The notes below the pieces were generated by a model. It was not told the origin of the DNA, searched no databases, and was given only the letters and a program-made list of their open reading frames with translations. From Celeribacter litoreus (lineage in GTDB: Bacteria > Pseudomonadota > Alphaproteobacteria > Rhodobacterales > Rhodobacteraceae), in NCBI RefSeq assembly GCF_020165855.1, contig NZ_JAIUFY010000013.1, positions 248,001 to 312,000 of the forward strand: a stretch of DNA of 64,000 nucleotides. The letters are read 5' to 3'. This document shows positions 1 through 64,000 of this stretch, piece by piece. Both the position numbers and the translations under genes were made by a program. Position 1 is the stretch's first letter, and every line of letters begins with the position of its first letter.

Positions 1-2
1 AC

Positions 3-2249
3 ACCAACTCGCGTCTTTGCATGGCATCGACGGTCGCGGGTCACAAACGCGCCTTTGGCACGGATACTGTTCCCGGCACGTATGAGGATCTGGACTCCGC
101 CGATGTCATCGTTCTCACAGGTTCGAACCTCGCATGGTGTCACCCGGTTCTCTACCAACGCATCCTCGCAACGCGGAAGAAGCGACCGGACCAGAAGCTT
201 GTTGTGATCGACCCGCGTCGGACCGCTTCGTGCGATCTCGCCGACCTTCATCTGCCGCTCAAATCAGGATCAGACGTCGCGCTGTTCAACGGGCTGCTTG
301 CAGAGATCGCAAAACGCGGTCTTGTCGATGAGGCCTTCGTCCAGAATGTGAATGGACTCGAGGACGCTGTCGCGTGCGCAGAGAGCGCCGATCTCTCTGT
401 GACAGGGCTCACGGACGAGCAACTCACGGCATTCTACGATCTCTGGTGCTCGTCCGAGAAGGTCGTCACGATCTTCTCCCAAGGTGTGAACCAGTCGTCT
501 TCCGGAACGGACAAAGTGAACTCGATCACCAATTGCCACCTTGCAACTGGCCGGATCGGGCGCGTCGGAATGGGGCCGTTTTCTGTCACCGGTCAGCCGA
601 ATGCTATGGGAGGCCGTGAGGTTGGTGGCCTCGCCAATATGCTGGCCTGTCACCTTGATTTGGAAAATGGTGACCATCGCAACGCTGTTAAGAGTTTCTG
701 GTGCTCTGGCGATCTGCCGGAGGCGCCGGGTCTCAAGGCCGTGGACATGTTCAAAGCCATCGGCGAGGGCAAGATCAAGGCGCTCTGGGTGCTCCACACC
801 AATCCGGCCGTGTCCATGCCGGACGCGGACAAGGTCAAGGCCGCAATCGCCGGATGCGACTTCGTCGTTGTCTCCGACATCACCGAAGCGACCGACACCG
901 CGCGCCTCGCGCACGTCCTTTTGCCCGCGACCGCGTGGGGCGAAAAGAGCGGGACTGTCACGAACTCCGACCGGATCATCTCGCGTCAGCGCGCGGTTGT
1001 GACCGCGCCGGGCGACTGTATGCCGGATTGGAAGCAACTCGCCGAAGTTGGCCGCCGCATGGGCTTCAAAGATGCCTTCGACTACGAAGGCCCAGCAGAG
1101 ATTTTCCGCGAATACGCCGCGCTCTCCGGCATTTCGGGCGGGTTTGGCAAGGACTTCGATATCTCCGGCCTCAAGAACGTCACCGATAGCGAATACGACG
1201 CGATGGCGCCTGCCCGCTGGCCAATCTCTGACGGCAAGCAGGGCGGGCGTTTCTTCGCGGATGGCAAATTCTTCACGCCGGATGGCAAGGGCCGCATGCT
1301 CCCCGTTTCGTGGAAGCCGCCTGCAGCCAAAACCGAACCGCGCTATCCGTTCCGCCTCAACACCGGTCGTATCCGCGATCAGTGGCATACCATGACGCGA
1401 ACCGCGCTCTCGCCGCGATTGTCCGCTCACCTCGGAGAACCCTTCGTCGAAATCCATCCCGATGACGCGGCGGAAAAAGGCATTGGCCCGACTTCGCTCG
1501 TGGAGATCAAAACACCAACAGGCAGCGGGATTTTCCGTGCGATGATTACGGATCGGATTTCAAAAGGCGATGTCTTTGCACCGATGCATTGGACGGGAGA
1601 AAACTCCTCTGCGGCGCGCGTTGATGCGCTCGTGCCACCTGTCACGGATCCGATTTCCGGCCAGCCCGAAAGCAAGGCGTCCGTCGCGCAAATCGCGCCT
1701 TTCGAGGCGGCGTGGTATGGCTTCGCGGTCTCCCAGACGCCGATCAAGGCGACATCGGAATACTGGACCGTTGCCAAGACCTATGCGGGCTACCGCGCAG
1801 AACTCGCTGGCCTGAATGCGCCGAAGGATTGGGTCTATCAGGCGCGCGAGATTTTCGACCTCAAAGACGCCGATGTGCAGACGATGTTCGACCCTGCGAA
1901 AGGCACCGCCCGGATCGCATTCGTGGTGGATGGGGCACTAAAAGCGGCCCTTTTCGTGTCGCGCAAGCCCGTTGCGGTCATGCGGGACTACCTCTCTAAC
2001 CTGCCGGGTGAGGCCGCACCTATGGTTCTCTCCGGTAAATCCCCGGCTGACCAACCTGATCCGGGACCTGTGCTCTGCTCTTGCTTCAATGTCGGTGTGA
2101 ATACTATCCTCACGGCAATCGAAACGCGCGGGTTGCTCAGTGTCGATGCGATTGGTGAGGCGTTGCAGGCAGGTACGAACTGTGGCTCCTGTCGCCCTGA
2201 AATCGCGGCATTGATCGAGAGCGTGCAGGAAAAAGAAGCCGCTGAATGA
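3..2249 (+). CDS. nasA: Assimilatory nitrate reductase, catalytic subunit (5' partial)
   Basis: Molybdopterin oxidoreductase that reduces nitrate to nitrite in the cytoplasm for nitrogen assimilation. The reading frame is open to the left edge, so the N terminus with its first iron-sulfur site is missing; the ATG at 21 is internal. Visible parts are the molybdopterin-binding body, a C-terminal molydopterin-dinucleotide-binding region, and a C-terminal BFD-type [2Fe-2S] module with Cys-Ser-Cys followed about 30 residues later by Cys-Gly-Ser-Cys. That module is typical of NasA and absent from periplasmic NapA. About 120 residues appear missing relative to usual family length. The stop overlaps the start of the next gene by 4 bp, indicating co-translation. 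Family assignment is confident. Confidence 0.92.
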   Translation, partial: TNSRLCMASTVAGHKRAFGTDTVPGTYEDLDSADVIVLTGSNLAWCHPVLYQRILATRKKRPDQKLVVIDPRRTASCDLADLHLPLKSGSDVALFNGLLAEIAKRGLVDEAFVQNVNGLEDAVACAESADLSVTGLTDEQLTAFYDLWCSSEKVVTIFSQGVNQSSSGTDKVNSITNCHLATGRIGRVGMGPFSVTGQPNAMGGREVGGLANMLACHLDLENGDHRNAVKSFWCSGDLPEAPGLKAVDMFKAIGEGKIKALWVLHTNPAVSMPDADKVKAAIAGCDFVVVSDITEATDTARLAHVLLPATAWGEKSGTVTNSDRIISRQRAVVTAPGDCMPDWKQLAEVGRRMGFKDAFDYEGPAEIFREYAALSGISGGFGKDFDISGLKNVTDSEYDAMAPARWPISDGKQGGRFFADGKFFTPDGKGRMLPVSWKPPAAKTEPRYPFRLNTGRIRDQWHTMTRTALSPRLSAHLGEPFVEIHPDDAAEKGIGPTSLVEIKTPTGSGIFRAMITDRISKGDVFAPMHWTGENSSAARVDALVPPVTDPISGQPESKASVAQIAPFEAAWYGFAVSQTPIKATSEYWTVAKTYAGYRAELAGLNAPKDWVYQAREIFDLKDADVQTMFDPAKGTARIAFVVDGALKAALFVSRKPVAVMRDYLSNLPGEAAPMVLSGKSPADQPDPGPVLCSCFNVGVNTILTAIETRGLLSVDAIGEALQAGTNCGSCRPEIAALIESVQEKEAAE

Positions 2250-3202
2250 GCATTGCTGAATACGTACGGATTCTGGGCCGTGGCCCGGGCCGGTCACGTT
2301 CTCTGACATACGCAGAAGCCCATGAGGCTATGGCCCGCGTGTTGCGTGGTGAGGCCGCACCGGAGAGCGTCGGCGCAATGCTGATGCTGATGCGGATGAA
2401 GGGCGAAACGCCGGATGAGATCGCGGGCTTCACGGCTGCTCTGCGCGATACCCTCACCTCCGTTCCAACGCCTGATCTCGATTGGCCTTCCTACGCGGCC
2501 GGCCGGACGCGGGGTCTTCCGTGGTTTCTGCTGTCGGCACGTTTGGTCGCGCAGGCGGGTTATAAGGTTCTGCTCCATGGTTGGAATGGTCTTGGTGAGA
2601 GTGGCCACTATGTTCGCGAGGGAATGCCGTATGCTGGCATTTCCGTCTGTGCGTCTCCGGAGCATGCAGAAGAGGTTCTCGCGTCGGAAGGCATTGCCTA
2701 TCTGCCTTTAGAGAACTTTTCTCCTGAACTTCTCCATTTTCTACAACTCCGGCAGGTCTTCGGCCTTCGTTCTTGCCTCAACACGGTCGCACGCATGTTG
2801 AACCCCGGCGGAGCAAATGCGTCTGTTCAGGGTGTCTTCCACCCCCCTTATCGCGAGCTACAGGCCGACGCATCACATCTGCTCGGGCTCGGGGCTCTTT
2901 CGGTCATCAAGGGTGGCGGTGGCGAGTTCGAATGTAACCCGTCTAAAGACATTCAGGTCTTCGGATTGCGCGATGGGAATCCTTTCGAAAACATTGTTGC
3001 GCCCAGTTATGAGGAAACGCGCCGCTTGAACGACGGTGACCTAGACCTCTCGCGTTTGACCGAAATGTGGCGCGGACGGCTAAACGATCCCTTCTGCGAG
3101 GAAATTGTCGTCTCGACAGCTGCTTTGGCATTGGAAACATTGAGAAAAATTGATGCGCTAACGATTGCCCGTGACCTTTGGGTCGCGCGGAATGACATAT
3201 AA
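2246..3202 (+). CDS. Glycosyltransferase family 3 / TrpD2-like protein
   Basis: Resembles the anthranilate phosphoribosyltransferase fold, YbiB/TrpD2 branch. The N-terminal helical domain (about residues 1-70, with GETPDEIAGFTAALR) and a Gly-rich phosphate-binding segment near HGWNG fit the family, but the true TrpD motif GTGGD is not obvious, so tryptophan synthesis is unlikely. E. coli YbiB of this branch binds nucleic acid; the role here is unknown. The start overlaps the nasA stop (ATGA), and this gene commonly follows nasA in Rhodobacterales, so it is probably transcribed with the nitrate assimilation operon. Confident on fold, not on function. Confidence 0.75.
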   Translation: MSIAEYVRILGRGPGRSRSLTYAEAHEAMARVLRGEAAPESVGAMLMLMRMKGETPDEIAGFTAALRDTLTSVPTPDLDWPSYAAGRTRGLPWFLLSARLVAQAGYKVLLHGWNGLGESGHYVREGMPYAGISVCASPEHAEEVLASEGIAYLPLENFSPELLHFLQLRQVFGLRSCLNTVARMLNPGGANASVQGVFHPPYRELQADASHLLGLGALSVIKGGGGEFECNPSKDIQVFGLRDGNPFENIVAPSYEETRRLNDGDLDLSRLTEMWRGRLNDPFCEEIVVSTAALALETLRKIDALTIARDLWVARNDI

Positions 3203-3309
3203 TTTTCACAAAAAATTCACCAAAGAGAACATTTCTGTTACATTTCGGCTTGATTTTCGCCCTTTTGTTGCGCGATAGGGGGCTCGGGGGTTATTTTGGA
3301 GTACTTGGT

Positions 3310-3570
3310 ATGAGTTTTTTCTCGAAGCTTTCGGGTTTCTACGAAGCATGGCAAGCAGGCCTCGCAGTTAGCGAAAACCTGATCATGCTCGCCGTAGGCA
3401 TTTCCTTCATGATTGGTGCTGTTGCTGCGCTGATCTGGATGCGTTCCAACACCACTGCTGATCAGACCGGCACGGTTCAGGACGACGCCTACACGGTGCC
3501 GGGCGAACGGCACATCGTTGCACGCAAAAAGGGCTGCGCCTTTACGCGCCGCCTCGAAACACTGGCATAA
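3310..3570 (+). CDS. Small single-pass membrane protein, unknown
   Basis: An 86-residue protein I do not recognise. The ATG at 3310 is preceded by GGAG eight bases upstream, better than any upstream in-frame start. Residues about 22-44 form one hydrophobic transmembrane segment, followed by a polar tail and a basic stretch (ARKKGCAFTRR) near the C terminus. It lies about 100 bp after the TrpD2-like gene and 40 bp before another unknown small gene on the same strand. Function unknown; topology is inferred from hydrophobicity only. Confidence 0.6.
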   Translation: MSFFSKLSGFYEAWQAGLAVSENLIMLAVGISFMIGAVAALIWMRSNTTADQTGTVQDDAYTVPGERHIVARKKGCAFTRRLETLA

Positions 3571-3609
3571 GTCTTAATTCCGCCAGGAATTTGTACGAGT
3601 GTCATTGTT

Positions 3610-3966
3610 ATGTTCAAAGTCGCATTAAAACTTTTTCTTTTCACCCTGCTGATGGTCGGGATGATATGGAAAAGCTCTGATGCGCTAAGGCAGGCTTCGC
3701 AGACGGGAGACATTTCTCAGCTCTCCCAAACGCGCAGCCTGTCTGACCTTTTGGACGGTGATCTCAGCGCAGGTTCGAATGGTGAGCCTTGGTATGCCCA
3801 GTTCGATCCTCGAAAACTGTGGCATGAACGCGAAAAGACCGTCCGTCTCAACACGAAAACGATCCGCGTAGATCCGTCTCAAGTCGGCGTGGAAGGCGAC
3901 TTGGCGTCCCGCCTGGAGGCTGAGGGGCTATCTGACGATGTTGTGTCCGTCGTCAAGATCAAGTGA
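3610..3966 (+). CDS. Hypothetical protein with N-terminal membrane anchor or signal
   Basis: A 118-residue protein with no family that I recognise. Residues 1-18 (MFKVALKLFLFTLLMVGM) are hydrophobic with a basic start, so it is exported or anchored by an uncleaved signal. The rest is polar and low in cysteine. It lies 40 bp after the small membrane protein and converges with mipZ on the opposite strand (18 bp between stops). Probably real given its export signal and its position in an otherwise empty interval, but function is unknown. Confidence 0.55.
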   Translation: MFKVALKLFLFTLLMVGMIWKSSDALRQASQTGDISQLSQTRSLSDLLDGDLSAGSNGEPWYAQFDPRKLWHEREKTVRLNTKTIRVDPSQVGVEGDLASRLEAEGLSDDVVSVVKIK

Positions 3967-3983
3967 CCCCAGGCCGGGATGGC

Positions 3984-4841
3984 TTAAAAGTCGATCTCGA
4001 CGCCCGGCAGCGCCAACTCTTTCATAAGATCCCGAAGCTCTTGTCGCGCGGCGACGTTCGAAATGTTCATTGCGGATTTGACGCCGATATCTTTCAGATC
4101 GAGCAGGGTGAGTCCGCGCGGGAAAAGCTCGCGGAAGATCACGCGTTCGGAGAACCCGGGCGCCACGCGAAAACCGATCCGTCTGGAAAGTTCGGTAAGA
4201 GCGTCACCGATTTTCTTCTTGTTGTGCATCGCCTGCGCCCCGAGGCGGTTCCGCAGGACGACCCAGTCGATCGGCTTGAGGCCCGCTTGCGCACGGAGTT
4301 GACGCGCGTTCCACACCATCTCCGAGTAGACCGACGGTCCGAGGATTTTATTTGAGTCCGGATCAATCCGCGCCAACAAGTCGAAGTCGATAAAGCTGTC
4401 GTTCATCGGCGTGATCAGCGTATCGGCGAGCGTATGCGCGACCTGAGACAAGCGGGTATGCGAACCGGGGCAGTCGATGAGAATGAAGTCGCAAGAGGCC
4501 TCAAGGCTCGTGACGGCCATCGAAAGACGTCTGTCATAGATGTTTTCGCCCTCGGCCAATTCAGCAGAATCTACCTGTGGCAGGTCACGGTATTCCGGGA
4601 CAGGAAGTTGGACGCCCTCACGTTCACAGAAACTTTGGCGGTTTTCGAGGTAGCGGCCGAAGGTTTTCTGCCGCAAATCGAGATCAATAGCTCCGACTTT
4701 GTGGCCCATCCGCGCAAGCGCCGTGGCAACATGCATGGAGACGGTGGATTTACCCGCGCCGCCCTTTTCGTTTCCGACGATAATGATATGCGCCACGTCC
4801 CGAATTCCCGTCATTTGTCGCACTTTGCGCCATGCGATCAC
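3984..4841 (-). CDS. mipZ: MipZ-type ParA ATPase, division-site positioning
   Basis: ParA/MinD-superfamily ATPase with the deviant Walker A KGGAGKST at about residues 26-33 and the downstream aspartate-rich Walker B region (FILIDCPGS). The sequence around DLDLRQKTFGRYLENR matches alphaproteobacterial MipZ, which forms a bipolar gradient through ParB and inhibits FtsZ to place the septum at midcell. The GTG at 4841 has AGAGGGA about nine bases upstream, favouring it over the internal ATG at 4814 (nine residues shorter). It is a single gene, convergent with the gene at 3610. Plasmid-type ParA is unlikely: there is no ParB gene nearby and the length fits MipZ. Confidence 0.85.
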   Translation of the reverse strand: MIAWRKVRQMTGIRDVAHIIIVGNEKGGAGKSTVSMHVATALARMGHKVGAIDLDLRQKTFGRYLENRQSFCEREGVQLPVPEYRDLPQVDSAELAEGENIYDRRLSMAVTSLEASCDFILIDCPGSHTRLSQVAHTLADTLITPMNDSFIDFDLLARIDPDSNKILGPSVYSEMVWNARQLRAQAGLKPIDWVVLRNRLGAQAMHNKKKIGDALTELSRRIGFRVAPGFSERVIFRELFPRGLTLLDLKDIGVKSAMNISNVAARQELRDLMKELALPGVEIDF

Positions 4842-5021
4842 ATTTCTTTATCCCTCTGTATGACGACTTTTTGACGGGGCGTGCAAGGCCCTTTCGCGCC
4901 CTTTTCGGGATCACTCTTGTCCTGTTGCGCTGCTGCTTGATGAAACGATTTCGTCCGTTCGCGCGTTATCATCGGAACGCAGGGTGGACTCACGCTGCTG
5001 TGCTGAAATGGGAGAAGACTC

Positions 5022-6656
5022 ATGAAACGTATAATTTTGGGAACCGCAGCGACGAGTTTCGGTTTGTTCGGTCTTGGCGCGTTCGTTCCTGCGGTTGCGC
5101 AGGACGCAGAGCGGGAGCGTCTGCTTGAAGCGGCGATCGAAGAATGTGTCGATGCCCAACCGCCCTGCCTGACGCCAGAGGGTATGATCTTGTTGAAGAA
5201 TGGTCGGCAAGTGACGGTGGAGCGCGCCCTCGAGGCACTCGGGATTGCTGCGCCGGATGTCGACATTGAAGGAGAAGCTTCCGTCTCAGAAGGCAACACT
5301 GAGCCGACAACCCCGGGCGAAGAAGTTGCCGCAGATATCGAGCACGAAGAAGTCGTCGAGGAAGAAATCCTCGCGGAGGAGTTGGCGGAAGATGCCTCTG
5401 CGGCTGACGTAGAGGAGATCGAAAGCGAAACGATCGTTGCTCAAGAGATCGATGCCGGAGTTGAAGCGGAGCCGCTGACCGAGGAAACGGCGTCCACCAC
5501 TGAGGCGGCGGAGGAGCCCGCGCCCGGTGAAGCCGAAGCCGTCGAGATGACCGAGGAACTCTTGCAACAGCAGGCGATTGAAGAAGCCAATGCTGCCGCA
5601 AAAGAGGAGGCCGAGACGTCGGCTGTCGCGGCTCAGGCGGACGTGGCGGCCGAGGGTGAGGACGTCGAGGTTCAGACCGAGACCGTTACCGAGGAAACGG
5701 CGCGATCCTCTAGCGAAGAATTCGAAGCCACCGCGTCTCCGAAGTCCAAAGATGACGGATTGTCCGATCTGGAGAAGTTCCTCATTGGTGCGGTTGGCGC
5801 AGCCGTGATCGGTGAAGTGCTGTCCGCTGACGATGAGGTGGTGGCCAACACGGGCGATCGTGTGATTGTCGAACGTGACGGTCAGCTTCGTGTGTTGAAA
5901 AATGATGACGCGCTTCTGCGTCAGCCGGGGTCGCAAGTGACGACCGAGACGTTCAGCGACGGGTCTACCCGCACGACGCTCAACCGTGAGAACGGTGCGC
6001 AGGTGATTACAATCCGGTCAGCAGATGGTCGTGTGCTGCGTCGTGAGCGTGTGCTCGTGGACGGCACGCGTGTGGTTCTGTTTGACGACACGCAAGCGGT
6101 CGAGGACGTGGATGTCGCCGCACTGCCGGAGACGACGCAGAAAACCGTTACTTATGAGCAGGATGGTGAGGATGCCGCTCTGCGCGCAGCCTTGGCGGCG
6201 AGCCAAGCGCAATCGGATGCCGTTGGCCGTCGCTTTTCATTGAGCCAGATCCGCTCGATCCGCGCGGTGCGTGAGCTGGCGCCGGAGATTGAGCTCACCA
6301 ATGTGAACTTCCGCACTGGCTCTGCCGCGATCACGCCGTCCGAGGCGGAAGAACTGGCCGCCCTTGGCCGTGCGATGCGTGACGCGATTGCCGAGAACCC
6401 TCGTGAGGTGTTTCTCGTAGAGGGTCACACGGACGCAGTCGGTGCAGCGACCATGAACCTTGCTCTGTCTGATCGCCGTGCCGAAAGTCTTGCGCTCGCC
6501 CTGACTGAGTATTTCGATGTCCCGCCGGAAAACATGATCGTGCAGGGGTATGGTGAACGCTATCTCAAGGTTCCGACTGTCGATGCCGAGCGTGCAAACC
6601 GCCGTGCAGCCGTGCGAGTGATCACTCCGCTTCTCACGGGATCGGTTGACCAGTAA
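5022..6656 (+). CDS. OmpA-family protein with long acidic linker
   Basis: A 544-residue exported protein. A signal peptide covers about residues 1-26, ending AVAQ before DAE. Residues about 80-235 are a highly acidic Glu/Ala/Val-rich low-complexity stretch. A short hydrophobic Gly/Ala segment (about 250-265) follows, then a polar domain with repeated Arg/Val/Asp. The C-terminal 120 residues are an OmpA-like peptidoglycan-binding domain (VEGHTDAVGAATMNLALS, then NRRAAVRV). It probably tethers the outer membrane or envelope to peptidoglycan. It is monocistronic, with a GGGAGA ribosome site and a perfect terminator after the stop. The acidic linker is unusual in length for the family. Confidence 0.82.
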   Translation: MKRIILGTAATSFGLFGLGAFVPAVAQDAERERLLEAAIEECVDAQPPCLTPEGMILLKNGRQVTVERALEALGIAAPDVDIEGEASVSEGNTEPTTPGEEVAADIEHEEVVEEEILAEELAEDASAADVEEIESETIVAQEIDAGVEAEPLTEETASTTEAAEEPAPGEAEAVEMTEELLQQQAIEEANAAAKEEAETSAVAAQADVAAEGEDVEVQTETVTEETARSSSEEFEATASPKSKDDGLSDLEKFLIGAVGAAVIGEVLSADDEVVANTGDRVIVERDGQLRVLKNDDALLRQPGSQVTTETFSDGSTRTTLNRENGAQVITIRSADGRVLRRERVLVDGTRVVLFDDTQAVEDVDVAALPETTQKTVTYEQDGEDAALRAALAASQAQSDAVGRRFSLSQIRSIRAVRELAPEIELTNVNFRTGSAAITPSEAEELAALGRAMRDAIAENPREVFLVEGHTDAVGAATMNLALSDRRAESLALALTEYFDVPPENMIVQGYGERYLKVPTVDAERANRRAAVRVITPLLTGSVDQ

Positions 6657-6672
6657 GGCTACTGAAAAAGAA

Positions 6673-6700
6673 AAGGCCCGCCAAATTGGCGGGCCTTTGT
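6673..6700. terminator. Bidirectional intrinsic terminator (OmpA gene / rpmE)
   Basis: Perfect 10-bp stem AAGGCCCGCC/GGCGGGCCTT with a five-base loop AAATT. It has T-rich sequence on the plus side and A-rich sequence before it, so it can act for the OmpA gene and for rpmE on the other strand. Confidence 0.85.
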
Positions 6701-6720
6701 GTATCCGACTGGTGTGAGGC

Positions 6721-6942
6721 TTAGAAGCCGAGGCCAGCGTATTTGTTTTTGAATTTGGACACACGGCCACCAGCGTCCAGAAGACGGGAGTTGCCGCCGG
6801 TCCATGCCGGGTGAGCGGACGGATCGATGTCGAGAGCCAGCTGGTCGCCTTCTGCACCCCAGGTGGAGCGCATTTTGACAACGGTGCCGTCGGTCATTTT
6901 GACGTCGATGAAGTGGTAATCGGGATGGATGTCTTTTTTCAT
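6721..6942 (-). CDS. rpmE: 50S ribosomal protein L31, zinc-free type
   Basis: A 73-residue large-subunit ribosomal protein starting [10 protein letters not shown] and containing the family motif SAHPAWTGG near the centre. The Cys residues that bind zinc in the E. coli protein are absent; the equivalent positions read KMTDGTVV and LDIDPSAHP. So this is the C-minus form, normal in many alphaproteobacteria. It lies 17 bp after rplS on the minus strand and ends at a bidirectional terminator. Confidence 0.95.
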
Positions 6943-6959
6943 CTGAGCGTTCCTCTGGC

Positions 6960-7334
6960 TTACGCGTCGAGCGGCTTGTAGTTGGTGACTTCTGCGATAC
7001 GGGCAGATTTGCCGCGACGCGAACGGAGGTAGTAGAGTTTCGAACGACGGACTTTACCGCGACGAACAACCTCGATGGTTTCGATGTTGGTGGAGTAGAG
7101 CGGGAACACACGCTCAACGCCTTCACCGAAGGAAATTTTGCGAACCGTGAAGGAGCCGGCAATGCCTTTGCCGTTCTTACGGGAGATGCAGACACCTTCG
7201 TAGTTCTGCACACGGGTGCGCGAACCCTCGGTCACTTTGTAACCGACGCGGATGGTGTCACCGGCTTTAAAGTCCGGGATGGTTTTGCCGAGAGCTTCGA
7301 TTTGCTCGGCTTCAAGCTGGGCGATAAGATCCAT
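6960..7334 (-). CDS. rplS: 50S ribosomal protein L19
   Basis: A 124-residue protein at the 30S-50S interface. Family motifs are clear: [18 protein letters not shown], then the basic [14 protein letters not shown] near the C terminus. It is cotranscribed with rpmE 17 bp downstream. It is the usual downstream partner of trmD, but here a membrane-protein gene and a terminator separate it from trmD, so it probably has its own promoter in the 7335-7505 interval. Confidence 0.97.
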
Positions 7335-7508
7335 CGCTTAAACTCCAATTTGCTCGTGGTTTTGTCCACGAAGGTTTCAACTGCCTCAGAGCTCCGCGTC
7401 TTCGATCGGGTCCATCCATATGATGCCCGCCGGAGGGTTCAGGTCGTCTTTGCTTTGATCAATCTGCGTTGCCGTGTTGGACAGAGAAGAAGCCGTCCGG
7501 CAAATAGC

Positions 7509-7545
7509 AAAAAGGCCCGCGCATCGATTCCGATGCCAGACGGGC
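7509..7545 (-). terminator. Intrinsic terminator after the membrane-protein gene
   Basis: Read on the minus strand, a GCCCG/CGGGC outer stem encloses a perfect GCATCG/CGATGC inner stem and is followed by five T. It lies 54 bp past the stop of the gene at 7599 and separates it from rplS. The rest of the 7335-7598 interval shows only a small CGTGG/CCACG hairpin (7353-7368) and no gene I can support. Confidence 0.75.
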
Positions 7546-7598
7546 GGTGTATAGGCAGATATGCCCAACGTGGCAAGGGGTTTGAGGGATTCTATGGA

Positions 7599-8090
7599 TT
7601 AGTTTTCCCAATCCGGTGGGCCAAAACTGATCCGGTGCGCCACTGCTCCGACGAGCGCGCCAACCACAGCTCCGCCGCCGTAATAGAGGATCATTGCTGG
7701 CACGGTGATTATCGACAGCACAATCATCATGGAGACGACCTCCGCAAACCCACCAGGTCCCGAGTAGGTCATTGAACCGTACAACGACAAACCGTGCACG
7801 ATTGCGGCGCCAGCCCAAGCTCCGAGCGCGATATAGACTATTCGCAGATAGTCTTTCGGTCGCGTTGCAAGCGTCTTCTTGAGGCGCCATCGGACAATCA
7901 ATGCGAGCGGGAAGAACGGGATATTTGACCAGATCGCAAACGGGATAAGGAGTTCGATGCCGCGTTCGATGGTGACGACACCTCTCCCCTGCGAGATCAA
8001 AACCTCACGCGCGACGACCCCCACAATGGCCGTAATGAGAAAGCCGGAAATCCAGATGCCGTTGACGATCAACCTCGCTGATAGGCGCAT
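7599..8090 (-). CDS. Hypothetical four-helix integral membrane protein
   Basis: A 163-residue protein with about four hydrophobic segments (near residues 8-28, 45-65, 85-105 and 118-150), the last rich in Gly and Ala. I do not recognise a family. The ATG has GGGAGGGG six bases upstream, a strong ribosome site. It sits 71 bp after trmD and ends at its own terminator, so it interrupts the usual trmD-rplS adjacency. No catalytic motif is visible. Confidence 0.65.
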   Translation of the reverse strand: MRLSARLIVNGIWISGFLITAIVGVVAREVLISQGRGVVTIERGIELLIPFAIWSNIPFFPLALIVRWRLKKTLATRPKDYLRIVYIALGAWAGAAIVHGLSLYGSMTYSGPGGFAEVVSMMIVLSIITVPAMILYYGGGAVVGALVGAVAHRISFGPPDWEN

Positions 8091-8161
8091 TGCAAACCCC
8101 TCCCTGATCCTCGCAGTCTACCACGCAACTTGCATGGCGGCTTTGATCAGGGTTCGGGCGC

Positions 8162-9010
8162 CTAGTCCTTCGTATTTTTGGCCTGATAGGCTTCCCACAT
8201 ATCGGGACGACGATCTTTGGTGATCTTTTCGGACATCTTCTGACGCCATTCCGCGATCTTGCCGTGGTGTCCGGACATGAGCACAGGCGGGATCGGCAGG
8301 CCGCGCCATTCTGCGGGGCGGGTGAATTGCGGGTGCTCCAGAAGGCCGTTGGAGTGGCTCTCTTCTTCGATGCTGTCCGCATTGCCCAACACGTCTGGCA
8401 GGAGGCGCACGGTCGCATCAATCATCGCCTGCGCCGCGATCTCACCGCCTGTCATGACAAAATCGCCAAGCGACACTTCTTCGATCCCGTAGTGAAACAG
8501 CACGCGATCATCGACGCCCTCAAAGCGTCCGCAGATCATCGTGACGCCACGCGCCTCGGACCACCGCTGCGCCGTCGCCTGATCGAACCGTTTCCCGCGA
8601 GGTGACAAGTAGACGAGCGGCCATTCATTGCGGTTCGGCGGGAGGCCGTTCATCGCGAAATCAATGGCCTCACCCATGACATCGGGACGGATCACCATCC
8701 CTGCTCCGCCGCCTGCGGGGGTGTCATCAACGTTCTTGTGTTTGCCGACGCCGAAATCGCGGAGGTTGATCTGCTCGAGCTGCCACTTGCCGTCTTGGAG
8801 CGCTTTGCCCGTGAGGCTTTCGCCCAAGACGCCGGGGAAAGCATCCGGGAAGAGCGTGATGATCTTCGCCTTCCAGACACCAACGATATCCGGCGTGTTC
8901 GTCATCAACTCGCGCGGGCGCAAGGTCGGGCGCACGGCGAGGCGGCCGTGCGATTTCGCGGCTTGCGTGGACTTGGTTTCTGGCTGCTCAGGCGTGTTTT
9001 CGTCAGTCAT
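8162..9010 (-). CDS. trmD: tRNA (guanine-N1)-methyltransferase
   Basis: SPOUT-family enzyme that methylates G37 of tRNAs using S-adenosylmethionine, preventing frameshifts. Motifs KIITLFPDAFPGVLG near the N terminus, ICGRFEGVDDR, and the knot segment EVSLGDFVMTGGE are intact, as is the C-terminal HHGKIAEWR region. At 282 residues it carries about 47 extra N-terminal residues before the conserved VWKAKI; an internal ATG at 8905 would remove 35 of them. The chosen ATG at 9010 has a weak GGA upstream, so the start is uncertain. It lies 39 bp after a sulfotransferase gene in the rpsP-rimM-trmD cluster. Confidence 0.95.
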   Translation of the reverse strand: MTDENTPEQPETKSTQAAKSHGRLAVRPTLRPRELMTNTPDIVGVWKAKIITLFPDAFPGVLGESLTGKALQDGKWQLEQINLRDFGVGKHKNVDDTPAGGGAGMVIRPDVMGEAIDFAMNGLPPNRNEWPLVYLSPRGKRFDQATAQRWSEARGVTMICGRFEGVDDRVLFHYGIEEVSLGDFVMTGGEIAAQAMIDATVRLLPDVLGNADSIEEESHSNGLLEHPQFTRPAEWRGLPIPPVLMSGHHGKIAEWRQKMSEKITKDRRPDMWEAYQAKNTKD

Positions 9011-9049
9011 GAGTGTCCTATAACGCGCGGTGGGAGCCTTGAAAATAGG

Positions 9050-9826
9050 TCAGGTGCGGCCTTCCAGAATGGCCAGCTTTTCGCGTTCATATTCGGGGCC
9101 CCAAACCTTTGAGCGGTTCAGAGAGAGCAGTTTCTCGCGCGCATCCTCTCCGGGGAACACGTTCGCGTCAGGCGGAAAGGTGAGTTTCGCGCGCAGTTCC
9201 GTGAGGTTCAGCAGAGCAAGGAGAGGGTCTATAGGATGCGCCATATCCTCAAGCGTCGCCGTGAACAGCACCTCATCGCCTATCCGGTCGCGGATGTCGT
9301 CCAAGATCTTCGGGTGATCCGCCGCAGCGTGATATTTCGCGATATACTCATCGAGGCCAAGCTTGAGCCGGGACGCCTTCAACCGCTGCCAGTGGCAGGA
9401 CGCAAGCCATCCTTCGCGTCGTGTCGAGTAATACGCGCAGAAGGTATCCTCAGATCCGGTAACGTCTCTCCATGCTTGATAAAGCAGTGAGATAATGATC
9501 GGCGCCGATCCGTATTTCCCGACACCGGATGAGCCGGGGAAATGCCCGGAGAGACTCTCGCTACTGATCAAAATCGGTCGTGGGTCCGATCTATCGAGCG
9601 AGGCAAAAAACTCAGTGGCTTTCTCGACGATGACAGCCTTTGTCGCCTTGCAGCGATTGCCGGAAAAGTCGAGCGCGGCTTTGCGGAGCGCGAGAAGGCT
9701 GATCCCTTCCTGCAAGTAAATCTCGGCGTGTGGCAGGAGGAGGGGCGCGTTGAGGGCCAGAGTATTCTGCACTGTCGTCGTGCCGGTCTTGTGGAAACCG
9801 GCATGAATGACAATCCGTCGGCTCAC
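9050..9826 (-). CDS. Sulfotransferase-like P-loop protein
   Basis: A 258-residue protein beginning with the PAPS-binding P-loop GFHKTGTT at residues 10-17, typical of bacterial sulfotransferase-fold proteins abundant in Rhodobacterales. A second motif resembling the 3'-phosphate loop ([10 protein letters not shown], about residues 85-94) follows. Acceptor unknown; members often act on glycans or lipids, and some lack proven activity. It overlaps the stop of rimM by 4 bp (ATGA) and is followed by trmD after 39 bp, so it is embedded in a translation operon with which it has no evident link. Confidence 0.7.
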
Positions 9827-10332
9827 TCGAAGAGGCCCTCCGGCGGGTCAGCAATAATCCGGCCGGATTTGAGGTCGACTGTCGGGACGTTCTTGAGCGT
9901 GAACGGGAGCAGGGCAGGCGTTTTGAGGTTTGGGCCGTGCACCTCGAGAAGGTCTCCCGCGCCGTGGTTCAACACGTTGCGGACCGTGCCAAGCTTGGTC
10001 CCGCCTGTGTCGAGAACATCCAGCCCGATCAGGTCTGCGTGGTAGAATTCGTCGTCGGGCAGGGAAGGAAGCTGGTCACGTTCGGCAAAGAGCGTGACGC
10101 CTTTGAGGGCGTCCGCCTCTTCCTTGGTCTCAACACCTTCCAGACGTCCGGCAAAGCCGTTCTTGATGACCCGCGTCAGGGTGAGCTCGTAATGCGTCGC
10201 CCCGTCTTCGGAGGTGAGCGGCGAATACTCCGCGATCGCCTCCGGGTCGGCGCAAAAGCTTTTGATCCGCACTTCGCCATGCACGCCAAATGAACCGGCG
10301 ATGGCTCCGACGAGAATTCTAGGTTCACCCAT
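9823..10332 (-). CDS. rimM: 16S rRNA processing protein RimM
   Basis: A 169-residue ribosome maturation factor that helps assemble the 30S head together with S19. The N-terminal RimM domain begins [19 protein letters not shown], and the C-terminal PRC-barrel contains [14 protein letters not shown]. It is downstream of bluB and rpsP and overlaps the sulfotransferase-like gene by 4 bp. The usual direct rimM-trmD adjacency is broken here. Confidence 0.95.
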
Positions 10333-10368
10333 GTTCGGCTCTCTCTCAGGCTCTGATTTGTGCCCAGA

Positions 10369-11016
10369 TTACCGTTCCAGAATCTCGGGGCAAGACTGTC
10401 GTGTTTCCCAACCTGCGGCCTGCAACTCTGGCTCTAGGCTTTCTTGCTCCGGATAGCCGATGCAGAGATAGCCGACGAGGCTCCAGTCTTCCGGAATGTC
10501 GAGGGATTGAGATAGGCTTTTCGGGTTTAGAATGGACACCCAACCGAGGCCGATCCCCTCAGCGCGGAGCATGAGCCAGAACTGCATGATCGCGGAGACG
10601 ACGGAATAGCGGAGCATTTCCGGCATTGTCTGAATGCCGAGACCTTTGCCGGTGGCCGTGCCCTCATCACAGAAGACAGCAATCTGAACAGGTGCTTCGC
10701 GCATGCCGGTGAGTTTGAGAGAGGCGTATTTCTGCGCCGTCTCCCCCTCATATCCGCCGAGTGCATTTGCGTTGGCGGTTTCGAAGTTCTTGAGCGCATT
10801 GGCGCGTGCCGCATCACTTTCGACCCGCACGATCCGCCACGGTTGGGACAGTCCGACGGACGGCGCGAGTGAGAACGCGGTCAAGCAGCGTTCGAGCGCG
10901 TCGGGGTCAACGGCATCGCTCCGAAACCGGCGCACATCGCGGCGCCAGCGGAGCAGTTCGTTGAAATCGTTGCGGAAAGATTGGGAGAATTGGCCGAAGA
11001 GAGGTTGGTCTTCCAT
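10369..11016 (-). CDS. bluB: 5,6-dimethylbenzimidazole synthase
   Basis: Flavin-dependent enzyme of the nitroreductase fold that cannibalises FMN to make the lower ligand of vitamin B12. The 215-residue length, N-terminal RWRRDVRRF, the PSVGLSQPWR motif and the C-terminal GWVSILNP segment fit BluB rather than a general nitroreductase. The ATG at 11016 follows AAGG about ten bases upstream; longer in-frame extensions run into the rpsP terminator. It sits between rpsP and rimM but behind a strong terminator, so its transcription may be partly uncoupled. No B12 riboswitch could be recognised in the short space before it. Confidence 0.82.
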   Translation of the reverse strand: MEDQPLFGQFSQSFRNDFNELLRWRRDVRRFRSDAVDPDALERCLTAFSLAPSVGLSQPWRIVRVESDAARANALKNFETANANALGGYEGETAQKYASLKLTGMREAPVQIAVFCDEGTATGKGLGIQTMPEMLRYSVVSAIMQFWLMLRAEGIGLGWVSILNPKSLSQSLDIPEDWSLVGYLCIGYPEQESLEPELQAAGWETRQSCPEILER

Positions 11017-11101
11017 GTGTGGCGAACCTTTTTCAAATGTCGTCGCAGATGACGACACTGACACATAACTACCCTCTGGCGGCAAAGTTCCCGCCAGAGT
11101 C

Positions 11102-11131
11102 AAAAAAGGCGCAGGCAAAGGCGCCTGCGCC
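11102..11131 (-). terminator. Intrinsic terminator after rpsP
   Basis: Minus-strand stem GGCGCAGG/CCTGCGCC with an eight-base loop followed by six T. It lies about 30 bp downstream of the rpsP stop and would cut off or attenuate transcription into bluB and rimM. Confidence 0.8.
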
Positions 11132-11162
11132 CGAAAGGCGACTGATCGCAGTCCGAGAAGAA

Positions 11163-11540
11163 TTACTCTTCTGCGGTTGCTTCAGCAGCAGCTTCAGCGG
11201 CCTCAGCAGCTTTTGCAGCTTTCTCTTCAGCGCGGTCCTGAGCTTTTTTGCCCGGAACGGCTTTCTTCGGGTTGCTGCGCTCTTTTTTCGCAACGACGCC
11301 AGCAGCTTCGAGCATGCGGGAGATACGGTCGGTCGGCTGTGCGCCTTGGCCGAGCCAGTATTGAACGCGCTCGAGGTCCATTTTCACGCGCTCTTCGCTG
11401 TCTTTCGGCAGGAGCGGGTTGTAGGTGCCGAGCTTCTCGAGGAAGCGGCCATCGCGCGGCATGCGGGAGTCAGCAGCAACGATGCGGTAGAACGGGCGTT
11501 TTTTGGAACCGCCGCGGGCGAGACGAATTTTGATAGCCAT
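11163..11540 (-). CDS. rpsP: 30S ribosomal protein S16
   Basis: Small-subunit ribosomal protein with the diagnostic N terminus [19 protein letters not shown] and the [14 protein letters not shown] segment. At 125 residues it is longer than the E. coli protein (82); the extra C-terminal about 35 residues are a low-complexity Ala/Glu/Lys tail, frequent in alphaproteobacteria. It sits 49 bp after chorismate mutase, and a strong terminator follows. Confidence 0.97.
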
Positions 11541-11589
11541 GATGTGTTTCTCCTAAGTCTGACTATTGAGCCAAGGTCCGTGTAAGGCC

Positions 11590-11889
11590 TTAGCAATCCT
11601 GGTGTTTTTCGTGATGGTGGATGACTTCCTGAATGATGAATTTCAGGAACTCTTTAGCGAATTCCGGATCGAGGTCCGCGCGTTTGGCGAGGTCTTCGAG
11701 CCGGGCAATCTGTTTCTCTTCGCGCGCCGGATCGGACGGCGGAAGGTCGTGAGCGGCTTTGAGTTTGCCGACCGCTTGGGTGTGTTTGAACCGTTCCCCG
11801 AGGGTGTAGACAAGGATCGCGTCGAGGCGATCAATGCTTTCGCGGTGCTCCTTGAGGATCTCGGCTGCGCGCATTTGGGTCTCGTTCAT
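11590..11889 (-). CDS. Chorismate mutase, AroQ class
   Basis: A 99-residue all-helical chorismate mutase that converts chorismate to prephenate for Phe/Tyr synthesis. Catalytic-type residues are visible in ESIDRLDAILVYTLGERF and the Lys of VGKLKAAH. The ATG at 11889 gives the normal AroQ-domain length; upstream in-frame sequence overlaps the GNAT gene and lacks family similarity. It lies between a GNAT gene and rpsP, a conserved position in Rhodobacteraceae. Confidence 0.85.
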   Translation of the reverse strand: MNETQMRAAEILKEHRESIDRLDAILVYTLGERFKHTQAVGKLKAAHDLPPSDPAREEKQIARLEDLAKRADLDPEFAKEFLKFIIQEVIHHHEKHQDC

Positions 11890-11977
11890 TGCGCAAAACT
11901 CCCTGTCGGAATGGTGTCGGACAAGTGTCGGACTTTTGTCGGGCAAAGTGTCGGGCACTGGGTGAAAAACACAGAGG

Positions 11978-12529
11978 TCATGCGTAGGCCTCCATGCCGC
12001 CATCCATGAGGGCGTCAGCGCTCGGGTGACGGAATACGAGAACCTCATCGGCGCCCTCCCCATCCGGACGCGGGGCCGCATCGTCACGCATTGCGCCGAG
12101 ACGTTCCGCGACAGCGATGGAGCGGGTGTTGTCCGGCGTCACGTAAGACACGACGCTTTCTTCACCGAGTTCCGCGTAGGCATAGTCACGCGCGGCCATC
12201 GCGGCCTCCGTCGCATACCCTTTGCCTTCGAACCCGTCGAACAGAACCCAGCCCAATTCCAGTTCCGGAAAATGCGGCGGTTTGTTCAGAGCGACCTGAC
12301 CGATGAGGGCCTGATCTTCGCGACGTTCAACTGCCCATGCGCCGTGACCCATCAGGGACCACTGGGCCACATCACCACAGAACGCGAACCACGCCTGACG
12401 CCGGTCGAGCGGGCCATGCATGTGGCGCGACCGCTCGGACGCGAACATGTCGGCGTAGGGGGCAAAGTCCCCTTCGACATGCGCGCGCAGGCGGAGGCGC
12501 TGCGTTTCTATGGTGGGTGCGACGGTCAT
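11978..12529 (-). CDS. GNAT-family N-acetyltransferase (RimJ/RimL-like)
   Basis: A 183-residue acetyltransferase of the ribosomal-protein-alanine acetyltransferase type. It starts TIETQRLRLR, has the acetyl-CoA-binding region LFDGFEGKGYATEAA, and ends its fold with DNTRSIAVAERLGA. The substrate cannot be told from sequence. Its ATG follows the ffh TAA directly with no spacer, so translation is probably coupled. It precedes chorismate mutase by about 88 bp. Confidence 0.85.
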   Translation of the reverse strand: MTVAPTIETQRLRLRAHVEGDFAPYADMFASERSRHMHGPLDRRQAWFAFCGDVAQWSLMGHGAWAVERREDQALIGQVALNKPPHFPELELGWVLFDGFEGKGYATEAAMAARDYAYAELGEESVVSYVTPDNTRSIAVAERLGAMRDDAAPRPDGEGADEVLVFRHPSADALMDGGMEAYA

Positions 12530-14041
12530 TTATTTCTTTTTCCCGAAACCGGAGAGACCGGGCGGCAAGGACGGGCCGCCGAGACCCGGCAGACCACCGG
12601 GCATACCTTTCGGCATCGCGCCCTGAAGCTGCTTGGTCGCTTCGGCCATTTTCGCCGGATCCATATCTTCGAGACCCTGCGGGCCGCCTTTGCCGAACAT
12701 GCCTTTCACAGCCTGTTTCAGCATGCCGCCTTTGCCCATTTTGCCCATCTTCTTCATCATGTCGGCCATCTGGCGGTGCATTTTGAGAAGTTTGTTCAGT
12801 TCGGCGACTTCGAGACCGGCGCCTTTGGCGATCCGCTTTTTGCGGGAGGCCTGAAGGAGCTGCGGGTTGGCGCGCTCTTTCTTGGTCATGGAGTTCACGA
12901 GGGCGATCTGGCGCGCGATGATTTTGTCGTCGAAACCGGCGTCCTGCACCTGTTTCGCCATTTTGCCCATGCCCGGCATCATGCCCATGATGCTTTCCAT
13001 GCCGCCCATCTTCTGCATCTGCTCGAGCTGCATCTTCAGGTCGTTCATGTTGAAACGGCCCTTCTGGAAGCGCTTCATCATGCGTTCGGCTTGCTCGGCC
13101 TCGATGGTTTCCTGTGCCTTCTCGACGAGGGCAACGATGTCGCCCATGCCGAGGATGCGGCCAGCGACGCGTTCCGGATGGAACTCTTCGAGGGCGTCCA
13201 TCTTTTCGCCGAGACCGACAAATTTGATCGGCTTGCCGGTGACTGCGCGCATGGAGAGCGCTGCACCGCCACGGCCGTCACCATCCATACGGGTGAGGAC
13301 CACGCCGGAGATGCCGATGCGTTCGTCAAAGTTTTCTGCGGTGTGGACAGCGTCCTGACCGGTCAGACCGTCAACAACGAGAAGCGTCTCACGCGGGGAG
13401 GTGAGGTTGCGGACCTCTTCGACCTCGGCCATGAGCGTTTCGTCGATGGAGAGACGACCTGCGGTGTCGAGCATGTAAACGTCATAGCCACCCATCGTCG
13501 CCTGTTGCTTGGCGCGGCGGGCGATGTCTGCGGCGGACTGACCTGGCACGATCGGCAGGGTGTCGACGCCGATCTGCTCACCGAGGACTTTGAGCTGGTC
13601 CTGAGCCGCCGGACGGTAGATGTCGAGAGAGGCCATCAGGACGCGTTTGCCCTGTTTCTCTTTCAGACGTTTGGCGAGTTTCGCGGTGGTCGTGGTTTTA
13701 CCACCACCCTGAAGACCGACCATGAGGATCGGTGCGGGGGCGTTGTCGACCTTAAGCGAGCCAATCTCACCCTCATCACCCGCGAGAACGTGGACGAGTT
13801 CGTCGTGCACGATCTTGACGACCTGCTGGCCGGGGGTAACGGATTTGGTGACGGCTTGGCCGGTGGCCTTGTCAGAGACGGCTTTGACAAAGTCGCGGGC
13901 CACAGAAAGCGAGACGTCGGCCTCAAGCAGGGCAACGCGGACTTCGCGCAGCGCGGTTTTCACATCGTCTTCGGACAACGCACCCTGTTTGGTGAGCTTG
14001 TCGAAGACGCCGGACAGGCGATCAGACAGATTTTCAAACAT
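12530..14041 (-). CDS. ffh: Signal recognition particle protein Ffh
   Basis: SRP54 GTPase that binds 4.5S RNA and signal peptides of nascent inner-membrane proteins. The N domain opens MFENLSDRLSGVFDKL. The G domain carries GLQGGGKTTTTAKLA near residues 110-125 and LDTAGRLSIDE. The C-terminal M domain is Met-rich (MGMMPGMGKM, MMKKMGKMGKGGM) and ends in a Gly/Pro/Lys tail. At 503 residues it is of usual alphaproteobacterial size. An AGGAG site precedes the ATG. A highly structured leader lies upstream. Confidence 0.97.
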   Translation of the reverse strand: MFENLSDRLSGVFDKLTKQGALSEDDVKTALREVRVALLEADVSLSVARDFVKAVSDKATGQAVTKSVTPGQQVVKIVHDELVHVLAGDEGEIGSLKVDNAPAPILMVGLQGGGKTTTTAKLAKRLKEKQGKRVLMASLDIYRPAAQDQLKVLGEQIGVDTLPIVPGQSAADIARRAKQQATMGGYDVYMLDTAGRLSIDETLMAEVEEVRNLTSPRETLLVVDGLTGQDAVHTAENFDERIGISGVVLTRMDGDGRGGAALSMRAVTGKPIKFVGLGEKMDALEEFHPERVAGRILGMGDIVALVEKAQETIEAEQAERMMKRFQKGRFNMNDLKMQLEQMQKMGGMESIMGMMPGMGKMAKQVQDAGFDDKIIARQIALVNSMTKKERANPQLLQASRKKRIAKGAGLEVAELNKLLKMHRQMADMMKKMGKMGKGGMLKQAVKGMFGKGGPQGLEDMDPAKMAEATKQLQGAMPKGMPGGLPGLGGPSLPPGLSGFGKKK

Positions 14042-14064
14042 GGGCCATTCTCCTGTGTCGTGAC

Positions 14065-14236
14065 CGTTCGGGGTGCCCCTAAGGTCGGAGGCCGTTGACG
14101 ATGTGCTTCATCTGGGGACGAAGCGGCGAATTGAAACCCCGAACGTGCAAATGCACCTTTGCCCCCGTGGGCGTACAACGCTGACGGGGGGCGATCCTGG
14201 CCTGTAGCCTGAGGACCGGAAGACTCACACTTCCGG
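14065..14236 (-). ncRNA. Candidate structured 5' leader RNA of ffh
   Basis: About 170 nt that fold strongly on paper. In plus coordinates: a perfect 10-bp long-range helix (CGTTCGGGGT 14065-14074 with ACCCCGAACG 14136-14145) enclosing a GCTTC/GAAGC hairpin; a GTGC/GCAC hairpin at 14145-14156; a 7-bp CCCCCGT/ACGGGGG stem (14162-14190) with a nested GCGT/ACGC; a GATCCT..AGGACC hairpin (14193-14217); and a 7-bp CCGGAAG/CTTCCGG hairpin (14216-14236). The block ends about 24 nt before ffh. I could not match it to 4.5S, 6S, RNase P or tmRNA signatures. The strand is inferred from closeness to ffh; the gap to the plus-strand gene at 14343 is larger. No other gene is visible in 14042-14342. Confidence 0.45.
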
Positions 14237-14342
14237 GAAATTTGATCCGGTCTCTACGCGCGTGCGTATGAGGAGTCAAGTATTGTGGAGACTTTCGATG
14301 TTTCCGCTACCTGATTGCAAAGCTGTTTTCAAAGGGGTCGCT

Positions 14343-15149
14343 ATGAACGATCTGTCTGCATTTCCCGAACCGGCGCCGCGCGACGGCGTTTTGTATGTGG
14401 CTGGTGGGCCCGATTACGTTGATCTGGCAATTCAGTCCGCACGGAGCCTGCGAGAGCATGAGCCGACGATTGCCATCGACCTTGTGACCGATTTGCCGGA
14501 GAACCTGCCGCGCGGGCTCTTTGATCGGGTGACGGCGTGTTATGACATGCACCCTCGGGAAAAGCTGCGCGCGATGCCGAATTCGCGGTTCGAGCGGACG
14601 CTCTTTATGGACTCGGACACACTGTTCCTCGCGCCGCTTGGAGATCTCTTCGGGATTCTAGACCGGTTCGAGTGTGCGCTGACCCATGACGTGCGCCGTG
14701 ATTGGGAGTTGATCCGGCAGGGGCGGGACCACAAGACGCCCTATGCCTTCCCGCAGCACAACTCCGGTGTGTTCCTCTATCGCAAGTCCGAGGCGATGCT
14801 GGCGTTTCTCGAGGAGTGGGCGGAGCGGTTCTTCGCGGATGATGCGGTTGAGCGGGATCAGATCATTCTGAAAGACCTGCTCTGGGAGAGCGATCTGCGG
14901 TATTATGTGTTGCCGCCGGAGTTCAACTTGCGCCGTGTGACGATGTTAGACGCGTGGGAGCCGCTCGATGCCGTGCCGACCGTGCTGCATTCGCACCGGT
15001 TTCAGGATCACATGCGCAGCGGAGCGGAACGGATCGCGTCTCTGGAGGCTCTGCTGAAAGTCGAACGTGCGGCACTTGCTCAAGAATGGGACGGAGACCT
15101 GCCCGAAGCGGCACAGAGGTGGGCGGATCTGCGGGTTTCTGTAAAATAA
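14343..15149 (+). CDS. Glycosyltransferase-like protein (GT-A type, DxD motif)
   Basis: A 268-residue protein with a probable DxD metal-binding motif (FMDSDTLFL, Asp90 and Asp92) preceded by RFERTL, and a substrate region HNSGVFLYRKSEAM, the layout of nucleotide-sugar transferases such as GT8/GT32-type proteins. The ATG at 14343 has AAAGGGG five bases upstream; the longer frame from 14262 lacks a good site and would enter the ffh leader. Substrate unknown. It is a single gene, divergent from ffh and about 70 bp before a LysR gene on the same strand. Confidence 0.65.
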   Translation: MNDLSAFPEPAPRDGVLYVAGGPDYVDLAIQSARSLREHEPTIAIDLVTDLPENLPRGLFDRVTACYDMHPREKLRAMPNSRFERTLFMDSDTLFLAPLGDLFGILDRFECALTHDVRRDWELIRQGRDHKTPYAFPQHNSGVFLYRKSEAMLAFLEEWAERFFADDAVERDQIILKDLLWESDLRYYVLPPEFNLRRVTMLDAWEPLDAVPTVLHSHRFQDHMRSGAERIASLEALLKVERAALAQEWDGDLPEAAQRWADLRVSVK

Positions 15150-15217
15150 CCTTGCGAATTTAAACGTTTCGATGGACTGTTGCGCAGGAACGTTCTTCTG
15201 CGCACAAGGGGCCGTAT

Positions 15218-16126
15218 ATGTCCGTCGAAAACTGGGATGAATTCCGCACCGCCTTTCAGGTCGCCAAAATGGGCACCGTCTCGGGCGCTGCGCAGGCGTT
15301 GGGCGTGCACCACGCCACCGTGATCCGGCATATCGACAGCCTCGAGGGACGCCTCGGCGTCAAACTGTTCCAGCGCCACGCGCGCGGCTACACGCCGACG
15401 GAGGCTGGTCTCGATCTCCTGAAAGTCGCGCAGACCACAGATGACCAGCTCTCTCACCTCGTGTCCCGTATCAAAGGTCGCGGCGAAGAGGTGGCGGGCG
15501 AGTTGGTCGTGACGTCGCTGCCGGGCCTTGCCCCGCTGCTCGCGCCGATCCTCACCGATTTCCAGATCGACCATCCCGGCCTGACCGTCCGCTATCTCGC
15601 GGGCGAGCGTCTGTTCCGCCTCGAATACGGCGAGGCCCACGTAGCGATCCGCGCAGGCAAACCGCCGCAGGAGCCGGATAACGTCGTCCAGCCGTTCTAC
15701 AAACAGCGCTACGGTCTCTACGCGCACAAATCCTATCTCGACCGTCACGGCGTTCCGAAAGGCGGCGAAGCGGAACTTATCAAAGGGCTGCGTTTTGTGA
15801 CCCTTGACGATCCGGCGTCTCGTGCGCCCTTTATGGTCTGGATTACGGCGAACGTCCCCCCGAGCCAAATCGTCTTCCGCACATCGGATTCTGAAGCGAT
15901 GGCTGAGGCTGTTGTGGCGGGGGCTGGTGCCGGGTTCCTCCCGACTTGGATGGCAGGAAAGAACGATGCGCTGATCGAACTCATCCCGCCGAAGATCGAA
16001 TGGGACAGCCAGAACTGGCTTGTGACCCACGTCGATTTGCACCGGACGCCAAAGGTTCAGGCCTTCCTGACTTTCCTAAAAGCGCGGGCCAAAGAGTGGC
16101 CGAATGAATTCGGCGATACTGAGTGA
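15218..16126 (+). CDS. LysR-family transcriptional regulator
   Basis: A 302-residue regulator. The N-terminal winged helix-turn-helix (residues about 5-65, GTVSGAAQALGVHHATVIRHIDSLEGRLGVKLFQR) is followed by a periplasmic-binding-protein-like effector domain. AAGGGG precedes the ATG. The next gene, a DMT-family exporter on the same strand about 100 bp downstream, is a plausible but unproven target. Between them, CACAG-GGCG-CTGTG (around 16137-16150) is an inverted repeat of unknown meaning. Confidence 0.85.
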   Translation: MSVENWDEFRTAFQVAKMGTVSGAAQALGVHHATVIRHIDSLEGRLGVKLFQRHARGYTPTEAGLDLLKVAQTTDDQLSHLVSRIKGRGEEVAGELVVTSLPGLAPLLAPILTDFQIDHPGLTVRYLAGERLFRLEYGEAHVAIRAGKPPQEPDNVVQPFYKQRYGLYAHKSYLDRHGVPKGGEAELIKGLRFVTLDDPASRAPFMVWITANVPPSQIVFRTSDSEAMAEAVVAGAGAGFLPTWMAGKNDALIELIPPKIEWDSQNWLVTHVDLHRTPKVQAFLTFLKARAKEWPNEFGDTE

Positions 16127-16229
16127 GCATAGCTCCACAGGGCGCTGTGCAAATCGCAGAGTAGACCTTTGGTGCGGCTGGGCGTAAATCTCTGGCAATC
16201 TGACATATTCATTTCGCGAGATATTACCC

Positions 16230-17129
16230 GTGCCACATCCCGCCTCCCCAAAAGATCGCCGCAATGGTCACATGGCGATGCTGACGTTTTCGTTTCTTGT
16301 CGCGGGATCATTTTCTCTCGGCTCGATGGCGGCGAACGACATCACGCCACTCGCGCTTAACGCGGTGCGGTTCTTTTCGGCGGCCGTGATCGTCGGCATC
16401 ATCGCGGCCTCGACCGGCGGCATTCCGAAAGAGGCGTTTCGCCAACCGTGGCGCTACGCGATCCTCGGGGGCATCTTTGCCTTTTACTTCGTCATGATGT
16501 TTTTCGGCCTGAAAACGGCCAAGCCGGTGTCGACCGCTGCAATCTTTACCCTGACGCCGGTGCTCGCGGCGGGGTTCGGCTATATTATCATGCGTCAAAT
16601 CACGACGAAACGGATCGCCACGGCGCTTGCCATCGGTGCTGTGGGTGCGCTCTGGGTGATTTTCAAAGGCGATATTCACGCGCTTCTGGCGTTTGAGGTT
16701 GGTCGTGGCGAAGCGATATATTTCGTCGGCGTCATCGCGCATGCCGTTTACACGCCGCTGGTGCCTCGCCTGTCCCATGGTGAACGAACCTTTGTCTTTA
16801 CGTTCTTTGTTCTGTCGGCGGCGTCTATCGTGATTGTCTTGTTTGGCTGGAAAGATGTGCTCGAGACAGATTGGATGAACCTGCCGGCGATCGTCTGGAT
16901 TGCAATCGGCTACATTACGATCTTTGCGACGACGATTACGGCGTCACTGCTGGCCTATGCGTCGGTGCGTCTCGCGAGCGCAAAGGTGATGGCCTATACC
17001 TATCTGGTCCCCTCTTGGGTGATCATTTGGGAGTTTGGTCTCGGACACGGCGTGCCGGGGGCGCTCGTGTTCGGGGGAATCGGGCTCACCATTCTCGCAC
17101 TTTATCTCCTGCTCAAGCACGAAGCTTGA
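16230..17129 (+). CDS. EamA/DMT-family transporter
   Basis: A 299-residue inner-membrane protein with about ten transmembrane segments arranged as two EamA repeats; it opens with a hydrophobic helix containing VAGSFSLGSMAANDITPLAL. The family exports amino acids or metabolites, and the substrate is unknown. The GTG at 16230 is used here because the first helix is preceded by a basic stretch; an ATG at 16272 that removes 14 residues is equally possible, as neither has a strong ribosome site. Confidence 0.8.
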   Translation: MPHPASPKDRRNGHMAMLTFSFLVAGSFSLGSMAANDITPLALNAVRFFSAAVIVGIIAASTGGIPKEAFRQPWRYAILGGIFAFYFVMMFFGLKTAKPVSTAAIFTLTPVLAAGFGYIIMRQITTKRIATALAIGAVGALWVIFKGDIHALLAFEVGRGEAIYFVGVIAHAVYTPLVPRLSHGERTFVFTFFVLSAASIVIVLFGWKDVLETDWMNLPAIVWIAIGYITIFATTITASLLAYASVRLASAKVMAYTYLVPSWVIIWEFGLGHGVPGALVFGGIGLTILALYLLLKHEA

Positions 17130-17212
17130 GGGCTTGACCTTCCGCAAATCGGCTCCTTCGGGTTTGTGGTATACTCCAAATACTCTGCACAAGCAGGGGT
17201 GGAGGAGGAGAG

Positions 17213-17626
17213 ATGTTTAAAACAATCGTTATTCCGGTAGATCTTGGCCATGTGGACCGGCTTGAGAAAGCCTTGAGTGTCGCGGGCGATCTCGCTTCGC
17301 AATACGATGCCGGCGTTCACGTGGTGGGGGTCGCACCCGAAACGCCGCATGAATTGGGTCATACGCCTGCTGAATATGAGGCGCGGCTGGCGAAATTCGC
17401 GAAGGAACTCGCAGATCGCTATGGGCGTCCGGTGTCACCACACCCGGTGATTGCAACTGACTTGCGGATCGATCTTGATGCGCTTCTGATGAAAGCCAGT
17501 GAAGAGTTGGGCGCTGATTTGGTCGTGATGGCCAGCCATGTGCCGGGCTTCGTCGAGTATATCTTTGGCTCGAATGCAGGCACGCTGGCTTCGCATTCCA
17601 AGATGTCGGTCTTCGTGGTCCGCTAA
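17213..17626 (+). CDS. Universal stress protein, UspA family
   Basis: A 137-residue single-domain Usp protein. It begins MFKTIVIPVDLGHVDRLEKAL, the first strand plus acidic residue typical of the fold, and ends LASHSKMSVFVVR. The ATP-binding Gly-rich motif near GFVEYIFGSNAG is atypical, so nucleotide binding is uncertain. A very strong ribosome site (GGAGGAGGAGAG) precedes the ATG. A 22-residue membrane peptide follows after 66 bp and may share the transcript. Confidence 0.85.
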   Translation: MFKTIVIPVDLGHVDRLEKALSVAGDLASQYDAGVHVVGVAPETPHELGHTPAEYEARLAKFAKELADRYGRPVSPHPVIATDLRIDLDALLMKASEELGADLVVMASHVPGFVEYIFGSNAGTLASHSKMSVFVVR

Positions 17627-17692
17627 GGCGCAACGGAACCCTTGGCCCTTTTCCGCGTTGTCTTTGCAACTGAACAAACGTGGAGAAGGGTT

Positions 17693-17761
17693 ATGAACTC
17701 TATCATCTATCTCGTCGGTCTCGTTGTTGTGGTCGGCGCTATCCTGAATTTTGTCGCCTAA
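17693..17761 (+). CDS. 22-residue hydrophobic small membrane peptide
   Basis: A short gene encoding 22 residues: MNSIIYLV, then GLVVVVGAILNFVA. Almost the whole peptide can form one transmembrane helix. A strong ribosome site (GGAGAAGGG) ends two bases before the ATG, the stop is TAA, and an intrinsic terminator follows 29 bp later. These three signals together make it a convincing small gene, probably in one transcript with the upstream Usp gene. Function unknown. Confidence 0.7.
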   Translation: MNSIIYLVGLVVVVGAILNFVA

Positions 17762-17789
17762 GCGACACACGAGACGCATCTCTCTAAAG

Positions 17790-17816
17790 ACGCGCTGCTT
17801 TCGCGGCGCGTTTTTT
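17790..17816 (+). terminator. Intrinsic terminator after the small peptide gene
   Basis: Stem ACGCGC/GCGCGT with a GC-rich loop, followed by six T. It ends the uspA-peptide transcript and faces the convergent ArsR gene. Confidence 0.75.
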
Positions 17817-17828
17817 GTTGCGGCGGGT

Positions 17829-18185
17829 TCAGTCTGCGGTCGCCGAAGGGCCGCCCTCGGAAGTGCTGGACAGTTCCTTCTCAAGAAACCGCTCAAGGCC
17901 ATCCAGATCCAGTTCCTCGAACTGCCCGAAGCCCTGCATCCAGATCGACGCGGCCTTCATCGCATCGGGTTCCAGTTTGCACCATTTCACACGCCCGCGT
18001 TTTTCCTGCGCGATGAGACCTGCACGAGTTAGGATCGTGAGGTGCTTGGAGACGGCAGCCAGTGACATCTCGAATGGCTCTGCGACATCTGTCACGGCCA
18101 TATCATCCTCCAGCAGCATCATGAGGATGTTGCGCCGGGTAGGGTCTGCAAGGGCGGCAAAGATGAGATCGAGATCATGCGACAT
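17829..18185 (-). CDS. ArsR-family transcriptional regulator (SdpR-like)
   Basis: A 118-residue winged-helix repressor: ALADPTRRNILMMLL, then the recognition helix in FEMSLAAVSKHLTIL, then the wing KRGRVKWCKLEP. No metal-binding Cys pair (CxC) is present in the recognition helix, so it is of the non-metal SdpR type. The ATG at 18185 is preferred; a TTG at 18221 lies inside a perfect palindrome that is more likely the operator. Such regulators usually precede an SRPBCC-domain gene, but none lies downstream here. It is divergent from the ATP synthase F0 operon. Confidence 0.8.
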   Translation of the reverse strand: MSHDLDLIFAALADPTRRNILMMLLEDDMAVTDVAEPFEMSLAAVSKHLTILTRAGLIAQEKRGRVKWCKLEPDAMKAASIWMQGFGQFEELDLDGLERFLEKELSSTSEGGPSATAD

Positions 18186-18217
18186 GTCCAAGCCGATAGG
18201 CTGCGCCCGCTGTTTGG

Positions 18218-18233
18218 TCAACCATTTGGTTGA
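18218..18233. promoter_or_regulatory. Palindromic operator candidate for the ArsR regulator
   Basis: Perfect inverted repeat TCAACCA-TT-TGGTTGA immediately upstream of the regulator's preferred start. CAACC-type palindromes are the expected kind of site for SdpR-like ArsR proteins, so autoregulation is likely. Binding is inferred only. Confidence 0.5.
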
Positions 18234-18356
18234 ATAACGAAAATGAGAGCGTTTTGCGCTAACGCGGTGGTTGGGGGCGGTCGGCGGAATCTGAGAAATC
18301 TATAAAATACATAAATATCAATAAATTAGATATGCGCCGAGGGCGTTAATTCCGCG

Positions 18357-18385
18357 TTGACTCTGAAGCACCCCCCACATAGTTT
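18357..18385 (+). promoter_or_regulatory. Possible promoter of the atp F0 operon
   Basis: TTGACT, 17 bases, TAGTTT, ending 30 bp before atpI. The -35 is good and the -10 weak. An AT-rich stretch (about 18297-18332) lies just upstream in otherwise GC-rich DNA and could act as an UP-like element or enclose another promoter. Confidence 0.3.
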
Positions 18386-18415
18386 GCCGCCAAGTGACCG
18401 AGGGGGCTATTTGCC

Positions 18416-18781
18416 ATGACCGATCCGCATGATCCCGAGCGTTTACGCGCTTTGGAAGAACGGCTCGAAAAGGCAAAGAAGGCGCAAGAGCCGAGAACCT
18501 CCCGAGGTGAAGAGCACTTTTCCCAGGCCAATATGGCATGGCGGATGGTGACAGAGTTGGTAGCCGGACTTCTGATCGGCTTCGGCATGGGATACGGGCT
18601 GGACAAGGCCTTGGGGACGACCCCGCTGTTTCTCGTGCTGTTTATAGGATTTGGTCTTGCGGCGGGCGTCAAAACGATGATGCGAACTGCCAAAGAGATC
18701 GAGAAGGGCCAGATTGCCGAAGCGAACGGCGCGGCCCATGGGACGAACGCGGGGACACCCGCAAGTGATGAGAGGGATTGA
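18416..18781 (+). CDS. atpI: ATP synthase F0 assembly protein AtpI
   Basis: A 121-residue protein with a charged N terminus ([14 protein letters not shown]) and two transmembrane helices (about 44-64 and 72-92; [21 protein letters not shown]). AtpI assists c-ring assembly or Mg2+ supply to ATP synthase. It is first in the F0 operon; GAGGGGG precedes the ATG and the stop lies 2 bp before the atpB start. Confidence 0.85.
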
Positions 18782-18783
18782 AC

Positions 18784-19539
18784 GTGGCGACTGAAGCACA
18801 TGGTTCCGAGAGCAGCCTGGTCTTTCACCCGATGGACCAGTTCAAAGTCACCCCGCTTTTCGGTGACGGCGCGGTTCATTGGTACACAATTACCAACGTG
18901 ACGCTGTGGATGGCATTGTCCATCGTCGGTGTGATCCTGCTTCTGGTTGTTGGCTCCCGCGGTCGCGCCATGGTCCCGTCCAAAGGCCAGTCCGTCGCGG
19001 AACTGACCTACGGCTTCGTCTACAAGATGATTGAAGACGTCACCGGCAAAGATGCTGTGAAGTACTTCCCCTACGTGATGACGCTCTTCATCTTCATCGT
19101 TTTCTCGAACATGCTCGGCCTGCTGCCGCTCTCCTTCACCACCACGTCCCACATCGCGGTGACAGGTGTTCTGGCGCTCCTCGTGTTCCTCTTCGTGACC
19201 ATCCTCGGCTTTGCGAAAAACGGCACAAAATTCCTCGCTCTCTTCTGGGTTAGCTCCGCACCGATGGCTGTGCGTCCGCTTCTCGCCGTGATCGAGTTGA
19301 TTTCCTACTTCGTGCGTCCGGTCAGCCACTCTATTCGTCTTGCGGGTAACATGATGGCTGGTCACGCCGTGATCAAAGTTTTCGCCGGCTTCGCTGCTAT
19401 CGCTGCGATCTCCCCGGTCTCCGTCCTCGCGATCACCGCGATGTACGGTCTCGAAATTCTCGTGGCCTTCATTCAGGCCTACGTGTTCACCATTCTGACC
19501 TGCGTTTATCTGAAAGACGCGCTGCATCCGGTCCACTAA
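18784..19539 (+). CDS. atpB: ATP synthase F0 subunit a
   Basis: Integral membrane subunit forming the proton half-channels next to the c-ring. It has 251 residues with 5-6 helices; the essential Arg is in [12 protein letters not shown], and the C-terminal helix contains [15 protein letters not shown]. The GTG at 18784 has AGAGGGA six bases upstream and is preferred over a TTG at 18778 that overlaps the atpI stop. Confidence 0.95.
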
Positions 19540-19600
19540 GACCGCCTGCATTCAGGTTCGAACTCTATCTAAGCCAATTCCAACGTAAGGAGATAAGACA

Positions 19601-19837
19601 ATGGAAGGCAATATCGCAGAACTCGGCAAATACATCGGCGTCGGCCTCACGGCTATCGGCATGGGCGGCGCTGCTATGGGTGTGGGTAACGTTGCAGGTA
19701 ACTACCTCTCCGGCGCTCTTCGCAACCCGTCCGCCGCTGCGTCGCAAACCGCGACCCTCTTCATCGGCATGGCCTTCGCAGAAGCACTGGGGATCTTCTC
19801 GTTCCTCGTCGCTCTTCTGCTGATGTTCGCCGTCTGA
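19601..19837 (+). CDS. atpE: ATP synthase F0 subunit c
   Basis: A 78-residue two-helix proteolipid of the rotor ring. The Gly-rich first helix ([19 protein letters not shown]), the polar loop RNPSA and the proton-binding Glu in [12 protein letters not shown] (about residue 61) are all present. A near-ideal ribosome site AAGGAGAT precedes the ATG. It is followed by two strong hairpins before atpX. Confidence 0.97.
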
Positions 19838-19859
19838 TCTGACGCTCCATCCTTACGGC

Positions 19860-19923
19860 AGGGTGGGTCTCCTAGACCCACCCTCGCGTAAAATCAGGGG
19901 TCTCTCCCGAACACGTCGGGAGA
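19860..19923 (+). other. Two tandem hairpins between atpE and atpX
   Basis: A perfect 11-bp stem AGGGTGGGTCT/AGACCCACCCT with a 3-base loop (19860-19884), then a perfect 8-bp stem TCTCCCGA/TCGGGAGA with a 5-base loop (19903-19923). Neither is followed by a T tract, so they are not classical terminators. They probably stabilise the atpE 3' end or attenuate transcription, in line with the need for many c subunits per complex. Confidence 0.7.
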
Positions 19924-19948
19924 ACTAGGTCAGAGCCAGGAGGATAAG

Positions 19949-20485
19949 ATGGCAACCGAAACACACGGGGCAGAAGCCGCACACGGCGCCGCAGAAGCCG
20001 GCATGCCGCAGCTGGATTTCTCCACATTCCCCAACCAGATTTTCTGGCTTCTGGTCACGCTGGTCGTGATCTATTTCGTGCTGTCCAAGATCGCCCTGCC
20101 GCGCATCTCTACGGTGCTCGCCGAGCGCTCCGGCACGATCATGAATGACATCGCTGCCGCCGAAGAGCTGAAGCTCAAGGCGAAAGAGGCCGAAGAGGCC
20201 TACAACAAAGCGCTCGCCGAAGCGAAAGCTCAGGCACAGCAGATCGCAACGGAAACCCGTGCCGCGATCCAGGCTGATCTCGACGCTGCCACCGCCAAAG
20301 CAGATGCGGAAATCACCGCGAAAGCTGCCGAGTCGGAAAAAGCAATCGCTGAGATCCGCGAAGGCGCTGTTGAAAGCGTGAAAGAAGTCGCCAAAGATAC
20401 CGCCAAAGAAATCGTGGCTGCTCTCGGCTCCTCCGCCGATGCACGCACCGTCACTGCGGCTGTAACTGCGCGGATGAAAGGATAA
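19949..20485 (+). CDS. atpX: ATP synthase F0 subunit b'
   Basis: A 178-residue peripheral-stalk subunit: an N-terminal extension rich in Ala/His/Gly, one membrane helix ([20 protein letters not shown]), then a long charged alpha-helical region rich in Ala/Glu/Lys. It pairs with the b subunit encoded 3 bp downstream; the split b/b' arrangement is typical of photosynthetic bacteria and alphaproteobacteria. It is also named atpG or atpF2. AGGAGGAT precedes the ATG. Confidence 0.9.
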
Positions 20486-20488
20486 GAC

Positions 20489-21046
20489 ATGAAGAAGCTC
20501 TCGCTCCTCATTGCTCTCACAGCTGCCAGCCCGGCATTCGCCGCCACCGGTCCTTTCTTCTCGCTGAAGAACACCAACTTCGTCGTCCTTCTGGGCTTCC
20601 TTGTTTTCGTTGCAATCCTGATCTGGAAAAAAGTTCCGGGCATGATCGGCAAAATGCTCGACGAGCGTGCTGCCCGCATTGAAACCGAGCTGAACGAAGC
20701 CCGCGCCCTGCGCGACGAAGCCCAGTCCATCCTCGCCTCCTACGAGCGCAAACAGCGTGAAGTTCAGGAACAGGCGGACGCCATCGTCGAGCAAGCGAAA
20801 AAAGACGCTGAAGCTGCTGCTGCGAAAGCAAAAGAAGATCTCAAATCTTCCATCGCTCGCCGCCTCGCTGCTGCTGAAGAGCAGATCGAAGCCGCTGAAG
20901 CCGCTGCAGTTCGCGAAGTTCGCAACACCGCGATCAATGTTGCTGTTGCGGCTGCCGCCGACGTCATCGCCAAGAAGATGACCGACGAAGAAGCCAATGC
21001 AATGATCGAAGCGTCCATCAGCGACGTTGCGACCAAGCTGCACTAA
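20489..21046 (+). CDS. atpF: ATP synthase F0 subunit b
   Basis: A 185-residue peripheral-stalk subunit. An N-terminal signal-like segment (MKKLSLLIALTAASPAFAA) precedes the membrane anchor FVVLLGFLVFVAILIW, followed by a long coiled-coil-like charged helix. It is last in the F0 operon, with a terminator 45 bp after the stop. F1 genes are absent from the window, as expected for the split F0/F1 organisation. Confidence 0.93.
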   Translation: MKKLSLLIALTAASPAFAATGPFFSLKNTNFVVLLGFLVFVAILIWKKVPGMIGKMLDERAARIETELNEARALRDEAQSILASYERKQREVQEQADAIVEQAKKDAEAAAAKAKEDLKSSIARRLAAAEEQIEAAEAAAVREVRNTAINVAVAAAADVIAKKMTDEEANAMIEASISDVATKLH

Positions 21047-21090
21047 GACTTCCTGTTGATCTCCTGACCGGATCACACGGACCTCTATAG

Positions 21091-21119
21091 AAAACCCCGC
21101 CAATTCGGCGGGGTTTTTT
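21091..21119. terminator. Intrinsic terminator of the atp F0 operon (bidirectional)
   Basis: Perfect 9-bp stem AACCCCGCC/GGCGGGGTT, loop AATTC, with A residues before and six T after. It also serves the convergent GntR gene. Confidence 0.88.
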
Positions 21120-21141
21120 GTTTGTCTGATGTGCGGGTGGG

Positions 21142-21918
21142 TCAGCCGCGTTCCTGTTCGTGCTCAAACCTGAGGCGGGCGATTTCCTCGTTTCGCTCAA
21201 AGATTTGCTGATCCGTGAGTGCCTCTTCCACATAGTCGAGATGCCGGACCACCGCGGCACGAGCGGCCTCCGGATCACGGGCCTGTAGTGCGTTGTTGAT
21301 GTCGCGGTGCTGATCGAGCAATTGCGCACGGTTCGTGCGTTGTTTGAACATGACGGAGCGGTTGTAAAAAACCCCTTCGCTTAGAAGTTCGAACATAGAG
21401 CGCATCATGTGGAGCATGATCACATTGTGGCTCGCCTCAATGATCGAGAGGTGGAATTCGGCGTCGAGACGGGCTTCCTCGGACGGGTTCCGTTTCGGAT
21501 GGGCGGCTTCCATTTTGTGAAAGATGGTGTCGATCACCTTGAGGTCAGTGTCGGAGCCGAGTTTCGCAGCGCGTTCTGCGGCAAGACCCTCCATGTCGCG
21601 GCGGAACGCGATGTAATCAAAGACGGCCTCCTCTTGGCTTGCGAAGAGTTTCACCAAAGCGGGGGAGAAGGCTGAGCCGAGAACGTCAGCCACGAAGATG
21701 CCGGCGCCAGCGCGGGATTCGAGAAGGCCTTTTTCGGATAGTTCTGAGACCGCCTCACGGATAGAGGGGCGCGAGACGCCGAGACGGTCTGCGAGGTCTC
21801 GTTCGGATGGCAGGCGTTCGCCCGCGCGCAAAATGCCACGAAGTATCAATAGCTCGATCTGGCGCACGACGGAGGCGCTGATTTTCTCTGAATTGATCTT
21901 TTGAAAGGGCATGCCCAT
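21142..21918 (-). CDS. GntR-family regulator, FadR/FCD subfamily
   Basis: A 258-residue regulator. The N-terminal winged helix (residues about 10-75, GERLPSERDLADRLGVSRPSIREAVSELSEKGLLESR) is followed by an all-helical FCD effector domain with metal-ligand-type His residues (EFHLSIIEASHN, VVRHLDYVEEAL). Such proteins often respond to organic acids such as lactate, pyruvate or glycolate. No target gene is adjacent, so it is probably a distant or global regulator. Confidence 0.87.
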   Translation of the reverse strand: MGMPFQKINSEKISASVVRQIELLILRGILRAGERLPSERDLADRLGVSRPSIREAVSELSEKGLLESRAGAGIFVADVLGSAFSPALVKLFASQEEAVFDYIAFRRDMEGLAAERAAKLGSDTDLKVIDTIFHKMEAAHPKRNPSEEARLDAEFHLSIIEASHNVIMLHMMRSMFELLSEGVFYNRSVMFKQRTNRAQLLDQHRDINNALQARDPEAARAAVVRHLDYVEEALTDQQIFERNEEIARLRFEHEQERG

Positions 21919-21983
21919 GGTCCTCCGACGTATTGGTCAGATTATATGACCACGGAAACTCAGGTGCTATGCATTTTTGAAAC

Positions 21984-22010
21984 AAAAAAGGCCGGGAAAG
22001 CCCCGGCCTT
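21984..22010 (-). terminator. Intrinsic terminator of the OmpA lipoprotein gene
   Basis: Stem AAGGCCGGG/CCCGGCCTT with a five-base loop; on the minus strand it is followed by a T run (the plus strand shows six A at 21984-21989). Confidence 0.82.
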
Positions 22011-22031
22011 TGGAATGATCGAAGCCGCTGA

Positions 22032-22679
22032 TTAAGCGGTCGGTGTGATGATGATCTCAACGCGGCGGTTCATCGCGCGGCCTTCGGGCGTCAGGTTTGT
22101 TGCAACCGGCTGATCCTCTCCGCGTCCATAGGCTCGGACGCGGTAGGGCGCGACACCATTGGCAGTAAGGATGGTGGCCACGGCGGACGCACGACGAGTG
22201 GACAGTTCCTGATTGTAGCTGGCCGAACCGGTGTTGTCGGTATGACCGATGACTTGGATCGTCGTGTTCGGGTAGTCCTGAAGGTTCGCTGCGAGCGCGC
22301 GCAGATCGTTTTGCAGCGACGGAACAACAACGGCGCTGTCAGTTGCGAACAAGATGTCTTGCGGCATGGTCACAATGAGCTGCGAACCGGTGTTGACGAT
22401 TTTCACGTCGCCATTGCCGAGGTCCTGACGGAGCGCGGCCGCTTGTTTGTCGAGCTGGTTGCCGATCGCGCCGCCGATTGCTCCGCCGACAATTGCGCCA
22501 GCGGCCACTTTGGACAGTTTGTCGTCGCCACCAACGGTTGCAGCCGCAGCGATACCACCCAAAGCGGCGCCAAGCGCAGCACCTTGAGCGGTGTTGGATG
22601 AGGAATCATATGTGTCCATACAGGCTGTCAGGCCGACGGTGGCAATCAGCGGAATGGAGATAAAAAGCGGGGATTTCAT
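22032..22679 (-). CDS. OmpA-family lipoprotein with glycine zipper
   Basis: A 215-residue protein. The lipoprotein signal ends with the lipobox LTAC (Cys about 20), so it is lipid-anchored. Residues about 33-75 are Gly/Ala-rich glycine-zipper repeats (GAALGAALGGIAAA, GAIVGGAIGGAIGN). The C-terminal OmpA domain has IQVIGHTDNTGSASYNQELS and NRRVEIII, which binds peptidoglycan. It resembles E. coli YiaD. Single gene with its own terminator. Confidence 0.87.
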   Translation of the reverse strand: MKSPLFISIPLIATVGLTACMDTYDSSSNTAQGAALGAALGGIAAAATVGGDDKLSKVAAGAIVGGAIGGAIGNQLDKQAAALRQDLGNGDVKIVNTGSQLIVTMPQDILFATDSAVVVPSLQNDLRALAANLQDYPNTTIQVIGHTDNTGSASYNQELSTRRASAVATILTANGVAPYRVRAYGRGEDQPVATNLTPEGRAMNRRVEIIITPTA

Positions 22680-22795
22680 TCTGTATCCTCCTTGGGAACC
22701 TGCTCTTCAAACGCTTTTATCCCCGCTTTGTTCCAGAGGCATTGAAGATATTGTGACTTCACGAAAATGTGGCGGCTTTTCGCTTAAGCGTGACG

Positions 22796-23644
22796 TCAAC
22801 TTTCCTCCGCAGCGCGCACGCTCTCGTAGGCCAAAAGCGCGCGTTTGACGGGCAATCCCCAATGGTATCCGCCGAGCTCTCCGGTTTTGCGCAGGACGCG
22901 GTGACATGGGATGAGCCAACTCACTGGGTTGCGACCGACGGCGGTGCCGACCGCGCGCACGGCTTTGGGGGAGCCGATGTGCGCCGCGATGTCGGAATAA
23001 GTGGAGACGGAGCCGGAGGGGATGGAGAGGAGGGCTTCCCAAACCTTAATCTGGAACGGCGCGCCGAGCATGTGGAGCGTCACTTCGCCCCCGCCGAGCG
23101 CGGCCTCGACATAGGGGCGCACTTGATCCGGCGCTTCCACGAAGGTTGCGTTCGGCCAGCGGGAGGCGAGGTCTTGGTAGGTTTCTTCGTGTGAGCCATC
23201 CGAGAGGAACCCGAGTGCGCATAATCCGCGATCCGTTGCCATGGCGAGACCCGGACCGAAAGGCGTGTCAAACCATCCGTAGGAGATAGTAAGATCCGCC
23301 CCGCGCCGCGCGTATTCGCCCGGTGTCATGGCTTCCCACCTCATGAACAGATCGTGCAGTCGTCCGGTGCCAGACAGGCCGGTCGCAAGCGCGGTGTCCA
23401 GTGTGGTGTGGTTCTCTTGCATGAGACGTTTGGCGTGGCCGAGGGTCAGGTATTGCTGAAACCGTTTCGGCGACACGCCCGCCCACTGGCTAAAGAGCTT
23501 TTGCAGATGAAAGGCATCCATCCCGAGGGCGCTCGCGAGGTCCTCAAGGCTCAGGGCATGTTCGGCGTCGTCGATCAGTTCAATGGCGCGGCGGACCACC
23601 TGATAGTGGTAGCGGTCTTCCAGCTGTGTGTTGTTCGTCTGCAT
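22796..23644 (-). CDS. Ada-type AraC/O6-methylguanine-DNA methyltransferase fusion
   Basis: A 282-residue fusion of an N-terminal AraC-type helix-turn-helix (residues about 20-100, LEDLASALGMDAFHLQKLFSQWAGVSPKRF) and a C-terminal alkyltransferase whose acceptor Cys lies in WLIPCHRVLRKTGELGGYHWG. It lacks the N-terminal Ada methylphosphotriester zinc domain, so it repairs O6-alkylguanine but would not sense phosphotriesters in the E. coli way. The ATG at 23644 has GGAGG five bases upstream, better than longer forms. It is divergent from nth, another DNA-repair gene. Confidence 0.87.
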   Translation of the reverse strand: MQTNNTQLEDRYHYQVVRRAIELIDDAEHALSLEDLASALGMDAFHLQKLFSQWAGVSPKRFQQYLTLGHAKRLMQENHTTLDTALATGLSGTGRLHDLFMRWEAMTPGEYARRGADLTISYGWFDTPFGPGLAMATDRGLCALGFLSDGSHEETYQDLASRWPNATFVEAPDQVRPYVEAALGGGEVTLHMLGAPFQIKVWEALLSIPSGSVSTYSDIAAHIGSPKAVRAVGTAVGRNPVSWLIPCHRVLRKTGELGGYHWGLPVKRALLAYESVRAAEES

Positions 23645-23801
23645 GTCCGCCTCCATAACCGGTGAACTCTTGGGCAAAGCTACCGCGCGAATGGGCAATT
23701 GCCGACCCGAAACTTGGTGAAAGGTTACGGGCGCGGCTCTATGTGCCGCGCGAGCGCAGGAACGGCTTGCCTCGCGGCCCCTGAGAGGGCAAGAGAAGCC
23801 C

Positions 23802-24449
23802 ATGGCAAAGCAGCTCGATTACAAAACGATTTACGAGATTTTCCGTCGATTCCAAGAGGTCGAAGCGGAGCCGAAAGGCGAGCTTGATCACTTGAACGCC
23901 TATACGCTCGTCGTGGCCGTCGCGCTGTCCGCGCAGGCGACCGACAAGGGTGTGAATAAGGCGACTGCCGACCTCTTCAAAATCGCGGATACGCCACAAA
24001 AGATGCTCGATCTGGGCGAAGAGGGTCTGATTGAGCACATCAAGACCATCGGCCTCTATCGCAACAAAGCCAAGAACGTCATCAAACTGAGCCAGATCCT
24101 CGTGGACGAGTATGGCGGCGAGGTGCCGTCGTCGCGCGCTGCGCTCGAAAGCCTGCCGGGTGTCGGACGCAAAACGGCAAACGTCGTCCTGAACATGTGG
24201 TGGCATGTGCCGACACAGGCCGTCGATACCCATATCTTCCGCTTCGGGAACCGTTCTGGCGTCGCCGTCGGCAAAGATGTCGTGGCTGTCGAGCGCGCAA
24301 TCGAGGATCACATCCCCGCCGAATTTCAACAACATGCGCATCACTGGATGATTTTGCATGGGCGCTACGTCTGCAAGGCACGTAAACCGCTGTGCAACAC
24401 CTGTCTGATACGCGACCTCTGTGAGTACGAGGAGAAGAACATTGTCTAA
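23802..24449 (+). CDS. nth: Endonuclease III
   Basis: A 215-residue base-excision-repair glycosylase/AP lyase for oxidised pyrimidines. The helix-hairpin-helix with catalytic Lys (LPGVGRKTANVVLN), the catalytic Asp in AVDTHIFRFGNRSG, and the [4Fe-4S] cluster Cys 191, 198, 201 and 207 (C-x6-C-x2-C-x5-C) are complete. The 3' end overlaps the start of the next gene (TTG at 24442) by 8 bp. Confidence 0.96.
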   Translation: MAKQLDYKTIYEIFRRFQEVEAEPKGELDHLNAYTLVVAVALSAQATDKGVNKATADLFKIADTPQKMLDLGEEGLIEHIKTIGLYRNKAKNVIKLSQILVDEYGGEVPSSRAALESLPGVGRKTANVVLNMWWHVPTQAVDTHIFRFGNRSGVAVGKDVVAVERAIEDHIPAEFQQHAHHWMILHGRYVCKARKPLCNTCLIRDLCEYEEKNIV

Positions 24450-25428
24450 GACCTATCAGGTTGTCGGGATCGGCAACGCCATTGTGGATGTCATCACGCA
24501 TTCTGCGGACACGACGCTCGACCTGCTCGGCATTCAAAAGGGCATCATGCAGCTCGTGGAGCAGGAGCGCGGTGAGTTCCTGTATGGTGCGATGCAAGAC
24601 CGTGTGCAGACGCCCGGTGGCTCCGTTGCCAATACTTTGGCGGGTCTCGGGATGCTCGGCCTCAAGACCGGCTTTATCGGTCGTGTGCACAATGATGCGC
24701 TTGGCCGCTTTTATGCGGATGAGATGGAAAAGGGCGGCACTGCGTTCCCGAACCGTCCGGTCGAGGGTGGAGAACTCCCGACGTCGCGCTCGATGATTTT
24801 CGTGTCGCCGGATGGGGAACGGTCGATGAACACCTATCTCGGCATCTCGTCCGAGATTTCCGAGGCCGATGTGAGCGAGGCCGTCGCAGGCGATGCGGAG
24901 ATCATGTTCCTTGAGGGCTATCTCTACGACAAGCCGCAGGGGAAACATGCGTTTGACCAAGCCGCGAAATACACGAAGGCGGCGGGCGGCAAGGTGGGGA
25001 TTTCCCTGTCTGACCCGTTCTGCGTCGACCGTCACCGCGACGACTTCCGCACCTTTGTGAGAGAGATGGATTTCGTGATCGGCAACGAGCACGAGTGGGA
25101 AAGCCTCTATCAAACCGACCTCTCCGCCGCGTTGGAGCAAGCCGCGTCCGAGGCGGGTCTCGTGGTCTGCACGCGCTCTGGTTCTGACGTTGTGCTGGTG
25201 CAAGGTGATGAAGAGGCCGTGGTGCCAGTGACCCGCGTTCAGCCGGTTGATACGACGGGTGCAGGCGATCAGTTTGCGGCAGGCTTTATCTATGGCTATG
25301 CGACGGGGCGTGATCTCGCGACCTGTGGGCGCATGGGCTGTGTCGCGGCGGCGGAAGTGATTTCGCACGTTGGTCCGCGCCCTGAGAAGGACCTCAAGGA
25401 CCTGTTCGCGAAGGCTGGTCTGCTCTAA
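24442..25428 (+). CDS. PfkB-family sugar/nucleoside kinase (adenosine kinase-like)
   Basis: A 328-residue ribokinase-superfamily kinase. The N-terminal motif is GGSVANTLAGLGMLG, and the C-terminal catalytic/anion-hole motif is DTTGAGDQFAAGF. The family includes adenosine kinase, ribokinase and fructokinase; the best guess is adenosine kinase-like. The TTG at 24442 has GAGGAG seven bases upstream and is preferred over a GTG at 24421. It overlaps nth and so is probably cotranscribed. Confidence 0.83.
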   Translation: MSKTYQVVGIGNAIVDVITHSADTTLDLLGIQKGIMQLVEQERGEFLYGAMQDRVQTPGGSVANTLAGLGMLGLKTGFIGRVHNDALGRFYADEMEKGGTAFPNRPVEGGELPTSRSMIFVSPDGERSMNTYLGISSEISEADVSEAVAGDAEIMFLEGYLYDKPQGKHAFDQAAKYTKAAGGKVGISLSDPFCVDRHRDDFRTFVREMDFVIGNEHEWESLYQTDLSAALEQAASEAGLVVCTRSGSDVVLVQGDEEAVVPVTRVQPVDTTGAGDQFAAGFIYGYATGRDLATCGRMGCVAAAEVISHVGPRPEKDLKDLFAKAGLL

Positions 25429-25445
25429 GCATTGAAACAGAATTG

Positions 25446-25481
25446 AAAAAGGCGCATCGGGGTGATCCGGCGCGCCTTTTT
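25446..25481. terminator. Bidirectional intrinsic terminator (kinase / polA)
   Basis: Stem AAAAAGGCGC/GCGCCTTTTT with a 16-base loop, symmetric in A/T tracts, between two convergent genes. Confidence 0.8.
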
Positions 25482-25503
25482 ATTTGGAACGGGTGAGCGC
25501 CGA

Positions 25504-28308
25504 TTAATGCGCCTCGGCCCAGTTGTCGCCAATGCCAGCGTCCACCTCAATCGGCACATCGAGTTTGACGGCGGGTTCGGCGGCGGATTCCATGACGTCT
25601 TTCACAACTTCGATCACCGGATCGCAGGCGTCCTCATCCACTTCAAAGATCAATTCATCGTGCACCTGCAAGAGCATGGTGGCAGGCAGGTCCTTGATCG
25701 CGTCGGGCATACGGATCATCGCGCGGCGGATGATGTCGGCGGCGGTGCCTTGGATCGGGGCGTTGATGGCTTGGCGCTTGGCGAAACCGGCCTGCGGACC
25801 TTTGGCGGCGATTTCCGGCGTGTGGATTTTCCGGCCGAAGAGCGTCTGGACATATTTGTGCTCTTTCGCGAATTCCACGGTGTCGTCCATGTAGGAGCGG
25901 ATGCCGGGGAAGCGTTCGAAATAGCGGTCGATGAACTCCTGCGCTTCTTTGCGCGGTATGCGCAGATTGCGGGCGAGGCCGAAACCTGAGATGCCGTAGA
26001 TGACGCCGAAGTTGATCGCTTTGGCCTGACGACGGACCATCGGGTCCATGCCTTCGATCGGCACGTTGAACATCTCGGACGCGGTCATGGCGTGGATGTC
26101 CAACCCGTCGCGGAAGGCTTGTTTCAGGCTGTCGATCCCAGCGACATGGGCGAGGATGCGCAATTCGATCTGGGAATAGTCGAGGGAAATCAGCTTTTTG
26201 CCCTTCTCCGCAATGAATGCCTCACGGATGCGGCGGCCTTCCTCGGATCGGACGGGAATGTTTTGCAGGTTCGGATCAGAGGACGCGAGACGGCCCGTCA
26301 CCGCGCCCGTTTGGACATAGGACGTGTGGACGCGACCCGTTTCTGCATTGATGAACGTCTGGAGCGCGTCGGTGTAGGTCGATTTCAGTTTCGACAGTTG
26401 CCGCCAGTCGAGGACACGGGCGGGCAGGTCGTGTTCGGTCGCAAGGTCTTCGAGCACGTCGGCGGGGGTGGAGTATTTGCCGGTCTTGCCCTTTTTGCCG
26501 CCTTCGAGGCCCATTTTCTCAAACAGGATTTCCCCGAGTTGTGCTGGGCTGCCGACGTTGAAGGTCTCGCCTGCGAGCTCGTGAATTTCGGCCTCAAGCC
26601 CCGCCATCTTCTGCGCAAAGGCGTTGGACATGCGGGAGAGGACGTCGCGGTCGACCTTGATTCCTGCCATTTCCATCTGGGCGAGGACGGGAGAGAGCGG
26701 ACGTTCGAGCGTTTCGTAAACGCGTGTCACCTGCTCCGCGTGGAGGCGCGGTTTGAGGTGCTGCCATAGGCGCAGCGTGATATCTGCGTCCTCGGCGGCG
26801 TATTCGACGGCTTTCGCAATCTCAACCTTATCAAAGGTGATCGCGGATTTGCCGGTGCCGAGGAGGTCCTTCGTCGGGATTGGTGTGTGGTTCAAATACC
26901 GTTCCGACAGTGCGTCCATGCCGTGGTTGTGGATGCCCGCGTTGAGGGAGTAGGACAGGAGCATGGTGTCGTCATATGGCGCGACTTTGATGCCCTGACG
27001 CGCGAAAATCTTCGCATCGTATTTCATGTTCTGACCGATTTTGAGGATGCTCGGGTCCTCAAGCATCGGCTTCAGCGCGTCGATCACCATGTTCTTGGAC
27101 AGTTGCCCATCGACGAGGTTCGAACCGCCGAAGAGATCATCCTCTCCGAGCGTGTGACCTACGGGAATGTAGCAGGCTTTCCCCGGTTCAACGCAGAGTG
27201 AGACACCCACTAGATCGGCCACCATTTCGTCGAGGCCGGTCGTCTCGGTATCGACGGCGACGTAGCCGCGGGCGTAGATGTCCTCGATCCACCGCTCCAG
27301 CGCGCCCATGGTGGACACCTTCTCATAGGCTGAGGTGTCGAACGGCACGGCCTCCGGTTCCGCTATCTCGCTTGCGCCATTCGACTGCTGTGCGGTGGGC
27401 TCCGGCATCGCGGGCGCTTCGGCGCCAAAACGGTCTGCGACGCGTTTGACGATGGTTCGGAATTCCATTTCGGAGAGGAAGTTCAGGAGAACATCAATCT
27501 CCGGTTCCTTCACCTCAAGGCTTTCGAGCGTGAAATCGAGCTCCATATCGCAGTCGAGTTTCACCAATTTGCGCGAGGTGCGGATTTGGTCGGCCTTCTC
27601 GATGAGAGTCTGGCGGCGCTTGGGTTGTTTAATCTCTTCGGCGCGGGCCAGAAGCGTGTCCAGATCGCCATATTCGTTGATCAGCAAGGCTGCGGTCTTG
27701 ATCCCGATCCCCGGTGCGCCCGGCACGTTGTCGACGGAATCGCCTGCGAGCGCTTGCACATCGACCACGCGTTCAGGGCCAACGCCGAATTTCTCTTCGA
27801 CTCCCTCGCGGTCGATGCGCTTGTTCTTCATCGGGTCGAGCATCTCGACGCCGCCACCCACGAGCTGCATGAGGTCCTTGTCAGAGGAAATGATCGTCAC
27901 ACGGCCACCGGCTTCGCGGGCCTGACAGGACAGCGTGCCGATGATGTCATCGGCTTCGAACCCTTCGATCTCGATGCAGGGGATGTTGAAGGCGCGGGTC
28001 GCGTCGCGGGTCAGCGGGAACTGCGGGACGAGGTCCTCGGGCGCGGGCGGACGGTTTGCTTTGTAGGCCGGATAGATGTCGTTGCGGAACGATTTGCCGG
28101 AGTAATCAAAGATAACGGCGGCATGCGTCGGCGCGTCATTGCCCGTGTTCGCCTCGATATAGCGATAGAGCATGTTCACGAAACCGGACACGGCTCCAAC
28201 GGGCAGACCGTCGGATTTGCGCGTCAGCGGCGGGAGTGCGTGATACGCCCGAAAAATAAAGGCCGATCCGTCAATCAGATGCAGATGGCTGCCCTTGCCG
28301 AAAGTCAT
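25504..28308 (-). CDS. polA: DNA polymerase I
   Basis: A 934-residue repair and Okazaki-fragment polymerase. The N-terminal 5'-3' exonuclease (residues about 1-290) includes HLIDGSAFIFRAYHALPP and the helix-hairpin-helix region. The 3'-5' proofreading domain is active-looking, with VAVDTETTGLDE and the later Asp residues of IGQNMKYD. The polymerase domain has motif A SLDYSQIELRILAH, motif B RRQAKAINFGVIYG and motif C LLQVHDELIFEV. It is monocistronic. Length is normal for alphaproteobacterial three-domain PolA. Confidence 0.98.
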   Translation of the reverse strand: MTFGKGSHLHLIDGSAFIFRAYHALPPLTRKSDGLPVGAVSGFVNMLYRYIEANTGNDAPTHAAVIFDYSGKSFRNDIYPAYKANRPPAPEDLVPQFPLTRDATRAFNIPCIEIEGFEADDIIGTLSCQAREAGGRVTIISSDKDLMQLVGGGVEMLDPMKNKRIDREGVEEKFGVGPERVVDVQALAGDSVDNVPGAPGIGIKTAALLINEYGDLDTLLARAEEIKQPKRRQTLIEKADQIRTSRKLVKLDCDMELDFTLESLEVKEPEIDVLLNFLSEMEFRTIVKRVADRFGAEAPAMPEPTAQQSNGASEIAEPEAVPFDTSAYEKVSTMGALERWIEDIYARGYVAVDTETTGLDEMVADLVGVSLCVEPGKACYIPVGHTLGEDDLFGGSNLVDGQLSKNMVIDALKPMLEDPSILKIGQNMKYDAKIFARQGIKVAPYDDTMLLSYSLNAGIHNHGMDALSERYLNHTPIPTKDLLGTGKSAITFDKVEIAKAVEYAAEDADITLRLWQHLKPRLHAEQVTRVYETLERPLSPVLAQMEMAGIKVDRDVLSRMSNAFAQKMAGLEAEIHELAGETFNVGSPAQLGEILFEKMGLEGGKKGKTGKYSTPADVLEDLATEHDLPARVLDWRQLSKLKSTYTDALQTFINAETGRVHTSYVQTGAVTGRLASSDPNLQNIPVRSEEGRRIREAFIAEKGKKLISLDYSQIELRILAHVAGIDSLKQAFRDGLDIHAMTASEMFNVPIEGMDPMVRRQAKAINFGVIYGISGFGLARNLRIPRKEAQEFIDRYFERFPGIRSYMDDTVEFAKEHKYVQTLFGRKIHTPEIAAKGPQAGFAKRQAINAPIQGTAADIIRRAMIRMPDAIKDLPATMLLQVHDELIFEVDEDACDPVIEVVKDVMESAAEPAVKLDVPIEVDAGIGDNWAEAH

Positions 28309-28492
28309 GATCCGTCGCCCTTATCCTGTCTCGATCTGTGCCTTGATAACACGGATCACGGAGGCGACTGCAAGCGGTGAAAGACGGTAAAGGGAGCGTA
28401 AGCCACGTGCAATCGGCTCACGATGGCTTGAGAGGTCCCTCCCCGTTCAGAAACGGGAAAGACCGCGATTTAGAGATGGGGTGATCGCGAGA

Positions 28493-28675
28493 TCAGGCGT
28501 CGGAAAGCTTGGCGCTTTCGTGGACGAATTTCTTGTCGCAGTAGCCGCACTCGACGTAGCCTTCTTCCTTCGAGATCGAAAGCCAGACGCGCGGATGACC
28601 GAGAGCACCCTCACCGCCGTCACATGCCACTTTCCATGCGGAGACCACTTCGGTTTCAGGCGCTTTGATCGTCAT
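28493..28675 (-). CDS. Small zinc-finger domain protein (zf-CHCC)
   Basis: A 60-residue protein with Cys18, His27, Cys43 and Cys46 (C-x8-H-x15-C-x2-C) in [17 protein letters not shown] and [12 protein letters not shown]. This is the zf-CHCC family, related to the NDUFS6/NuoI-associated accessory subunit of complex I. In alphaproteobacteria it may be a complex I supernumerary subunit or assembly factor; that link is from family knowledge, as no nuo gene is present here. A 184-bp gap to polA holds only small hairpins. Confidence 0.85.
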
Positions 28676-28881
28676 TTGTCAGATGTCCTTTCGACTCGCG
28701 TGTCTGGAAAAGCTGTTCTTTTGGTTTTGGCTGGCTGTGCAGTGATTTGCAAGGGGGTCCGCGCCCTGATTGGTTGCCGTTTGAGGGTGTGAAGCCTAAA
28801 TCAGAGGCCAGAATGATGGTGGGGCGTGCGGGACGATGGTTCTGCCCTGTTGGTAAGCCTTTGGATGGAGAATGTCAGTTC

Positions 28882-29814
28882 ATGGCAAATGCGATTGAAA
28901 TCGAAGACCTGCGCAAGACTTACAAAGGCAGCGGCGGTCAACCTCCGAAAGAGGCGCTCAAAGGTGTGAATCTGAGCATTCCGCAGGGGTCGATTTTCGG
29001 TCTCTTGGGGCCGAACGGGGCGGGCAAGTCCACGATGATCAACATTCTTGCAGGGTTGACGATCAAGACCTCGGGCAAGGTGAGCATCTGGGGCTTTGAT
29101 CAAGACGTGAACCCGCGCCAGTCACGGGCTGCGATTGGTGTGATGCCGCAGGAATTGAACCTCGATCCCTTCTTCACCCCGCGCGGCGCTCTTGAGGTGC
29201 AGGCGGGTCTGTACGGTGTCCCGAAACGAGACCGCCGCACGGACGAAATCCTTGAAATCATTGGTTTGACGGATAAGGCCGATGCCTATGCGCGCAACCT
29301 TTCCGGCGGTATGCGCCGCCGTTTGCTGCTGGGGAAGGCGCTCGTTCACAATCCGCAAATCCTCGTCCTCGACGAGCCGACCGCAGGTGTGGATATCGAA
29401 TTGCGTCAGATGCTCTGGGCAAACGTGCGCCGTTTGAATGAGGAGCGCGGTTTGACGGTCATTCTGACCACGCACTACCTCGAAGAAGCGCAGGAGATGT
29501 GTGACGAGATCGCGATCATCAACCACGGTGAGTTGATCAAGCGCGACACAACGAAGAACCTGCTGGGCATGATGGACGCGAAGACCTTGCTCGTCGAACC
29601 TGAAGGAACCGTGCCGGATAGCTTCGACCTGCCTGAAGGGGTCAAGCTGGAGCGTCGCCGTGACGGCTCTCTCGCCTTTGATTTTTCGCGAGGACAAACC
29701 TCTGTCGGGGCGTTGCTTGATGCTGTGAGGAACGCCGGGATCACGATCGGTGACGTGCGCACGCTCGAACCTGATCTTGAAGATGTGTTTGTGGAACTGA
29801 CCTCATCTAAGTGA
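28882..29814 (+). CDS. ABC transporter ATP-binding protein (DrrA/CcmA type)
   Basis: A 310-residue ATPase. Walker A is GPNGAGKST (residues 43-51), signature LSGGMRRRL, Walker B ILVLDEPTAG, and H-loop TTHYLEEAQ. The C-terminal 80 residues resemble the extension of drug/export-type ATPases. The ATG at 28882 gives the standard N terminus; its ribosome site (GGAG, 11 bases away) is weak. No permease gene is adjacent: a terminator and a convergent HIT gene follow, so its membrane partner must be encoded elsewhere. Confidence 0.87.
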   Translation: MANAIEIEDLRKTYKGSGGQPPKEALKGVNLSIPQGSIFGLLGPNGAGKSTMINILAGLTIKTSGKVSIWGFDQDVNPRQSRAAIGVMPQELNLDPFFTPRGALEVQAGLYGVPKRDRRTDEILEIIGLTDKADAYARNLSGGMRRRLLLGKALVHNPQILVLDEPTAGVDIELRQMLWANVRRLNEERGLTVILTTHYLEEAQEMCDEIAIINHGELIKRDTTKNLLGMMDAKTLLVEPEGTVPDSFDLPEGVKLERRRDGSLAFDFSRGQTSVGALLDAVRNAGITIGDVRTLEPDLEDVFVELTSSK

Positions 29815-29844
29815 GGAGCCCCGCAACATCACAAAAATATACGA

Positions 29845-29869
29845 AAAACCCCGCATTGAGCGGGGTTTT
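29845..29869. terminator. Bidirectional intrinsic terminator (ABC ATPase / HIT)
   Basis: Perfect 10-bp stem AAAACCCCGC/GCGGGGTTTT with loop ATTGA between convergent genes. Confidence 0.87.
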
Positions 29870-29883
29870 GTTGTTTCGGGGTT

Positions 29884-30261
29884 TTACTTGCAGGTCAGTG
29901 GACCGACTGGTTCTCCGCCCAGGAGATGCACGTGGAAGTGCGGCACTTCCTGAAGACTGTGAGCGCCGGAATTGGTGATTAGGCGGAACCCTTCACCACC
30001 TGCAGATTCGGAGACGCCGAGTTGTTCGGCGACCTTTGCAACGGATTTGAAAAAGTCGAGCTGCTCCTCGGCAGTCGCCGCCTGTACGAAATGGTCGTAG
30101 CAGCGGTAGGGGCCTTTCGGGATGACGAGGATATGCGTTTTCTTTTGCGGGCTAATGTCCGGAAAGGCCACGGTATGCTCGGATTCGAACACCGGAGTTG
30201 ACGGGATTTCGCCACGCAGAATTTTTGCGAAGATATTCTGGTCGTCATAGGCGTAGGGCAT
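29884..30261 (-). CDS. HIT-family nucleotide-binding protein (HinT-like)
   Basis: A 125-residue histidine-triad protein. It opens DDQNIFAKILRGEIPS, and the triad HFHVHLL lies at residues 108-114. HinT-like enzymes hydrolyse nucleoside phosphoramidates and related adenylated compounds. It lies 11 bp after the branching glycosyltransferase gene on the minus strand and is probably cotranscribed with it. Confidence 0.92.
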   Translation of the reverse strand: MPYAYDDQNIFAKILRGEIPSTPVFESEHTVAFPDISPQKKTHILVIPKGPYRCYDHFVQAATAEEQLDFFKSVAKVAEQLGVSESAGGEGFRLITNSGAHSLQEVPHFHVHLLGGEPVGPLTCK

Positions 30262-30272
30262 TGGGGCCTCTC

Positions 30273-31850
30273 TTAGTCGGAAAACAGATAGTGGATCGAA
30301 AGGATCTCTCGGGCTTTATCTTCGGGAATCCCGAGGAAAGCTGCAAGCGGCGCGGCGTTCTCTTCCGGTGTTTTCGACTGCGCTATCCGGAAATAATTGT
30401 CGAATTCGGCGTCGCGGATTTGATCGCTTTCGTGACGGATGTCCGCGCGGAGTGTCGGCAGTAGTCGATCCAATGCGTCCTGCGGTGTGGTGTCTCCCGC
30501 GAGACCGGTCCGCTTGGCGTGCCCCATCAGGTAGTCGTCCGAAAAATCGCATTCGATCTCAAGGAGGCGCGTGCCGGACCGGTCGGAATAGAAATCGCTG
30601 ATCAAATCGAGCCCATCTGGATCGATGCAGAAAATCATTCTGTCTTGATCGTAGTAGTCGAACAGCATTCGCACCCAGGCACGGCGGTGACGCGCGCGTT
30701 TCTCTAGGCTCTTCTCGACCCCGCCGAGCTCCGGCAGGAAGGTGTTGTCTTCGTTGAAGAGATACTCGAGGCACGGAATATCCGTGTATTGCTTGATCTG
30801 GGAAACGAGTCGCTTGGCGACGTGCCATTTCTTGCAAACGATCATCAAGAGATCACGGTTGCGCCCGATGGTGCTCTCGACTTCCCAGAACCTCTGGGAA
30901 AACCGTCGCCCTTCACGCCCGCGGCCTGTCATAAACTGAAAAAGCGAGCGCCCTTCGTTCGAAATCTGGAAATCTCGGCCCGTTTCGGCAAAGAGATCGC
31001 CGAGACGCTTCTTTAGTTCCTTGGCATCAGGCGAGATTTTGCGCGCAAAGAGATAGTCCTGCGACAATAGCAGATCGTAGTGGTCGTTATAGAACACCAC
31101 GGGCATCCCGTAGTCCGTAAACATCAGGAAGGTCAAAGTGCGGCTGCGAATTTCTTTTTCCGTCACGAGATGGCGGACGAGGGTCTGGAAAAAGGTCTCG
31201 TCAGGAATCCACGTCGTCCTGAAAAACCGCATGACGTCCTTGCGCTCGCGGGTGAAGTCGAGAATCCGCTCGATTGTCTGGCGACGAAGGCACCACCACT
31301 GTGAGCCAATCATGATTTGAAGATCGCTCGGGACTTCGCGCGCGAGGCCGAGATGCTGCTGGAGCCCCATGCTTCTATAGAAGAGCCATTTGTGGGATCG
31401 CTCATTGAACCAGTGGCGATAGATCAGGCGCTCTTCCTTGATGCCGGTCTTGATCCAGTTGCTCTCGAAAAAGTCGAAGCTCTCAATGTAATCGACGTCG
31501 TTCCTGTCGAGATAGTCATGCATATACTCGGACGTTTTGATCGACATGCAGTCGCCCGAGAGCATGTAAAAGTGTGTCGCGCGCGGGAAAGATTTCTCTG
31601 CGGCTTCAATTGCGTAGAGCGTCGCCTGCACGAGGCTCCATTCACCCCAGCCGCACTTGATCCGTTTTGTCGCAAAGGCGACGTTCGGGTTGTCCTTGAG
31701 ACCTTCCTTGATCGCGGCGAAGTTTTCTTTCCCCCCGCGCGCGTCAAAATGAATGGCGATGTAATCGCCCGTACGGGTGAGGCGACGCGCCTGATCCACA
31801 ATTGCGGCGGGATCCTTGTGACACAGCAGAATGTAGGCAATTCGTGCCAT
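30273..31850 (-). CDS. Core-2/I-branching-type glycosyltransferase (GT14-like, DUF5928-type)
   Basis: A 525-residue protein. The N-terminal about 280 residues resemble beta-1,6-N-acetylglucosaminyltransferases of GT14: it opens ARIAYILLCHKDP, with FYMLSGDCMSIKT and GSQWWCLRR, and a base-like segment WIPDETFFQTL. The remaining about 240 residues form a second domain found with this enzyme in Rhodobacterales; its role is unknown to me. The ATG at 31850 gives the conserved N terminus. It faces a divergent sulfotransferase gene across 134 bp, suggesting a shared surface-glycan role (inference). Confidence 0.75.
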   Translation of the reverse strand: MARIAYILLCHKDPAAIVDQARRLTRTGDYIAIHFDARGGKENFAAIKEGLKDNPNVAFATKRIKCGWGEWSLVQATLYAIEAAEKSFPRATHFYMLSGDCMSIKTSEYMHDYLDRNDVDYIESFDFFESNWIKTGIKEERLIYRHWFNERSHKWLFYRSMGLQQHLGLAREVPSDLQIMIGSQWWCLRRQTIERILDFTRERKDVMRFFRTTWIPDETFFQTLVRHLVTEKEIRSRTLTFLMFTDYGMPVVFYNDHYDLLLSQDYLFARKISPDAKELKKRLGDLFAETGRDFQISNEGRSLFQFMTGRGREGRRFSQRFWEVESTIGRNRDLLMIVCKKWHVAKRLVSQIKQYTDIPCLEYLFNEDNTFLPELGGVEKSLEKRARHRRAWVRMLFDYYDQDRMIFCIDPDGLDLISDFYSDRSGTRLLEIECDFSDDYLMGHAKRTGLAGDTTPQDALDRLLPTLRADIRHESDQIRDAEFDNYFRIAQSKTPEENAAPLAAFLGIPEDKAREILSIHYLFSD

Positions 31851-31984
31851 ATCGGGACCCGGAACCTCGTTTTTGACGCAGAGTTTACATTTAAGCTTAA
31901 CCAATCATTGAATAATCGAGGCCAATTTGCTTTTAAAGTAAAAAGGCTGTGCCGAAGCACAGCATGTAGGGGTAAGAATAAAAG

Positions 31985-32803
31985 ATGGGCTTTCCAGGAA
32001 CGTGGATGACCGAAAGCGAGAGCGTCGTTTATCGCGTTGTTCCCAAATGTGCGTGTTCGACGATCGGGCAGATTATGTTCTATTCCGATCATGGCGAATT
32101 CTTTGATGGTGACATCCATGATAGCAAGGACCGGATGCACAAGTGGGCCCAAGAGGAGAGCCAGCCTCTGATACAGGCGAATGTGCAGGACCACGAAAGT
32201 TACGCGTTTACCTGTGTGCGCAATCCTTACACGCGGGTACTGTCGTCCTTTTTCGACAAGATTTGCGGCATTCAGCGCAACGGCAAGCGGTATCGCGGCA
32301 ACCTCGTTCCGCAGTTGATCCAGAAATACGGGATCGAAGTCGGCGGGGATGACGGGAAGGAAGAATTTGACCAGATTGCCTCATTCCGCAGGTTTTTGCT
32401 CTTTGTGCGCGACACCATCCGTTGGCGTCGGCCGATGGACCCGGACATCCATTGGTCCGCGATGTCGGGGCATGTCTCGACCTTCATCGTGAACGGCGGC
32501 ACCTACGACAACATCTTTTTCACCGAGAAGTTCAATGAGGGGATGCAGAGCGTCCTCGACAATATCGAAACACCGCATCAGGTGGATCTCGCGACGATTC
32601 CACGGTTCAATGAGTCGGAAGGTCACGGGCCAAAACGTCTGCACCCAGTCGAGGATTACTTCGATGATCTGTCGATGCACCTCATGTGGGAAATCTACAA
32701 ACGCGATTTCCAGATTTTCAAATACGATTTTGAGAATCCGGCAAACAAGATGCCGATTGGCGAGATTGATCTGGCGGAAGTGCACGCGAAGCTTGGCGAC
32801 TGA
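31985..32803 (+). CDS. Sulfotransferase, carbohydrate type (Sulfotransfer_2)
   Basis: A 272-residue protein with a 5'-phosphosulfate loop VVPKCACSTIGQ (residues about 18-29) and a 3'-phosphate site TCVRNPYTRVLSSFFDK (about 76-92). This is the pattern of eukaryote-like HNK-1/chondroitin sulfotransferases seen in marine bacteria. It probably transfers sulfate from PAPS to a surface sugar; the acceptor is unknown. It is divergent from the GT14-like gene. A terminator follows, part of a large tandem repeat. Confidence 0.75.
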   Translation: MGFPGTWMTESESVVYRVVPKCACSTIGQIMFYSDHGEFFDGDIHDSKDRMHKWAQEESQPLIQANVQDHESYAFTCVRNPYTRVLSSFFDKICGIQRNGKRYRGNLVPQLIQKYGIEVGGDDGKEEFDQIASFRRFLLFVRDTIRWRRPMDPDIHWSAMSGHVSTFIVNGGTYDNIFFTEKFNEGMQSVLDNIETPHQVDLATIPRFNESEGHGPKRLHPVEDYFDDLSMHLMWEIYKRDFQIFKYDFENPANKMPIGEIDLAEVHAKLGD

Positions 32804-32832
32804 AGCTGATCTTCTCCGGCCCTATCCCACAA

Positions 32833-32863
32833 AAAAATGCCGCCCTTTTGGGGCGGCATTTTT
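32833..32863. terminator. Bidirectional terminator, repeat copy 1
   Basis: Perfect 13-bp stem AAAAATGCCGCCC/GGGCGGCATTTTT with loop TTTTG, between the sulfotransferase gene and the convergent secreted-protein gene. Confidence 0.88.
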
Positions 32864-32874
32864 AATTCCATCCA

Positions 32875-32899
32875 CCCTGTGAGCTTTTGGCTCACAGGG
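32875..32899. other. Second hairpin beside the terminator, repeat copy 1
   Basis: Perfect 10-bp stem CCCTGTGAGC/GCTCACAGGG with a 5-base loop, 16 bp before the secreted-protein stop. It has no T tract; possibly an mRNA 3'-end stabiliser for the minus-strand gene. Confidence 0.6.
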
Positions 32900-32915
32900 A
32901 GAACGGGACCAACAC

Positions 32916-33251
32916 TTATTGGAAGTTGTTGACGTCGGAGACAGCGAGTTCGCCAGCGCCGTTGGAGAGCACAGCGATGATGTCTTCGGAGTTGGACGGT
33001 TTCAGGCGGACTTTGACGTTGGTGTTTGCGCCAGCGGTCACGTCGGTGGTGCCGAGCAGTTCGCCGCGCTCGCCGCCGTGGAAGTCGTAGATGGAGACGG
33101 TTGCGTCGGTTTCAGCGCGCACGAGGTCGAGCGTAGCGACGGAGGTCAGGTTCTGCGGGTTGCTCTGAACGATGTAGTTCGGGCCAGCGAAAGCAGCGGA
33201 ACCAGCAACAGCAACAACAGCGGCAGCAGCGAGAGTTTTAAGAGTAGTCAT
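32916..33251 (-). CDS. Small secreted/periplasmic protein, copy 1
   Basis: A 111-residue protein with a clear signal peptide (MTTLKTLAAAAVVAVAGSAAFA, then GPN). The mature part is about 90 residues, beta-rich, without Cys: TVSIYDFHGGERGELLGTTDV, then AGANTNVKVRL. It is faintly reminiscent of small beta-sandwich adhesive or envelope domains such as DUF7282, but I do not recognise it with confidence. The ATG at 33251 has AAGGA eight bases upstream. An identical copy lies at 34625-34960. Function unknown. Confidence 0.72.
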   Translation of the reverse strand: MTTLKTLAAAAVVAVAGSAAFAGPNYIVQSNPQNLTSVATLDLVRAETDATVSIYDFHGGERGELLGTTDVTAGANTNVKVRLKPSNSEDIIAVLSNGAGELAVSDVNNFQ

Positions 33252-33367
33252 AGTTTTAGTCCTTGTGTTTGTTTGTATAGCCCGGCGCGGTGTGTGTTTC
33301 TGTGCGCCGTCTGATGAGACTGATATAGCTCTGGGCTTTGGATGTTGAAAGGGGAACAATAGTTTTG

Positions 33368-33391
33368 TTTTGCGACTTGCATTGCGCAAAA
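33368..33391. promoter_or_regulatory. Inverted repeat in the secreted protein-CDF intergenic region, copy 1
   Basis: TTTTGCG, 10 bases, CGCAAAA: a 7-bp inverted repeat about centred between the divergent secreted-protein and CDF genes, spaced like a dimeric repressor site. It is repeated at 35077-35100. The rest of this 317-bp interval holds an AGTCC/GGACT weak hairpin followed by T (about 33416-33439) and no other gene. Confidence 0.4.
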
Positions 33392-33568
33392 ATGAACATA
33401 ACAAAAATGCGAGCAGTCCTTTTTTTATTGGGACTTTTTCTTAAATCGGGAAGTTCCGTCGATTTGTGCGCATTCACACATACGTGAGGCCGCGTGAGCG
33501 TCGAACTGACACACAGGGGCGTGCCGCTGTGCGCTCCGAGCGCAAGATGTCTTGGAAAGCCACGTATT

Positions 33569-34516
33569 ATGGCACATGATGGCCCCATGCCTCATGACCA
33601 GTCTCACTCACATCATCACCACCATCATCATCACATTGACCCTGACGCAGGCGATGCGCGGGTTGCGGGCGCGATTGCGGTGAACTTGTTTTTGACGCTC
33701 GCCCAGATTGTTGGCGGGGTGATCTCCGGATCTATGGCACTCATCGCCGATGCGATTCACAATTTGTCAGATGCTGTGGCTCTGGTCATCGCGTTCGGCG
33801 CCCGCAAAATTGCGCGAAAGCCTCGCGACGGAGAGATGACATTCGGTTACGGGCGTGCGGAGGTTGTCGCGGCGATGGTCAACTACGTGTCGCTCATCGT
33901 GATCTCTGTCTATCTGTTCGCAGAAGGGGTGTCGCGTCTCTTCAATCCCCCCGATGTTCAGGGCTGGGTGGTGGTGATTCTTGCTGGGGTCGCGCTCGCG
34001 GTCGACCTTGCGACGGCCGCGCTCACATATGCTCTTTCAAAGAACAGCCTGAACATTCGCGCGGCCTTTCTCCATAATCTCGCAGATGCGGCGACATCCG
34101 TGGCTGTGATCTTTGGCGGGATCGTGATTCTGATCTGGGACTGGCGCTACATCGATCCAATCCTGACGATTCTGATCGCGCTCTATATTCTATGGCACGC
34201 CTTCGTTGAGATGCGTCCAGTGATCCGCATCTTGATGCTCGGCGCGCCGAAAGGCACCGATGCGGAGGCTGTCGCGGAGGCGATCATGGGAGTCGACGGT
34301 GTCGAAGATGCGCATCACGTGCATTTGTGGCAAATAGATGAGCACCGATCTTCTGTCGAAGCGCATGTTGTCGTCACAGGAGAAGCAGGGTCTGTATTGC
34401 GAGCTGTGAAAGCCGTTCTGCACGAGCAATTCGAGATTTCCCACTCAACGCTTGAGGTCGAGGCGCCTGGTGCAGGGTGTGCCGCGCCGCACTCTGCAAA
34501 ATATCACTCGATTTGA
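33569..34516 (+). CDS. Cation diffusion facilitator metal transporter (CzcD/ZitB-like)
   Basis: A 315-residue proton-coupled metal exporter (Zn2+ likely, also Co2+/Cd2+ in relatives). It has an N-terminal His tract (SHSHHHHHHHHIDPD), six membrane helices with metal-site motifs HNLSDA and HNLADA, and a cytoplasmic C-terminal domain with HHVHLWQID. The ATG at 33569 is preferred; a GTG at 33494 after GAGG gives 25 more residues, but that stretch is poorly conserved between the two copies. A truncated second copy follows the duplicated unit. Confidence 0.88.
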   Translation: MAHDGPMPHDQSHSHHHHHHHHIDPDAGDARVAGAIAVNLFLTLAQIVGGVISGSMALIADAIHNLSDAVALVIAFGARKIARKPRDGEMTFGYGRAEVVAAMVNYVSLIVISVYLFAEGVSRLFNPPDVQGWVVVILAGVALAVDLATAALTYALSKNSLNIRAAFLHNLADAATSVAVIFGGIVILIWDWRYIDPILTILIALYILWHAFVEMRPVIRILMLGAPKGTDAEAVAEAIMGVDGVEDAHHVHLWQIDEHRSSVEAHVVVTGEAGSVLRAVKAVLHEQFEISHSTLEVEAPGAGCAAPHSAKYHSI

Positions 34517-34541
34517 GCAAACAGACGGCCCTATCCCACAA

Positions 34542-34572
34542 AAAAATGCCGCCCTTTTGGGGCGGCATTTTT
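34542..34572. terminator. Bidirectional terminator, repeat copy 2
   Basis: Same 13-bp stem as at 32833; here it ends the CDF transcript on the plus strand and the second secreted-protein gene on the minus strand. The companion 10-bp hairpin is repeated at 34584-34608. Confidence 0.88.
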
Positions 34573-34624
34573 AATTCCATCCACCCTGTGAGCTTTTGGC
34601 TCACAGGGAGAACGGGACCAACAC

Positions 34625-34960
34625 TTATTGGAAGTTGTTGACGTCGGAGACAGCGAGTTCGCCAGCGCCGTTGGAGAGCACAGCGATGATGTCTTCGGAG
34701 TTGGACGGTTTCAGGCGGACTTTGACGTTGGTGTTTGCGCCAGCGGTCACGTCGGTGGTGCCGAGCAGTTCGCCGCGCTCGCCGCCGTGGAAGTCGTAGA
34801 TGGAGACGGTTGCGTCGGTTTCAGCGCGCACGAGGTCGAGCGTAGCGACGGAGGTCAGGTTCTGCGGGTTGCTCTGAACGATGTAGTTCGGGCCAGCGAA
34901 AGCAGCGGAACCAGCAACAGCAACAACAGCGGCAGCAGCGAGAGTTTTAAGAGTAGTCAT
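34625..34960 (-). CDS. Small secreted/periplasmic protein, copy 2
   Basis: Identical at DNA and protein level to the gene at 32916-33251 (111 residues, signal peptide, unknown beta-rich mature domain), including its ribosome site and upstream region. Two identical genes probably double the dose of the protein; neither copy shows any decay. Confidence 0.72.
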   Translation of the reverse strand: MTTLKTLAAAAVVAVAGSAAFAGPNYIVQSNPQNLTSVATLDLVRAETDATVSIYDFHGGERGELLGTTDVTAGANTNVKVRLKPSNSEDIIAVLSNGAGELAVSDVNNFQ

Positions 34961-35277
34961 AGTTTTAGTCCTTGTGTTTGTTTGTATAGCCCGGCGCGGT
35001 GTGTGTTTCTGTGCGCCGTCTGATGAGACTGATATAGCTCTGGGCTTTGGATGTTGAAAGGGGAACAATAGTTTTGTTTTGCGACTTGCATTGCGCAAAA
35101 ATGAACATAACAAAAATGCGAGCAGTCCTTTTTTTATTGGGACTTTTCCTTAAATCGGGAAGTTCCGTCGATTTGTGCGCATTCACACATACGTGAGGCC
35201 GCGTGAGCATCGAACTGACACACAGGGGCCCGCCGCTGTGCGTTCGGGGTGTAAGATGTCTTGGAAACCCATATATT

Positions 35278-35403
35278 ATGGCACATGATGGCTACATGCC
35301 TCATGACCAGTCCCACGCACATCATCACCACCATCATCACATTGACCCCGACGCAGGGGATGCGCGGGTGGCAGAAAGTCTGTTTTCGATGAGGGCTCGC
35401 TGA
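35278..35403 (+). pseudogene. Truncated CDF transporter remnant
   Basis: Homologous to the first about 30 codons of the CDF gene at 33569: ATG, a His tract one residue shorter, then IDPDAGDARVA. After that it runs into unrelated sequence (ESLFSMRAR) and stops at 35403. All membrane helices are lost, so it cannot transport. The deletion removed everything up to just before the DUF1285 stop at 35417. The upstream GTG-start extension is also open here. Confidence 0.85.
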
Positions 35404-35416
35404 GCCTTGGATGCTG

Positions 35417-35980
35417 TCAGGCCAGGTCGGAGGCTTTCGCAATCTCGAAAAATGTTCCGGAGGACCAGACGCCGAACTGATCTTCGCCGTCGATTTTCTC
35501 TGTCACACCCAGATCAACGAGTCGGAAAAAGCTCTTTCGATCGATCAGAGCCTCAAGGCCGGCGCGCACTTCTACATATGGCGCTGGTTCGCCGTTTTGT
35601 TCTGTAACGCGGATCGGGTGATCCGAATCTGCGGTGACCTGATCCCCGACCGAGGTGAAGAACGTGAGCTTCTGATCCGCGCCATCGTCCTCCACTTCAA
35701 AATCCACGGCAAGGAAGGGGGCGTCGTCGACGGTGATTCCCACCTTTTCGACGGGAGTGACGAGGAAATACTTGTCGCCCTCACGTTTCAGCACAGTTGA
35801 AAACAGGCGCACCAAAGGCGCGCGGCCGATGGGGGTGCCGAGGTAGAACCATGTTCCGTCCCGCGCGATGCGCATGTCGAGATCGCCACAGAAGGGCGGG
35901 TTCCACTTATCAACGGGTGGCAGGCCGCGGCCTTTTGCGGCTTTTACTGCTGCTGCAATGCTTTCTGCGGAAACTGCCAT
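35417..35980 (-). CDS. DUF1285-family protein
   Basis: A 187-residue cytosolic protein matching DUF1285: PPVDKWNPPFCGDLDMRIARDGTWFY near the N terminus and DRKSFFRLVDLG toward the C terminus. Function is unproven; the fold is a two-domain beta-rich ligand-binding type. It is divergent from moxR across 90 bp, a conserved neighbourhood in alphaproteobacteria, which suggests a shared envelope or stress role (inference). Confidence 0.85.
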   Translation of the reverse strand: MAVSAESIAAAVKAAKGRGLPPVDKWNPPFCGDLDMRIARDGTWFYLGTPIGRAPLVRLFSTVLKREGDKYFLVTPVEKVGITVDDAPFLAVDFEVEDDGADQKLTFFTSVGDQVTADSDHPIRVTEQNGEPAPYVEVRAGLEALIDRKSFFRLVDLGVTEKIDGEDQFGVWSSGTFFEIAKASDLA

Positions 35981-36070
35981 TGAAAAATCTCCCTCCTGAA
36001 CCTTTTGTCATTTGTGCTTTGCACGGGACCTGTCTCTAATAGTGCCATGTATCGACCCGAGGAGTAAGAC

Positions 36071-37075
36071 ATGACTGAAGCCGACCTCGTCGCCGAGATC
36101 GAAACGCTTGGTGCCAAGCTCGCTGAGGCGAAGGCCTCGATCACCCGCCGGTTTATCGGTCAGGAGACCGTCGTGGATCTCGTGCTGTCCTCTATGTTGT
36201 GCGGCGGGCACGCGTTGCTTTTGGGGCTTCCGGGACTTGGAAAAACACGCCTTGTGGATACGCTTTCGACCGTGATGGGCCTCAAAGGTGCACGGGTTCA
36301 GTTTACGCCGGATTTGATGCCGGCCGATATTCTCGGTTCCGAAGTTCTCGAAACTGCACCGGACGGGTCACGCGCGTTCCGCTTTATTGAGGGGCCGATT
36401 TTCTGTCAGTTGCTCCTCGCCGACGAGATCAACCGCGCCAGCCCGCGCACGCAATCTGCATTGCTTCAGGCGATGCAGGAGAAATCCGTGACGATTGGCG
36501 GACAGGCGCATGCGCTCGAGGCGCCGTTTCATGTGCTCGCGACGCAAAACCCGCTGGAGCAAGAGGGGACCTATCCGCTGCCCGAGGCGCAGCTCGACCG
36601 CTTCCTCGTGCAAGTTGATGTCGAATATCCGGATCGTGACACAGAACGCGATATCCTTCTGGCCACCACGGGTGCCGATGAGGGAGAAGCGCATCAAGTT
36701 TTCACCGCAGAAGAGCTGATCGCAGCACAGGCGTTGCTCCGCAAGATGCCCGTCGGCGAACAGGTTGTTGAAATGATCCTCGATCTTGTGCGGGCCTGCC
36801 GACCGAATGAGGCCGAAGCCTCAGATGCCGTGAACGCGTCTGTCGCGTGGGGGCCGGGCCCGCGTGCGGCGCAGGCTCTTATGATGACGACACGTGCTCG
36901 GGCTTTGCTCGACGGACGTCTCGCGCCAAGCCCCGAGGATGTCCTCGCCATGGCGCGTCCGGTTCTGATCCACCGCATGGCGCTCACTTTTGCGGCGCGG
37001 GCGCGGGGCGACGATCTCGCCGCGATCATCGATGATGTCGCTCGGCGTGCACTGGATACGCGGACAGCCGCGTGA
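36071..37075 (+). CDS. MoxR-family AAA+ ATPase
   Basis: A 334-residue AAA+ chaperone-like ATPase. Walker A is GLPGLGKTR (residues 52-60) and Walker B LLLADEINRASPR; the sensor region contains ATQNPLEQEGTYPLPEAQLDRF. MoxR proteins work with von Willebrand factor A-type partners in assembly of envelope or metal-dependent complexes. AGGAGT precedes the ATG. It overlaps the next gene by 4 bp and begins a four-gene operon. Confidence 0.93.
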   Translation: MTEADLVAEIETLGAKLAEAKASITRRFIGQETVVDLVLSSMLCGGHALLLGLPGLGKTRLVDTLSTVMGLKGARVQFTPDLMPADILGSEVLETAPDGSRAFRFIEGPIFCQLLLADEINRASPRTQSALLQAMQEKSVTIGGQAHALEAPFHVLATQNPLEQEGTYPLPEAQLDRFLVQVDVEYPDRDTERDILLATTGADEGEAHQVFTAEELIAAQALLRKMPVGEQVVEMILDLVRACRPNEAEASDAVNASVAWGPGPRAAQALMMTTRARALLDGRLAPSPEDVLAMARPVLIHRMALTFAARARGDDLAAIIDDVARRALDTRTAA

Positions 37076-37953
37076 CAAATCAGCGTCCGCACACCGGCCT
37101 GCGGGCCCGCGCGGAGACGCTCAGCGCGCCAATGCCGCCACTCCTTGCGCGGGCCGAACAGCTTGCGCGGACGTTGCTGATGGGCGGGCATGGGCGCCGC
37201 CAGTCGGGGATGGGCGATGAGTTCTGGCAATACCGTCCCGCGCAGGCCGGTGATCCGGGACGCGCGATTGACTGGCGCCGGTCCGGGCGCTCCGATGGGC
37301 ATTATGTCCGCGAGAAAGAATGGCAAGCGGCGCAATCGGTGCACATCTGGGTCGATCTTTCGGCGTCGATGGGGTTCGCGTCCAAAGAGAGCCTCCCGCC
37401 AAAGTCGGATCGCGCTGCTCTTTTGGCGATGGCGCTCTCTATACTCCTAATGAAAGGTGGGGAACGGGTCGCGCTCGCCTCTCTCGGAACACCGCCGCGG
37501 ATCGGGGCTTTGCAAACCCGGCGGATCGCAGAGGGCCTGTCGCAGAAAGCCCCAGAAGACTATGGCGCGCCCGATGCCTCACTCTTTCTCCCGCATGCCC
37601 GCGCCGTGTTCCTGTCTGATTTCTTGGGGCCGATTGAAGCCGTGGAAAACGCCGTCGCGGCCGCGTCCGATCGCGGAATTTCCGGCATGATCTATCAAAT
37701 TCTCGATCCCGCCGAAGAGGCGTTTCCCTATCAGGGGCGCACTGTGTTCACCTCTATGAGCGGAGCCATCCAGCATGAGACCCTCCGCGCCTCCGATTTG
37801 AAAACGCGGTATCAAGAGCGTCTGGCCGAACGCAAAGACCGTCTCGCGAAGATTGCGCATCACGCGGGGTGGCGGTTCGCGACGCATCATACTGACCATG
37901 CTGACCTGTCCGCGCTCCTCTGGCTATACGAAGCGTTGGAGGGGCCGCGCTGA
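37072..37953 (+). CDS. DUF58 domain protein (vWA-like)
   Basis: A 293-residue protein. The DUF58 signature is DEFWQYRPAQAGDPGRAIDW, followed by a vWA/MIDAS-like segment VHIWVDLSASMGF. Known from family context as the obligate neighbour of MoxR ATPases. It overlaps moxR by 4 bp and the next gene by 1 bp, so translation is coupled. The DxSxS-type MIDAS residues appear intact. Confidence 0.9.
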   Translation: MTNQRPHTGLRARAETLSAPMPPLLARAEQLARTLLMGGHGRRQSGMGDEFWQYRPAQAGDPGRAIDWRRSGRSDGHYVREKEWQAAQSVHIWVDLSASMGFASKESLPPKSDRAALLAMALSILLMKGGERVALASLGTPPRIGALQTRRIAEGLSQKAPEDYGAPDASLFLPHARAVFLSDFLGPIEAVENAVAAASDRGISGMIYQILDPAEEAFPYQGRTVFTSMSGAIQHETLRASDLKTRYQERLAERKDRLAKIAHHAGWRFATHHTDHADLSALLWLYEALEGPR

Positions 37954-40709
37954 TGTGGGTTCTCGGTCCAATTGGTTTCTCGGCCCCTTGGGTCTTGCTC
38001 GCGCTGCTCGCGCTGCCGATCCTCTGGCTCTTGCTGCGCGCTGTGCCGCCTGCGCCAATCAAGCGCCGCTTTCCCGGCGTTGCGCTCCTGCTTGGGCTCA
38101 CCGATGAAGAGGTCGAAACAGATCGCACGCCATGGTGGCTCTTGCTGCTCCGCATGTTGGCCGTGGCGGCTCTGATCCTCGCCTTTGCAGGTCCCGTTCT
38201 GAACCCGCGTGCAGAGCGCGGCGGGTCGGGGCCTCTCCTTATACTGTTGGACGCGAGTTGGGCCTCCGCGCCGGATTGGGCCGTGCGGATGGGGCAGGTC
38301 AATCAATCTCTTGATGCGGCGCAGGCGTCTGACCGCACGGTGTGCATTCTTGCCGCGACCGATTTGCCCGCAGAAGGCTGCGTGTTCCGCGCGGCCTCTG
38401 ATTGGCGATCGCGTTTGCCGGGCTTTGTGCCAGCGCCGTATGCCGCGGATATGGACGTGTTGGAGGCCGTCGTCGCCGACTTGTCCGCACCGCTTGAAAC
38501 GCTCTGGATTTCTGACGGTTTGCAGCGAGACGGGCGCGAGTATGTCACCGAAGCACTTCAGTCGCTTGGGCCGCTGAGCGTGTTCGAGACTGGCATGACG
38601 CCTGTGGCGCTCGGTGCAATCGAGGTGACTGAGGGTGGCGCGAGCGTGCCTGTTCTCAGTGCCGATGCCAACGCGATCGAAGAGGTGACTGTCGTCGCCT
38701 TCGGCACCGATCCCGCCGGTATCGCCCGCGTTCTGGCGACCGAGACGGCGGAATTCGCTGCGGGTGAGGCTGCAGCGACGGTCGAATTTGATTTACCGCC
38801 CGAACTCCGCGCCCGTGTGACCCGTTTCGAGATTGAAGGCGTCGCCTCCGCCGGTGCGAAACGTCTGACGGATGACAGCCTCAAGCGGCGGGAGGTCGGC
38901 CTCATGTCGATCCGCGATTCCGGTGAAGGGCTGCAACTCCTGTCGCATCTCCACTACCTCCGCTCCGCGCTAACGGGGCGGGCCGATGTGATCGAAGGCT
39001 CTCTCGCCGATCTGTTGATGGCCAATCCCGATGTGATCGTGCTCGCCGATGTCGCGCAACTCAGCGGTAGTGAAAGTGCGGACTTGATCGCGTGGATGAC
39101 GGAGGGAGGGCAGTTGCTTCGGTTCGCTGGGCCACGTCTCGCAGCATCGGATGTTGCGCGGACAGAGGACGATCCTCTCCTCCCTGTGCGCCTTCGTGCG
39201 GGTGGCCGCACCTTGGGTGGTGCGATGAGTTGGGGAGAACCGAAGCGTCTCCGCCCGTTCTCCGAGACGTCTCCTTTCTACGGGCTGACAGTGCCCGAGG
39301 ATGTGTCGGTCTCGTCGCAAGTTATGGCGCAGCCCGATCCGGAATTGGCGAGCCGCGTGATCGCGACCTTGGAAGACGGCACCCCTCTGGTGACACGTAA
39401 ACCCGTCGGAAAGGGGCAAGTCGTTCTTTTCCATGTCACAGCGAATGCGGAATGGTCCACGTTGCCGTTGTCCGGTCTGTTCGTTGACATGCTGGACCGG
39501 CTCTCGGTGACGACACAGGCCATCGAGCTGTCTGCGGAAGATCTGGAAGGCATGAGTTTCCAGCCCACCCAAGCGCTCGACGGGTTCGGGCGTCTCGAAG
39601 AAGCTTCTGCCATGGCACCCGTCGCAGGGCCGGAATTTGTCGCGGCGCGGGCGTCTACGGCGACCCCGCCGGGTCTTTATCAGAGTGGTGAGACGGTGCG
39701 CGCCCTGAATGTTGTGGCGCCGGATGATGCGCTGATACTCGCCCGCTGGCCTGCCGACGTGCCTCTGATCGGAGTGACGCAGGCGCAGGAACGGCCTTTG
39801 GCGCCGTGGTTGCTTCTCACCGCATTGGCGCTTTTGGCGGCGGATATCCTTGTCTCCCTCTGGCTATCGGGACGACTGTTTGGACTGCGTGCGGCGTCGG
39901 TTCTCTTGATGGCGCTGCTGGCCATGCCACAGGATATCCGTGCGCAAGAGGTCCCCGATGACTTCGCCTTGGCGGCAACGGATGAGCTCTCGCTGGCCTA
40001 CGTCATCACGGGCAATCCCGATGTCGACTCTGTGTCTGAGGCGGGTCTGTCAGGGCTCTCCCGTGTTCTGACGGCGCGGACCTCGGTTGAGCCAGCGGAA
40101 CCTATTGGTGTGGATCTGGAGCAAGACCCGCTCGGTTTCTTTCCGCTGCTCTACTGGCCGATCACGTCGGATCAGGCGATCCCCTCTGCCGAAGCCTATG
40201 CCAAGCTCAATACATATATCCGGACAGGCGGCATGATCCTCTTTGACACACGCGACGCGGATGTTGCGGGGTTCGGAACTGTGACTCCGACGAGCGCGAA
40301 ACTAGAAGCGCTTGCGCGTGTGCTCGATGTTCCTGCGCTGGAGCAGATCCCACAGGATCACGTGCTAACGCGGAGTTTCTATCTTTTGCGCGAGTTCCCT
40401 GGTCGTCATGCCGGTGGCACGATTTGGGTTGAGGCCTCCGCGGACGCGGAGGAAGTCGAGGGCATGCCCTTCCGTAACCTGAATGACAATGTGACCCCCG
40501 TGGTGATCGGCGGCGGGGATTGGGCGTCGGCATGGGCGATGGATGAGCGCGGTTTCCCGCTGCTGCCCATCGGGCGCGGCTATTCGGGAGACCAGCAACG
40601 TGAGATGGCCTACCGGTTCGGGGTCAATCTCGTGATTTACGTTCTCACCGGAAACTACAAATCGGATCAGGTGCACGTGCCAGCGCTGCTCGATAGGTTG
40701 GGCCAATGA
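37953..40709 (+). CDS. BatA N-terminal / DUF4159 membrane protein
   Basis: A 918-residue protein. Residues about 1-80 match the aerotolerance-regulator N-terminal domain with two membrane helices (APWVLLALLALPILWLLL and the LLLLRMLAVAALILAFAG segment). A large periplasmic or vWA-like region follows, then helices near 615-660, then a C-terminal DUF4159 domain (about 680-918) with IRTGGMILFDTRDAD. Its role is likely as the membrane scaffold of the MoxR system. It overlaps its neighbours on both sides. Confidence 0.87.
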   Translation: MWVLGPIGFSAPWVLLALLALPILWLLLRAVPPAPIKRRFPGVALLLGLTDEEVETDRTPWWLLLLRMLAVAALILAFAGPVLNPRAERGGSGPLLILLDASWASAPDWAVRMGQVNQSLDAAQASDRTVCILAATDLPAEGCVFRAASDWRSRLPGFVPAPYAADMDVLEAVVADLSAPLETLWISDGLQRDGREYVTEALQSLGPLSVFETGMTPVALGAIEVTEGGASVPVLSADANAIEEVTVVAFGTDPAGIARVLATETAEFAAGEAAATVEFDLPPELRARVTRFEIEGVASAGAKRLTDDSLKRREVGLMSIRDSGEGLQLLSHLHYLRSALTGRADVIEGSLADLLMANPDVIVLADVAQLSGSESADLIAWMTEGGQLLRFAGPRLAASDVARTEDDPLLPVRLRAGGRTLGGAMSWGEPKRLRPFSETSPFYGLTVPEDVSVSSQVMAQPDPELASRVIATLEDGTPLVTRKPVGKGQVVLFHVTANAEWSTLPLSGLFVDMLDRLSVTTQAIELSAEDLEGMSFQPTQALDGFGRLEEASAMAPVAGPEFVAARASTATPPGLYQSGETVRALNVVAPDDALILARWPADVPLIGVTQAQERPLAPWLLLTALALLAADILVSLWLSGRLFGLRAASVLLMALLAMPQDIRAQEVPDDFALAATDELSLAYVITGNPDVDSVSEAGLSGLSRVLTARTSVEPAEPIGVDLEQDPLGFFPLLYWPITSDQAIPSAEAYAKLNTYIRTGGMILFDTRDADVAGFGTVTPTSAKLEALARVLDVPALEQIPQDHVLTRSFYLLREFPGRHAGGTIWVEASADAEEVEGMPFRNLNDNVTPVVIGGGDWASAWAMDERGFPLLPIGRGYSGDQQREMAYRFGVNLVIYVLTGNYKSDQVHVPALLDRLGQ

Positions 40710-42772
40710 TCAGAGACCTCGTTTTCAACCCGATGCTTCCGTGGGTGGCGCTGACTGTCTGCGCCGCTCTGGTTGTCGCGATTGTCGGTTTCGCCGCGTG
40801 GCGTGGTCTCGCGGGGTGGTTCTGGCGCGGTATCGCGGCGCTCGCCATTCTCGGGTATCTGTCTGGACCGTCGCTTAAGGAAGAACAGCGCGATCCGCTC
40901 ACTGACATCGTGTTCCTGATCGTCGATGAAAGTGCGTCGCAGAACCTCTCGGACAGGGATGCGCAGGTCGCGGAGGCGCGTGCAGGGATCGAGGCGCGAC
41001 TGCGCGGAGTACCGAACACGGAAGTGCGTGTGCTCACGGTCGCGGATGCGACAGACAATCGCGGCACATTGCTCATGACCGCGCTCTCTGATGCGTTGGC
41101 AAACGAGCCGCGCGGCCGGATTGCGGGGGCGGTGCTGCTCTCCGACGGGCAGGTGCATGACGTGGACCTTGCGCCCGACTTTCCCGCGCCCGTGCATCTC
41201 TTGTTGACCGGCGAACCGACGGATTGGGATCGGCGGTTGGTGATGGAAAGTGCACCGACCTTTGGCATCATCGGCGAAGATGTGGTTCTGCGTCTACGCG
41301 TGGAGGACCAAGGGGCGGTGCCTCCCGCGATCGGGGCGACGACGACTATTCTGGTCTCGATTGATGGCGGTGAGCCGATGCCGTTTACCATTCCGGTTGG
41401 GCGGTCCATTGAGGTGCCGCTTGAACTGCCGCATGGCGGTCAGAACGTGATCCTGTTTTCCCTGCCGGAACAGGACGGGGAACTCACCGACCGCAACAAT
41501 TCCGCGATGGTCACGATCAACGGTGTGCGGGATCGTCTGCGTGTGCTGCTTGTGTCGGGGGAGCCGCATAACGGCGAACGCACATGGCGCAATTTGTTGA
41601 AATCCGACCCGTCCGTAGATCTCGTGCACTTCACCATTCTACGCCCGCCCGCGAAACAGGACGGTGTGCCGGTAACGGAGTTGTCTCTGATCGCTTTTCC
41701 GACCCGCGAATTGTTCATGGAAAAGATCGACGATTTCGACCTGATCATCTTTGACCGATACAAACTCCGCGGCATTCTCCCCGCGTCATACCTCGACAAT
41801 ATTGCACGCTACGTCGAAGACGGAGGTGCTGTCCTCTTTGCCACGGGGCCGGATTTCGCGACGGCCAACAGTCTCTACCGCTCGCCCCTGTCACGGGTGA
41901 TTCCTGTTTATCCGACGGGTCGTGTGATCGAGGAGCCGTTCCGGCCCGACCTGACCGATATGGGGCAGCGCCATCCTGTGACCGAAGGGCTCGGCGGGCT
42001 GCAGGTGTCTGACGAGACGCCGCCTTGGGGGCGTTGGTTCCGTCAGATCGACCTCGAGGCGGACGGGTTTGGCGAAGTCGTCATGTCCGGCGTCGGGGAG
42101 CGTCCGCTGCTCGTTCTGGATCGGGTCGGGGAGGGGCGTGTTGCCGTTCTTGGATCGGATCACGCGTGGCTCTGGACGCGTGGGGTCGAAGGCGGCGGGC
42201 CGCAACTCGAACTACTTCGCCGTCTCGCACATTGGATGATGAAGGAACCGGAACTTGAGGAAGAGGCCCTGACCGCGACTGCGGAGGGGACAACTCTCAC
42301 CGTCACGCGTCGCACGTTAGGGGATGGCGCGCGGAGCGTGACAATTGAGGCCCCAGATGGCTCTGTGACCGAGGTTCCGATGGAAGAGGTGAGCCCGGGG
42401 CGCTTTATAGCGGAGTTCGCGGGTGGCGACATGGGGCTCTATCGTCTCACAGAAGGTGATCAGGAGGCGGTGACGGTACTCGGCCCCGCTGCGCCGCGCG
42501 AGTTTGAAGAAACGATTGCATCTGCAGCGGTGCTCGAACCCGTCGTTGATGCCCAAGGCGGCGGTGTGTTCGCGGTTTCCGAGGGGCTGCCAACTGTTCG
42601 AACCGTCTCTGAAGGGCGCGTGGCCGCAGGGCGCGGTTGGATCGGGATCACGCCACGCAATGCTTTCGTGACGCAATCGACACGCCTGACGCCATTTATT
42701 CCTGGGTGGGTCTGGCTGGTGATGATTGCGGGTCTGACGGTTTACGCGTGGTTGCGCGAAGGGCGCAGATAG
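40706..42772 (+). CDS. Membrane protein of the moxR operon (amidotransferase-like core)
   Basis: A 688-residue protein with two N-terminal helices (about 10-30 and 38-53) and one C-terminal helix (WVWLVMIAGLTVYAWL). The soluble part carries a vWA-like region with DIVFLIVDESASQN and a later segment DLIIFDRYKLRGILP..YVEDGGAVLFATGP, typical of class I glutamine amidotransferase-like proteins without an evident catalytic triad. It is last in the operon, overlapping the previous gene by 4 bp. Function unknown. Confidence 0.82.
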   Translation: MIRDLVFNPMLPWVALTVCAALVVAIVGFAAWRGLAGWFWRGIAALAILGYLSGPSLKEEQRDPLTDIVFLIVDESASQNLSDRDAQVAEARAGIEARLRGVPNTEVRVLTVADATDNRGTLLMTALSDALANEPRGRIAGAVLLSDGQVHDVDLAPDFPAPVHLLLTGEPTDWDRRLVMESAPTFGIIGEDVVLRLRVEDQGAVPPAIGATTTILVSIDGGEPMPFTIPVGRSIEVPLELPHGGQNVILFSLPEQDGELTDRNNSAMVTINGVRDRLRVLLVSGEPHNGERTWRNLLKSDPSVDLVHFTILRPPAKQDGVPVTELSLIAFPTRELFMEKIDDFDLIIFDRYKLRGILPASYLDNIARYVEDGGAVLFATGPDFATANSLYRSPLSRVIPVYPTGRVIEEPFRPDLTDMGQRHPVTEGLGGLQVSDETPPWGRWFRQIDLEADGFGEVVMSGVGERPLLVLDRVGEGRVAVLGSDHAWLWTRGVEGGGPQLELLRRLAHWMMKEPELEEEALTATAEGTTLTVTRRTLGDGARSVTIEAPDGSVTEVPMEEVSPGRFIAEFAGGDMGLYRLTEGDQEAVTVLGPAAPREFEETIASAAVLEPVVDAQGGGVFAVSEGLPTVRTVSEGRVAAGRGWIGITPRNAFVTQSTRLTPFIPGWVWLVMIAGLTVYAWLREGRR

Positions 42773-42776
42773 GGAT

Positions 42777-43475
42777 TTAAAGCGTCTCGTCCCGCATCAG
42801 GATTTCGCGGGAACTCGACCAGAACTCGCGGCGTAGAAGGATGATCACGGTCAGCGTCGTTGCGATGAGCAAACCCTCCGGTCCGAAAAGCCATCCGAGC
42901 GCCCCAAGCGCGAAGTAAATCCCGCGTAGCCCTGCGTTAAAGGCGCGTGCGGCGGTGATGTTCAAATCGCCGGCTTTGCGGGCACGCGGCAAGGCGGTCG
43001 GGTCAGTGTCTTCATTGCTCGTTGAGGCCATCACGACGCCGCAGTAGCCGAAGAGACGGTTCGACCAGATGAAGCGCAGGAATGCGTTGGTGACGAAAAA
43101 CAGCGCGACAAGGATTTTAACTTCCCAGATGACGGTGGGTGTATCGAGCGCGAGGTCGCGGGCGACGCCACTCAGGCGCTCCGCATTGGAGATGGCGGCC
43201 AAGCCGCCGCCGATGGCGATGAGACAGGCCGAGGCGAGAAAGCTCGTGCCTTCGCGCAGGGTCGACAGGATCGTGGCATCAAAGATTCGCGGTTTTCGGG
43301 TAATCATGTGGACCATCCACTCGCGCCGATAGTCGGCCACGAGCACAGATGTGGAGATGCGGCCCTTCGGGGGATTCTCAATGATGTAGCCAAGCACCAT
43401 CCATGCGCCGATCAAATAGATCACGGCGATCGCGTCCAGCAGGGCGAAATAGCGGAGTTCATTGAGCAAATCCAT
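42777..43475 (-). CDS. DUF599 family membrane protein
   Basis: A 232-residue inner-membrane protein with about four helices. It matches DUF599: the N-terminal helix LLDAIAVIYLIGAWMVLGYIIE, then RREWMVHMITRKPRIFDATIL, and later RAFNAGLRGIYFALGALGWLFG. Function unknown. It converges with the moxR operon (4 bp between stops) and is divergent from glcD. Confidence 0.87.
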   Translation of the reverse strand: MDLLNELRYFALLDAIAVIYLIGAWMVLGYIIENPPKGRISTSVLVADYRREWMVHMITRKPRIFDATILSTLREGTSFLASACLIAIGGGLAAISNAERLSGVARDLALDTPTVIWEVKILVALFFVTNAFLRFIWSNRLFGYCGVVMASTSNEDTDPTALPRARKAGDLNITAARAFNAGLRGIYFALGALGWLFGPEGLLIATTLTVIILLRREFWSSSREILMRDETL

Positions 43476-43559
43476 GTTCGCACACTTACGCGAAGGCAAT
43501 TGTCTTGTCAGGTCGAAAAATTGGTAATAGAAAATAACCAATTTGAGGAGGAGATGAAA

Positions 43560-44996
43560 ATGCAGATGCCGGTCCCCAATCCCGCTGTCTTGGCGCGAAA
43601 GCTAGAGCTGGTCGCGCGTCTGCGGCATGTCTTGCCTCATGATGCGGTCATTGACGCGCCTGAGGAGGTGAAAGCCTACGAATGTGATGCACTCACCGCC
43701 TATCGCTGTGCGCCGCTCGTCGCCGTCCTCCCGTCCTCGACGGAAGAAGTCTCCGAGGTTATGAAAATCTGCCACAACATGGGCGTGCCTGTTGTGCCGC
43801 GTGGCGCTGGGACGTCTCTTGCAGGTGGCGCATTGCCGACAGCGGATGCGGTTATTCTCGGGGTCGCGCGTTTGCGCGAGACGTTGGAGGTGAACTTTCC
43901 GGACCGCTACATTCGAGTCCAGACCGGAATGACGAACCTGAATGTGACTGCTGAGGTGGAGGGTGAGGGGTTCTTCTACGCGCCCGATCCGTCAAGCCAG
44001 CTGGCCTGCGCGATTGCTGGCAATATCGCGATGAATTCCGGCGGGGCGCATTGTCTCAAGTATGGGGTGACAACGAACAACCTCCTTGGTGTGACTATGG
44101 TGATGGCGGACGGGGAGATCGTGGAAATCGGCGGTGCAGAGATGGACGCGGCGGGGCTTGACCTGCTTGGGCTAATCTGTGGCTCCGAGGGGCAGCTCGG
44201 GGTCGTGACTGAAGCGACCTTGCGCATTCTCCCGAAACCGGAGGGCGCGCGGCCTGTGCTGATGGGCTTTGATAGCAACGAGGTGGCCGGTGCCTGTGTG
44301 GCGGATATCATCCGTGCGGGCCTTATGCCTGTCGCCATCGAATTCATGGACCGCCCAATCATCCGCGCGACGGAGGATTTCGCAAAGGCGGGATATCCGG
44401 ACTGTGAGGCGCTTCTGATCATTGAGGTCGAGGGGTCAGAGGACGAAATGGCGGACCAATTGGCGCGGATCGTCGAGATCGCGAAGCGGCACGATCCGGT
44501 CGTCATTCGCGAAAGCCAGAGTGCTGAGGAAAGCACGCGGATTTGGCTCGGGCGTAAATCAGCATTTGGCGCGATGGGGCAGAGGGGGGATTACATTTGT
44601 CTCGACGGAACGATTCCGGTCGGTCAGCTGCCCGCCGTGCTACGTCGGATCGGGGAGCTGTCAGAGGAATACGGTCACATGGTTGGCAATGTGTTCCATG
44701 CGGGCGATGGCAATATGCACCCCCTGATCCTGTTCAATGCAAACGAGCCTGGGCAACTAGAGAGTGCAGAGGCGTTGGGGGCGGAAATTCTCAAGCTGTG
44801 CGTCGATGTCGGTGGGTGTCTCACAGGAGAGCATGGAGTGGGCGTCGAAAAGCGAGATCTCATGGGGCACCAGTTTGCGCCCGTGGATCTGGATGTGCAG
44901 ATGGGGGTGAAGGATGTGTTTGATCCGAAATGGATTTTGAACCCCTCCAAGGTCTTCCCGCTCGATGTCAGTGCCTCCCGGAGGGCTGCGGAATGA
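43560..44996 (+). CDS. glcD: Glycolate oxidase subunit, FAD-linked
   Basis: A 478-residue FAD-dependent oxidase subunit that oxidises glycolate to glyoxylate. The FAD-binding type 4 domain contains VVPRGAGTSLAGGALPT and AIAGNIAMNSGGAHCLKYG; the C-terminal domain has HAGDGNMHPLILF and GEHGVGVEKRDLM. A GAGGAGGAG site precedes two close ATGs (43554 and 43560). It overlaps glcE by 4 bp. Confidence 0.92.
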   Translation: MQMPVPNPAVLARKLELVARLRHVLPHDAVIDAPEEVKAYECDALTAYRCAPLVAVLPSSTEEVSEVMKICHNMGVPVVPRGAGTSLAGGALPTADAVILGVARLRETLEVNFPDRYIRVQTGMTNLNVTAEVEGEGFFYAPDPSSQLACAIAGNIAMNSGGAHCLKYGVTTNNLLGVTMVMADGEIVEIGGAEMDAAGLDLLGLICGSEGQLGVVTEATLRILPKPEGARPVLMGFDSNEVAGACVADIIRAGLMPVAIEFMDRPIIRATEDFAKAGYPDCEALLIIEVEGSEDEMADQLARIVEIAKRHDPVVIRESQSAEESTRIWLGRKSAFGAMGQRGDYICLDGTIPVGQLPAVLRRIGELSEEYGHMVGNVFHAGDGNMHPLILFNANEPGQLESAEALGAEILKLCVDVGGCLTGEHGVGVEKRDLMGHQFAPVDLDVQMGVKDVFDPKWILNPSKVFPLDVSASRRAAE

Positions 44997-46132
44997 GTAT
45001 TTTAGCCAAGAAGAAGACGGAGTTTCGCGATGCACGCGATGCTCTCGCAGAGACCATTCGGTCCGGCGGGCCGTTTGCATTAAGCGGCAACGGGACGAGC
45101 CGGATTGGGCTTTGTTTCGGTGCTGAGTTGAAGGCACCGACCGAGGGTTGGGACTACGATCCGAGTGCGCTCACGCTCACAGTTGCGGCGGGGGTGCCGG
45201 TGGCGGTGATCGAGCAGTTTCTGAGAGACGAGAACCAGCGCCTCGCCTTTGAGCCGCCTCGTATGCAGGGTTTGTTGGACCGCGACGGCGCGTCGACGAT
45301 CGGTGGTGTCGTCGCCGGAAACCTGTCCGGGCCGCGCCGTGTAGCGGTCGGGGCCTGTCGTGATTTCTGTCTTGGGGTCGAGTTTGTCGACGGGCGCGGG
45401 GAGGTTGTGAAGAACGGTGGTCGGGTGATGAAGAACGTGACTGGGCTGGACCTTGTGAAGCTCATGGCGGGGAGCAATGGCACGCTTGGTTTGATCACTG
45501 AAGTGAGTCTGAAGACCCAGCCCATTCCGGAATGTGTCGCGACGCTTGTGATCGAAGGCTTGACGGAAGTGGCGGCGATTTCTGCGATGTCGGCGGCGCT
45601 TGGGACCCCTTTTGACGTTTCTGGTGTGGCTCATTTGCGTGGGGCTGACGACGGCGAAGGGGCGAAGACGTTCATCCGGCTTGAAGGGTTTGAGAACTCT
45701 GTGAAGGCGCGGATCGCGAAGCTTCAGTCTGTGTTGAAGTCGTTTGGCGAGAGCGATGTCGAGTGGCACGCAGAAAAGAATTCGGCCATTTGGCAAGGCA
45801 TTCGTGATGTCGAACGCTTTTGCCATTCCGCGGATGATGTTTGGCGCGTGTCCGTGAAACCGTCAGAGGCGGTCGCTCTCGTCGAGGCCGTCGCGCCGGA
45901 GGATGTGATTTATGACTGGGGCGGCAACCGGCTCTGGCTCATCACCAAAGCAGGCACCGATGTGCGTGCGAAAGTCACGAGCGGGCATGCGACGTTGGTC
46001 CGCGCGTCTGCTGAGACGAAACAGCGCCTCGGAGTCTTCGCGCCTCAGAGCCAAGGGGTCGCCAAACTGTCAGAAGGATTGCGTCGGAAGTTCGATCCGG
46101 ATGCAAAATTCAATCGTGGGATGATGGGCTGA
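44993..46132 (+). CDS. glcE: Glycolate oxidase subunit, FAD-binding
   Basis: A 379-residue second FAD-binding subunit of glycolate oxidase. Motifs are FEPPRMQGLLDRDGASTIGG and NGGRVMKNVTGLDLVKLMAGSNG-type segments, and it is shorter than GlcD, as usual. It overlaps glcD (ATGA) and glcF by one base. It forms the membrane-associated GlcDEF complex feeding electrons to the respiratory chain. Confidence 0.92.
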   Translation: MSILAKKKTEFRDARDALAETIRSGGPFALSGNGTSRIGLCFGAELKAPTEGWDYDPSALTLTVAAGVPVAVIEQFLRDENQRLAFEPPRMQGLLDRDGASTIGGVVAGNLSGPRRVAVGACRDFCLGVEFVDGRGEVVKNGGRVMKNVTGLDLVKLMAGSNGTLGLITEVSLKTQPIPECVATLVIEGLTEVAAISAMSAALGTPFDVSGVAHLRGADDGEGAKTFIRLEGFENSVKARIAKLQSVLKSFGESDVEWHAEKNSAIWQGIRDVERFCHSADDVWRVSVKPSEAVALVEAVAPEDVIYDWGGNRLWLITKAGTDVRAKVTSGHATLVRASAETKQRLGVFAPQSQGVAKLSEGLRRKFDPDAKFNRGMMG

Positions 46133-47424
46133 TGCAGACGAATTTTACTCCGGAGCAACTGTCCGATCCCGGGATTGCGCGCGCTAATGAGATCCTGCGC
46201 GCTTGTGTCCATTGCGGGTTCTGCACGGCGACCTGTCCGACCTACGCGGTGCTCGGTGATGAGCTCGATAGCCCGCGTGGGCGTATTTATCTCATCAAGG
46301 ATATGTTGGAAAACGACCGACCCGCAGATGAGAAGATCGTCAAGCATCTGGACCGGTGTCTCTCATGCCTTGCTTGCATGACCACGTGCCCGTCCGGCGT
46401 GCATTACATGCATCTGATCGACCACGCGCGCGCGCATGTGGAGAAGACCTACAAGCGACCACTGATGGATCGCCTGCTGCGCTGGACACTCGCACGGATC
46501 ATTCCGTATCCGGGGCGGTTCCGTGTGGCGCTTCTTGGTGCGAAGATCGGTAAACCGTTCCGGCATCTCCTTCCTGATCCGCGATTGAAGGCGATGTTGG
46601 AGATGGCTCCGAAACGCATTCCGCCTGTTTCGCGGAGTGACGATGCGCAGGTGTTTCCGGCGCAGGGGGAGCGCAAGATGCGCGTCGCCCTCATGACCGG
46701 CTGCGCGCAAAAGGCGCTCGATACCGACATCAACGACGCGACTATCCGTTTGCTCACGCGTCTCGGCTGTGACGTGGTCGTGGCAAAAGGGGCAGGCTGT
46801 TGTGGGGCGCTCACGCATCACATGGGCAAGGAAGCAGAGTCACACAGCGCCGCCGCTAAAAACATTCGCGCGTGGATGGCGGAGGTGCAGGGTGAAGGTC
46901 TCGAGGCCATCGTGATCAACACGTCTGGTTGCGGCACGACGGTGAAAGACTATGGGCACATGTTCCGCAATGATCCACTCGCCAAGGAGGCGAAGCTGGT
47001 GTCAGGCCTCGCCAAAGATGTGTCCGAAGTCCTGCTTCAACTCGAAATTCCGCGCACGGAGCAAACCCTGCGGGTTGCCTATCATGCGGCTTGTTCGTTG
47101 CAGCATGGTCAACAAATCAAAACCGCGCCTAAGGACCTCCTGAAAAAGGCGGGCTTCGAAGTCGTGGAGCCTAAGGACAGTCACCTTTGCTGCGGCTCTG
47201 CCGGGACTTACAACCTCCTGCAGCCGGAAATCTCGCAAGAACTCAAAGCCCGGAAAGTCGCGACGCTCGCCGCCAAGGCACCAGATGTTGTGGCCGCAGG
47301 GAATATTGGCTGCATCATGCAGATCGGGTCAGGGATGGATGTGCCGGTCGTTCACACCGTCGAACTTCTCGATTGGGCAACAGGTGGACCTAAGCCATCG
47401 AAAATGATTTCGAATCTGTCATAA
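46132..47424 (+). CDS. glcF: Glycolate oxidase iron-sulfur subunit
   Basis: A 430-residue subunit with two ferredoxin-type [4Fe-4S] motifs near the N terminus (CVHCGFCTATCP and CLSCLACMTTCP) and two CCG domains (GCCGALTHH; HLCCGSAGTYN). It carries electrons from GlcD to the quinone pool. It starts within the glcE stop codon. Last gene of the operon; no convincing terminator was seen in the 54 bp before the protease gene. Confidence 0.94.
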   Translation: MQTNFTPEQLSDPGIARANEILRACVHCGFCTATCPTYAVLGDELDSPRGRIYLIKDMLENDRPADEKIVKHLDRCLSCLACMTTCPSGVHYMHLIDHARAHVEKTYKRPLMDRLLRWTLARIIPYPGRFRVALLGAKIGKPFRHLLPDPRLKAMLEMAPKRIPPVSRSDDAQVFPAQGERKMRVALMTGCAQKALDTDINDATIRLLTRLGCDVVVAKGAGCCGALTHHMGKEAESHSAAAKNIRAWMAEVQGEGLEAIVINTSGCGTTVKDYGHMFRNDPLAKEAKLVSGLAKDVSEVLLQLEIPRTEQTLRVAYHAACSLQHGQQIKTAPKDLLKKAGFEVVEPKDSHLCCGSAGTYNLLQPEISQELKARKVATLAAKAPDVVAAGNIGCIMQIGSGMDVPVVHTVELLDWATGGPKPSKMISNLS

Positions 47425-47478
47425 TCAGGCCCTGATGTCGGGTTAGGCCACACACCTGGACTGGGTTTGAGGATCGGA

Positions 47479-48279
47479 ATGAAGAACTTACTGGCGATTG
47501 TTGTTCTGCTTCTGAGCGGATTTGCCGCACAGGCAGATAGCCAATTGAAGCCGATCCTGACGGGCGATCAAAACCGTGGATGGGAGGCCGTAGGCCGCCT
47601 CGATTTTGCGGGTCGTAGCTTTTGCACTGGCTCGCTGATCTCCGAGCGTTATGTCCTGACGGCGGCGCATTGCATGTTCGACGTTGAAACCAAAGCGCCG
47701 CACAAACCCTCCGATGTCACGTTCCGCGCAGGCTGGCGCAACGGGCGCGCTGATGCGTTCCGCAATGCGAAAGCGATCTATGTGCATCCTGAATTTTCAT
47801 CCTCTGCCGATCAACTGCATGACCGACTTTCGAATGACATAGCGATCATCGAACTCGCGATGCCGATCAGGACGACGTCCGTACAACCGTTTCAGACAGC
47901 GACCCGCCCGAGAGCTGGCCAGGAAGTCGGCGTCGTCTCCTATGCGCATGATCGTGCCGAAAGCCCCGCGCTTCAGGAGGTGTGCCACGTGACGGCACGT
48001 CAGGGCGGCGTTCTCGTCACATCTTGCAATGTCGATTTTGGCTCCTCCGGTGCGCCGATTTTCGATCTGTCCGGCGACACGCCGCGCATCGTCTCTGTGA
48101 TTTCGGCAAAAGCGAGTTTCCGTGGTGAACCGGTGTCGGTCGGCACTTCACTCGACGGCGCGCTGAGCGAACTCCTCGATATCGCATCGCAGGGTCGATA
48201 CCTGTTTCAGAAAGTCGACGCGACGAGCCGCGATGTTTTGGAGCGGGTTCAACCGGTTGTTGGCGCGTCAGGGCAATAA
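47479..48279 (+). CDS. Trypsin-like serine protease, secreted
   Basis: A 266-residue S1-family protease with a signal peptide (about residues 1-19). The triad is visible: His64 in LTAAHC, Asp120 in SNDIAIIEL, and Ser190 in FGSSGAPIF. The usual GDSGGP is GSSGAP here, a common bacterial variant. Cys pairs around the His and Ser could form disulfides, consistent with a periplasmic site. The ATG at 47479 has GAGGA upstream and is preferred over a TTG at 47467. Substrate unknown. Confidence 0.87.
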   Translation: MKNLLAIVVLLLSGFAAQADSQLKPILTGDQNRGWEAVGRLDFAGRSFCTGSLISERYVLTAAHCMFDVETKAPHKPSDVTFRAGWRNGRADAFRNAKAIYVHPEFSSSADQLHDRLSNDIAIIELAMPIRTTSVQPFQTATRPRAGQEVGVVSYAHDRAESPALQEVCHVTARQGGVLVTSCNVDFGSSGAPIFDLSGDTPRIVSVISAKASFRGEPVSVGTSLDGALSELLDIASQGRYLFQKVDATSRDVLERVQPVVGASGQ

Positions 48280-48409
48280 TCCCCGCCTCTTGAAACCTCT
48301 TAAAGAGCTACCCAAATCTATGATGTCGGATGCCTGAACAGGGTCCGCAGTCCCGCCTGTCCGAAGGATCGGAAGGCACAACTTTGGATTCGCTCAATGG
48401 AGGAAACCC

Positions 48410-48889
48410 ATGCGTAATTTTGACCTGACCCCGCTGTATCGTGCTACCGTCGGCTTCGATCAGATCGCTGACCTGATGGACCGCGTCATCTCCCAAGACG
48501 TCAGCCAGCCCAGCTACCCACCCTATAATATAGAGAAAACCGCAGAAGACGCTTGGCGCATCTCGCTCGCCGTGGCCGGTTTCTCGACCGAAGACATCGC
48601 CATCGAGCAGCGTGAAAATGCTCTGGTCGTGTCTGCGCGCAAAGCCGAGACTGAGGAAGAAAAGGGTAAGACCTATCTCCATCGTGGGATCGCCACCCGC
48701 GCGTTTGAGCGCCGCTTCACGCTCGCAGAGCATGTGCGCGTGACGGGCGCGTCGCATGAGAACGGCATGCTCCACATCGACCTGAAACGCGAAGTGCCCG
48801 AGGCTCTCAAACCGCGCCGCATTGAAATCGCCGGCCCGAACAAGGTCGACACCAAAGTGATCGAGAGTGCACCGACCACAGAGGTCTGA
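48410..48889 (+). CDS. Small heat-shock protein, Hsp20/IbpA family
   Basis: A 159-residue holdase. The N terminus MRNFDLTPLYRATVGFDQIADLMD is typical of the IbpA class. The alpha-crystallin domain (residues about 38-130) includes ISLAVAGFSTEDIAIEQ and the motif ENGMLHIDLKREVPE. The segment before it (48280-48409) shows no recognisable ROSE-type thermometer by eye, though stems such as CCTCTTG..CCTCTTA deserve folding. Confidence 0.92.
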   Translation: MRNFDLTPLYRATVGFDQIADLMDRVISQDVSQPSYPPYNIEKTAEDAWRISLAVAGFSTEDIAIEQRENALVVSARKAETEEEKGKTYLHRGIATRAFERRFTLAEHVRVTGASHENGMLHIDLKREVPEALKPRRIEIAGPNKVDTKVIESAPTTEV

Positions 48890-48920
48890 TCTTTTTCGTG
48901 ATCCAAATACTCAAATGAAA

Positions 48921-48943
48921 ACGCCCGCCAATTTGGCGGGCGT
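48921..48943. terminator. Bidirectional terminator (hsp20 / phytase-like gene)
   Basis: Perfect 10-bp stem ACGCCCGCCA/TGGCGGGCGT with a 3-base loop; a T-rich run on both sides suits both convergent genes. Confidence 0.8.
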
Positions 48944-48966
48944 CGTCTTTTCAAGTGATGCGAGGC

Positions 48967-51132
48967 TTACTCGACAGAGCCAGCCGACCAGAAGAACGTC
49001 TCGCCGGAGCTGTCGTCCACACCGTCGTTGTCGGTGGAGATGAACATTTCGCCGTCGGTGGTGATTGCGAGACCTTCGACCTTGTCCACGATGTAGCCGT
49101 TGAAGGAGGCGAGATCCGGGATCAGGTCACGCACTTCTTCTTTGGACACGACCGGAAGCTCGCCGCCGAGCGGAGCCGGAACCATTTCGGACGCGGGGAT
49201 GCGGTAGACCTTTTTGGTCACTGCGTTTGCGCCGATCTGGTTGTCACGCTCGATCACGTAGAACCAGTCACCATGTGCTACGATCTCGGAGAGACCAACC
49301 CAGCCAGTGTTCGGAGCCGCTTTCGGGTAGGACACAGCGCCCCACTCTTCGGTCTCGAGGTTGTAGGCCACGAGTTTGACGGTGTTTTTCGCGTCATCGC
49401 CCCACTCGCGCTGAACAGCCATCCAGAGTGTGTCGCCGACTTTGGTGATGCCCTCGAAGCCAAAACGCTTCTCGACCGCCATGAGTTCTGCCGGAAGGCC
49501 GATCTCTTTCTTGATCACGCCTTTGGCGTTCACGTTGTAGATCGCGTGCGGGATGACGCGGTCGGTGCGCCCTTCGGAAGCGATCCAGAACCCGCCTTTA
49601 TCGTCGAGCGTGATGCCCTCCATGTCGAGTTTCTGAGCCGCGTCGCCGTTGGCGCGGGTCACAGGCAGCGCGCTGATGATGCGGGCCGGTTTGGACGAAG
49701 GGTCGATGGTGAAGATCGTCGGCTGGTAGCCGTAGAAGCTATCGTTGACCGCATAGATCATGCCGTTTTCATCTGCGACCATGCCGGAGATTGCGCCCCA
49801 GCCGATGAGTTCGTCTGCACCCTCGGAAGTGAGGGTCGGGTAGACTGCTTCGCCTTCGGCGCGTTCGAAGATCATGACGTGCGCGCGAACGCCGCCGTCT
49901 TCGATCAGGTCTTTTTCGTTTGCAGAGATGAGGAGGTTGCGTTCCGGAATGGTGACGTAGCCTTCCGGCCCGATGCCCGACGGCAGGACTTGTTCGAGAA
50001 CCGGTGCGGACATGTCGGAAACGTTGTAAACGCCAACAGCCGAACCGCGCTCGGACCCGACGAAGACATACGGCGTGCCGTCAAAGATGGCCGTTTCGAT
50101 GCTTTCCGGCTCAACGCCTTTTGCGTCGGAACGTTTGTCCGGATAGTGGCCGATCTGGATCAGGGCGTGTTCGAAAGACGCACCGCTCTCGTAAACGACA
50201 GAGCCGTCTTTGTTGAAGATCGTCCAGCCACGGGAGCCGCCGTCCATGTCACCTTCGTTGGCGATGGCGAAGTGGTTGTCGTCGATCCATTTCACAGCAT
50301 CCGGCTCGCGCTTGCGGCCTTCCTGGCTGTCGGTGAAGATCAGAGCGCCGCGTTCGTCAATCGTGTCAATCTCGGTCAGGTCAACTGCGCCTGCAGAGAA
50401 GTGGGACAGGATTTCGCCGTCCTTGGAGATGATCACGAGGTGGTTGTTTTCCTGCATCGTGAGGACGGTTTCGCCGAGGCTATTCACGTCCACGAATTCC
50501 GGCTCCGGATCTTCAGGAGAGATTTCTGCGAGACCGGTCAGATCGACGTTCTTCGTCGTCGCGCAATCGGCTTTGCCTTTTGCGATCTGGATCATCGTCA
50601 GGAAACCTGCCGGCATTTGGCCGGTGCGGCCGTCGCCGAGGTCTTCGTCACGCTCGTTCTCGATGGCGATGGAGAGGAAACCACCGTCTTTGGACAGGGC
50701 GATGGAATCCGGCTGACCTTCGAGAGCGCAGCTCTCAACAACCTCTTTGGTGTCGAGGTTAATCTCAACCATCTGACCGGAGGTGTTGACGTAATCTTCA
50801 GAGGTGTTCACCGCGACGAAGGCCGTGTTGCCGACGACAGCAACGGAAGTCGGCTCACCCGGCATCTCGATATTGCCGAGGGGCTTCGGGTTCTTCGGAT
50901 CGGTGATGTCGATGAGGCCAACGACGCCGAGCGGGCTGTCGGTGTAGATGAGGGTCATGCCGTCCTCAGAGGCAGCGATGATCTCAGCGGAGGTTTCGCG
51001 CATGGTGTCTTCGCCGTCCACCATGTTGAGCGGGGTTGCGAAGGAGGCGATGCGGTTAAAGGTCATCTCGGCAGAAGCGCCGGTCGCAGTCAGTGCGAGT
51101 GCGGAGGCTGCCAGCAGCAGGTTCTTTTTCAT
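48967..51132 (-). CDS. Secreted esterase-like phytase-domain protein
   Basis: A 721-residue exported protein: signal peptide MKKNLLLAASALALTATGASA, then a beta-propeller-like N-terminal half with repeated LDTKEVVE/IALSKDGGF-type blades. The C-terminal about 300 residues match the esterase-like activity of phytase domain (KLDMEGITLDDKGGFWIASEG and KRFGFEGITKVGDTLWMAVQ). It is strongly acidic and probably binds Ca2+. It may release phosphate from organic phosphoesters; this is inferred from the family. A single-gene transcript. A lone CTGTCAC in the upstream region is too little to call a Pho box. Confidence 0.8.
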   Translation of the reverse strand: MKKNLLLAASALALTATGASAEMTFNRIASFATPLNMVDGEDTMRETSAEIIAASEDGMTLIYTDSPLGVVGLIDITDPKNPKPLGNIEMPGEPTSVAVVGNTAFVAVNTSEDYVNTSGQMVEINLDTKEVVESCALEGQPDSIALSKDGGFLSIAIENERDEDLGDGRTGQMPAGFLTMIQIAKGKADCATTKNVDLTGLAEISPEDPEPEFVDVNSLGETVLTMQENNHLVIISKDGEILSHFSAGAVDLTEIDTIDERGALIFTDSQEGRKREPDAVKWIDDNHFAIANEGDMDGGSRGWTIFNKDGSVVYESGASFEHALIQIGHYPDKRSDAKGVEPESIETAIFDGTPYVFVGSERGSAVGVYNVSDMSAPVLEQVLPSGIGPEGYVTIPERNLLISANEKDLIEDGGVRAHVMIFERAEGEAVYPTLTSEGADELIGWGAISGMVADENGMIYAVNDSFYGYQPTIFTIDPSSKPARIISALPVTRANGDAAQKLDMEGITLDDKGGFWIASEGRTDRVIPHAIYNVNAKGVIKKEIGLPAELMAVEKRFGFEGITKVGDTLWMAVQREWGDDAKNTVKLVAYNLETEEWGAVSYPKAAPNTGWVGLSEIVAHGDWFYVIERDNQIGANAVTKKVYRIPASEMVPAPLGGELPVVSKEEVRDLIPDLASFNGYIVDKVEGLAITTDGEMFISTDNDGVDDSSGETFFWSAGSVE

Positions 51133-51307
51133 GGAGTGTCTCTCGCAAGTTGGATACGAGGAGGGGGTGTGACGATGTGTTGTTTCGCCCGCGTGACAGT
51201 TTTGTTTCGATTTTGTGAAGTGGAGCAATGGGTTCACGATTTATGTCAGTTGTGTTGACATATTGGCGGTGAAGATGCACATCAAAGCGCTGGAAAAGGA
51301 AATGATC

Positions 51308-52528
51308 ATGACCGAGTCTCTGCGTCTGCCCCAATTGTTTGCCCATCGTGCCGAGCGCATGAAAGCGTCGGAAATTCGCGAGCTTCTCAAGCTGCTTGAT
51401 CAGCCAGACATCATTTCCTTTGCGGGCGGCATTCCTGATCCGGCCTACTTCCCGCGACAGGCCTTCGCGGATGCGATGGTGACGGCGACGAGCGAACAGG
51501 CCGCGTCCGTTGCTCTGCAATATTCCACCTCCGAGGGCTATACCCCGCTGCGCGACTGGATCGTTCAGCACATGGCGACGCTAGGCGTGCGCTGCACGCG
51601 GGACAACGTCCTGATTACCGCAGGATCGCAGCAGGCGCTCGATTATCTCGGCAAGCTTTTCATCGACAAAGACGACACGGCGCTTGTCGGCTGGCCGACC
51701 TATCTCGGGGCGCTCGGGGCGTTCAATGCCTATGAGCCGCGCTATGACCGTCTCGATCCGGCGGACAACCGGTCGCCCGAGGATATCGTCGCGGATGCAG
51801 AGGCCGCGGGTGGTCGCGTTAAGTTCGCTTACCTTTCGCCCGACTTCGCCAACCCGACGGGCGTCACGCTCTCCGTCGAAGAACGTCGCGGCATCCTTTC
51901 GCGCGCCAAGGCCATGGACTGCGCTATCATCGAAGACGCGGCCTATCAGTCGCTGCGCTACACCGGCCAATCGGTGCCGCCGATCCTCGCGCTTGAAATG
52001 CAGGAGACGGGCGATATTGACGCCTGCCGGACGATCTATCTCGGGTCCTTCTCTAAGACGCTCGCACCGGGTCTTCGTGTCGGCTGGGCCGTCGCGGCGA
52101 AGCCGGTGATTTCCCAGCTCGTTCTCACGAAACAAGCCGCCGATTTGCAGACCGCGACGATCAACCAAATCGCGGTCGCCGAAGTGGCGCGTAGCGTGTT
52201 CGACTCTCACGTCGAAACGCTGCGCGAGGTGTATGGTGCACGGTTGCAGGCGATGCTCAAATCGCTCGACGCGCATATGCCGGATGGCATCTCATGGACC
52301 AAACCGGAAGGCGGGATGTTCGTCTGGGTGACGCTGCCGAAAGGCATGGACGGGGCGGAATTGCTCAAATCCGCACTCGAAGCGCGGGTCGCGTTTGTTC
52401 CGGGCGGGGCGTTCTACGCGGACGGCTCCAATGCCAACACCCTGCGTCTGAACTTCTCTATGTCTCCCGCCGCGAAGATCGAAGAGGGCATTGCCCGCCT
52501 CGGCGAGGTCATCAAAGGCGCGTTGTAA
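51308..52528 (+). CDS. PLP-dependent aminotransferase, class I/II (2-aminoadipate type)
   Basis: A 406-residue fold-type I enzyme. The PLP lysine is in YLGSFSKTLAPGLRVGW; the N-terminal motif IISFAGGIPDPAYFP and NPTGVTLSVEER fit the 2-aminoadipate/aromatic (LysN/MocR-domain-like) subgroup. The ATG at 51308 has AAGGA seven bases upstream; an upstream in-frame extension is not conserved. It is preceded by the inverted repeat TGTCA-N7-TGACA (about 51246-51262), perhaps a regulator site. The exact substrate is unknown. Confidence 0.85.
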   Translation: MTESLRLPQLFAHRAERMKASEIRELLKLLDQPDIISFAGGIPDPAYFPRQAFADAMVTATSEQAASVALQYSTSEGYTPLRDWIVQHMATLGVRCTRDNVLITAGSQQALDYLGKLFIDKDDTALVGWPTYLGALGAFNAYEPRYDRLDPADNRSPEDIVADAEAAGGRVKFAYLSPDFANPTGVTLSVEERRGILSRAKAMDCAIIEDAAYQSLRYTGQSVPPILALEMQETGDIDACRTIYLGSFSKTLAPGLRVGWAVAAKPVISQLVLTKQAADLQTATINQIAVAEVARSVFDSHVETLREVYGARLQAMLKSLDAHMPDGISWTKPEGGMFVWVTLPKGMDGAELLKSALEARVAFVPGGAFYADGSNANTLRLNFSMSPAAKIEEGIARLGEVIKGAL

Positions 52529-52577
52529 GGCGCGCCTTTGCCGCTATGCTTCCTGCAAACGCGTTTTGGGGAATGCT

Positions 52578-52841
52578 ATGGGCTTTCTGCGGTTTCTGAT
52601 CATTGGGTTCGTTGCGCTCACGGCGTTCTATTTCCTCCTGAAGGTCTATTTGCGTTCTGTAACCCGAGAGCGATTGGAAGAAGAATGGGCCGAGGAGGGT
52701 TCCATCGGTGACCGGGATGCCTATGTGGAGAAGGGGATCACCGAGTATGAGCACTCCTTTCGGCCGAAACTCTTGCTTCTGGTCTATATTCTCCCGCTGA
52801 TCGCGTTTCTCGTGATCTTCTATGTGACGAATTTTGTTTGA
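52578..52841 (+). CDS. Small membrane protein, two helices
   Basis: An 87-residue protein with an N-terminal helix (LRFLIIGFVALTAFYFLLKVYL), a charged acidic middle (RERLEEEWAEEGSIGDRDAYVEKG) and a C-terminal helix (LLLLVYILPLIAFLVIFYV). GGGGA lies five bases before the ATG. It is followed by a DUF1523 gene after 10 bp and is conserved with it in Rhodobacterales. Function unknown. Confidence 0.75.
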   Translation: MGFLRFLIIGFVALTAFYFLLKVYLRSVTRERLEEEWAEEGSIGDRDAYVEKGITEYEHSFRPKLLLLVYILPLIAFLVIFYVTNFV

Positions 52842-52851
52842 GGCGGCTCTG

Positions 52852-53487
52852 ATGCGCTACGTAAAATGGACCCTGATTTCTCTGCTCACGCTCTTTGTTG
52901 TCGGGTTCTTCCATTACACCCTGCCACAGCATGACATCGTGCGGATCGTGAATACTTACGAAGAGCGGCAGGATATCTCCGGCTGGACCACGATGTTCTG
53001 GCAGGAGGCGGGCAATGGGACCGCGGCGCAGCAGAGCCGCGATGTTCAGTTCATTCAGGCCGTTCGTCCCAACGGGAAATCCATTGTCTATCGTAACGAG
53101 GACACGGGCTGGGGCTGGCCGCCGTATTTCAAGTTCGACACGGCGAACCTCTATACCGAAGCGAATGATGCAATCTCGACGAAGGCGGCGCCGGAATGGG
53201 TATCGGTCACGCACTACGGCTGGAGGTCAGAACTCCTGTCCGTGTTCCCGAATGCGGTTGGGATCAAGCCCGTCGCAGGGCCGGACGTCAAAATCTTCCC
53301 GTGGGTGAATATCATTATCCTCGTCGGATTGTTCGTCTTTCTCGTGACGCTCTACCGCATCTGGCAGCAATTCCGCCAACGCACGATTGATCCGCTCGTT
53401 GAGGATGTTGAGGACGTGCTCGAGGCGGCGGACGAGAAGAAAGACAACGCGATTGATAAGCTGAAGGGCTGGTTCAAGCGGAAATGA
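52852..53487 (+). CDS. DUF1523 family membrane protein
   Basis: A 211-residue protein matching DUF1523: N-terminal helix YVKWTLISLLTLFVVGFFHYTLP, then HDIVRIVNTYEER and EDTGWGWPPYFKFDTANL, a C-terminal helix IIILVGLFVFLVTLYRIW and a charged tail. The ATG at 52852 after GAGGCGG is preferred; a TTG at 52834 overlaps the previous gene. Function unknown; a terminator follows. Confidence 0.82.
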   Translation: MRYVKWTLISLLTLFVVGFFHYTLPQHDIVRIVNTYEERQDISGWTTMFWQEAGNGTAAQQSRDVQFIQAVRPNGKSIVYRNEDTGWGWPPYFKFDTANLYTEANDAISTKAAPEWVSVTHYGWRSELLSVFPNAVGIKPVAGPDVKIFPWVNIIILVGLFVFLVTLYRIWQQFRQRTIDPLVEDVEDVLEAADEKKDNAIDKLKGWFKRK

Positions 53488-53488
53488 A

Positions 53489-53510
53489 AAAGGGGCCTCG
53501 CGGCCCCTTT
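53489..53510. terminator. Bidirectional terminator (DUF1523 / ALDH)
   Basis: Stem AAAGGGGCC/GGCCCCTTT with loop TCGC between convergent genes, immediately after the DUF1523 stop. Confidence 0.82.
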
Positions 53511-53512
53511 CC

Positions 53513-55846
53513 TTATTCCCCGTATGGCACCCAGATCGTTTTGACCTCGGTCGCCTGCGCGAGCCAATCTCGCACCGGATAGGTCCGGGCCATCCCGTTG
53601 TTTACCCACGTCCGTTTGAGATTTCCTGCGCTCTCGCGTTCGATTGCCTCGGAAATGTCGGAGGCCGAGAAACTCCAAACGGCCTCCACGTCGAGGTGTC
53701 CGGCCATCGTCGGCGCCAGTTCCGAATGCGGGCCGGTGAGGATACTTACGACACCGGCGGGCACGTCCGATGTGTCGAGCACCTGATAGAAGTCAGTTGC
53801 CGCGAGCGGGTAGGCTTCTGACGCGACTGCAATCACACGGTTCCCCATGGCAATGGCGGGCGCGATGACGTCGATCAGACCGCCGAGAGGACGGTCGTCA
53901 CAGAACGCGCCGATCACACCGACGGCTTCATTCATGGCGAGCGCAACCCCACGCATCGGCACCGGTTTCGCGGCGCCGTCGAGCTTGTCGCACCACGCGG
54001 CGAAGGTGAAGAGCGTGTCGATGGCGTCCGTGACCTCGGCCTGTGCCTTGGCTTCTGTCGTGCCGGTCAGTTCTCGAATGCGGGCCGCGAATTCGTCCGC
54101 GCGGGCGGAGAGGTTTTCTCCAATAAAGTAGAGCACCTGAGCGCGGTTGTGCGCCGTGGCTTTTGTCCATCCTTTGGCGGCCTGAGCCGCTTCGACGGCA
54201 TTCCGGATGTCTTTGCGGGACGCGATGGAGCTATGGCCAAGGAGCTTGCCGCGCGGCGAATAAATCGCCTGCGAATAGCCGCCATCCGGACGCGCCTGTT
54301 TACCGCCGATGTAGAGCTTTGCGGTGCGGTCGAGGTCGAGAACTTCGATCTCGTCCGGTTTCGCGTGGGCCTTCGCGGACTTCACAGCCGTCGCTTTGCC
54401 CTTGGGTTTGGTGTAGGCCATGAGGCCTTCCCATCCGCCTTCGCGGCCAAAGCCGCTCTCGCGCACACCGCCAAATCCGGCGGCGGCGTCGAACATGTTC
54501 GATCCGTTGACCCAAACAACACCGGCGACTAGTTTCGGCGCGATGTCGAGCGCGAGGTTTACGTTCTCGGTCCAGACCGAAGCAGCCAGCCCGTAGCGCG
54601 TGTTGTTGGCCACCTGAATGGCTTCGGCAGGCGTGCGGAAGGTCGTGGAGGCGAGCACGGGCCCGAAGATTTCCTCCTGCATGAGCATGGAAGAGGGCGA
54701 AAGGTCAGTGATCAGGGTGGGCGGGTAGAAACAGCCCTCCGGCGCTTTTACGGGCTGATGCACCGTGCCTTCGCCGCCGCCTCGGGACACCAGCCCTTCA
54801 ATGCGCTCCAATTGGACAGGATCGACGATGGCACCCACGTCGATGGATTTGTCCAACGGATTGCCGATGCGCAGTTTCGACATGCGATCAATCAGGCGTT
54901 TGTGGAAATCCTCCGCGATGCCCTCCTGAACGAGGAGACGGGAGCCCGCACAGCAGACCTGTCCCTGATTGAAGAAAATCGCATCGACGAGCCCCTCAAT
55001 GGCGCTGTCGATATCGGCGTCCTCAAACACGATGTAGGGGGACTTCCCGCCGAGTTCGAGCGTGAGCGATTTGCCTGACCCTGCCGTCGCTTCGCGAATG
55101 CGGCGACCAACGGCGGTGGAGCCGGTGAAGGCGATCTTGTCTACGCCCGGATGGGTGACGATCATTGCGCCGACCGAACCGTCGCCGGTCACAATGTTGA
55201 CGACACCTTTCGGAACGCCCGCTTCCTGACAAATCTGAGCAAACAGCAGGGCTGTCAGCGACGTGTATTCCGCAGGCTTCAGGACGACCGTGTTCCCCAT
55301 CGCAATCGCAGGCGCGACTTTCCATGCGAGCATCAAGAGCGGGAAGTTCCACGGGATGATCTGCCCGCAAACGCCGAGTGCCTCACGCTCCGGCAGCTCC
55401 TCATCCATGAGCTGCGCCATGCCCGCGTGGTAGTAGAAATGGCGGGCAACGAGGGCCACGTCGATATCGCGGCTTTCGCGGATCGGTTTGCCATTGTCGA
55501 GGGTTTCCAGAACGGCGAACAGGCGCGCGTGTTTCTGGACGAGACGTGCGATGGCATAGAGCACTTTCGCCCGCGCCTTTCCACCCTGTTTCGCCCATTT
55601 GGCCTGAGCCTTGCGCGCGGCCTCGACGGCGGCATCCACATCGGCCTGAGACGCCTGAGACACATGTGCGAGGAAGTCGCCGGTCGCGGGGTTCTTGGCG
55701 GCGAAAACCGTCTCCGGTGCGGTCATCTTTCCGTTGATGAAATGCCCGAACTGCTCGTCGTGGCTTGCCAGCCATTTCAACGCTTCCGCGGCGCTTTCTG
55801 GAGCGGTGCCGTAGTCCATGCTCTCGAAAATCTCTTTTACGGTCAT
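53513..55846 (-). CDS. ALDH16-type double-domain aldehyde dehydrogenase
   Basis: A 777-residue protein of two aldehyde-dehydrogenase modules. The N-terminal module (about 1-480) is catalytically complete: NAD-binding IIPWNFPLLMLAWKVAPA, GSTAVGRRI, Glu in LTLELGGKSP and catalytic Cys in FFNQGQVCCAGSR. The C-terminal module (about 500-777) keeps the fold (ALGAFCDDRP-like segments) but lacks these motifs. This is the ALDH16 arrangement, in which bacterial members are active through the first domain. It lies 23 bp after deoC on the minus strand, so acetaldehyde or a related aldehyde from deoxyribose is the likely substrate. Confidence 0.88.
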   Translation of the reverse strand: MTVKEIFESMDYGTAPESAAEALKWLASHDEQFGHFINGKMTAPETVFAAKNPATGDFLAHVSQASQADVDAAVEAARKAQAKWAKQGGKARAKVLYAIARLVQKHARLFAVLETLDNGKPIRESRDIDVALVARHFYYHAGMAQLMDEELPEREALGVCGQIIPWNFPLLMLAWKVAPAIAMGNTVVLKPAEYTSLTALLFAQICQEAGVPKGVVNIVTGDGSVGAMIVTHPGVDKIAFTGSTAVGRRIREATAGSGKSLTLELGGKSPYIVFEDADIDSAIEGLVDAIFFNQGQVCCAGSRLLVQEGIAEDFHKRLIDRMSKLRIGNPLDKSIDVGAIVDPVQLERIEGLVSRGGGEGTVHQPVKAPEGCFYPPTLITDLSPSSMLMQEEIFGPVLASTTFRTPAEAIQVANNTRYGLAASVWTENVNLALDIAPKLVAGVVWVNGSNMFDAAAGFGGVRESGFGREGGWEGLMAYTKPKGKATAVKSAKAHAKPDEIEVLDLDRTAKLYIGGKQARPDGGYSQAIYSPRGKLLGHSSIASRKDIRNAVEAAQAAKGWTKATAHNRAQVLYFIGENLSARADEFAARIRELTGTTEAKAQAEVTDAIDTLFTFAAWCDKLDGAAKPVPMRGVALAMNEAVGVIGAFCDDRPLGGLIDVIAPAIAMGNRVIAVASEAYPLAATDFYQVLDTSDVPAGVVSILTGPHSELAPTMAGHLDVEAVWSFSASDISEAIERESAGNLKRTWVNNGMARTYPVRDWLAQATEVKTIWVPYGE

Positions 55847-55869
55847 GTTTTTGATCCTTCTCGCGGGGC

Positions 55870-56883
55870 TTAACCGATGGCGTGACGCCAGTTCGCGGAA
55901 TACTGTCCGGTTACGTGATGCTCCAATTGGCGTTCGATGTCGCCGAGCAGAGACGAGGCCCCGAACCGGAAGAGATGCGGCGAGAGCCAGTGGTTGCCGA
56001 GTTCTTCCTTGATCAGGCTGAGATAGACGAGGGCGTCTTTGGCCTTTGAAATCCCACCCGCCGGTTTGTATCCGACGCGATATCCGGTGCGGGCGTAATA
56101 ATCGCGAATGGCGCGGATCATCACGAGGCTTACGGGCAGGGTGGCGTTGACGCTCTCCTTGCCAGTGGACGTCTTGATGAAGTCGGCACCGGCCATCATG
56201 CAGACCTGACTGGCGCGGGCGACGTTGCGGAGCGAGCCGAGCTCGCCGGTCGCCAGAATGGCCTTCACATGCGCATCGCCACAGGTTTCGCGGAACTCGC
56301 GCATTTCATCGTAGAGCGCCTGCCAATCGCCTGTGAGGACGTGGCGGCGCGAGATCACGATGTCGATCTCTTTCGCACCCGCTTTGACGCTTTCCTCGAT
56401 TTCCTTCACGCGGAGGTGGAAGGGTGAGAGGCCAGCCGGAAACCCCGTTGAAACAGCAGCGACCGGAATGCCCGTGCCGTCGAGCGCCTCAACGGCTGTC
56501 TCGACCATGTCGTGATAGACGCAAACGGCACCCGTGGTGATCGGCCCCATACCCATGGCGTCGAGCAGATCAGCGCGCACTGGGTGTGCCGCCTTCGCGC
56601 AGAGGCGTTTCACGCGACCGGCGGTGTCATCTCCCGCGAGCGTCGTCAGGTCGATCATGGTGATCGCCTTTAAAAGCCACGCGGCCTGATAGTCCTTTTT
56701 GACCGAGCGGCGGCCCGGAAGCGTCGCGCAGCGGCGTTCGACGGCAGAGGTGTTCACCTGCTGCCCGCGGATGATGTCGAGGTCGAGTTCCATGCCTGGA
56801 TTGCGCGGCTCATGGATCTGCGGCAGATGCGCAGTTTGTTCCCGTGTAAGGGATGTATCGGCAGTCGTATCGGGTGTGCTCAT
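55870..56883 (-). CDS. deoC: Deoxyribose-phosphate aldolase
   Basis: A 337-residue class I aldolase that splits 2-deoxyribose 5-phosphate into glyceraldehyde 3-phosphate and acetaldehyde. The Schiff-base Lys lies in ADFIKTSTGKESVNAT, and the second catalytic Lys in RVGYKPAGGISKAKDAL. It is longer than E. coli DeoC (259) because of about 65 extra N-terminal residues. The ATG at 56883 has GGAG seven bases upstream. It is followed by the ALDH gene and preceded by an AraC regulator, forming a probable catabolic unit. Confidence 0.93.
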   Translation of the reverse strand: MSTPDTTADTSLTREQTAHLPQIHEPRNPGMELDLDIIRGQQVNTSAVERRCATLPGRRSVKKDYQAAWLLKAITMIDLTTLAGDDTAGRVKRLCAKAAHPVRADLLDAMGMGPITTGAVCVYHDMVETAVEALDGTGIPVAAVSTGFPAGLSPFHLRVKEIEESVKAGAKEIDIVISRRHVLTGDWQALYDEMREFRETCGDAHVKAILATGELGSLRNVARASQVCMMAGADFIKTSTGKESVNATLPVSLVMIRAIRDYYARTGYRVGYKPAGGISKAKDALVYLSLIKEELGNHWLSPHLFRFGASSLLGDIERQLEHHVTGQYSANWRHAIG

Positions 56884-56954
56884 GTGCAAGCTCCGTTCTC
56901 ACTTGGCATGCAAGCTGGCACGGACGGGCGGATTTGGCAATGTTGACCAATTGG

Positions 56955-57797
56955 TCAAACGGGCTGAACCACGCCTTTTTGATGCTTCACACGGTATTGT
57001 CGTGGCGTCATTCCATAGCGGGAACGGAAAAGGCGATGGAAATGGCTCATGTTCTGAATGCCGATCTCGCTGGAAATCTCTGTGAGACTGTCCGGTGTGC
57101 CCGTCAGTTTGCGCGCAGCATAGTCCATCCGGAGCGCGTTTATGTAATCGGATGGCGTTTGGCCAAGGCAGGCCTGCATCGTGCGGGCGACGTGTGCGTG
57201 TGCTTTGCCACATTGGGCAACAAGACCCGCCGCGCCGTAGCGGAAGACGTTCGGATCTTCGGCCTGAATGAGCGCCTCGGATAGCCATGTTGGGATCGCT
57301 TCGAACTGGCTGCGGGTCTCGAGCGTGAGTTCGGCGATGAGCGGGAGAAGGAAGGCTTCAAGATGGAGCGTTGTGCGCGGGGCCGCTTCCAACACCTTGG
57401 CCATGCTCGAAAGTCTGGACATCTGACGAATGTCGCGGTGGAAGTGCACAGGCGCAGTGCTTTGAGCCGGGAAAAAATGCGCCATCTCCGGATGCCGCTC
57501 GAGAAGCTCTATGATTCGTTTGCGCCGGATGATGATGTTAACGATGTGGCTTTCTTCGCCGAGACCTTGCAGTGCATGCGGCAACTCAGGGGAAAGAAAG
57601 ATCAGATCGCCTTCTGAGAGCGTTAGCCGAGTTCCGTCGAGCACGAGACGGGCACGTCCGTTATGGAGCCAGAAGATTTCGTAGTAGTCCTGATCGTGCA
57701 ATGCTTTCGCGCGCGTCCGGGCGAGTACGGACCGGGAAAAATGAAAGTCGTCTCCCTTCGGGAGTATGTCTTTTTGGCACAATACAGTCGTTTGCAT
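56955..57797 (-). CDS. AraC-family regulator with N-terminal cupin
   Basis: A 280-residue regulator. The N-terminal cupin sensor (HDQDYYEIFWLHNGRARLVLDGT, LSPELPHALQG) is followed by a linker and a C-terminal double helix-turn-helix ending QNMSHFHRLFRSRYGMTPRQYR. The likely inducer is a sugar, judging from the cupin and the adjacent deoC-ALDH genes 71 bp downstream. Its own upstream region (57798-57979) is AT-rich next to the divergent rpe. Confidence 0.87.
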   Translation of the reverse strand: MQTTVLCQKDILPKGDDFHFSRSVLARTRAKALHDQDYYEIFWLHNGRARLVLDGTRLTLSEGDLIFLSPELPHALQGLGEESHIVNIIIRRKRIIELLERHPEMAHFFPAQSTAPVHFHRDIRQMSRLSSMAKVLEAAPRTTLHLEAFLLPLIAELTLETRSQFEAIPTWLSEALIQAEDPNVFRYGAAGLVAQCGKAHAHVARTMQACLGQTPSDYINALRMDYAARKLTGTPDSLTEISSEIGIQNMSHFHRLFRSRYGMTPRQYRVKHQKGVVQPV

Positions 57798-57979
57798 AAC
57801 GAAAAACTAACACTCTTTACGTAACCATTTCACAATATTCCTAGGGCGAATCAACTTTTTTTTACGTTAGGGCAACCAATGCTGCAAACGCGAGCAGAAG
57901 GCGTGTGAAAAGGGTGACAGGCGGGCGAAAAATGGGTACGAGCAGGCGCCAGAGCCCATGAGACACAGGAATCGCACCC

Positions 57980-58678
57980 ATGACTTCGCCCGCCTTCGAT
58001 CGCTCCATCAAGATTGCACCGTCCATCCTTGCGGCCGATTTCGCAAATTTCGGTCAGGAAATCGAAGCCGTTGAGGCGCAGGGGGCGGACTGGATCCACG
58101 TTGACGTCATGGACGGGCATTTCGTGCCGAACCTCACCTTTGGTCCGGCAATGTGCAAAGCCATCCGCCCGCACATCAAGACGGTGATGGACGTTCACCT
58201 CATGATCTCTCCGGTTGATCCGTATATCGAAGCCTTTGCCGAGGCGGGCGCGGATTACATCACGGCCCATGTCGAGGCGGGCCCGCACATTCACCGCACC
58301 ATGCAGGCGATCCGCGCATCCGGTGCGAAAGCTGGTGTGGCGCTCAATCCGGCGACGCCGGCGGAGAGCATTGCTTACCTGATGGATATGGTCGATCTGA
58401 TCTGCGTGATGACCGTGAACCCGGGCTTTGGCGGGCAGAAGTTCATTCACTCCCAGATCGAAAAAGTGAAGACGCTGCGCGAGATGATCGGTGATCGCCC
58501 GATCCACCTCGAAATTGACGGCGGTGTCGATCCGACCACCGCGCCGCTCGTGGCTGCGGCTGGTGCAGATGCGCTCGTCGCAGGTTCTGCTGTGTTCAAG
58601 GGGGGCTCCGTGTCCAACCCTGCGCCCTATGGCGAGAACATTCGCAATATTCGCGCAGCAGCAGAACAGGCGCTCTAA
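57980..58678 (+). CDS. rpe: Ribulose-phosphate 3-epimerase
   Basis: A 232-residue TIM-barrel enzyme of the pentose-phosphate and Calvin cycles. Metal ligands and the catalytic Asp are in APSILAADF, VDVMDGHFVPN, DVHLMI and EIDGGVD; the phosphate loop is AGADALVAGSAVF. A single gene on the plus strand, divergent from the AraC regulator. About 10 bp separate its stop from the convergent sulfotransferase-like gene. Confidence 0.96.
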   Translation: MTSPAFDRSIKIAPSILAADFANFGQEIEAVEAQGADWIHVDVMDGHFVPNLTFGPAMCKAIRPHIKTVMDVHLMISPVDPYIEAFAEAGADYITAHVEAGPHIHRTMQAIRASGAKAGVALNPATPAESIAYLMDMVDLICVMTVNPGFGGQKFIHSQIEKVKTLREMIGDRPIHLEIDGGVDPTTAPLVAAAGADALVAGSAVFKGGSVSNPAPYGENIRNIRAAAEQAL

Positions 58679-58688
58679 GCGCTAAAAA

Positions 58689-59603
58689 TTAGAGCGGGGT
58701 CGGGGCGATGACTTCGATCCCATCCTCCTGCGCGAGACGTTCTAGGTCTTCCTCATATCGGGCGGTCACATCCGCGATTATGCGATCGTCCCACCCCGGG
58801 ATTTCGCAACGCGGAGACAGTTTTTCCACCATTCCAAATTTCTCGAGGTAGTCCGAGATGACCTCTTCGAATGCTTCGTCAGATGGTGGCGGGGCGTTTT
58901 TGAGGTGGTCCTGCAGACGCGCGAGTCCCTCGTCTTCGAGAAGAGGGATGAGCGGTGCGTGATATCCGTTGAGTGGCGTTCCCTCGGGGAGATAGGCTAG
59001 CTTTCTTAGGACGCGAGGCCAAATAAAGGGAGCGTCCTCCTCTGCCCAGAGAACGATTGGCACATCCGGATTTGCCGCCTTGAGCGACATGACCGTATCA
59101 TACCAACCGATCGCCTCGGGTGGCACGCGCCCGAGAAACTTCTCAATGTGTTTGGAGGTCGAACTCGTGACCAGCGCATAATGAATAAAAGCTGCTGGGT
59201 TGAGGAGGGAAAGGCTGATTTGGAGTTTGGACGAGTAAAACAGTTCTGCGAATTGTCTGACGCGTTCACCTATTGAGGGATACAGAAAAGAGCCGTCGAA
59301 GGCAGAGCGCAGGGGCGACGCCAGCCGATCGTCTGCGAGGAGCGCCCTGTGCGACCGGTTTCGGCCGAAGACACGAGTGAGCATGCGCGCCTCTTCTGGC
59401 CATATCGGAGGTAGACCATCGAGAAAATTTAACATTCTCGACATGACGATCCATGTGTGCCGCGCTGTCGGTGTGTGCACGCCAAGTCTCGCGAAGGTCT
59501 CTCTGTTGGAATCGATCACCTGTCGCATGTAGCGACTTGTGGTGAAATGAAGACCGATGTGGAGAGTGATCTCTTTCCCAGACCGCTTTTCGGCATCGCT
59601 CAA
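58689..59603 (-). CDS. Sulfotransferase-like protein with degenerate P-loop
   Basis: A 304-residue protein beginning LHIGLHFTTSRYMRQVIDSN, which matches the position and pattern of the sulfotransferase-type N terminus (HIGxxKTGTTxxQ...N), but the Lys and Gly needed for PAPS binding are lost (LHFTTSRY). It is probably inactive or a different enzyme built on the fold. It overlaps the stop of the upstream GT2 gene by 4 bp. Functional assignment is low. Confidence 0.6.
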   Translation of the reverse strand: MSDAEKRSGKEITLHIGLHFTTSRYMRQVIDSNRETFARLGVHTPTARHTWIVMSRMLNFLDGLPPIWPEEARMLTRVFGRNRSHRALLADDRLASPLRSAFDGSFLYPSIGERVRQFAELFYSSKLQISLSLLNPAAFIHYALVTSSTSKHIEKFLGRVPPEAIGWYDTVMSLKAANPDVPIVLWAEEDAPFIWPRVLRKLAYLPEGTPLNGYHAPLIPLLEDEGLARLQDHLKNAPPPSDEAFEEVISDYLEKFGMVEKLSPRCEIPGWDDRIIADVTARYEEDLERLAQEDGIEVIAPTPL

Positions 59604-61828
59604 TGGACGATCTCCCCGCGTTCGACGGTGAAGAAGAAGTCTTCATCCGGATCGCGCGCGATAATGTCGTCCGGCACAGATTCCGGGCCGCTGAGAAAGA
59701 CATTTGCGCCAAAGTGCCGATGCAGTCGGGAAAGTTTCTCCATGCGCGGGCCGGTAAGCTCCGCAAAGAATTTCGCGTAGTTATCACCTTGTTTGAGTTC
59801 TTCGATCTTGGCGCGGTGCGCTGCGACGCAGGCCTCATGCATGGCGCGGATTTCGGGGTCGGAGAGCAACCTGTCGTATTCCTCCTGCAGCTTCGGCAGC
59901 ATGCGCTGGATTGAGCGTTCTTCTTCGGCGTTGTTGTTCATCCGGAACCAGTAGGCGAGGCCTTGGTCACGATCCACGTGGTTCACGCGGCCGCGGTCGC
60001 GCTTGACCAGAAAACTCTCGGATGAGCGAACAGCGTAGTGATTAAGCTGCACAACGTCGTAGCCGTAAGTGGATGAATTCGACCGCCATGCGTTTCGGAA
60101 TTCGGTTTCAGGCATCGGTTTGGCCGAGCCGTTATACCACCGGATTTTATCCCAGATTTGCGGCTTGAGGCCCTTCGGGCGGTGCACGCCGAGTTTTTTG
60201 AAGAGGCCGACATTCTTGAACAATGTCTTAAACCCCCACGCCTGATGCGGCTTGTTCGCGAATTCGGGGGCGCAGCGGTCAAATTGCTCGATCAGAAGCC
60301 GGTCCTGATAATCATGGACATCGTTGTTCCCGAAGAGGCGCCACGTGCAGGAAATGAGGTTTGCGTCTGGCACGGCCTCAAACAGCGCCCTCATTGTGCC
60401 GTCACCGACCTTGATGTTGATGAACTCGTCCACGTCCATCGAAATCGCCCAATCACTCTCGGTGATCACTGGTTCTTTCTCGGCCTGTTTCAGGGCGTGG
60501 TGCTGTGGTTTGAGGCCGGTGTCGTGAAACTTGTTGTCACGGTGCTGAACATAGCCTTTGGCCTGCAGCAATTCGAGGAAGGTGTCCGTGCCGTCGGTGC
60601 AATCGTTGGTGTAAACGAGAAACCCCTCGATCCCGATCGCGCGGTGATAGGCGAGCCACTCGAGGATGAAGGGGCCCTCGTTCTTCATACAGGTGACGAT
60701 CGCGACCGAGTTGTCTCCTCGAGGGGCCTTTGCGACGGTCTCAGTAGGCATATGAATCGGGTCGTAGGCCCACTCAGACTCAGACAAATCGATGAGCGGC
60801 TGGTGCTCGATCAGGGAGGATTTGGGCACCAGCTTCGAGACAGACGGCGCGAGGTGTCGCAGCCCCATGAACCGATAGAACGGGTACTGGACCCGTGGTG
60901 CCGCACCTCCGATCCGGACGAGGCGAAACACGGCGTGATCCGCGAGGAGTTTGGGGGCGGCGCACCATCTCCCGCGGCGGTTCTTTTCGTCGAACTGAAC
61001 GCAGATGTGATCCGCGAACCGTGGGCGGCCTTCTTCGCGGATGCGCCACGGATAACATTGCTGGCCAAGGAGCTGGACGACACCGCCGCGAGCGGTTTGA
61101 GCGAGGTCGAAGATACTCCCGAGTTTGGGGTGAAGGGGGATCAGGTCGTAAACTTCGATGTTTGCTACCGCCCGTGCCTCAGACAGAAACAGCCGATGCA
61201 TCATCTCATAGAGAATGACCTCGGAGAGAGGGGAGCACCAAGGGTCAGCATCAGGCACGTCCATCCTGTCTTTGCCGGGCGCGCCGGGCGTGCAGTAGGG
61301 ATGGTGTTCGGAAGGCATGTCTGGCGCCCCCAGAGGTGCGTCGAAATCGACCAGCATCACGGTCAGATCGCTGAACTCGGACAGGCCCGCCTCGAGACGT
61401 GCGACGAAGTCTTCGTCCGTCCATGGTTTCGCGCGGTTGAGGATCAGCGCGCCGGTGAGCCCCTGGTGCTTTACATGAAAAGAGAGCCACTCGAGAACGG
61501 TTTCCGCGCTCTCGCCATTCCGCGTGGAGAGTGCCACGTTGCGATTTGCGAAAATGTCCGGCTGTCGCGGGGTAAGCGCGATCTCCACCTTCTCGCCCTC
61601 GAAATAGGCCGAAAGGCCATCCGGTCGGACTTTCCCGCTGATCCACGGCGCCTCGCCGAGCGTTCGATGCTCTGCGGCATCGAGTAGGTGTGCCGCAACG
61701 GCGGGACTCACACGGGAGTGGCGCGTGAAAAAGAGGTCTGCGCGTCCGTCCGGGGCTTCGACGGCGGCGAAGAGGCGCGATGCCCCGAGCGCCTGAAGCG
61801 TAATATGATGCTGAATTAGATGGGCCAT
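59600..61828 (-). CDS. GT2-type glycosyltransferase with long N-terminal domain
   Basis: A 742-residue protein. The N-terminal about 370 residues are an unrecognised domain. A GT2 domain (about 375-650) follows: VAIVTCMKNEGPFILEWLAYHRAIG, YTNDCTDGTDT, the catalytic-type DVDEFINI (DxD), and LGVHRPKG. It resembles the Glyco_tranf_2_4 branch, and its downstream neighbour at 61839 shares the same domain. It probably builds an envelope or exopolysaccharide glycan. Overlaps the next gene by 4 bp. Confidence 0.78.
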   Translation of the reverse strand: MAHLIQHHITLQALGASRLFAAVEAPDGRADLFFTRHSRVSPAVAAHLLDAAEHRTLGEAPWISGKVRPDGLSAYFEGEKVEIALTPRQPDIFANRNVALSTRNGESAETVLEWLSFHVKHQGLTGALILNRAKPWTDEDFVARLEAGLSEFSDLTVMLVDFDAPLGAPDMPSEHHPYCTPGAPGKDRMDVPDADPWCSPLSEVILYEMMHRLFLSEARAVANIEVYDLIPLHPKLGSIFDLAQTARGGVVQLLGQQCYPWRIREEGRPRFADHICVQFDEKNRRGRWCAAPKLLADHAVFRLVRIGGAAPRVQYPFYRFMGLRHLAPSVSKLVPKSSLIEHQPLIDLSESEWAYDPIHMPTETVAKAPRGDNSVAIVTCMKNEGPFILEWLAYHRAIGIEGFLVYTNDCTDGTDTFLELLQAKGYVQHRDNKFHDTGLKPQHHALKQAEKEPVITESDWAISMDVDEFINIKVGDGTMRALFEAVPDANLISCTWRLFGNNDVHDYQDRLLIEQFDRCAPEFANKPHQAWGFKTLFKNVGLFKKLGVHRPKGLKPQIWDKIRWYNGSAKPMPETEFRNAWRSNSSTYGYDVVQLNHYAVRSSESFLVKRDRGRVNHVDRDQGLAYWFRMNNNAEEERSIQRMLPKLQEEYDRLLSDPEIRAMHEACVAAHRAKIEELKQGDNYAKFFAELTGPRMEKLSRLHRHFGANVFLSGPESVPDDIIARDPDEDFFFTVERGEIVH

Positions 61829-61838
61829 ACGGGATGAA

Positions 61839-62843
61839 TCAGGTGTCTGTCGGCAATGCTTTGAGGCGTTTGAGATGGGCGGCGAGCTGGGTCGGGCCGG
61901 GCGGGGTCGAACCAGCCAAAAGAGTGAGATGCCAGATCAGGTTGACGATACGGCGTTGAGATTTGAGTTCGGTTAATCTCTTGCGATGCACGGCGACGCA
62001 CTCCTCGTGTAGCGAGTCGAATTCAGACAACTCGGCCCTTGCCGCGCGGGCCCTTTCGAGCATCACGTCGATGCGGGTGTCTTCCACAACATTGAAATTG
62101 CGCTCTGACCAATATCCGTGACCGACCCTTTTATCCATGTGGTTGGGCAGGCCGCGGACGGCTTTGAGCAGGAATTCGTCGATGGAGCGCACAGAGTAGT
62201 GATTGAGCCATGCCCGCTCATCTGCGCCGTCGATGCCGAAAAGATTGATCCGTGCCTGTTGTGCCGCGAAATCTTTGGGGAGCGGGCGTCCGTTGGCCTG
62301 CACCCACCGCGCTTCTTTGCCCTTGGGCCGGTGCACCCCCAACCCCTTGAATGCAGAGGGCCGGTGAAGTGTCTTGAAGAAATGCGCAAGCGGCAGGCCG
62401 ATGTCATCGGGGGCTGCATAGCGGAACCGTTCGATGACAGGGCGATCTTCCCAGTTGCCGAGCCCCGAGTTCCCGAACAGGTGCCATCGCAGCGCCATCG
62501 CGGCGGCGTCCTCTGGCAGGAGGTCCGACACATAAGAGCCGTCCTCGATAACGAGATATTCGTCGACGTCGAAAAACAGGGCGAGGTCGGCATTTTGATA
62601 TAGCCCGTGTTTGCCGAGCTTTTTCATCGCTTGCCACTGAACGGACTTTTCGCCCTCTGGAGTGAAGGGCAGGTGGGTCACTACGCCCTTTTCCTCAAGC
62701 GCGCTCAACAACGCATCTGTTCCGTCGGTGCAGTCATGCGAGGCAATGAGAAAATCGGTGAAACCTGCGGCACGATGATGCGCGAGCCAGTCAAGAAGCC
62801 ATGGCCCCTCGTCTCGGATGCATGTGATCGCGAGTATCGTCAC
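61839..62843 (-). CDS. GT2-type glycosyltransferase
   Basis: A 334-residue protein with TILAITCIRDEGPWLLDWLAHHRAAG near the N terminus, HDCTDGTDALL, the DxD-type FFDVDEYLVI, and GVHRPKGKEARW. It is a paralogue of the C-terminal half of the next gene. The GTG at 62843 gives the family-like N terminus; a GTG at 62891 would add 16 residues. First of a three-gene minus-strand unit (10 bp to the next gene). The 62844-63122 interval holds no gene I can support. Confidence 0.78.
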   Translation of the reverse strand: MTILAITCIRDEGPWLLDWLAHHRAAGFTDFLIASHDCTDGTDALLSALEEKGVVTHLPFTPEGEKSVQWQAMKKLGKHGLYQNADLALFFDVDEYLVIEDGSYVSDLLPEDAAAMALRWHLFGNSGLGNWEDRPVIERFRYAAPDDIGLPLAHFFKTLHRPSAFKGLGVHRPKGKEARWVQANGRPLPKDFAAQQARINLFGIDGADERAWLNHYSVRSIDEFLLKAVRGLPNHMDKRVGHGYWSERNFNVVEDTRIDVMLERARAARAELSEFDSLHEECVAVHRKRLTELKSQRRIVNLIWHLTLLAGSTPPGPTQLAAHLKRLKALPTDT

Positions 62844-63122
62844 GCTGGGATTACCTTTACCGTTTTGACACTTACGGTCGCTCGAACACACAGCGACGCG
62901 AATGCCACCGCCTTATTTTCTTGTCGTTTTTGGTCTCATGTCCCCTAGGCCGAGTCAAGGAAGCACTCAAGTGTCGGCTTTCATGGGGCCGATCTGCGCC
63001 CGAGTGGTCATCAAAACGTCTCTTTACTCGCAAAATCTGAACGCACTTCTTTTTCAACTATGTCGCTGCCCGTGGCTGCGCTAAGAGGGGGCGGCCATGA
63101 CACGTTGTTTTGGAAGGTGAAT

Positions 63123-64000
63123 ATGTCGAAGTTGCCCGTGATTGCCGCGCTCTGGATGGAAGGCCCGTTGAGCTTTCTGGAACAACTATGCCTGAAGTCG
63201 TTTGTCGACGCTGGGCATAAAGTCGTTCTGTATCACTATGGTCCTGTGGAGCGCGTGCCCGAGGGGATCGAGATGGGAGATGCGAACGAGTTCCTCCCGC
63301 AGACCAACTTCCTACAACACGAACGCACCGGCTCTCCTGCGCTGCATTCCGACCTGTTCCGCTACAAGATGCTTGAGAAAAGCGAGAATACGATCTGGGC
63401 GGATACCGACGCCTATTGCATGCGCCCGTTCGAGACGGACACTGGCCATTATTACGGCTGGGAGAGTGAGAAACACATCAATGGTGGTGTGCTCGGTCTG
63501 CCGAAGGACAGTGATGCGCTTAAGGCGCTGTTGGATTTCACCTCCGACGAATTCGCGATCCCGTCGTATTACGGCGAGGACTACGCCAACGAACTCACTG
63601 AAAAGAAAAAGGCCGGCGAGCCGGTTCATGCCTCCGAGCAGCCGTGGGGCGTTTGGGGACCGCATGCGGTGACGCATTTCCTGCATGAAACGGGCGAAGA
63701 CAAATATGCCTTCCCGCAGGAGGTGCTCTATCCGTTCACCTTCAAAGACCGCCGCCTCATGCTCAAACGCGATTTCGACGTGTCGCCTTATGTGACCGAT
63801 AAAACCTGTTCTGTGCACCTCTATGGCCGCCGGATGCGGATGCGTCTGTTGGAAAAGGAAGGCGGAGCGCCGCACCCCAAGAGCTTCCTCGCGGGGCTAT
63901 TGCGTAAACATGAAATTGATCCCTATTCGGCCCCGATCATGACGCGACACAAGCCGCAGAAAGAGGAGGTCGACCCAGAGGTGCCGACCTACGATCTGCA
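63123..64000 (+). CDS. GT32-like glycosyltransferase, 3' partial
   Basis: The frame is open to the right edge (292 codons seen). It begins MSKLPVIAALWMEGPLSFLE, has the DxD motif Asp94-Thr-Asp96 (IWADTDAYCM) preceded by SDLFRYKML, and NGGVLGLP and EQPWGVWGP segments, the pattern of GT32/capsular-type sugar transferases. AAGGTG lies just before the ATG. It is divergent from the GT2 unit, consistent with a shared surface-glycan role (inference). The C terminus lies beyond the window. Confidence 0.7.
   Translation, partial: MSKLPVIAALWMEGPLSFLEQLCLKSFVDAGHKVVLYHYGPVERVPEGIEMGDANEFLPQTNFLQHERTGSPALHSDLFRYKMLEKSENTIWADTDAYCMRPFETDTGHYYGWESEKHINGGVLGLPKDSDALKALLDFTSDEFAIPSYYGEDYANELTEKKKAGEPVHASEQPWGVWGPHAVTHFLHETGEDKYAFPQEVLYPFTFKDRRLMLKRDFDVSPYVTDKTCSVHLYGRRMRMRLLEKEGGAPHPKSFLAGLLRKHEIDPYSAPIMTRHKPQKEEVDPEVPTYDL

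Follow-up and report, generated by a model that had tools for sequence, protein, structure and literature searches.

The ffh RNA motif of Alphaproteobacteria as a candidate two-hairpin S16 leader of the rpsP operon

The leader and gene cluster in Celeribacter litoreus

The window (the whole stretch of 64,000 nucleotides of Celeribacter litoreus DNA that was analysed) carries on its minus strand a gene cluster that begins with ffh and continues through rpsP, rimM and trmD to rplS, preceded by a structured leader (Table 1). Other ORFs are interspersed between rimM, trmD and rplS (6960-10332, minus strand), and the cluster from ffh through rplS is probably read as one transcript. A bluB gene (10369-11118, minus strand; TIGR02476, 280 bits) separates rpsP from rimM, and a GNAT acetyltransferase gene (11978-12529, minus strand) lies between ffh and a chorismate mutase gene. 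Two cluster ORFs (9050-9826 and 7599-8090, minus strand) had no Pfam match at E 0.001, and the former had no NCBIfam match either.

Table 1 Features of the leader and of the genes downstream in the window.
Feature	Coordinates	Strand	Remarks
Putative promoter TTGACT-17-TAGAGA	14279-14251	-	TTGACT 14279-14274; TAGAGA 14256-14251
P0 hairpin CCGGAAG/CUUCCGG	14236-14216	-	near predicted 5' end; family-level
P1 hairpin CGGUCCU/AGGAUCG	14218-14192	-	14218-14212 with 14198-14192
P2 hairpin with CA/CC internal loop	14190-14162	-	loop 14183-14182/14170-14169; inside RF01793 14205-14154
10-bp long-range helix of the initial annotation	14145-14136 with 14074-14065	-	this species only; minimum-energy fold
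P3 hairpin GCUUCGUC-CCCA-GAUGAAGC	14124-14105	-	genus-level
Likely ribosome-binding sequence AGGAG of ffh	14054-14050	-	read from sequence
ffh	12530-14041	-	TIGR00959, 584 bits; first gene after leader
rpsP (ribosomal protein S16)	11163-11540	-	TIGR00002, 111 bits
rimM	10332-9823	-	TIGR02273 over cut-off
trmD	9010-8162	-	NF000648 over cut-off
rplS (L19)	7334-6960	-	TIGR01024 over cut-off

The initial annotation had described the interval 14065-14236 as strongly structured, and this was borne out: the ffh (minus) strand folded at -75.8 kcal/mol (z -3.85), with none of 200 shuffles as good, the yardstick being shuffled sequence rather than neighbouring intergenic DNA of the window. The plus strand likewise beat its shuffles (z -3.06, 1 of 200 as good). 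The annotation had recognised no RNA family here, and the Rfam covariance search that it proposed overturned this view, matching RF01793 (the ffh motif) at 14205-14154 on the minus strand over the full model (positions 1-52) with a score of 54.7 bits (cutoff 35; E 1.2e-7). The leader element is a member of this known RNA family, and the match rules out a new family for the interval. Across the whole 64-kb window RF01793 was the sole Rfam family to reach its cutoff; 4.5S RNA, 6S RNA, tmRNA and RNase P RNA gave no match over cutoff in the interval, as had been judged earlier from the sequence. Permissive Rfam scans of the window region and of one leader from the SRP-less family f49 (see below) again placed RF01793 alone above the gathering score.

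The account of RF01793 published in 2009 gives its function as unknown and depicts one hairpin with a bulge, located ahead of ffh in Rhodobacterales, Sphingomonadales, Rhizobiales and SAR11 (Meyer 2009, PMC2704228). The motif stands before ffh in the window as well, ending at 14154 with the ffh ATG at 14041. This location is not universal for the family, exceptions being f49 and the genome G033.

All 34 family loci listed and all three f49 loci listed have TTGAC at the place of the putative promoter, the second hexamer being variable, and the sequence points to a transcription start at about 14244. A stricter consensus promoter scan reported none on the minus strand here, and a simple consensus scan of 14000-14400 on the same strand gave no intrinsic terminator. 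The upstream TTGAC, the covariation and the known RNA family together support the earlier proposal of an RNA leader on the ffh strand.

The widely conserved core of the leader spans 14218-14162. On its 5' side, P0 shares 14218-14216 with P1, so that full formation of both is impossible. P0 had 91.7% of cells paired and two-sided change at three of seven pairs in 31 distinct rows; its covariation score (0.108) was below that of the structure slid by -1 (0.139), and the covariation appears to support P0 weakly. A conserved U at about 14151 (minus strand), after P2, is present in 90% or more of the 48 sequences in alignment A1 (see below) and is unpaired in the model.

On the 3' side, the perfect 10-bp helix of the initial annotation is found both in the sequence and in its minimum-energy fold and ends 23 nt before the ffh ATG at 14041, close to the 24 nt given; all helices that were checked were present. 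The helix did not hold up in relatives, however, since the longest enclosing helix differed from that of the window in all 18 genus relatives, two of which contain different helices of 10 and 11 pairs, counting G-U. In 19 genus members the stretch after the motif gave z values from 0.1 to -2.1 (window species, -1.2), mostly a slight edge over shuffles. The different longest helix in 18 relatives and the near-shuffle folding after the motif led us to reject the 10-bp helix as the functional core. P3, inside this helix, was present with pair changes at 19 of 19 genus loci; its first six pairs form in all 19, and pair 3 is CG, TG, TA or GC. In two genus relatives (L025 and L030) a segment of the P2 3' arm may be able to pair with GGCCCC nearer ffh, a possible alternative fold.

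Covariation and distribution of the extended motif

P1 is absent from the RF01793 structure of Rfam, in which model positions 1-15 are unpaired. The alignments indicate that the element is larger than the Rfam hairpin and includes P1 as a second, covarying hairpin directly 5'. Alignment A1 comprised 48 of 73 loci (L001-L059 and L160-L173), near-duplicates being left out by eye. Over P1 and P2, 97.2% of its cells were paired, versus 35-47% when the structure was slid, and two-sided changes occurred at 10 of 16 pairs in the 48 sequences, a number reached by 7 of 500 shuffles; the covariation in relatives that the initial annotation had called for is present. The pair-type count was matched by 21 of 500 shuffles and the other measures by none. 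P2 was 100% paired with two-sided changes at seven of its 10 pairs, and the P1 core was 94.0% paired (outermost pair, 82.6%).

All four SRP-less rows of A1, as well as L057, were gapped in the P1 5' arm, and P1 was therefore counted separately in the SRP-less family f49, where it was 94.4% paired. Alignment A2 (f49, 12 distinct rows) was 98.0% paired, with two-sided changes at four of 17 pairs, in 16 cells. Its paired cells, its 16 two-sided cells and its covariation score were matched by none of 500 shuffles, the four-pair count by 160 and the number of pair types by 499. The leader is a conserved structured RNA with covariation, as a ribosomal protein leader should be.

RF01793 matches, one per genome, were found in 42 of 61 relatives and in 106 of 385 class genomes. 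R1, an RF01793-like model with P1 added and built from the 48 A1 sequences, matched in 205 of the 385 class genomes at E 0.001; R1 was trained on some of the searched genomes, and its E-values are rough, with chance matches possible near E 0.001. In the window, itself one of the 48 training sequences, R1 scored 71.6 bits over 14222-14140. Chance-like weak matches were seen at 2998-3066 of the window (16.4 bits, E 0.0014) and in L133 at 3303-3375 (14.8 bits). Seven genomes (G043, G052, G087, G267, G307, G315 and G390) had two R1 matches each, and of the second copies only that of G043 is among the 150 matches listed and examined. G036, which belongs to the same family as the window and has no RF01793 match, has a weak R1 match before ffh (L133:1369-1438, 20.4 bits); its motif may have diverged rather than been lost.

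Linkage to rpsP with and without ffh

The linkage counts rest on 150 listed R1 matches, each with E 6.2e-8 or better. Of these, 145 were testable, and 142 of the 145 had rpsP downstream on the same strand; the three without linked rpsP were all at contig ends. Seventy-four of the 150 were in genomes with rpsP among the 150 listed rpsP matches, and 73 of these were linked, within 5.1 kb and on the same strand. The remaining 76 comprised 69 linked to rpsP, two at contig ends (G208 and G390) and five in assemblies without an rpsP match. The third exception is a contig-edge copy in G043, whose other copy is linked.

An Ffh match was found in 68 of 71 motif loci and in 66 of 72 further loci (some genomes counted twice), and in most loci the nearest gene is ffh, not rpsP. 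Nine loci had no Ffh: four from f49 (L074, L077, L089 and L100), two from G033 (L067 and L130) and three (L068, L070 and L124) whose motif lies 92 nt or less from a contig end on the gene side and which are not counted as exceptions. Among the genes tested, linkage to rpsP is the most constant, and the motif occupies the 5' region of the operon that encodes S16, the proposed ligand. With the first start codon placed by tblastn, its distance from the leader ranged from 15 nt (L047) to 284 nt (L033), a spread too wide for simple masking of the ribosome site to be a likely general mechanism.

In G033, a genome of the window's family, the leader is followed by chorismate mutase-rpsP-rimM-trmD-rplS, without ffh, and the rpsP there is the genome's only rpsP match. 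Its ffh is on another contig, in a 4.3-kb locus (L134) that has no R1 match. This is the weaker case because contamination of G033 is 4% and its P1 is poorly formed.

The stronger case is f49, which consists of 18 small alphaproteobacterial genomes (G306 and 17 others; named records L204-L216). PF00448 (SRP GTPase, covering Ffh and FtsY) had no match over cut-off in any of the 18 genomes, one of which gave a weak 41-position match of 20.5 bits against a cut-off of 22.7, and 4.5S RNA (RF00169) was found in none of the 18. As positive controls, 14 of 14 named genomes matched PF00448 and 11 of 14 matched RF00169. A completeness of 90% or more together with contamination of no more than 5% is reached by six of the 18 genomes, most of the others being partial; in none of these six was PF00448 over cut-off or RF00169 found. 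On this evidence f49 has apparently lost the whole signal recognition particle (SRP) pathway, which is notable in itself for a marine family. Among the papers listed in literature searches, most subscription journals lying outside them, none was seen to report SRP loss in PS1/OCS116.

The motif was present in 14 of the 18 f49 genomes and stood just before rpsP in 14 of 14 loci; the four genomes without it have no detectable rpsP either. At six full-length f49 loci (L161-L164, L172 and L173) 28 to 33 nt lie between the match and the rpsP ATG. Thirteen named records came from a pattern search across whole genomes, under labels that include PS1 clade, OCS116 cluster, Rhodobiaceae and Hyphomicrobiales; in all 13 the rpsP ATG follows the pattern after 34-41 nt. 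These records overlap with the 18 f49 genomes and are not independent of them. At 29 loci where rpsP comes first and at 28 that bear ffh (219 loci, genomes repeated), the gene dapF is divergent to the leader, and this shared neighbour indicates that ffh was seemingly removed from between the leader and rpsP. With no detectable SRP and the leader intact, f49 is a natural experiment that separates the ffh and rpsP hypotheses, and it suggests that the RNA goes with the rpsP operon and not with ffh.

Candidate S16 feedback and comparison with known leaders

We judge it rather probable that the element is a cis-acting leader of the rpsP operon with S16 feedback. The RF01793 RNA would act in cis as the 5' leader of an operon with rpsP, rimM, trmD and rplS, ffh usually being first. 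Transcription would start from the promoter just upstream, and the RNA would fold into P1 and P2, with P0 and P3 as lineage-specific additions. S16 in excess of 16S rRNA would then bind P1/P2, with the conserved CA/CC internal loop as the most likely contact region, and the bound leader would lower expression of its own operon, as in ordinary ribosomal-protein feedback. This proposal builds on the observed family membership, extended covarying structure, position, rpsP linkage and persistence without detectable ffh; from these we infer S16 as the ligand, and the step regulated could be translation start, elongation or decay.

Likeness of the leader to 16S rRNA is weak, consisting of UCAGCG at E. 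coli positions 439-444, a six-letter match of which about 0.4 are expected by chance; seven CA/NC internal-loop sites occur in 16S, and UCAGCG 439-444 is not among them. These positions presumably lie within helix 17. S16 contacts helix 17.

Control of mRNA stability or of transcription by a general factor acting through the leader (an RNase, NusA/NusG or some other ligand), without a part for any ribosomal protein, is in our judgement unlikely. It would fit the widely varying distance to the first gene and the adjoining putative promoter, and since the leader also carries that likely promoter, part of its conservation could stem from transcription. The specific conserved internal loop and the tight link to one ribosomal operon nevertheless favour an operon-encoded ligand.

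Among the products of that operon, L19 in place of S16 appears quite improbable as the protein that binds the leader. Its gene, rplS, is in the same cluster in the window, in the f49 record L207 and in G033, and was linked in 52 of 66 R1 matches tested (those with rplS among the matches listed). In G319, however, whose motif scores 60.2 bits, rplS and the ffh-rpsP cluster share a contig but are 2.03 Mb apart, in contrast to the 52 linked cases; rplS is on another contig in 13 more matches, which may be assembly breaks; and rpsP comes before rplS in the clusters read (the window, L207 and L130). The f49 records L207 (4936-5044) and L163 (2005-2230) have no rimM ORF between rpsP and trmD, and the distant rplS of G319 together with the missing rimM ORF of L207 leaves S16.

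Autoregulation of ffh, with Ffh or Ffh-4.5S binding the leader to control ffh, had been put forward in the initial annotation and was raised as a possibility in the 2009 paper (PMC2704228). It accords with ffh being the first gene in most genomes, but we hold it to be very improbable, because the motif is kept with compensatory changes in f49, which has no detectable Ffh, FtsY or 4.5S RNA, and stays with rpsP in G033, where ffh is elsewhere. The motif does not depend on Ffh or the SRP in f49, and autoregulation by Ffh as its sole function is largely refuted by that family. A trans-acting small RNA, implied by the Rfam type 'Gene; sRNA' and in line with the transcript detected in metatranscriptomic small-RNA studies according to the 2009 paper (PMC2704228) and with a 441-nt transcript under RF01793 in one RNA-seq survey (PMC5596092), is similarly hard to credit, given the lack of a terminator after the motif in the scan described above, the short gap before rpsP that holds the motif in f49, and the linkage to one operon in nearly all testable matches listed.

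The S16 leader reading has a broader form, to which we give an even chance. The ffh motif would be misnamed, being a two-hairpin S16 autoregulatory leader of Alphaproteobacteria at the head of ffh-rpsP-rimM-trmD-rplS; it would let ribosome assembly set the supply of SRP protein in much of the class, and would have survived the loss of the SRP. An RNA without an assigned function since 2009 gains a testable role, and should S16 prove to be the ligand, many Alphaproteobacteria would have the production of SRP protein tied to that of ribosomes. The RNA family itself was already known; what is new here is the added hairpin P1 and the evidence for membership of the rpsP operon. Among the papers listed in the same literature searches, again with most subscription journals outside them, none was seen to link RF01793 to S16. 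A 2024 review finds no information on expression control of the E. coli trmD operon (rpsP-rimM-trmD-rplS), a rare situation among ribosomal operons (PMC10931766).

Like the RF01793 described by Meyer (2009, PMC2704228), the element has P2 with conserved C residues in the bulge and occurs upstream of ffh in Alphaproteobacteria including SAR11. The published motif is a single hairpin linked to ffh in nearly all cases, whereas the element described here adds P1 and is linked to rpsP even without a detected ffh. Two further motifs from that 2009 work (PMC2704228), rpsB and rpsL, are also structured leaders before ribosomal protein genes in SAR11; they belong to other operons, and we liken them by description. 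For Flavobacteria, Eckert and Weinberg (2020, PMC7247131) predicted a leader for S16, in a paper whose main text does not contain the word ffh. That leader also precedes rpsP, usually with rimM, and S16 is its proposed ligand, a prediction there too, but it comes from another phylum, and it is likened here to the alphaproteobacterial element by gene context and proposed ligand.
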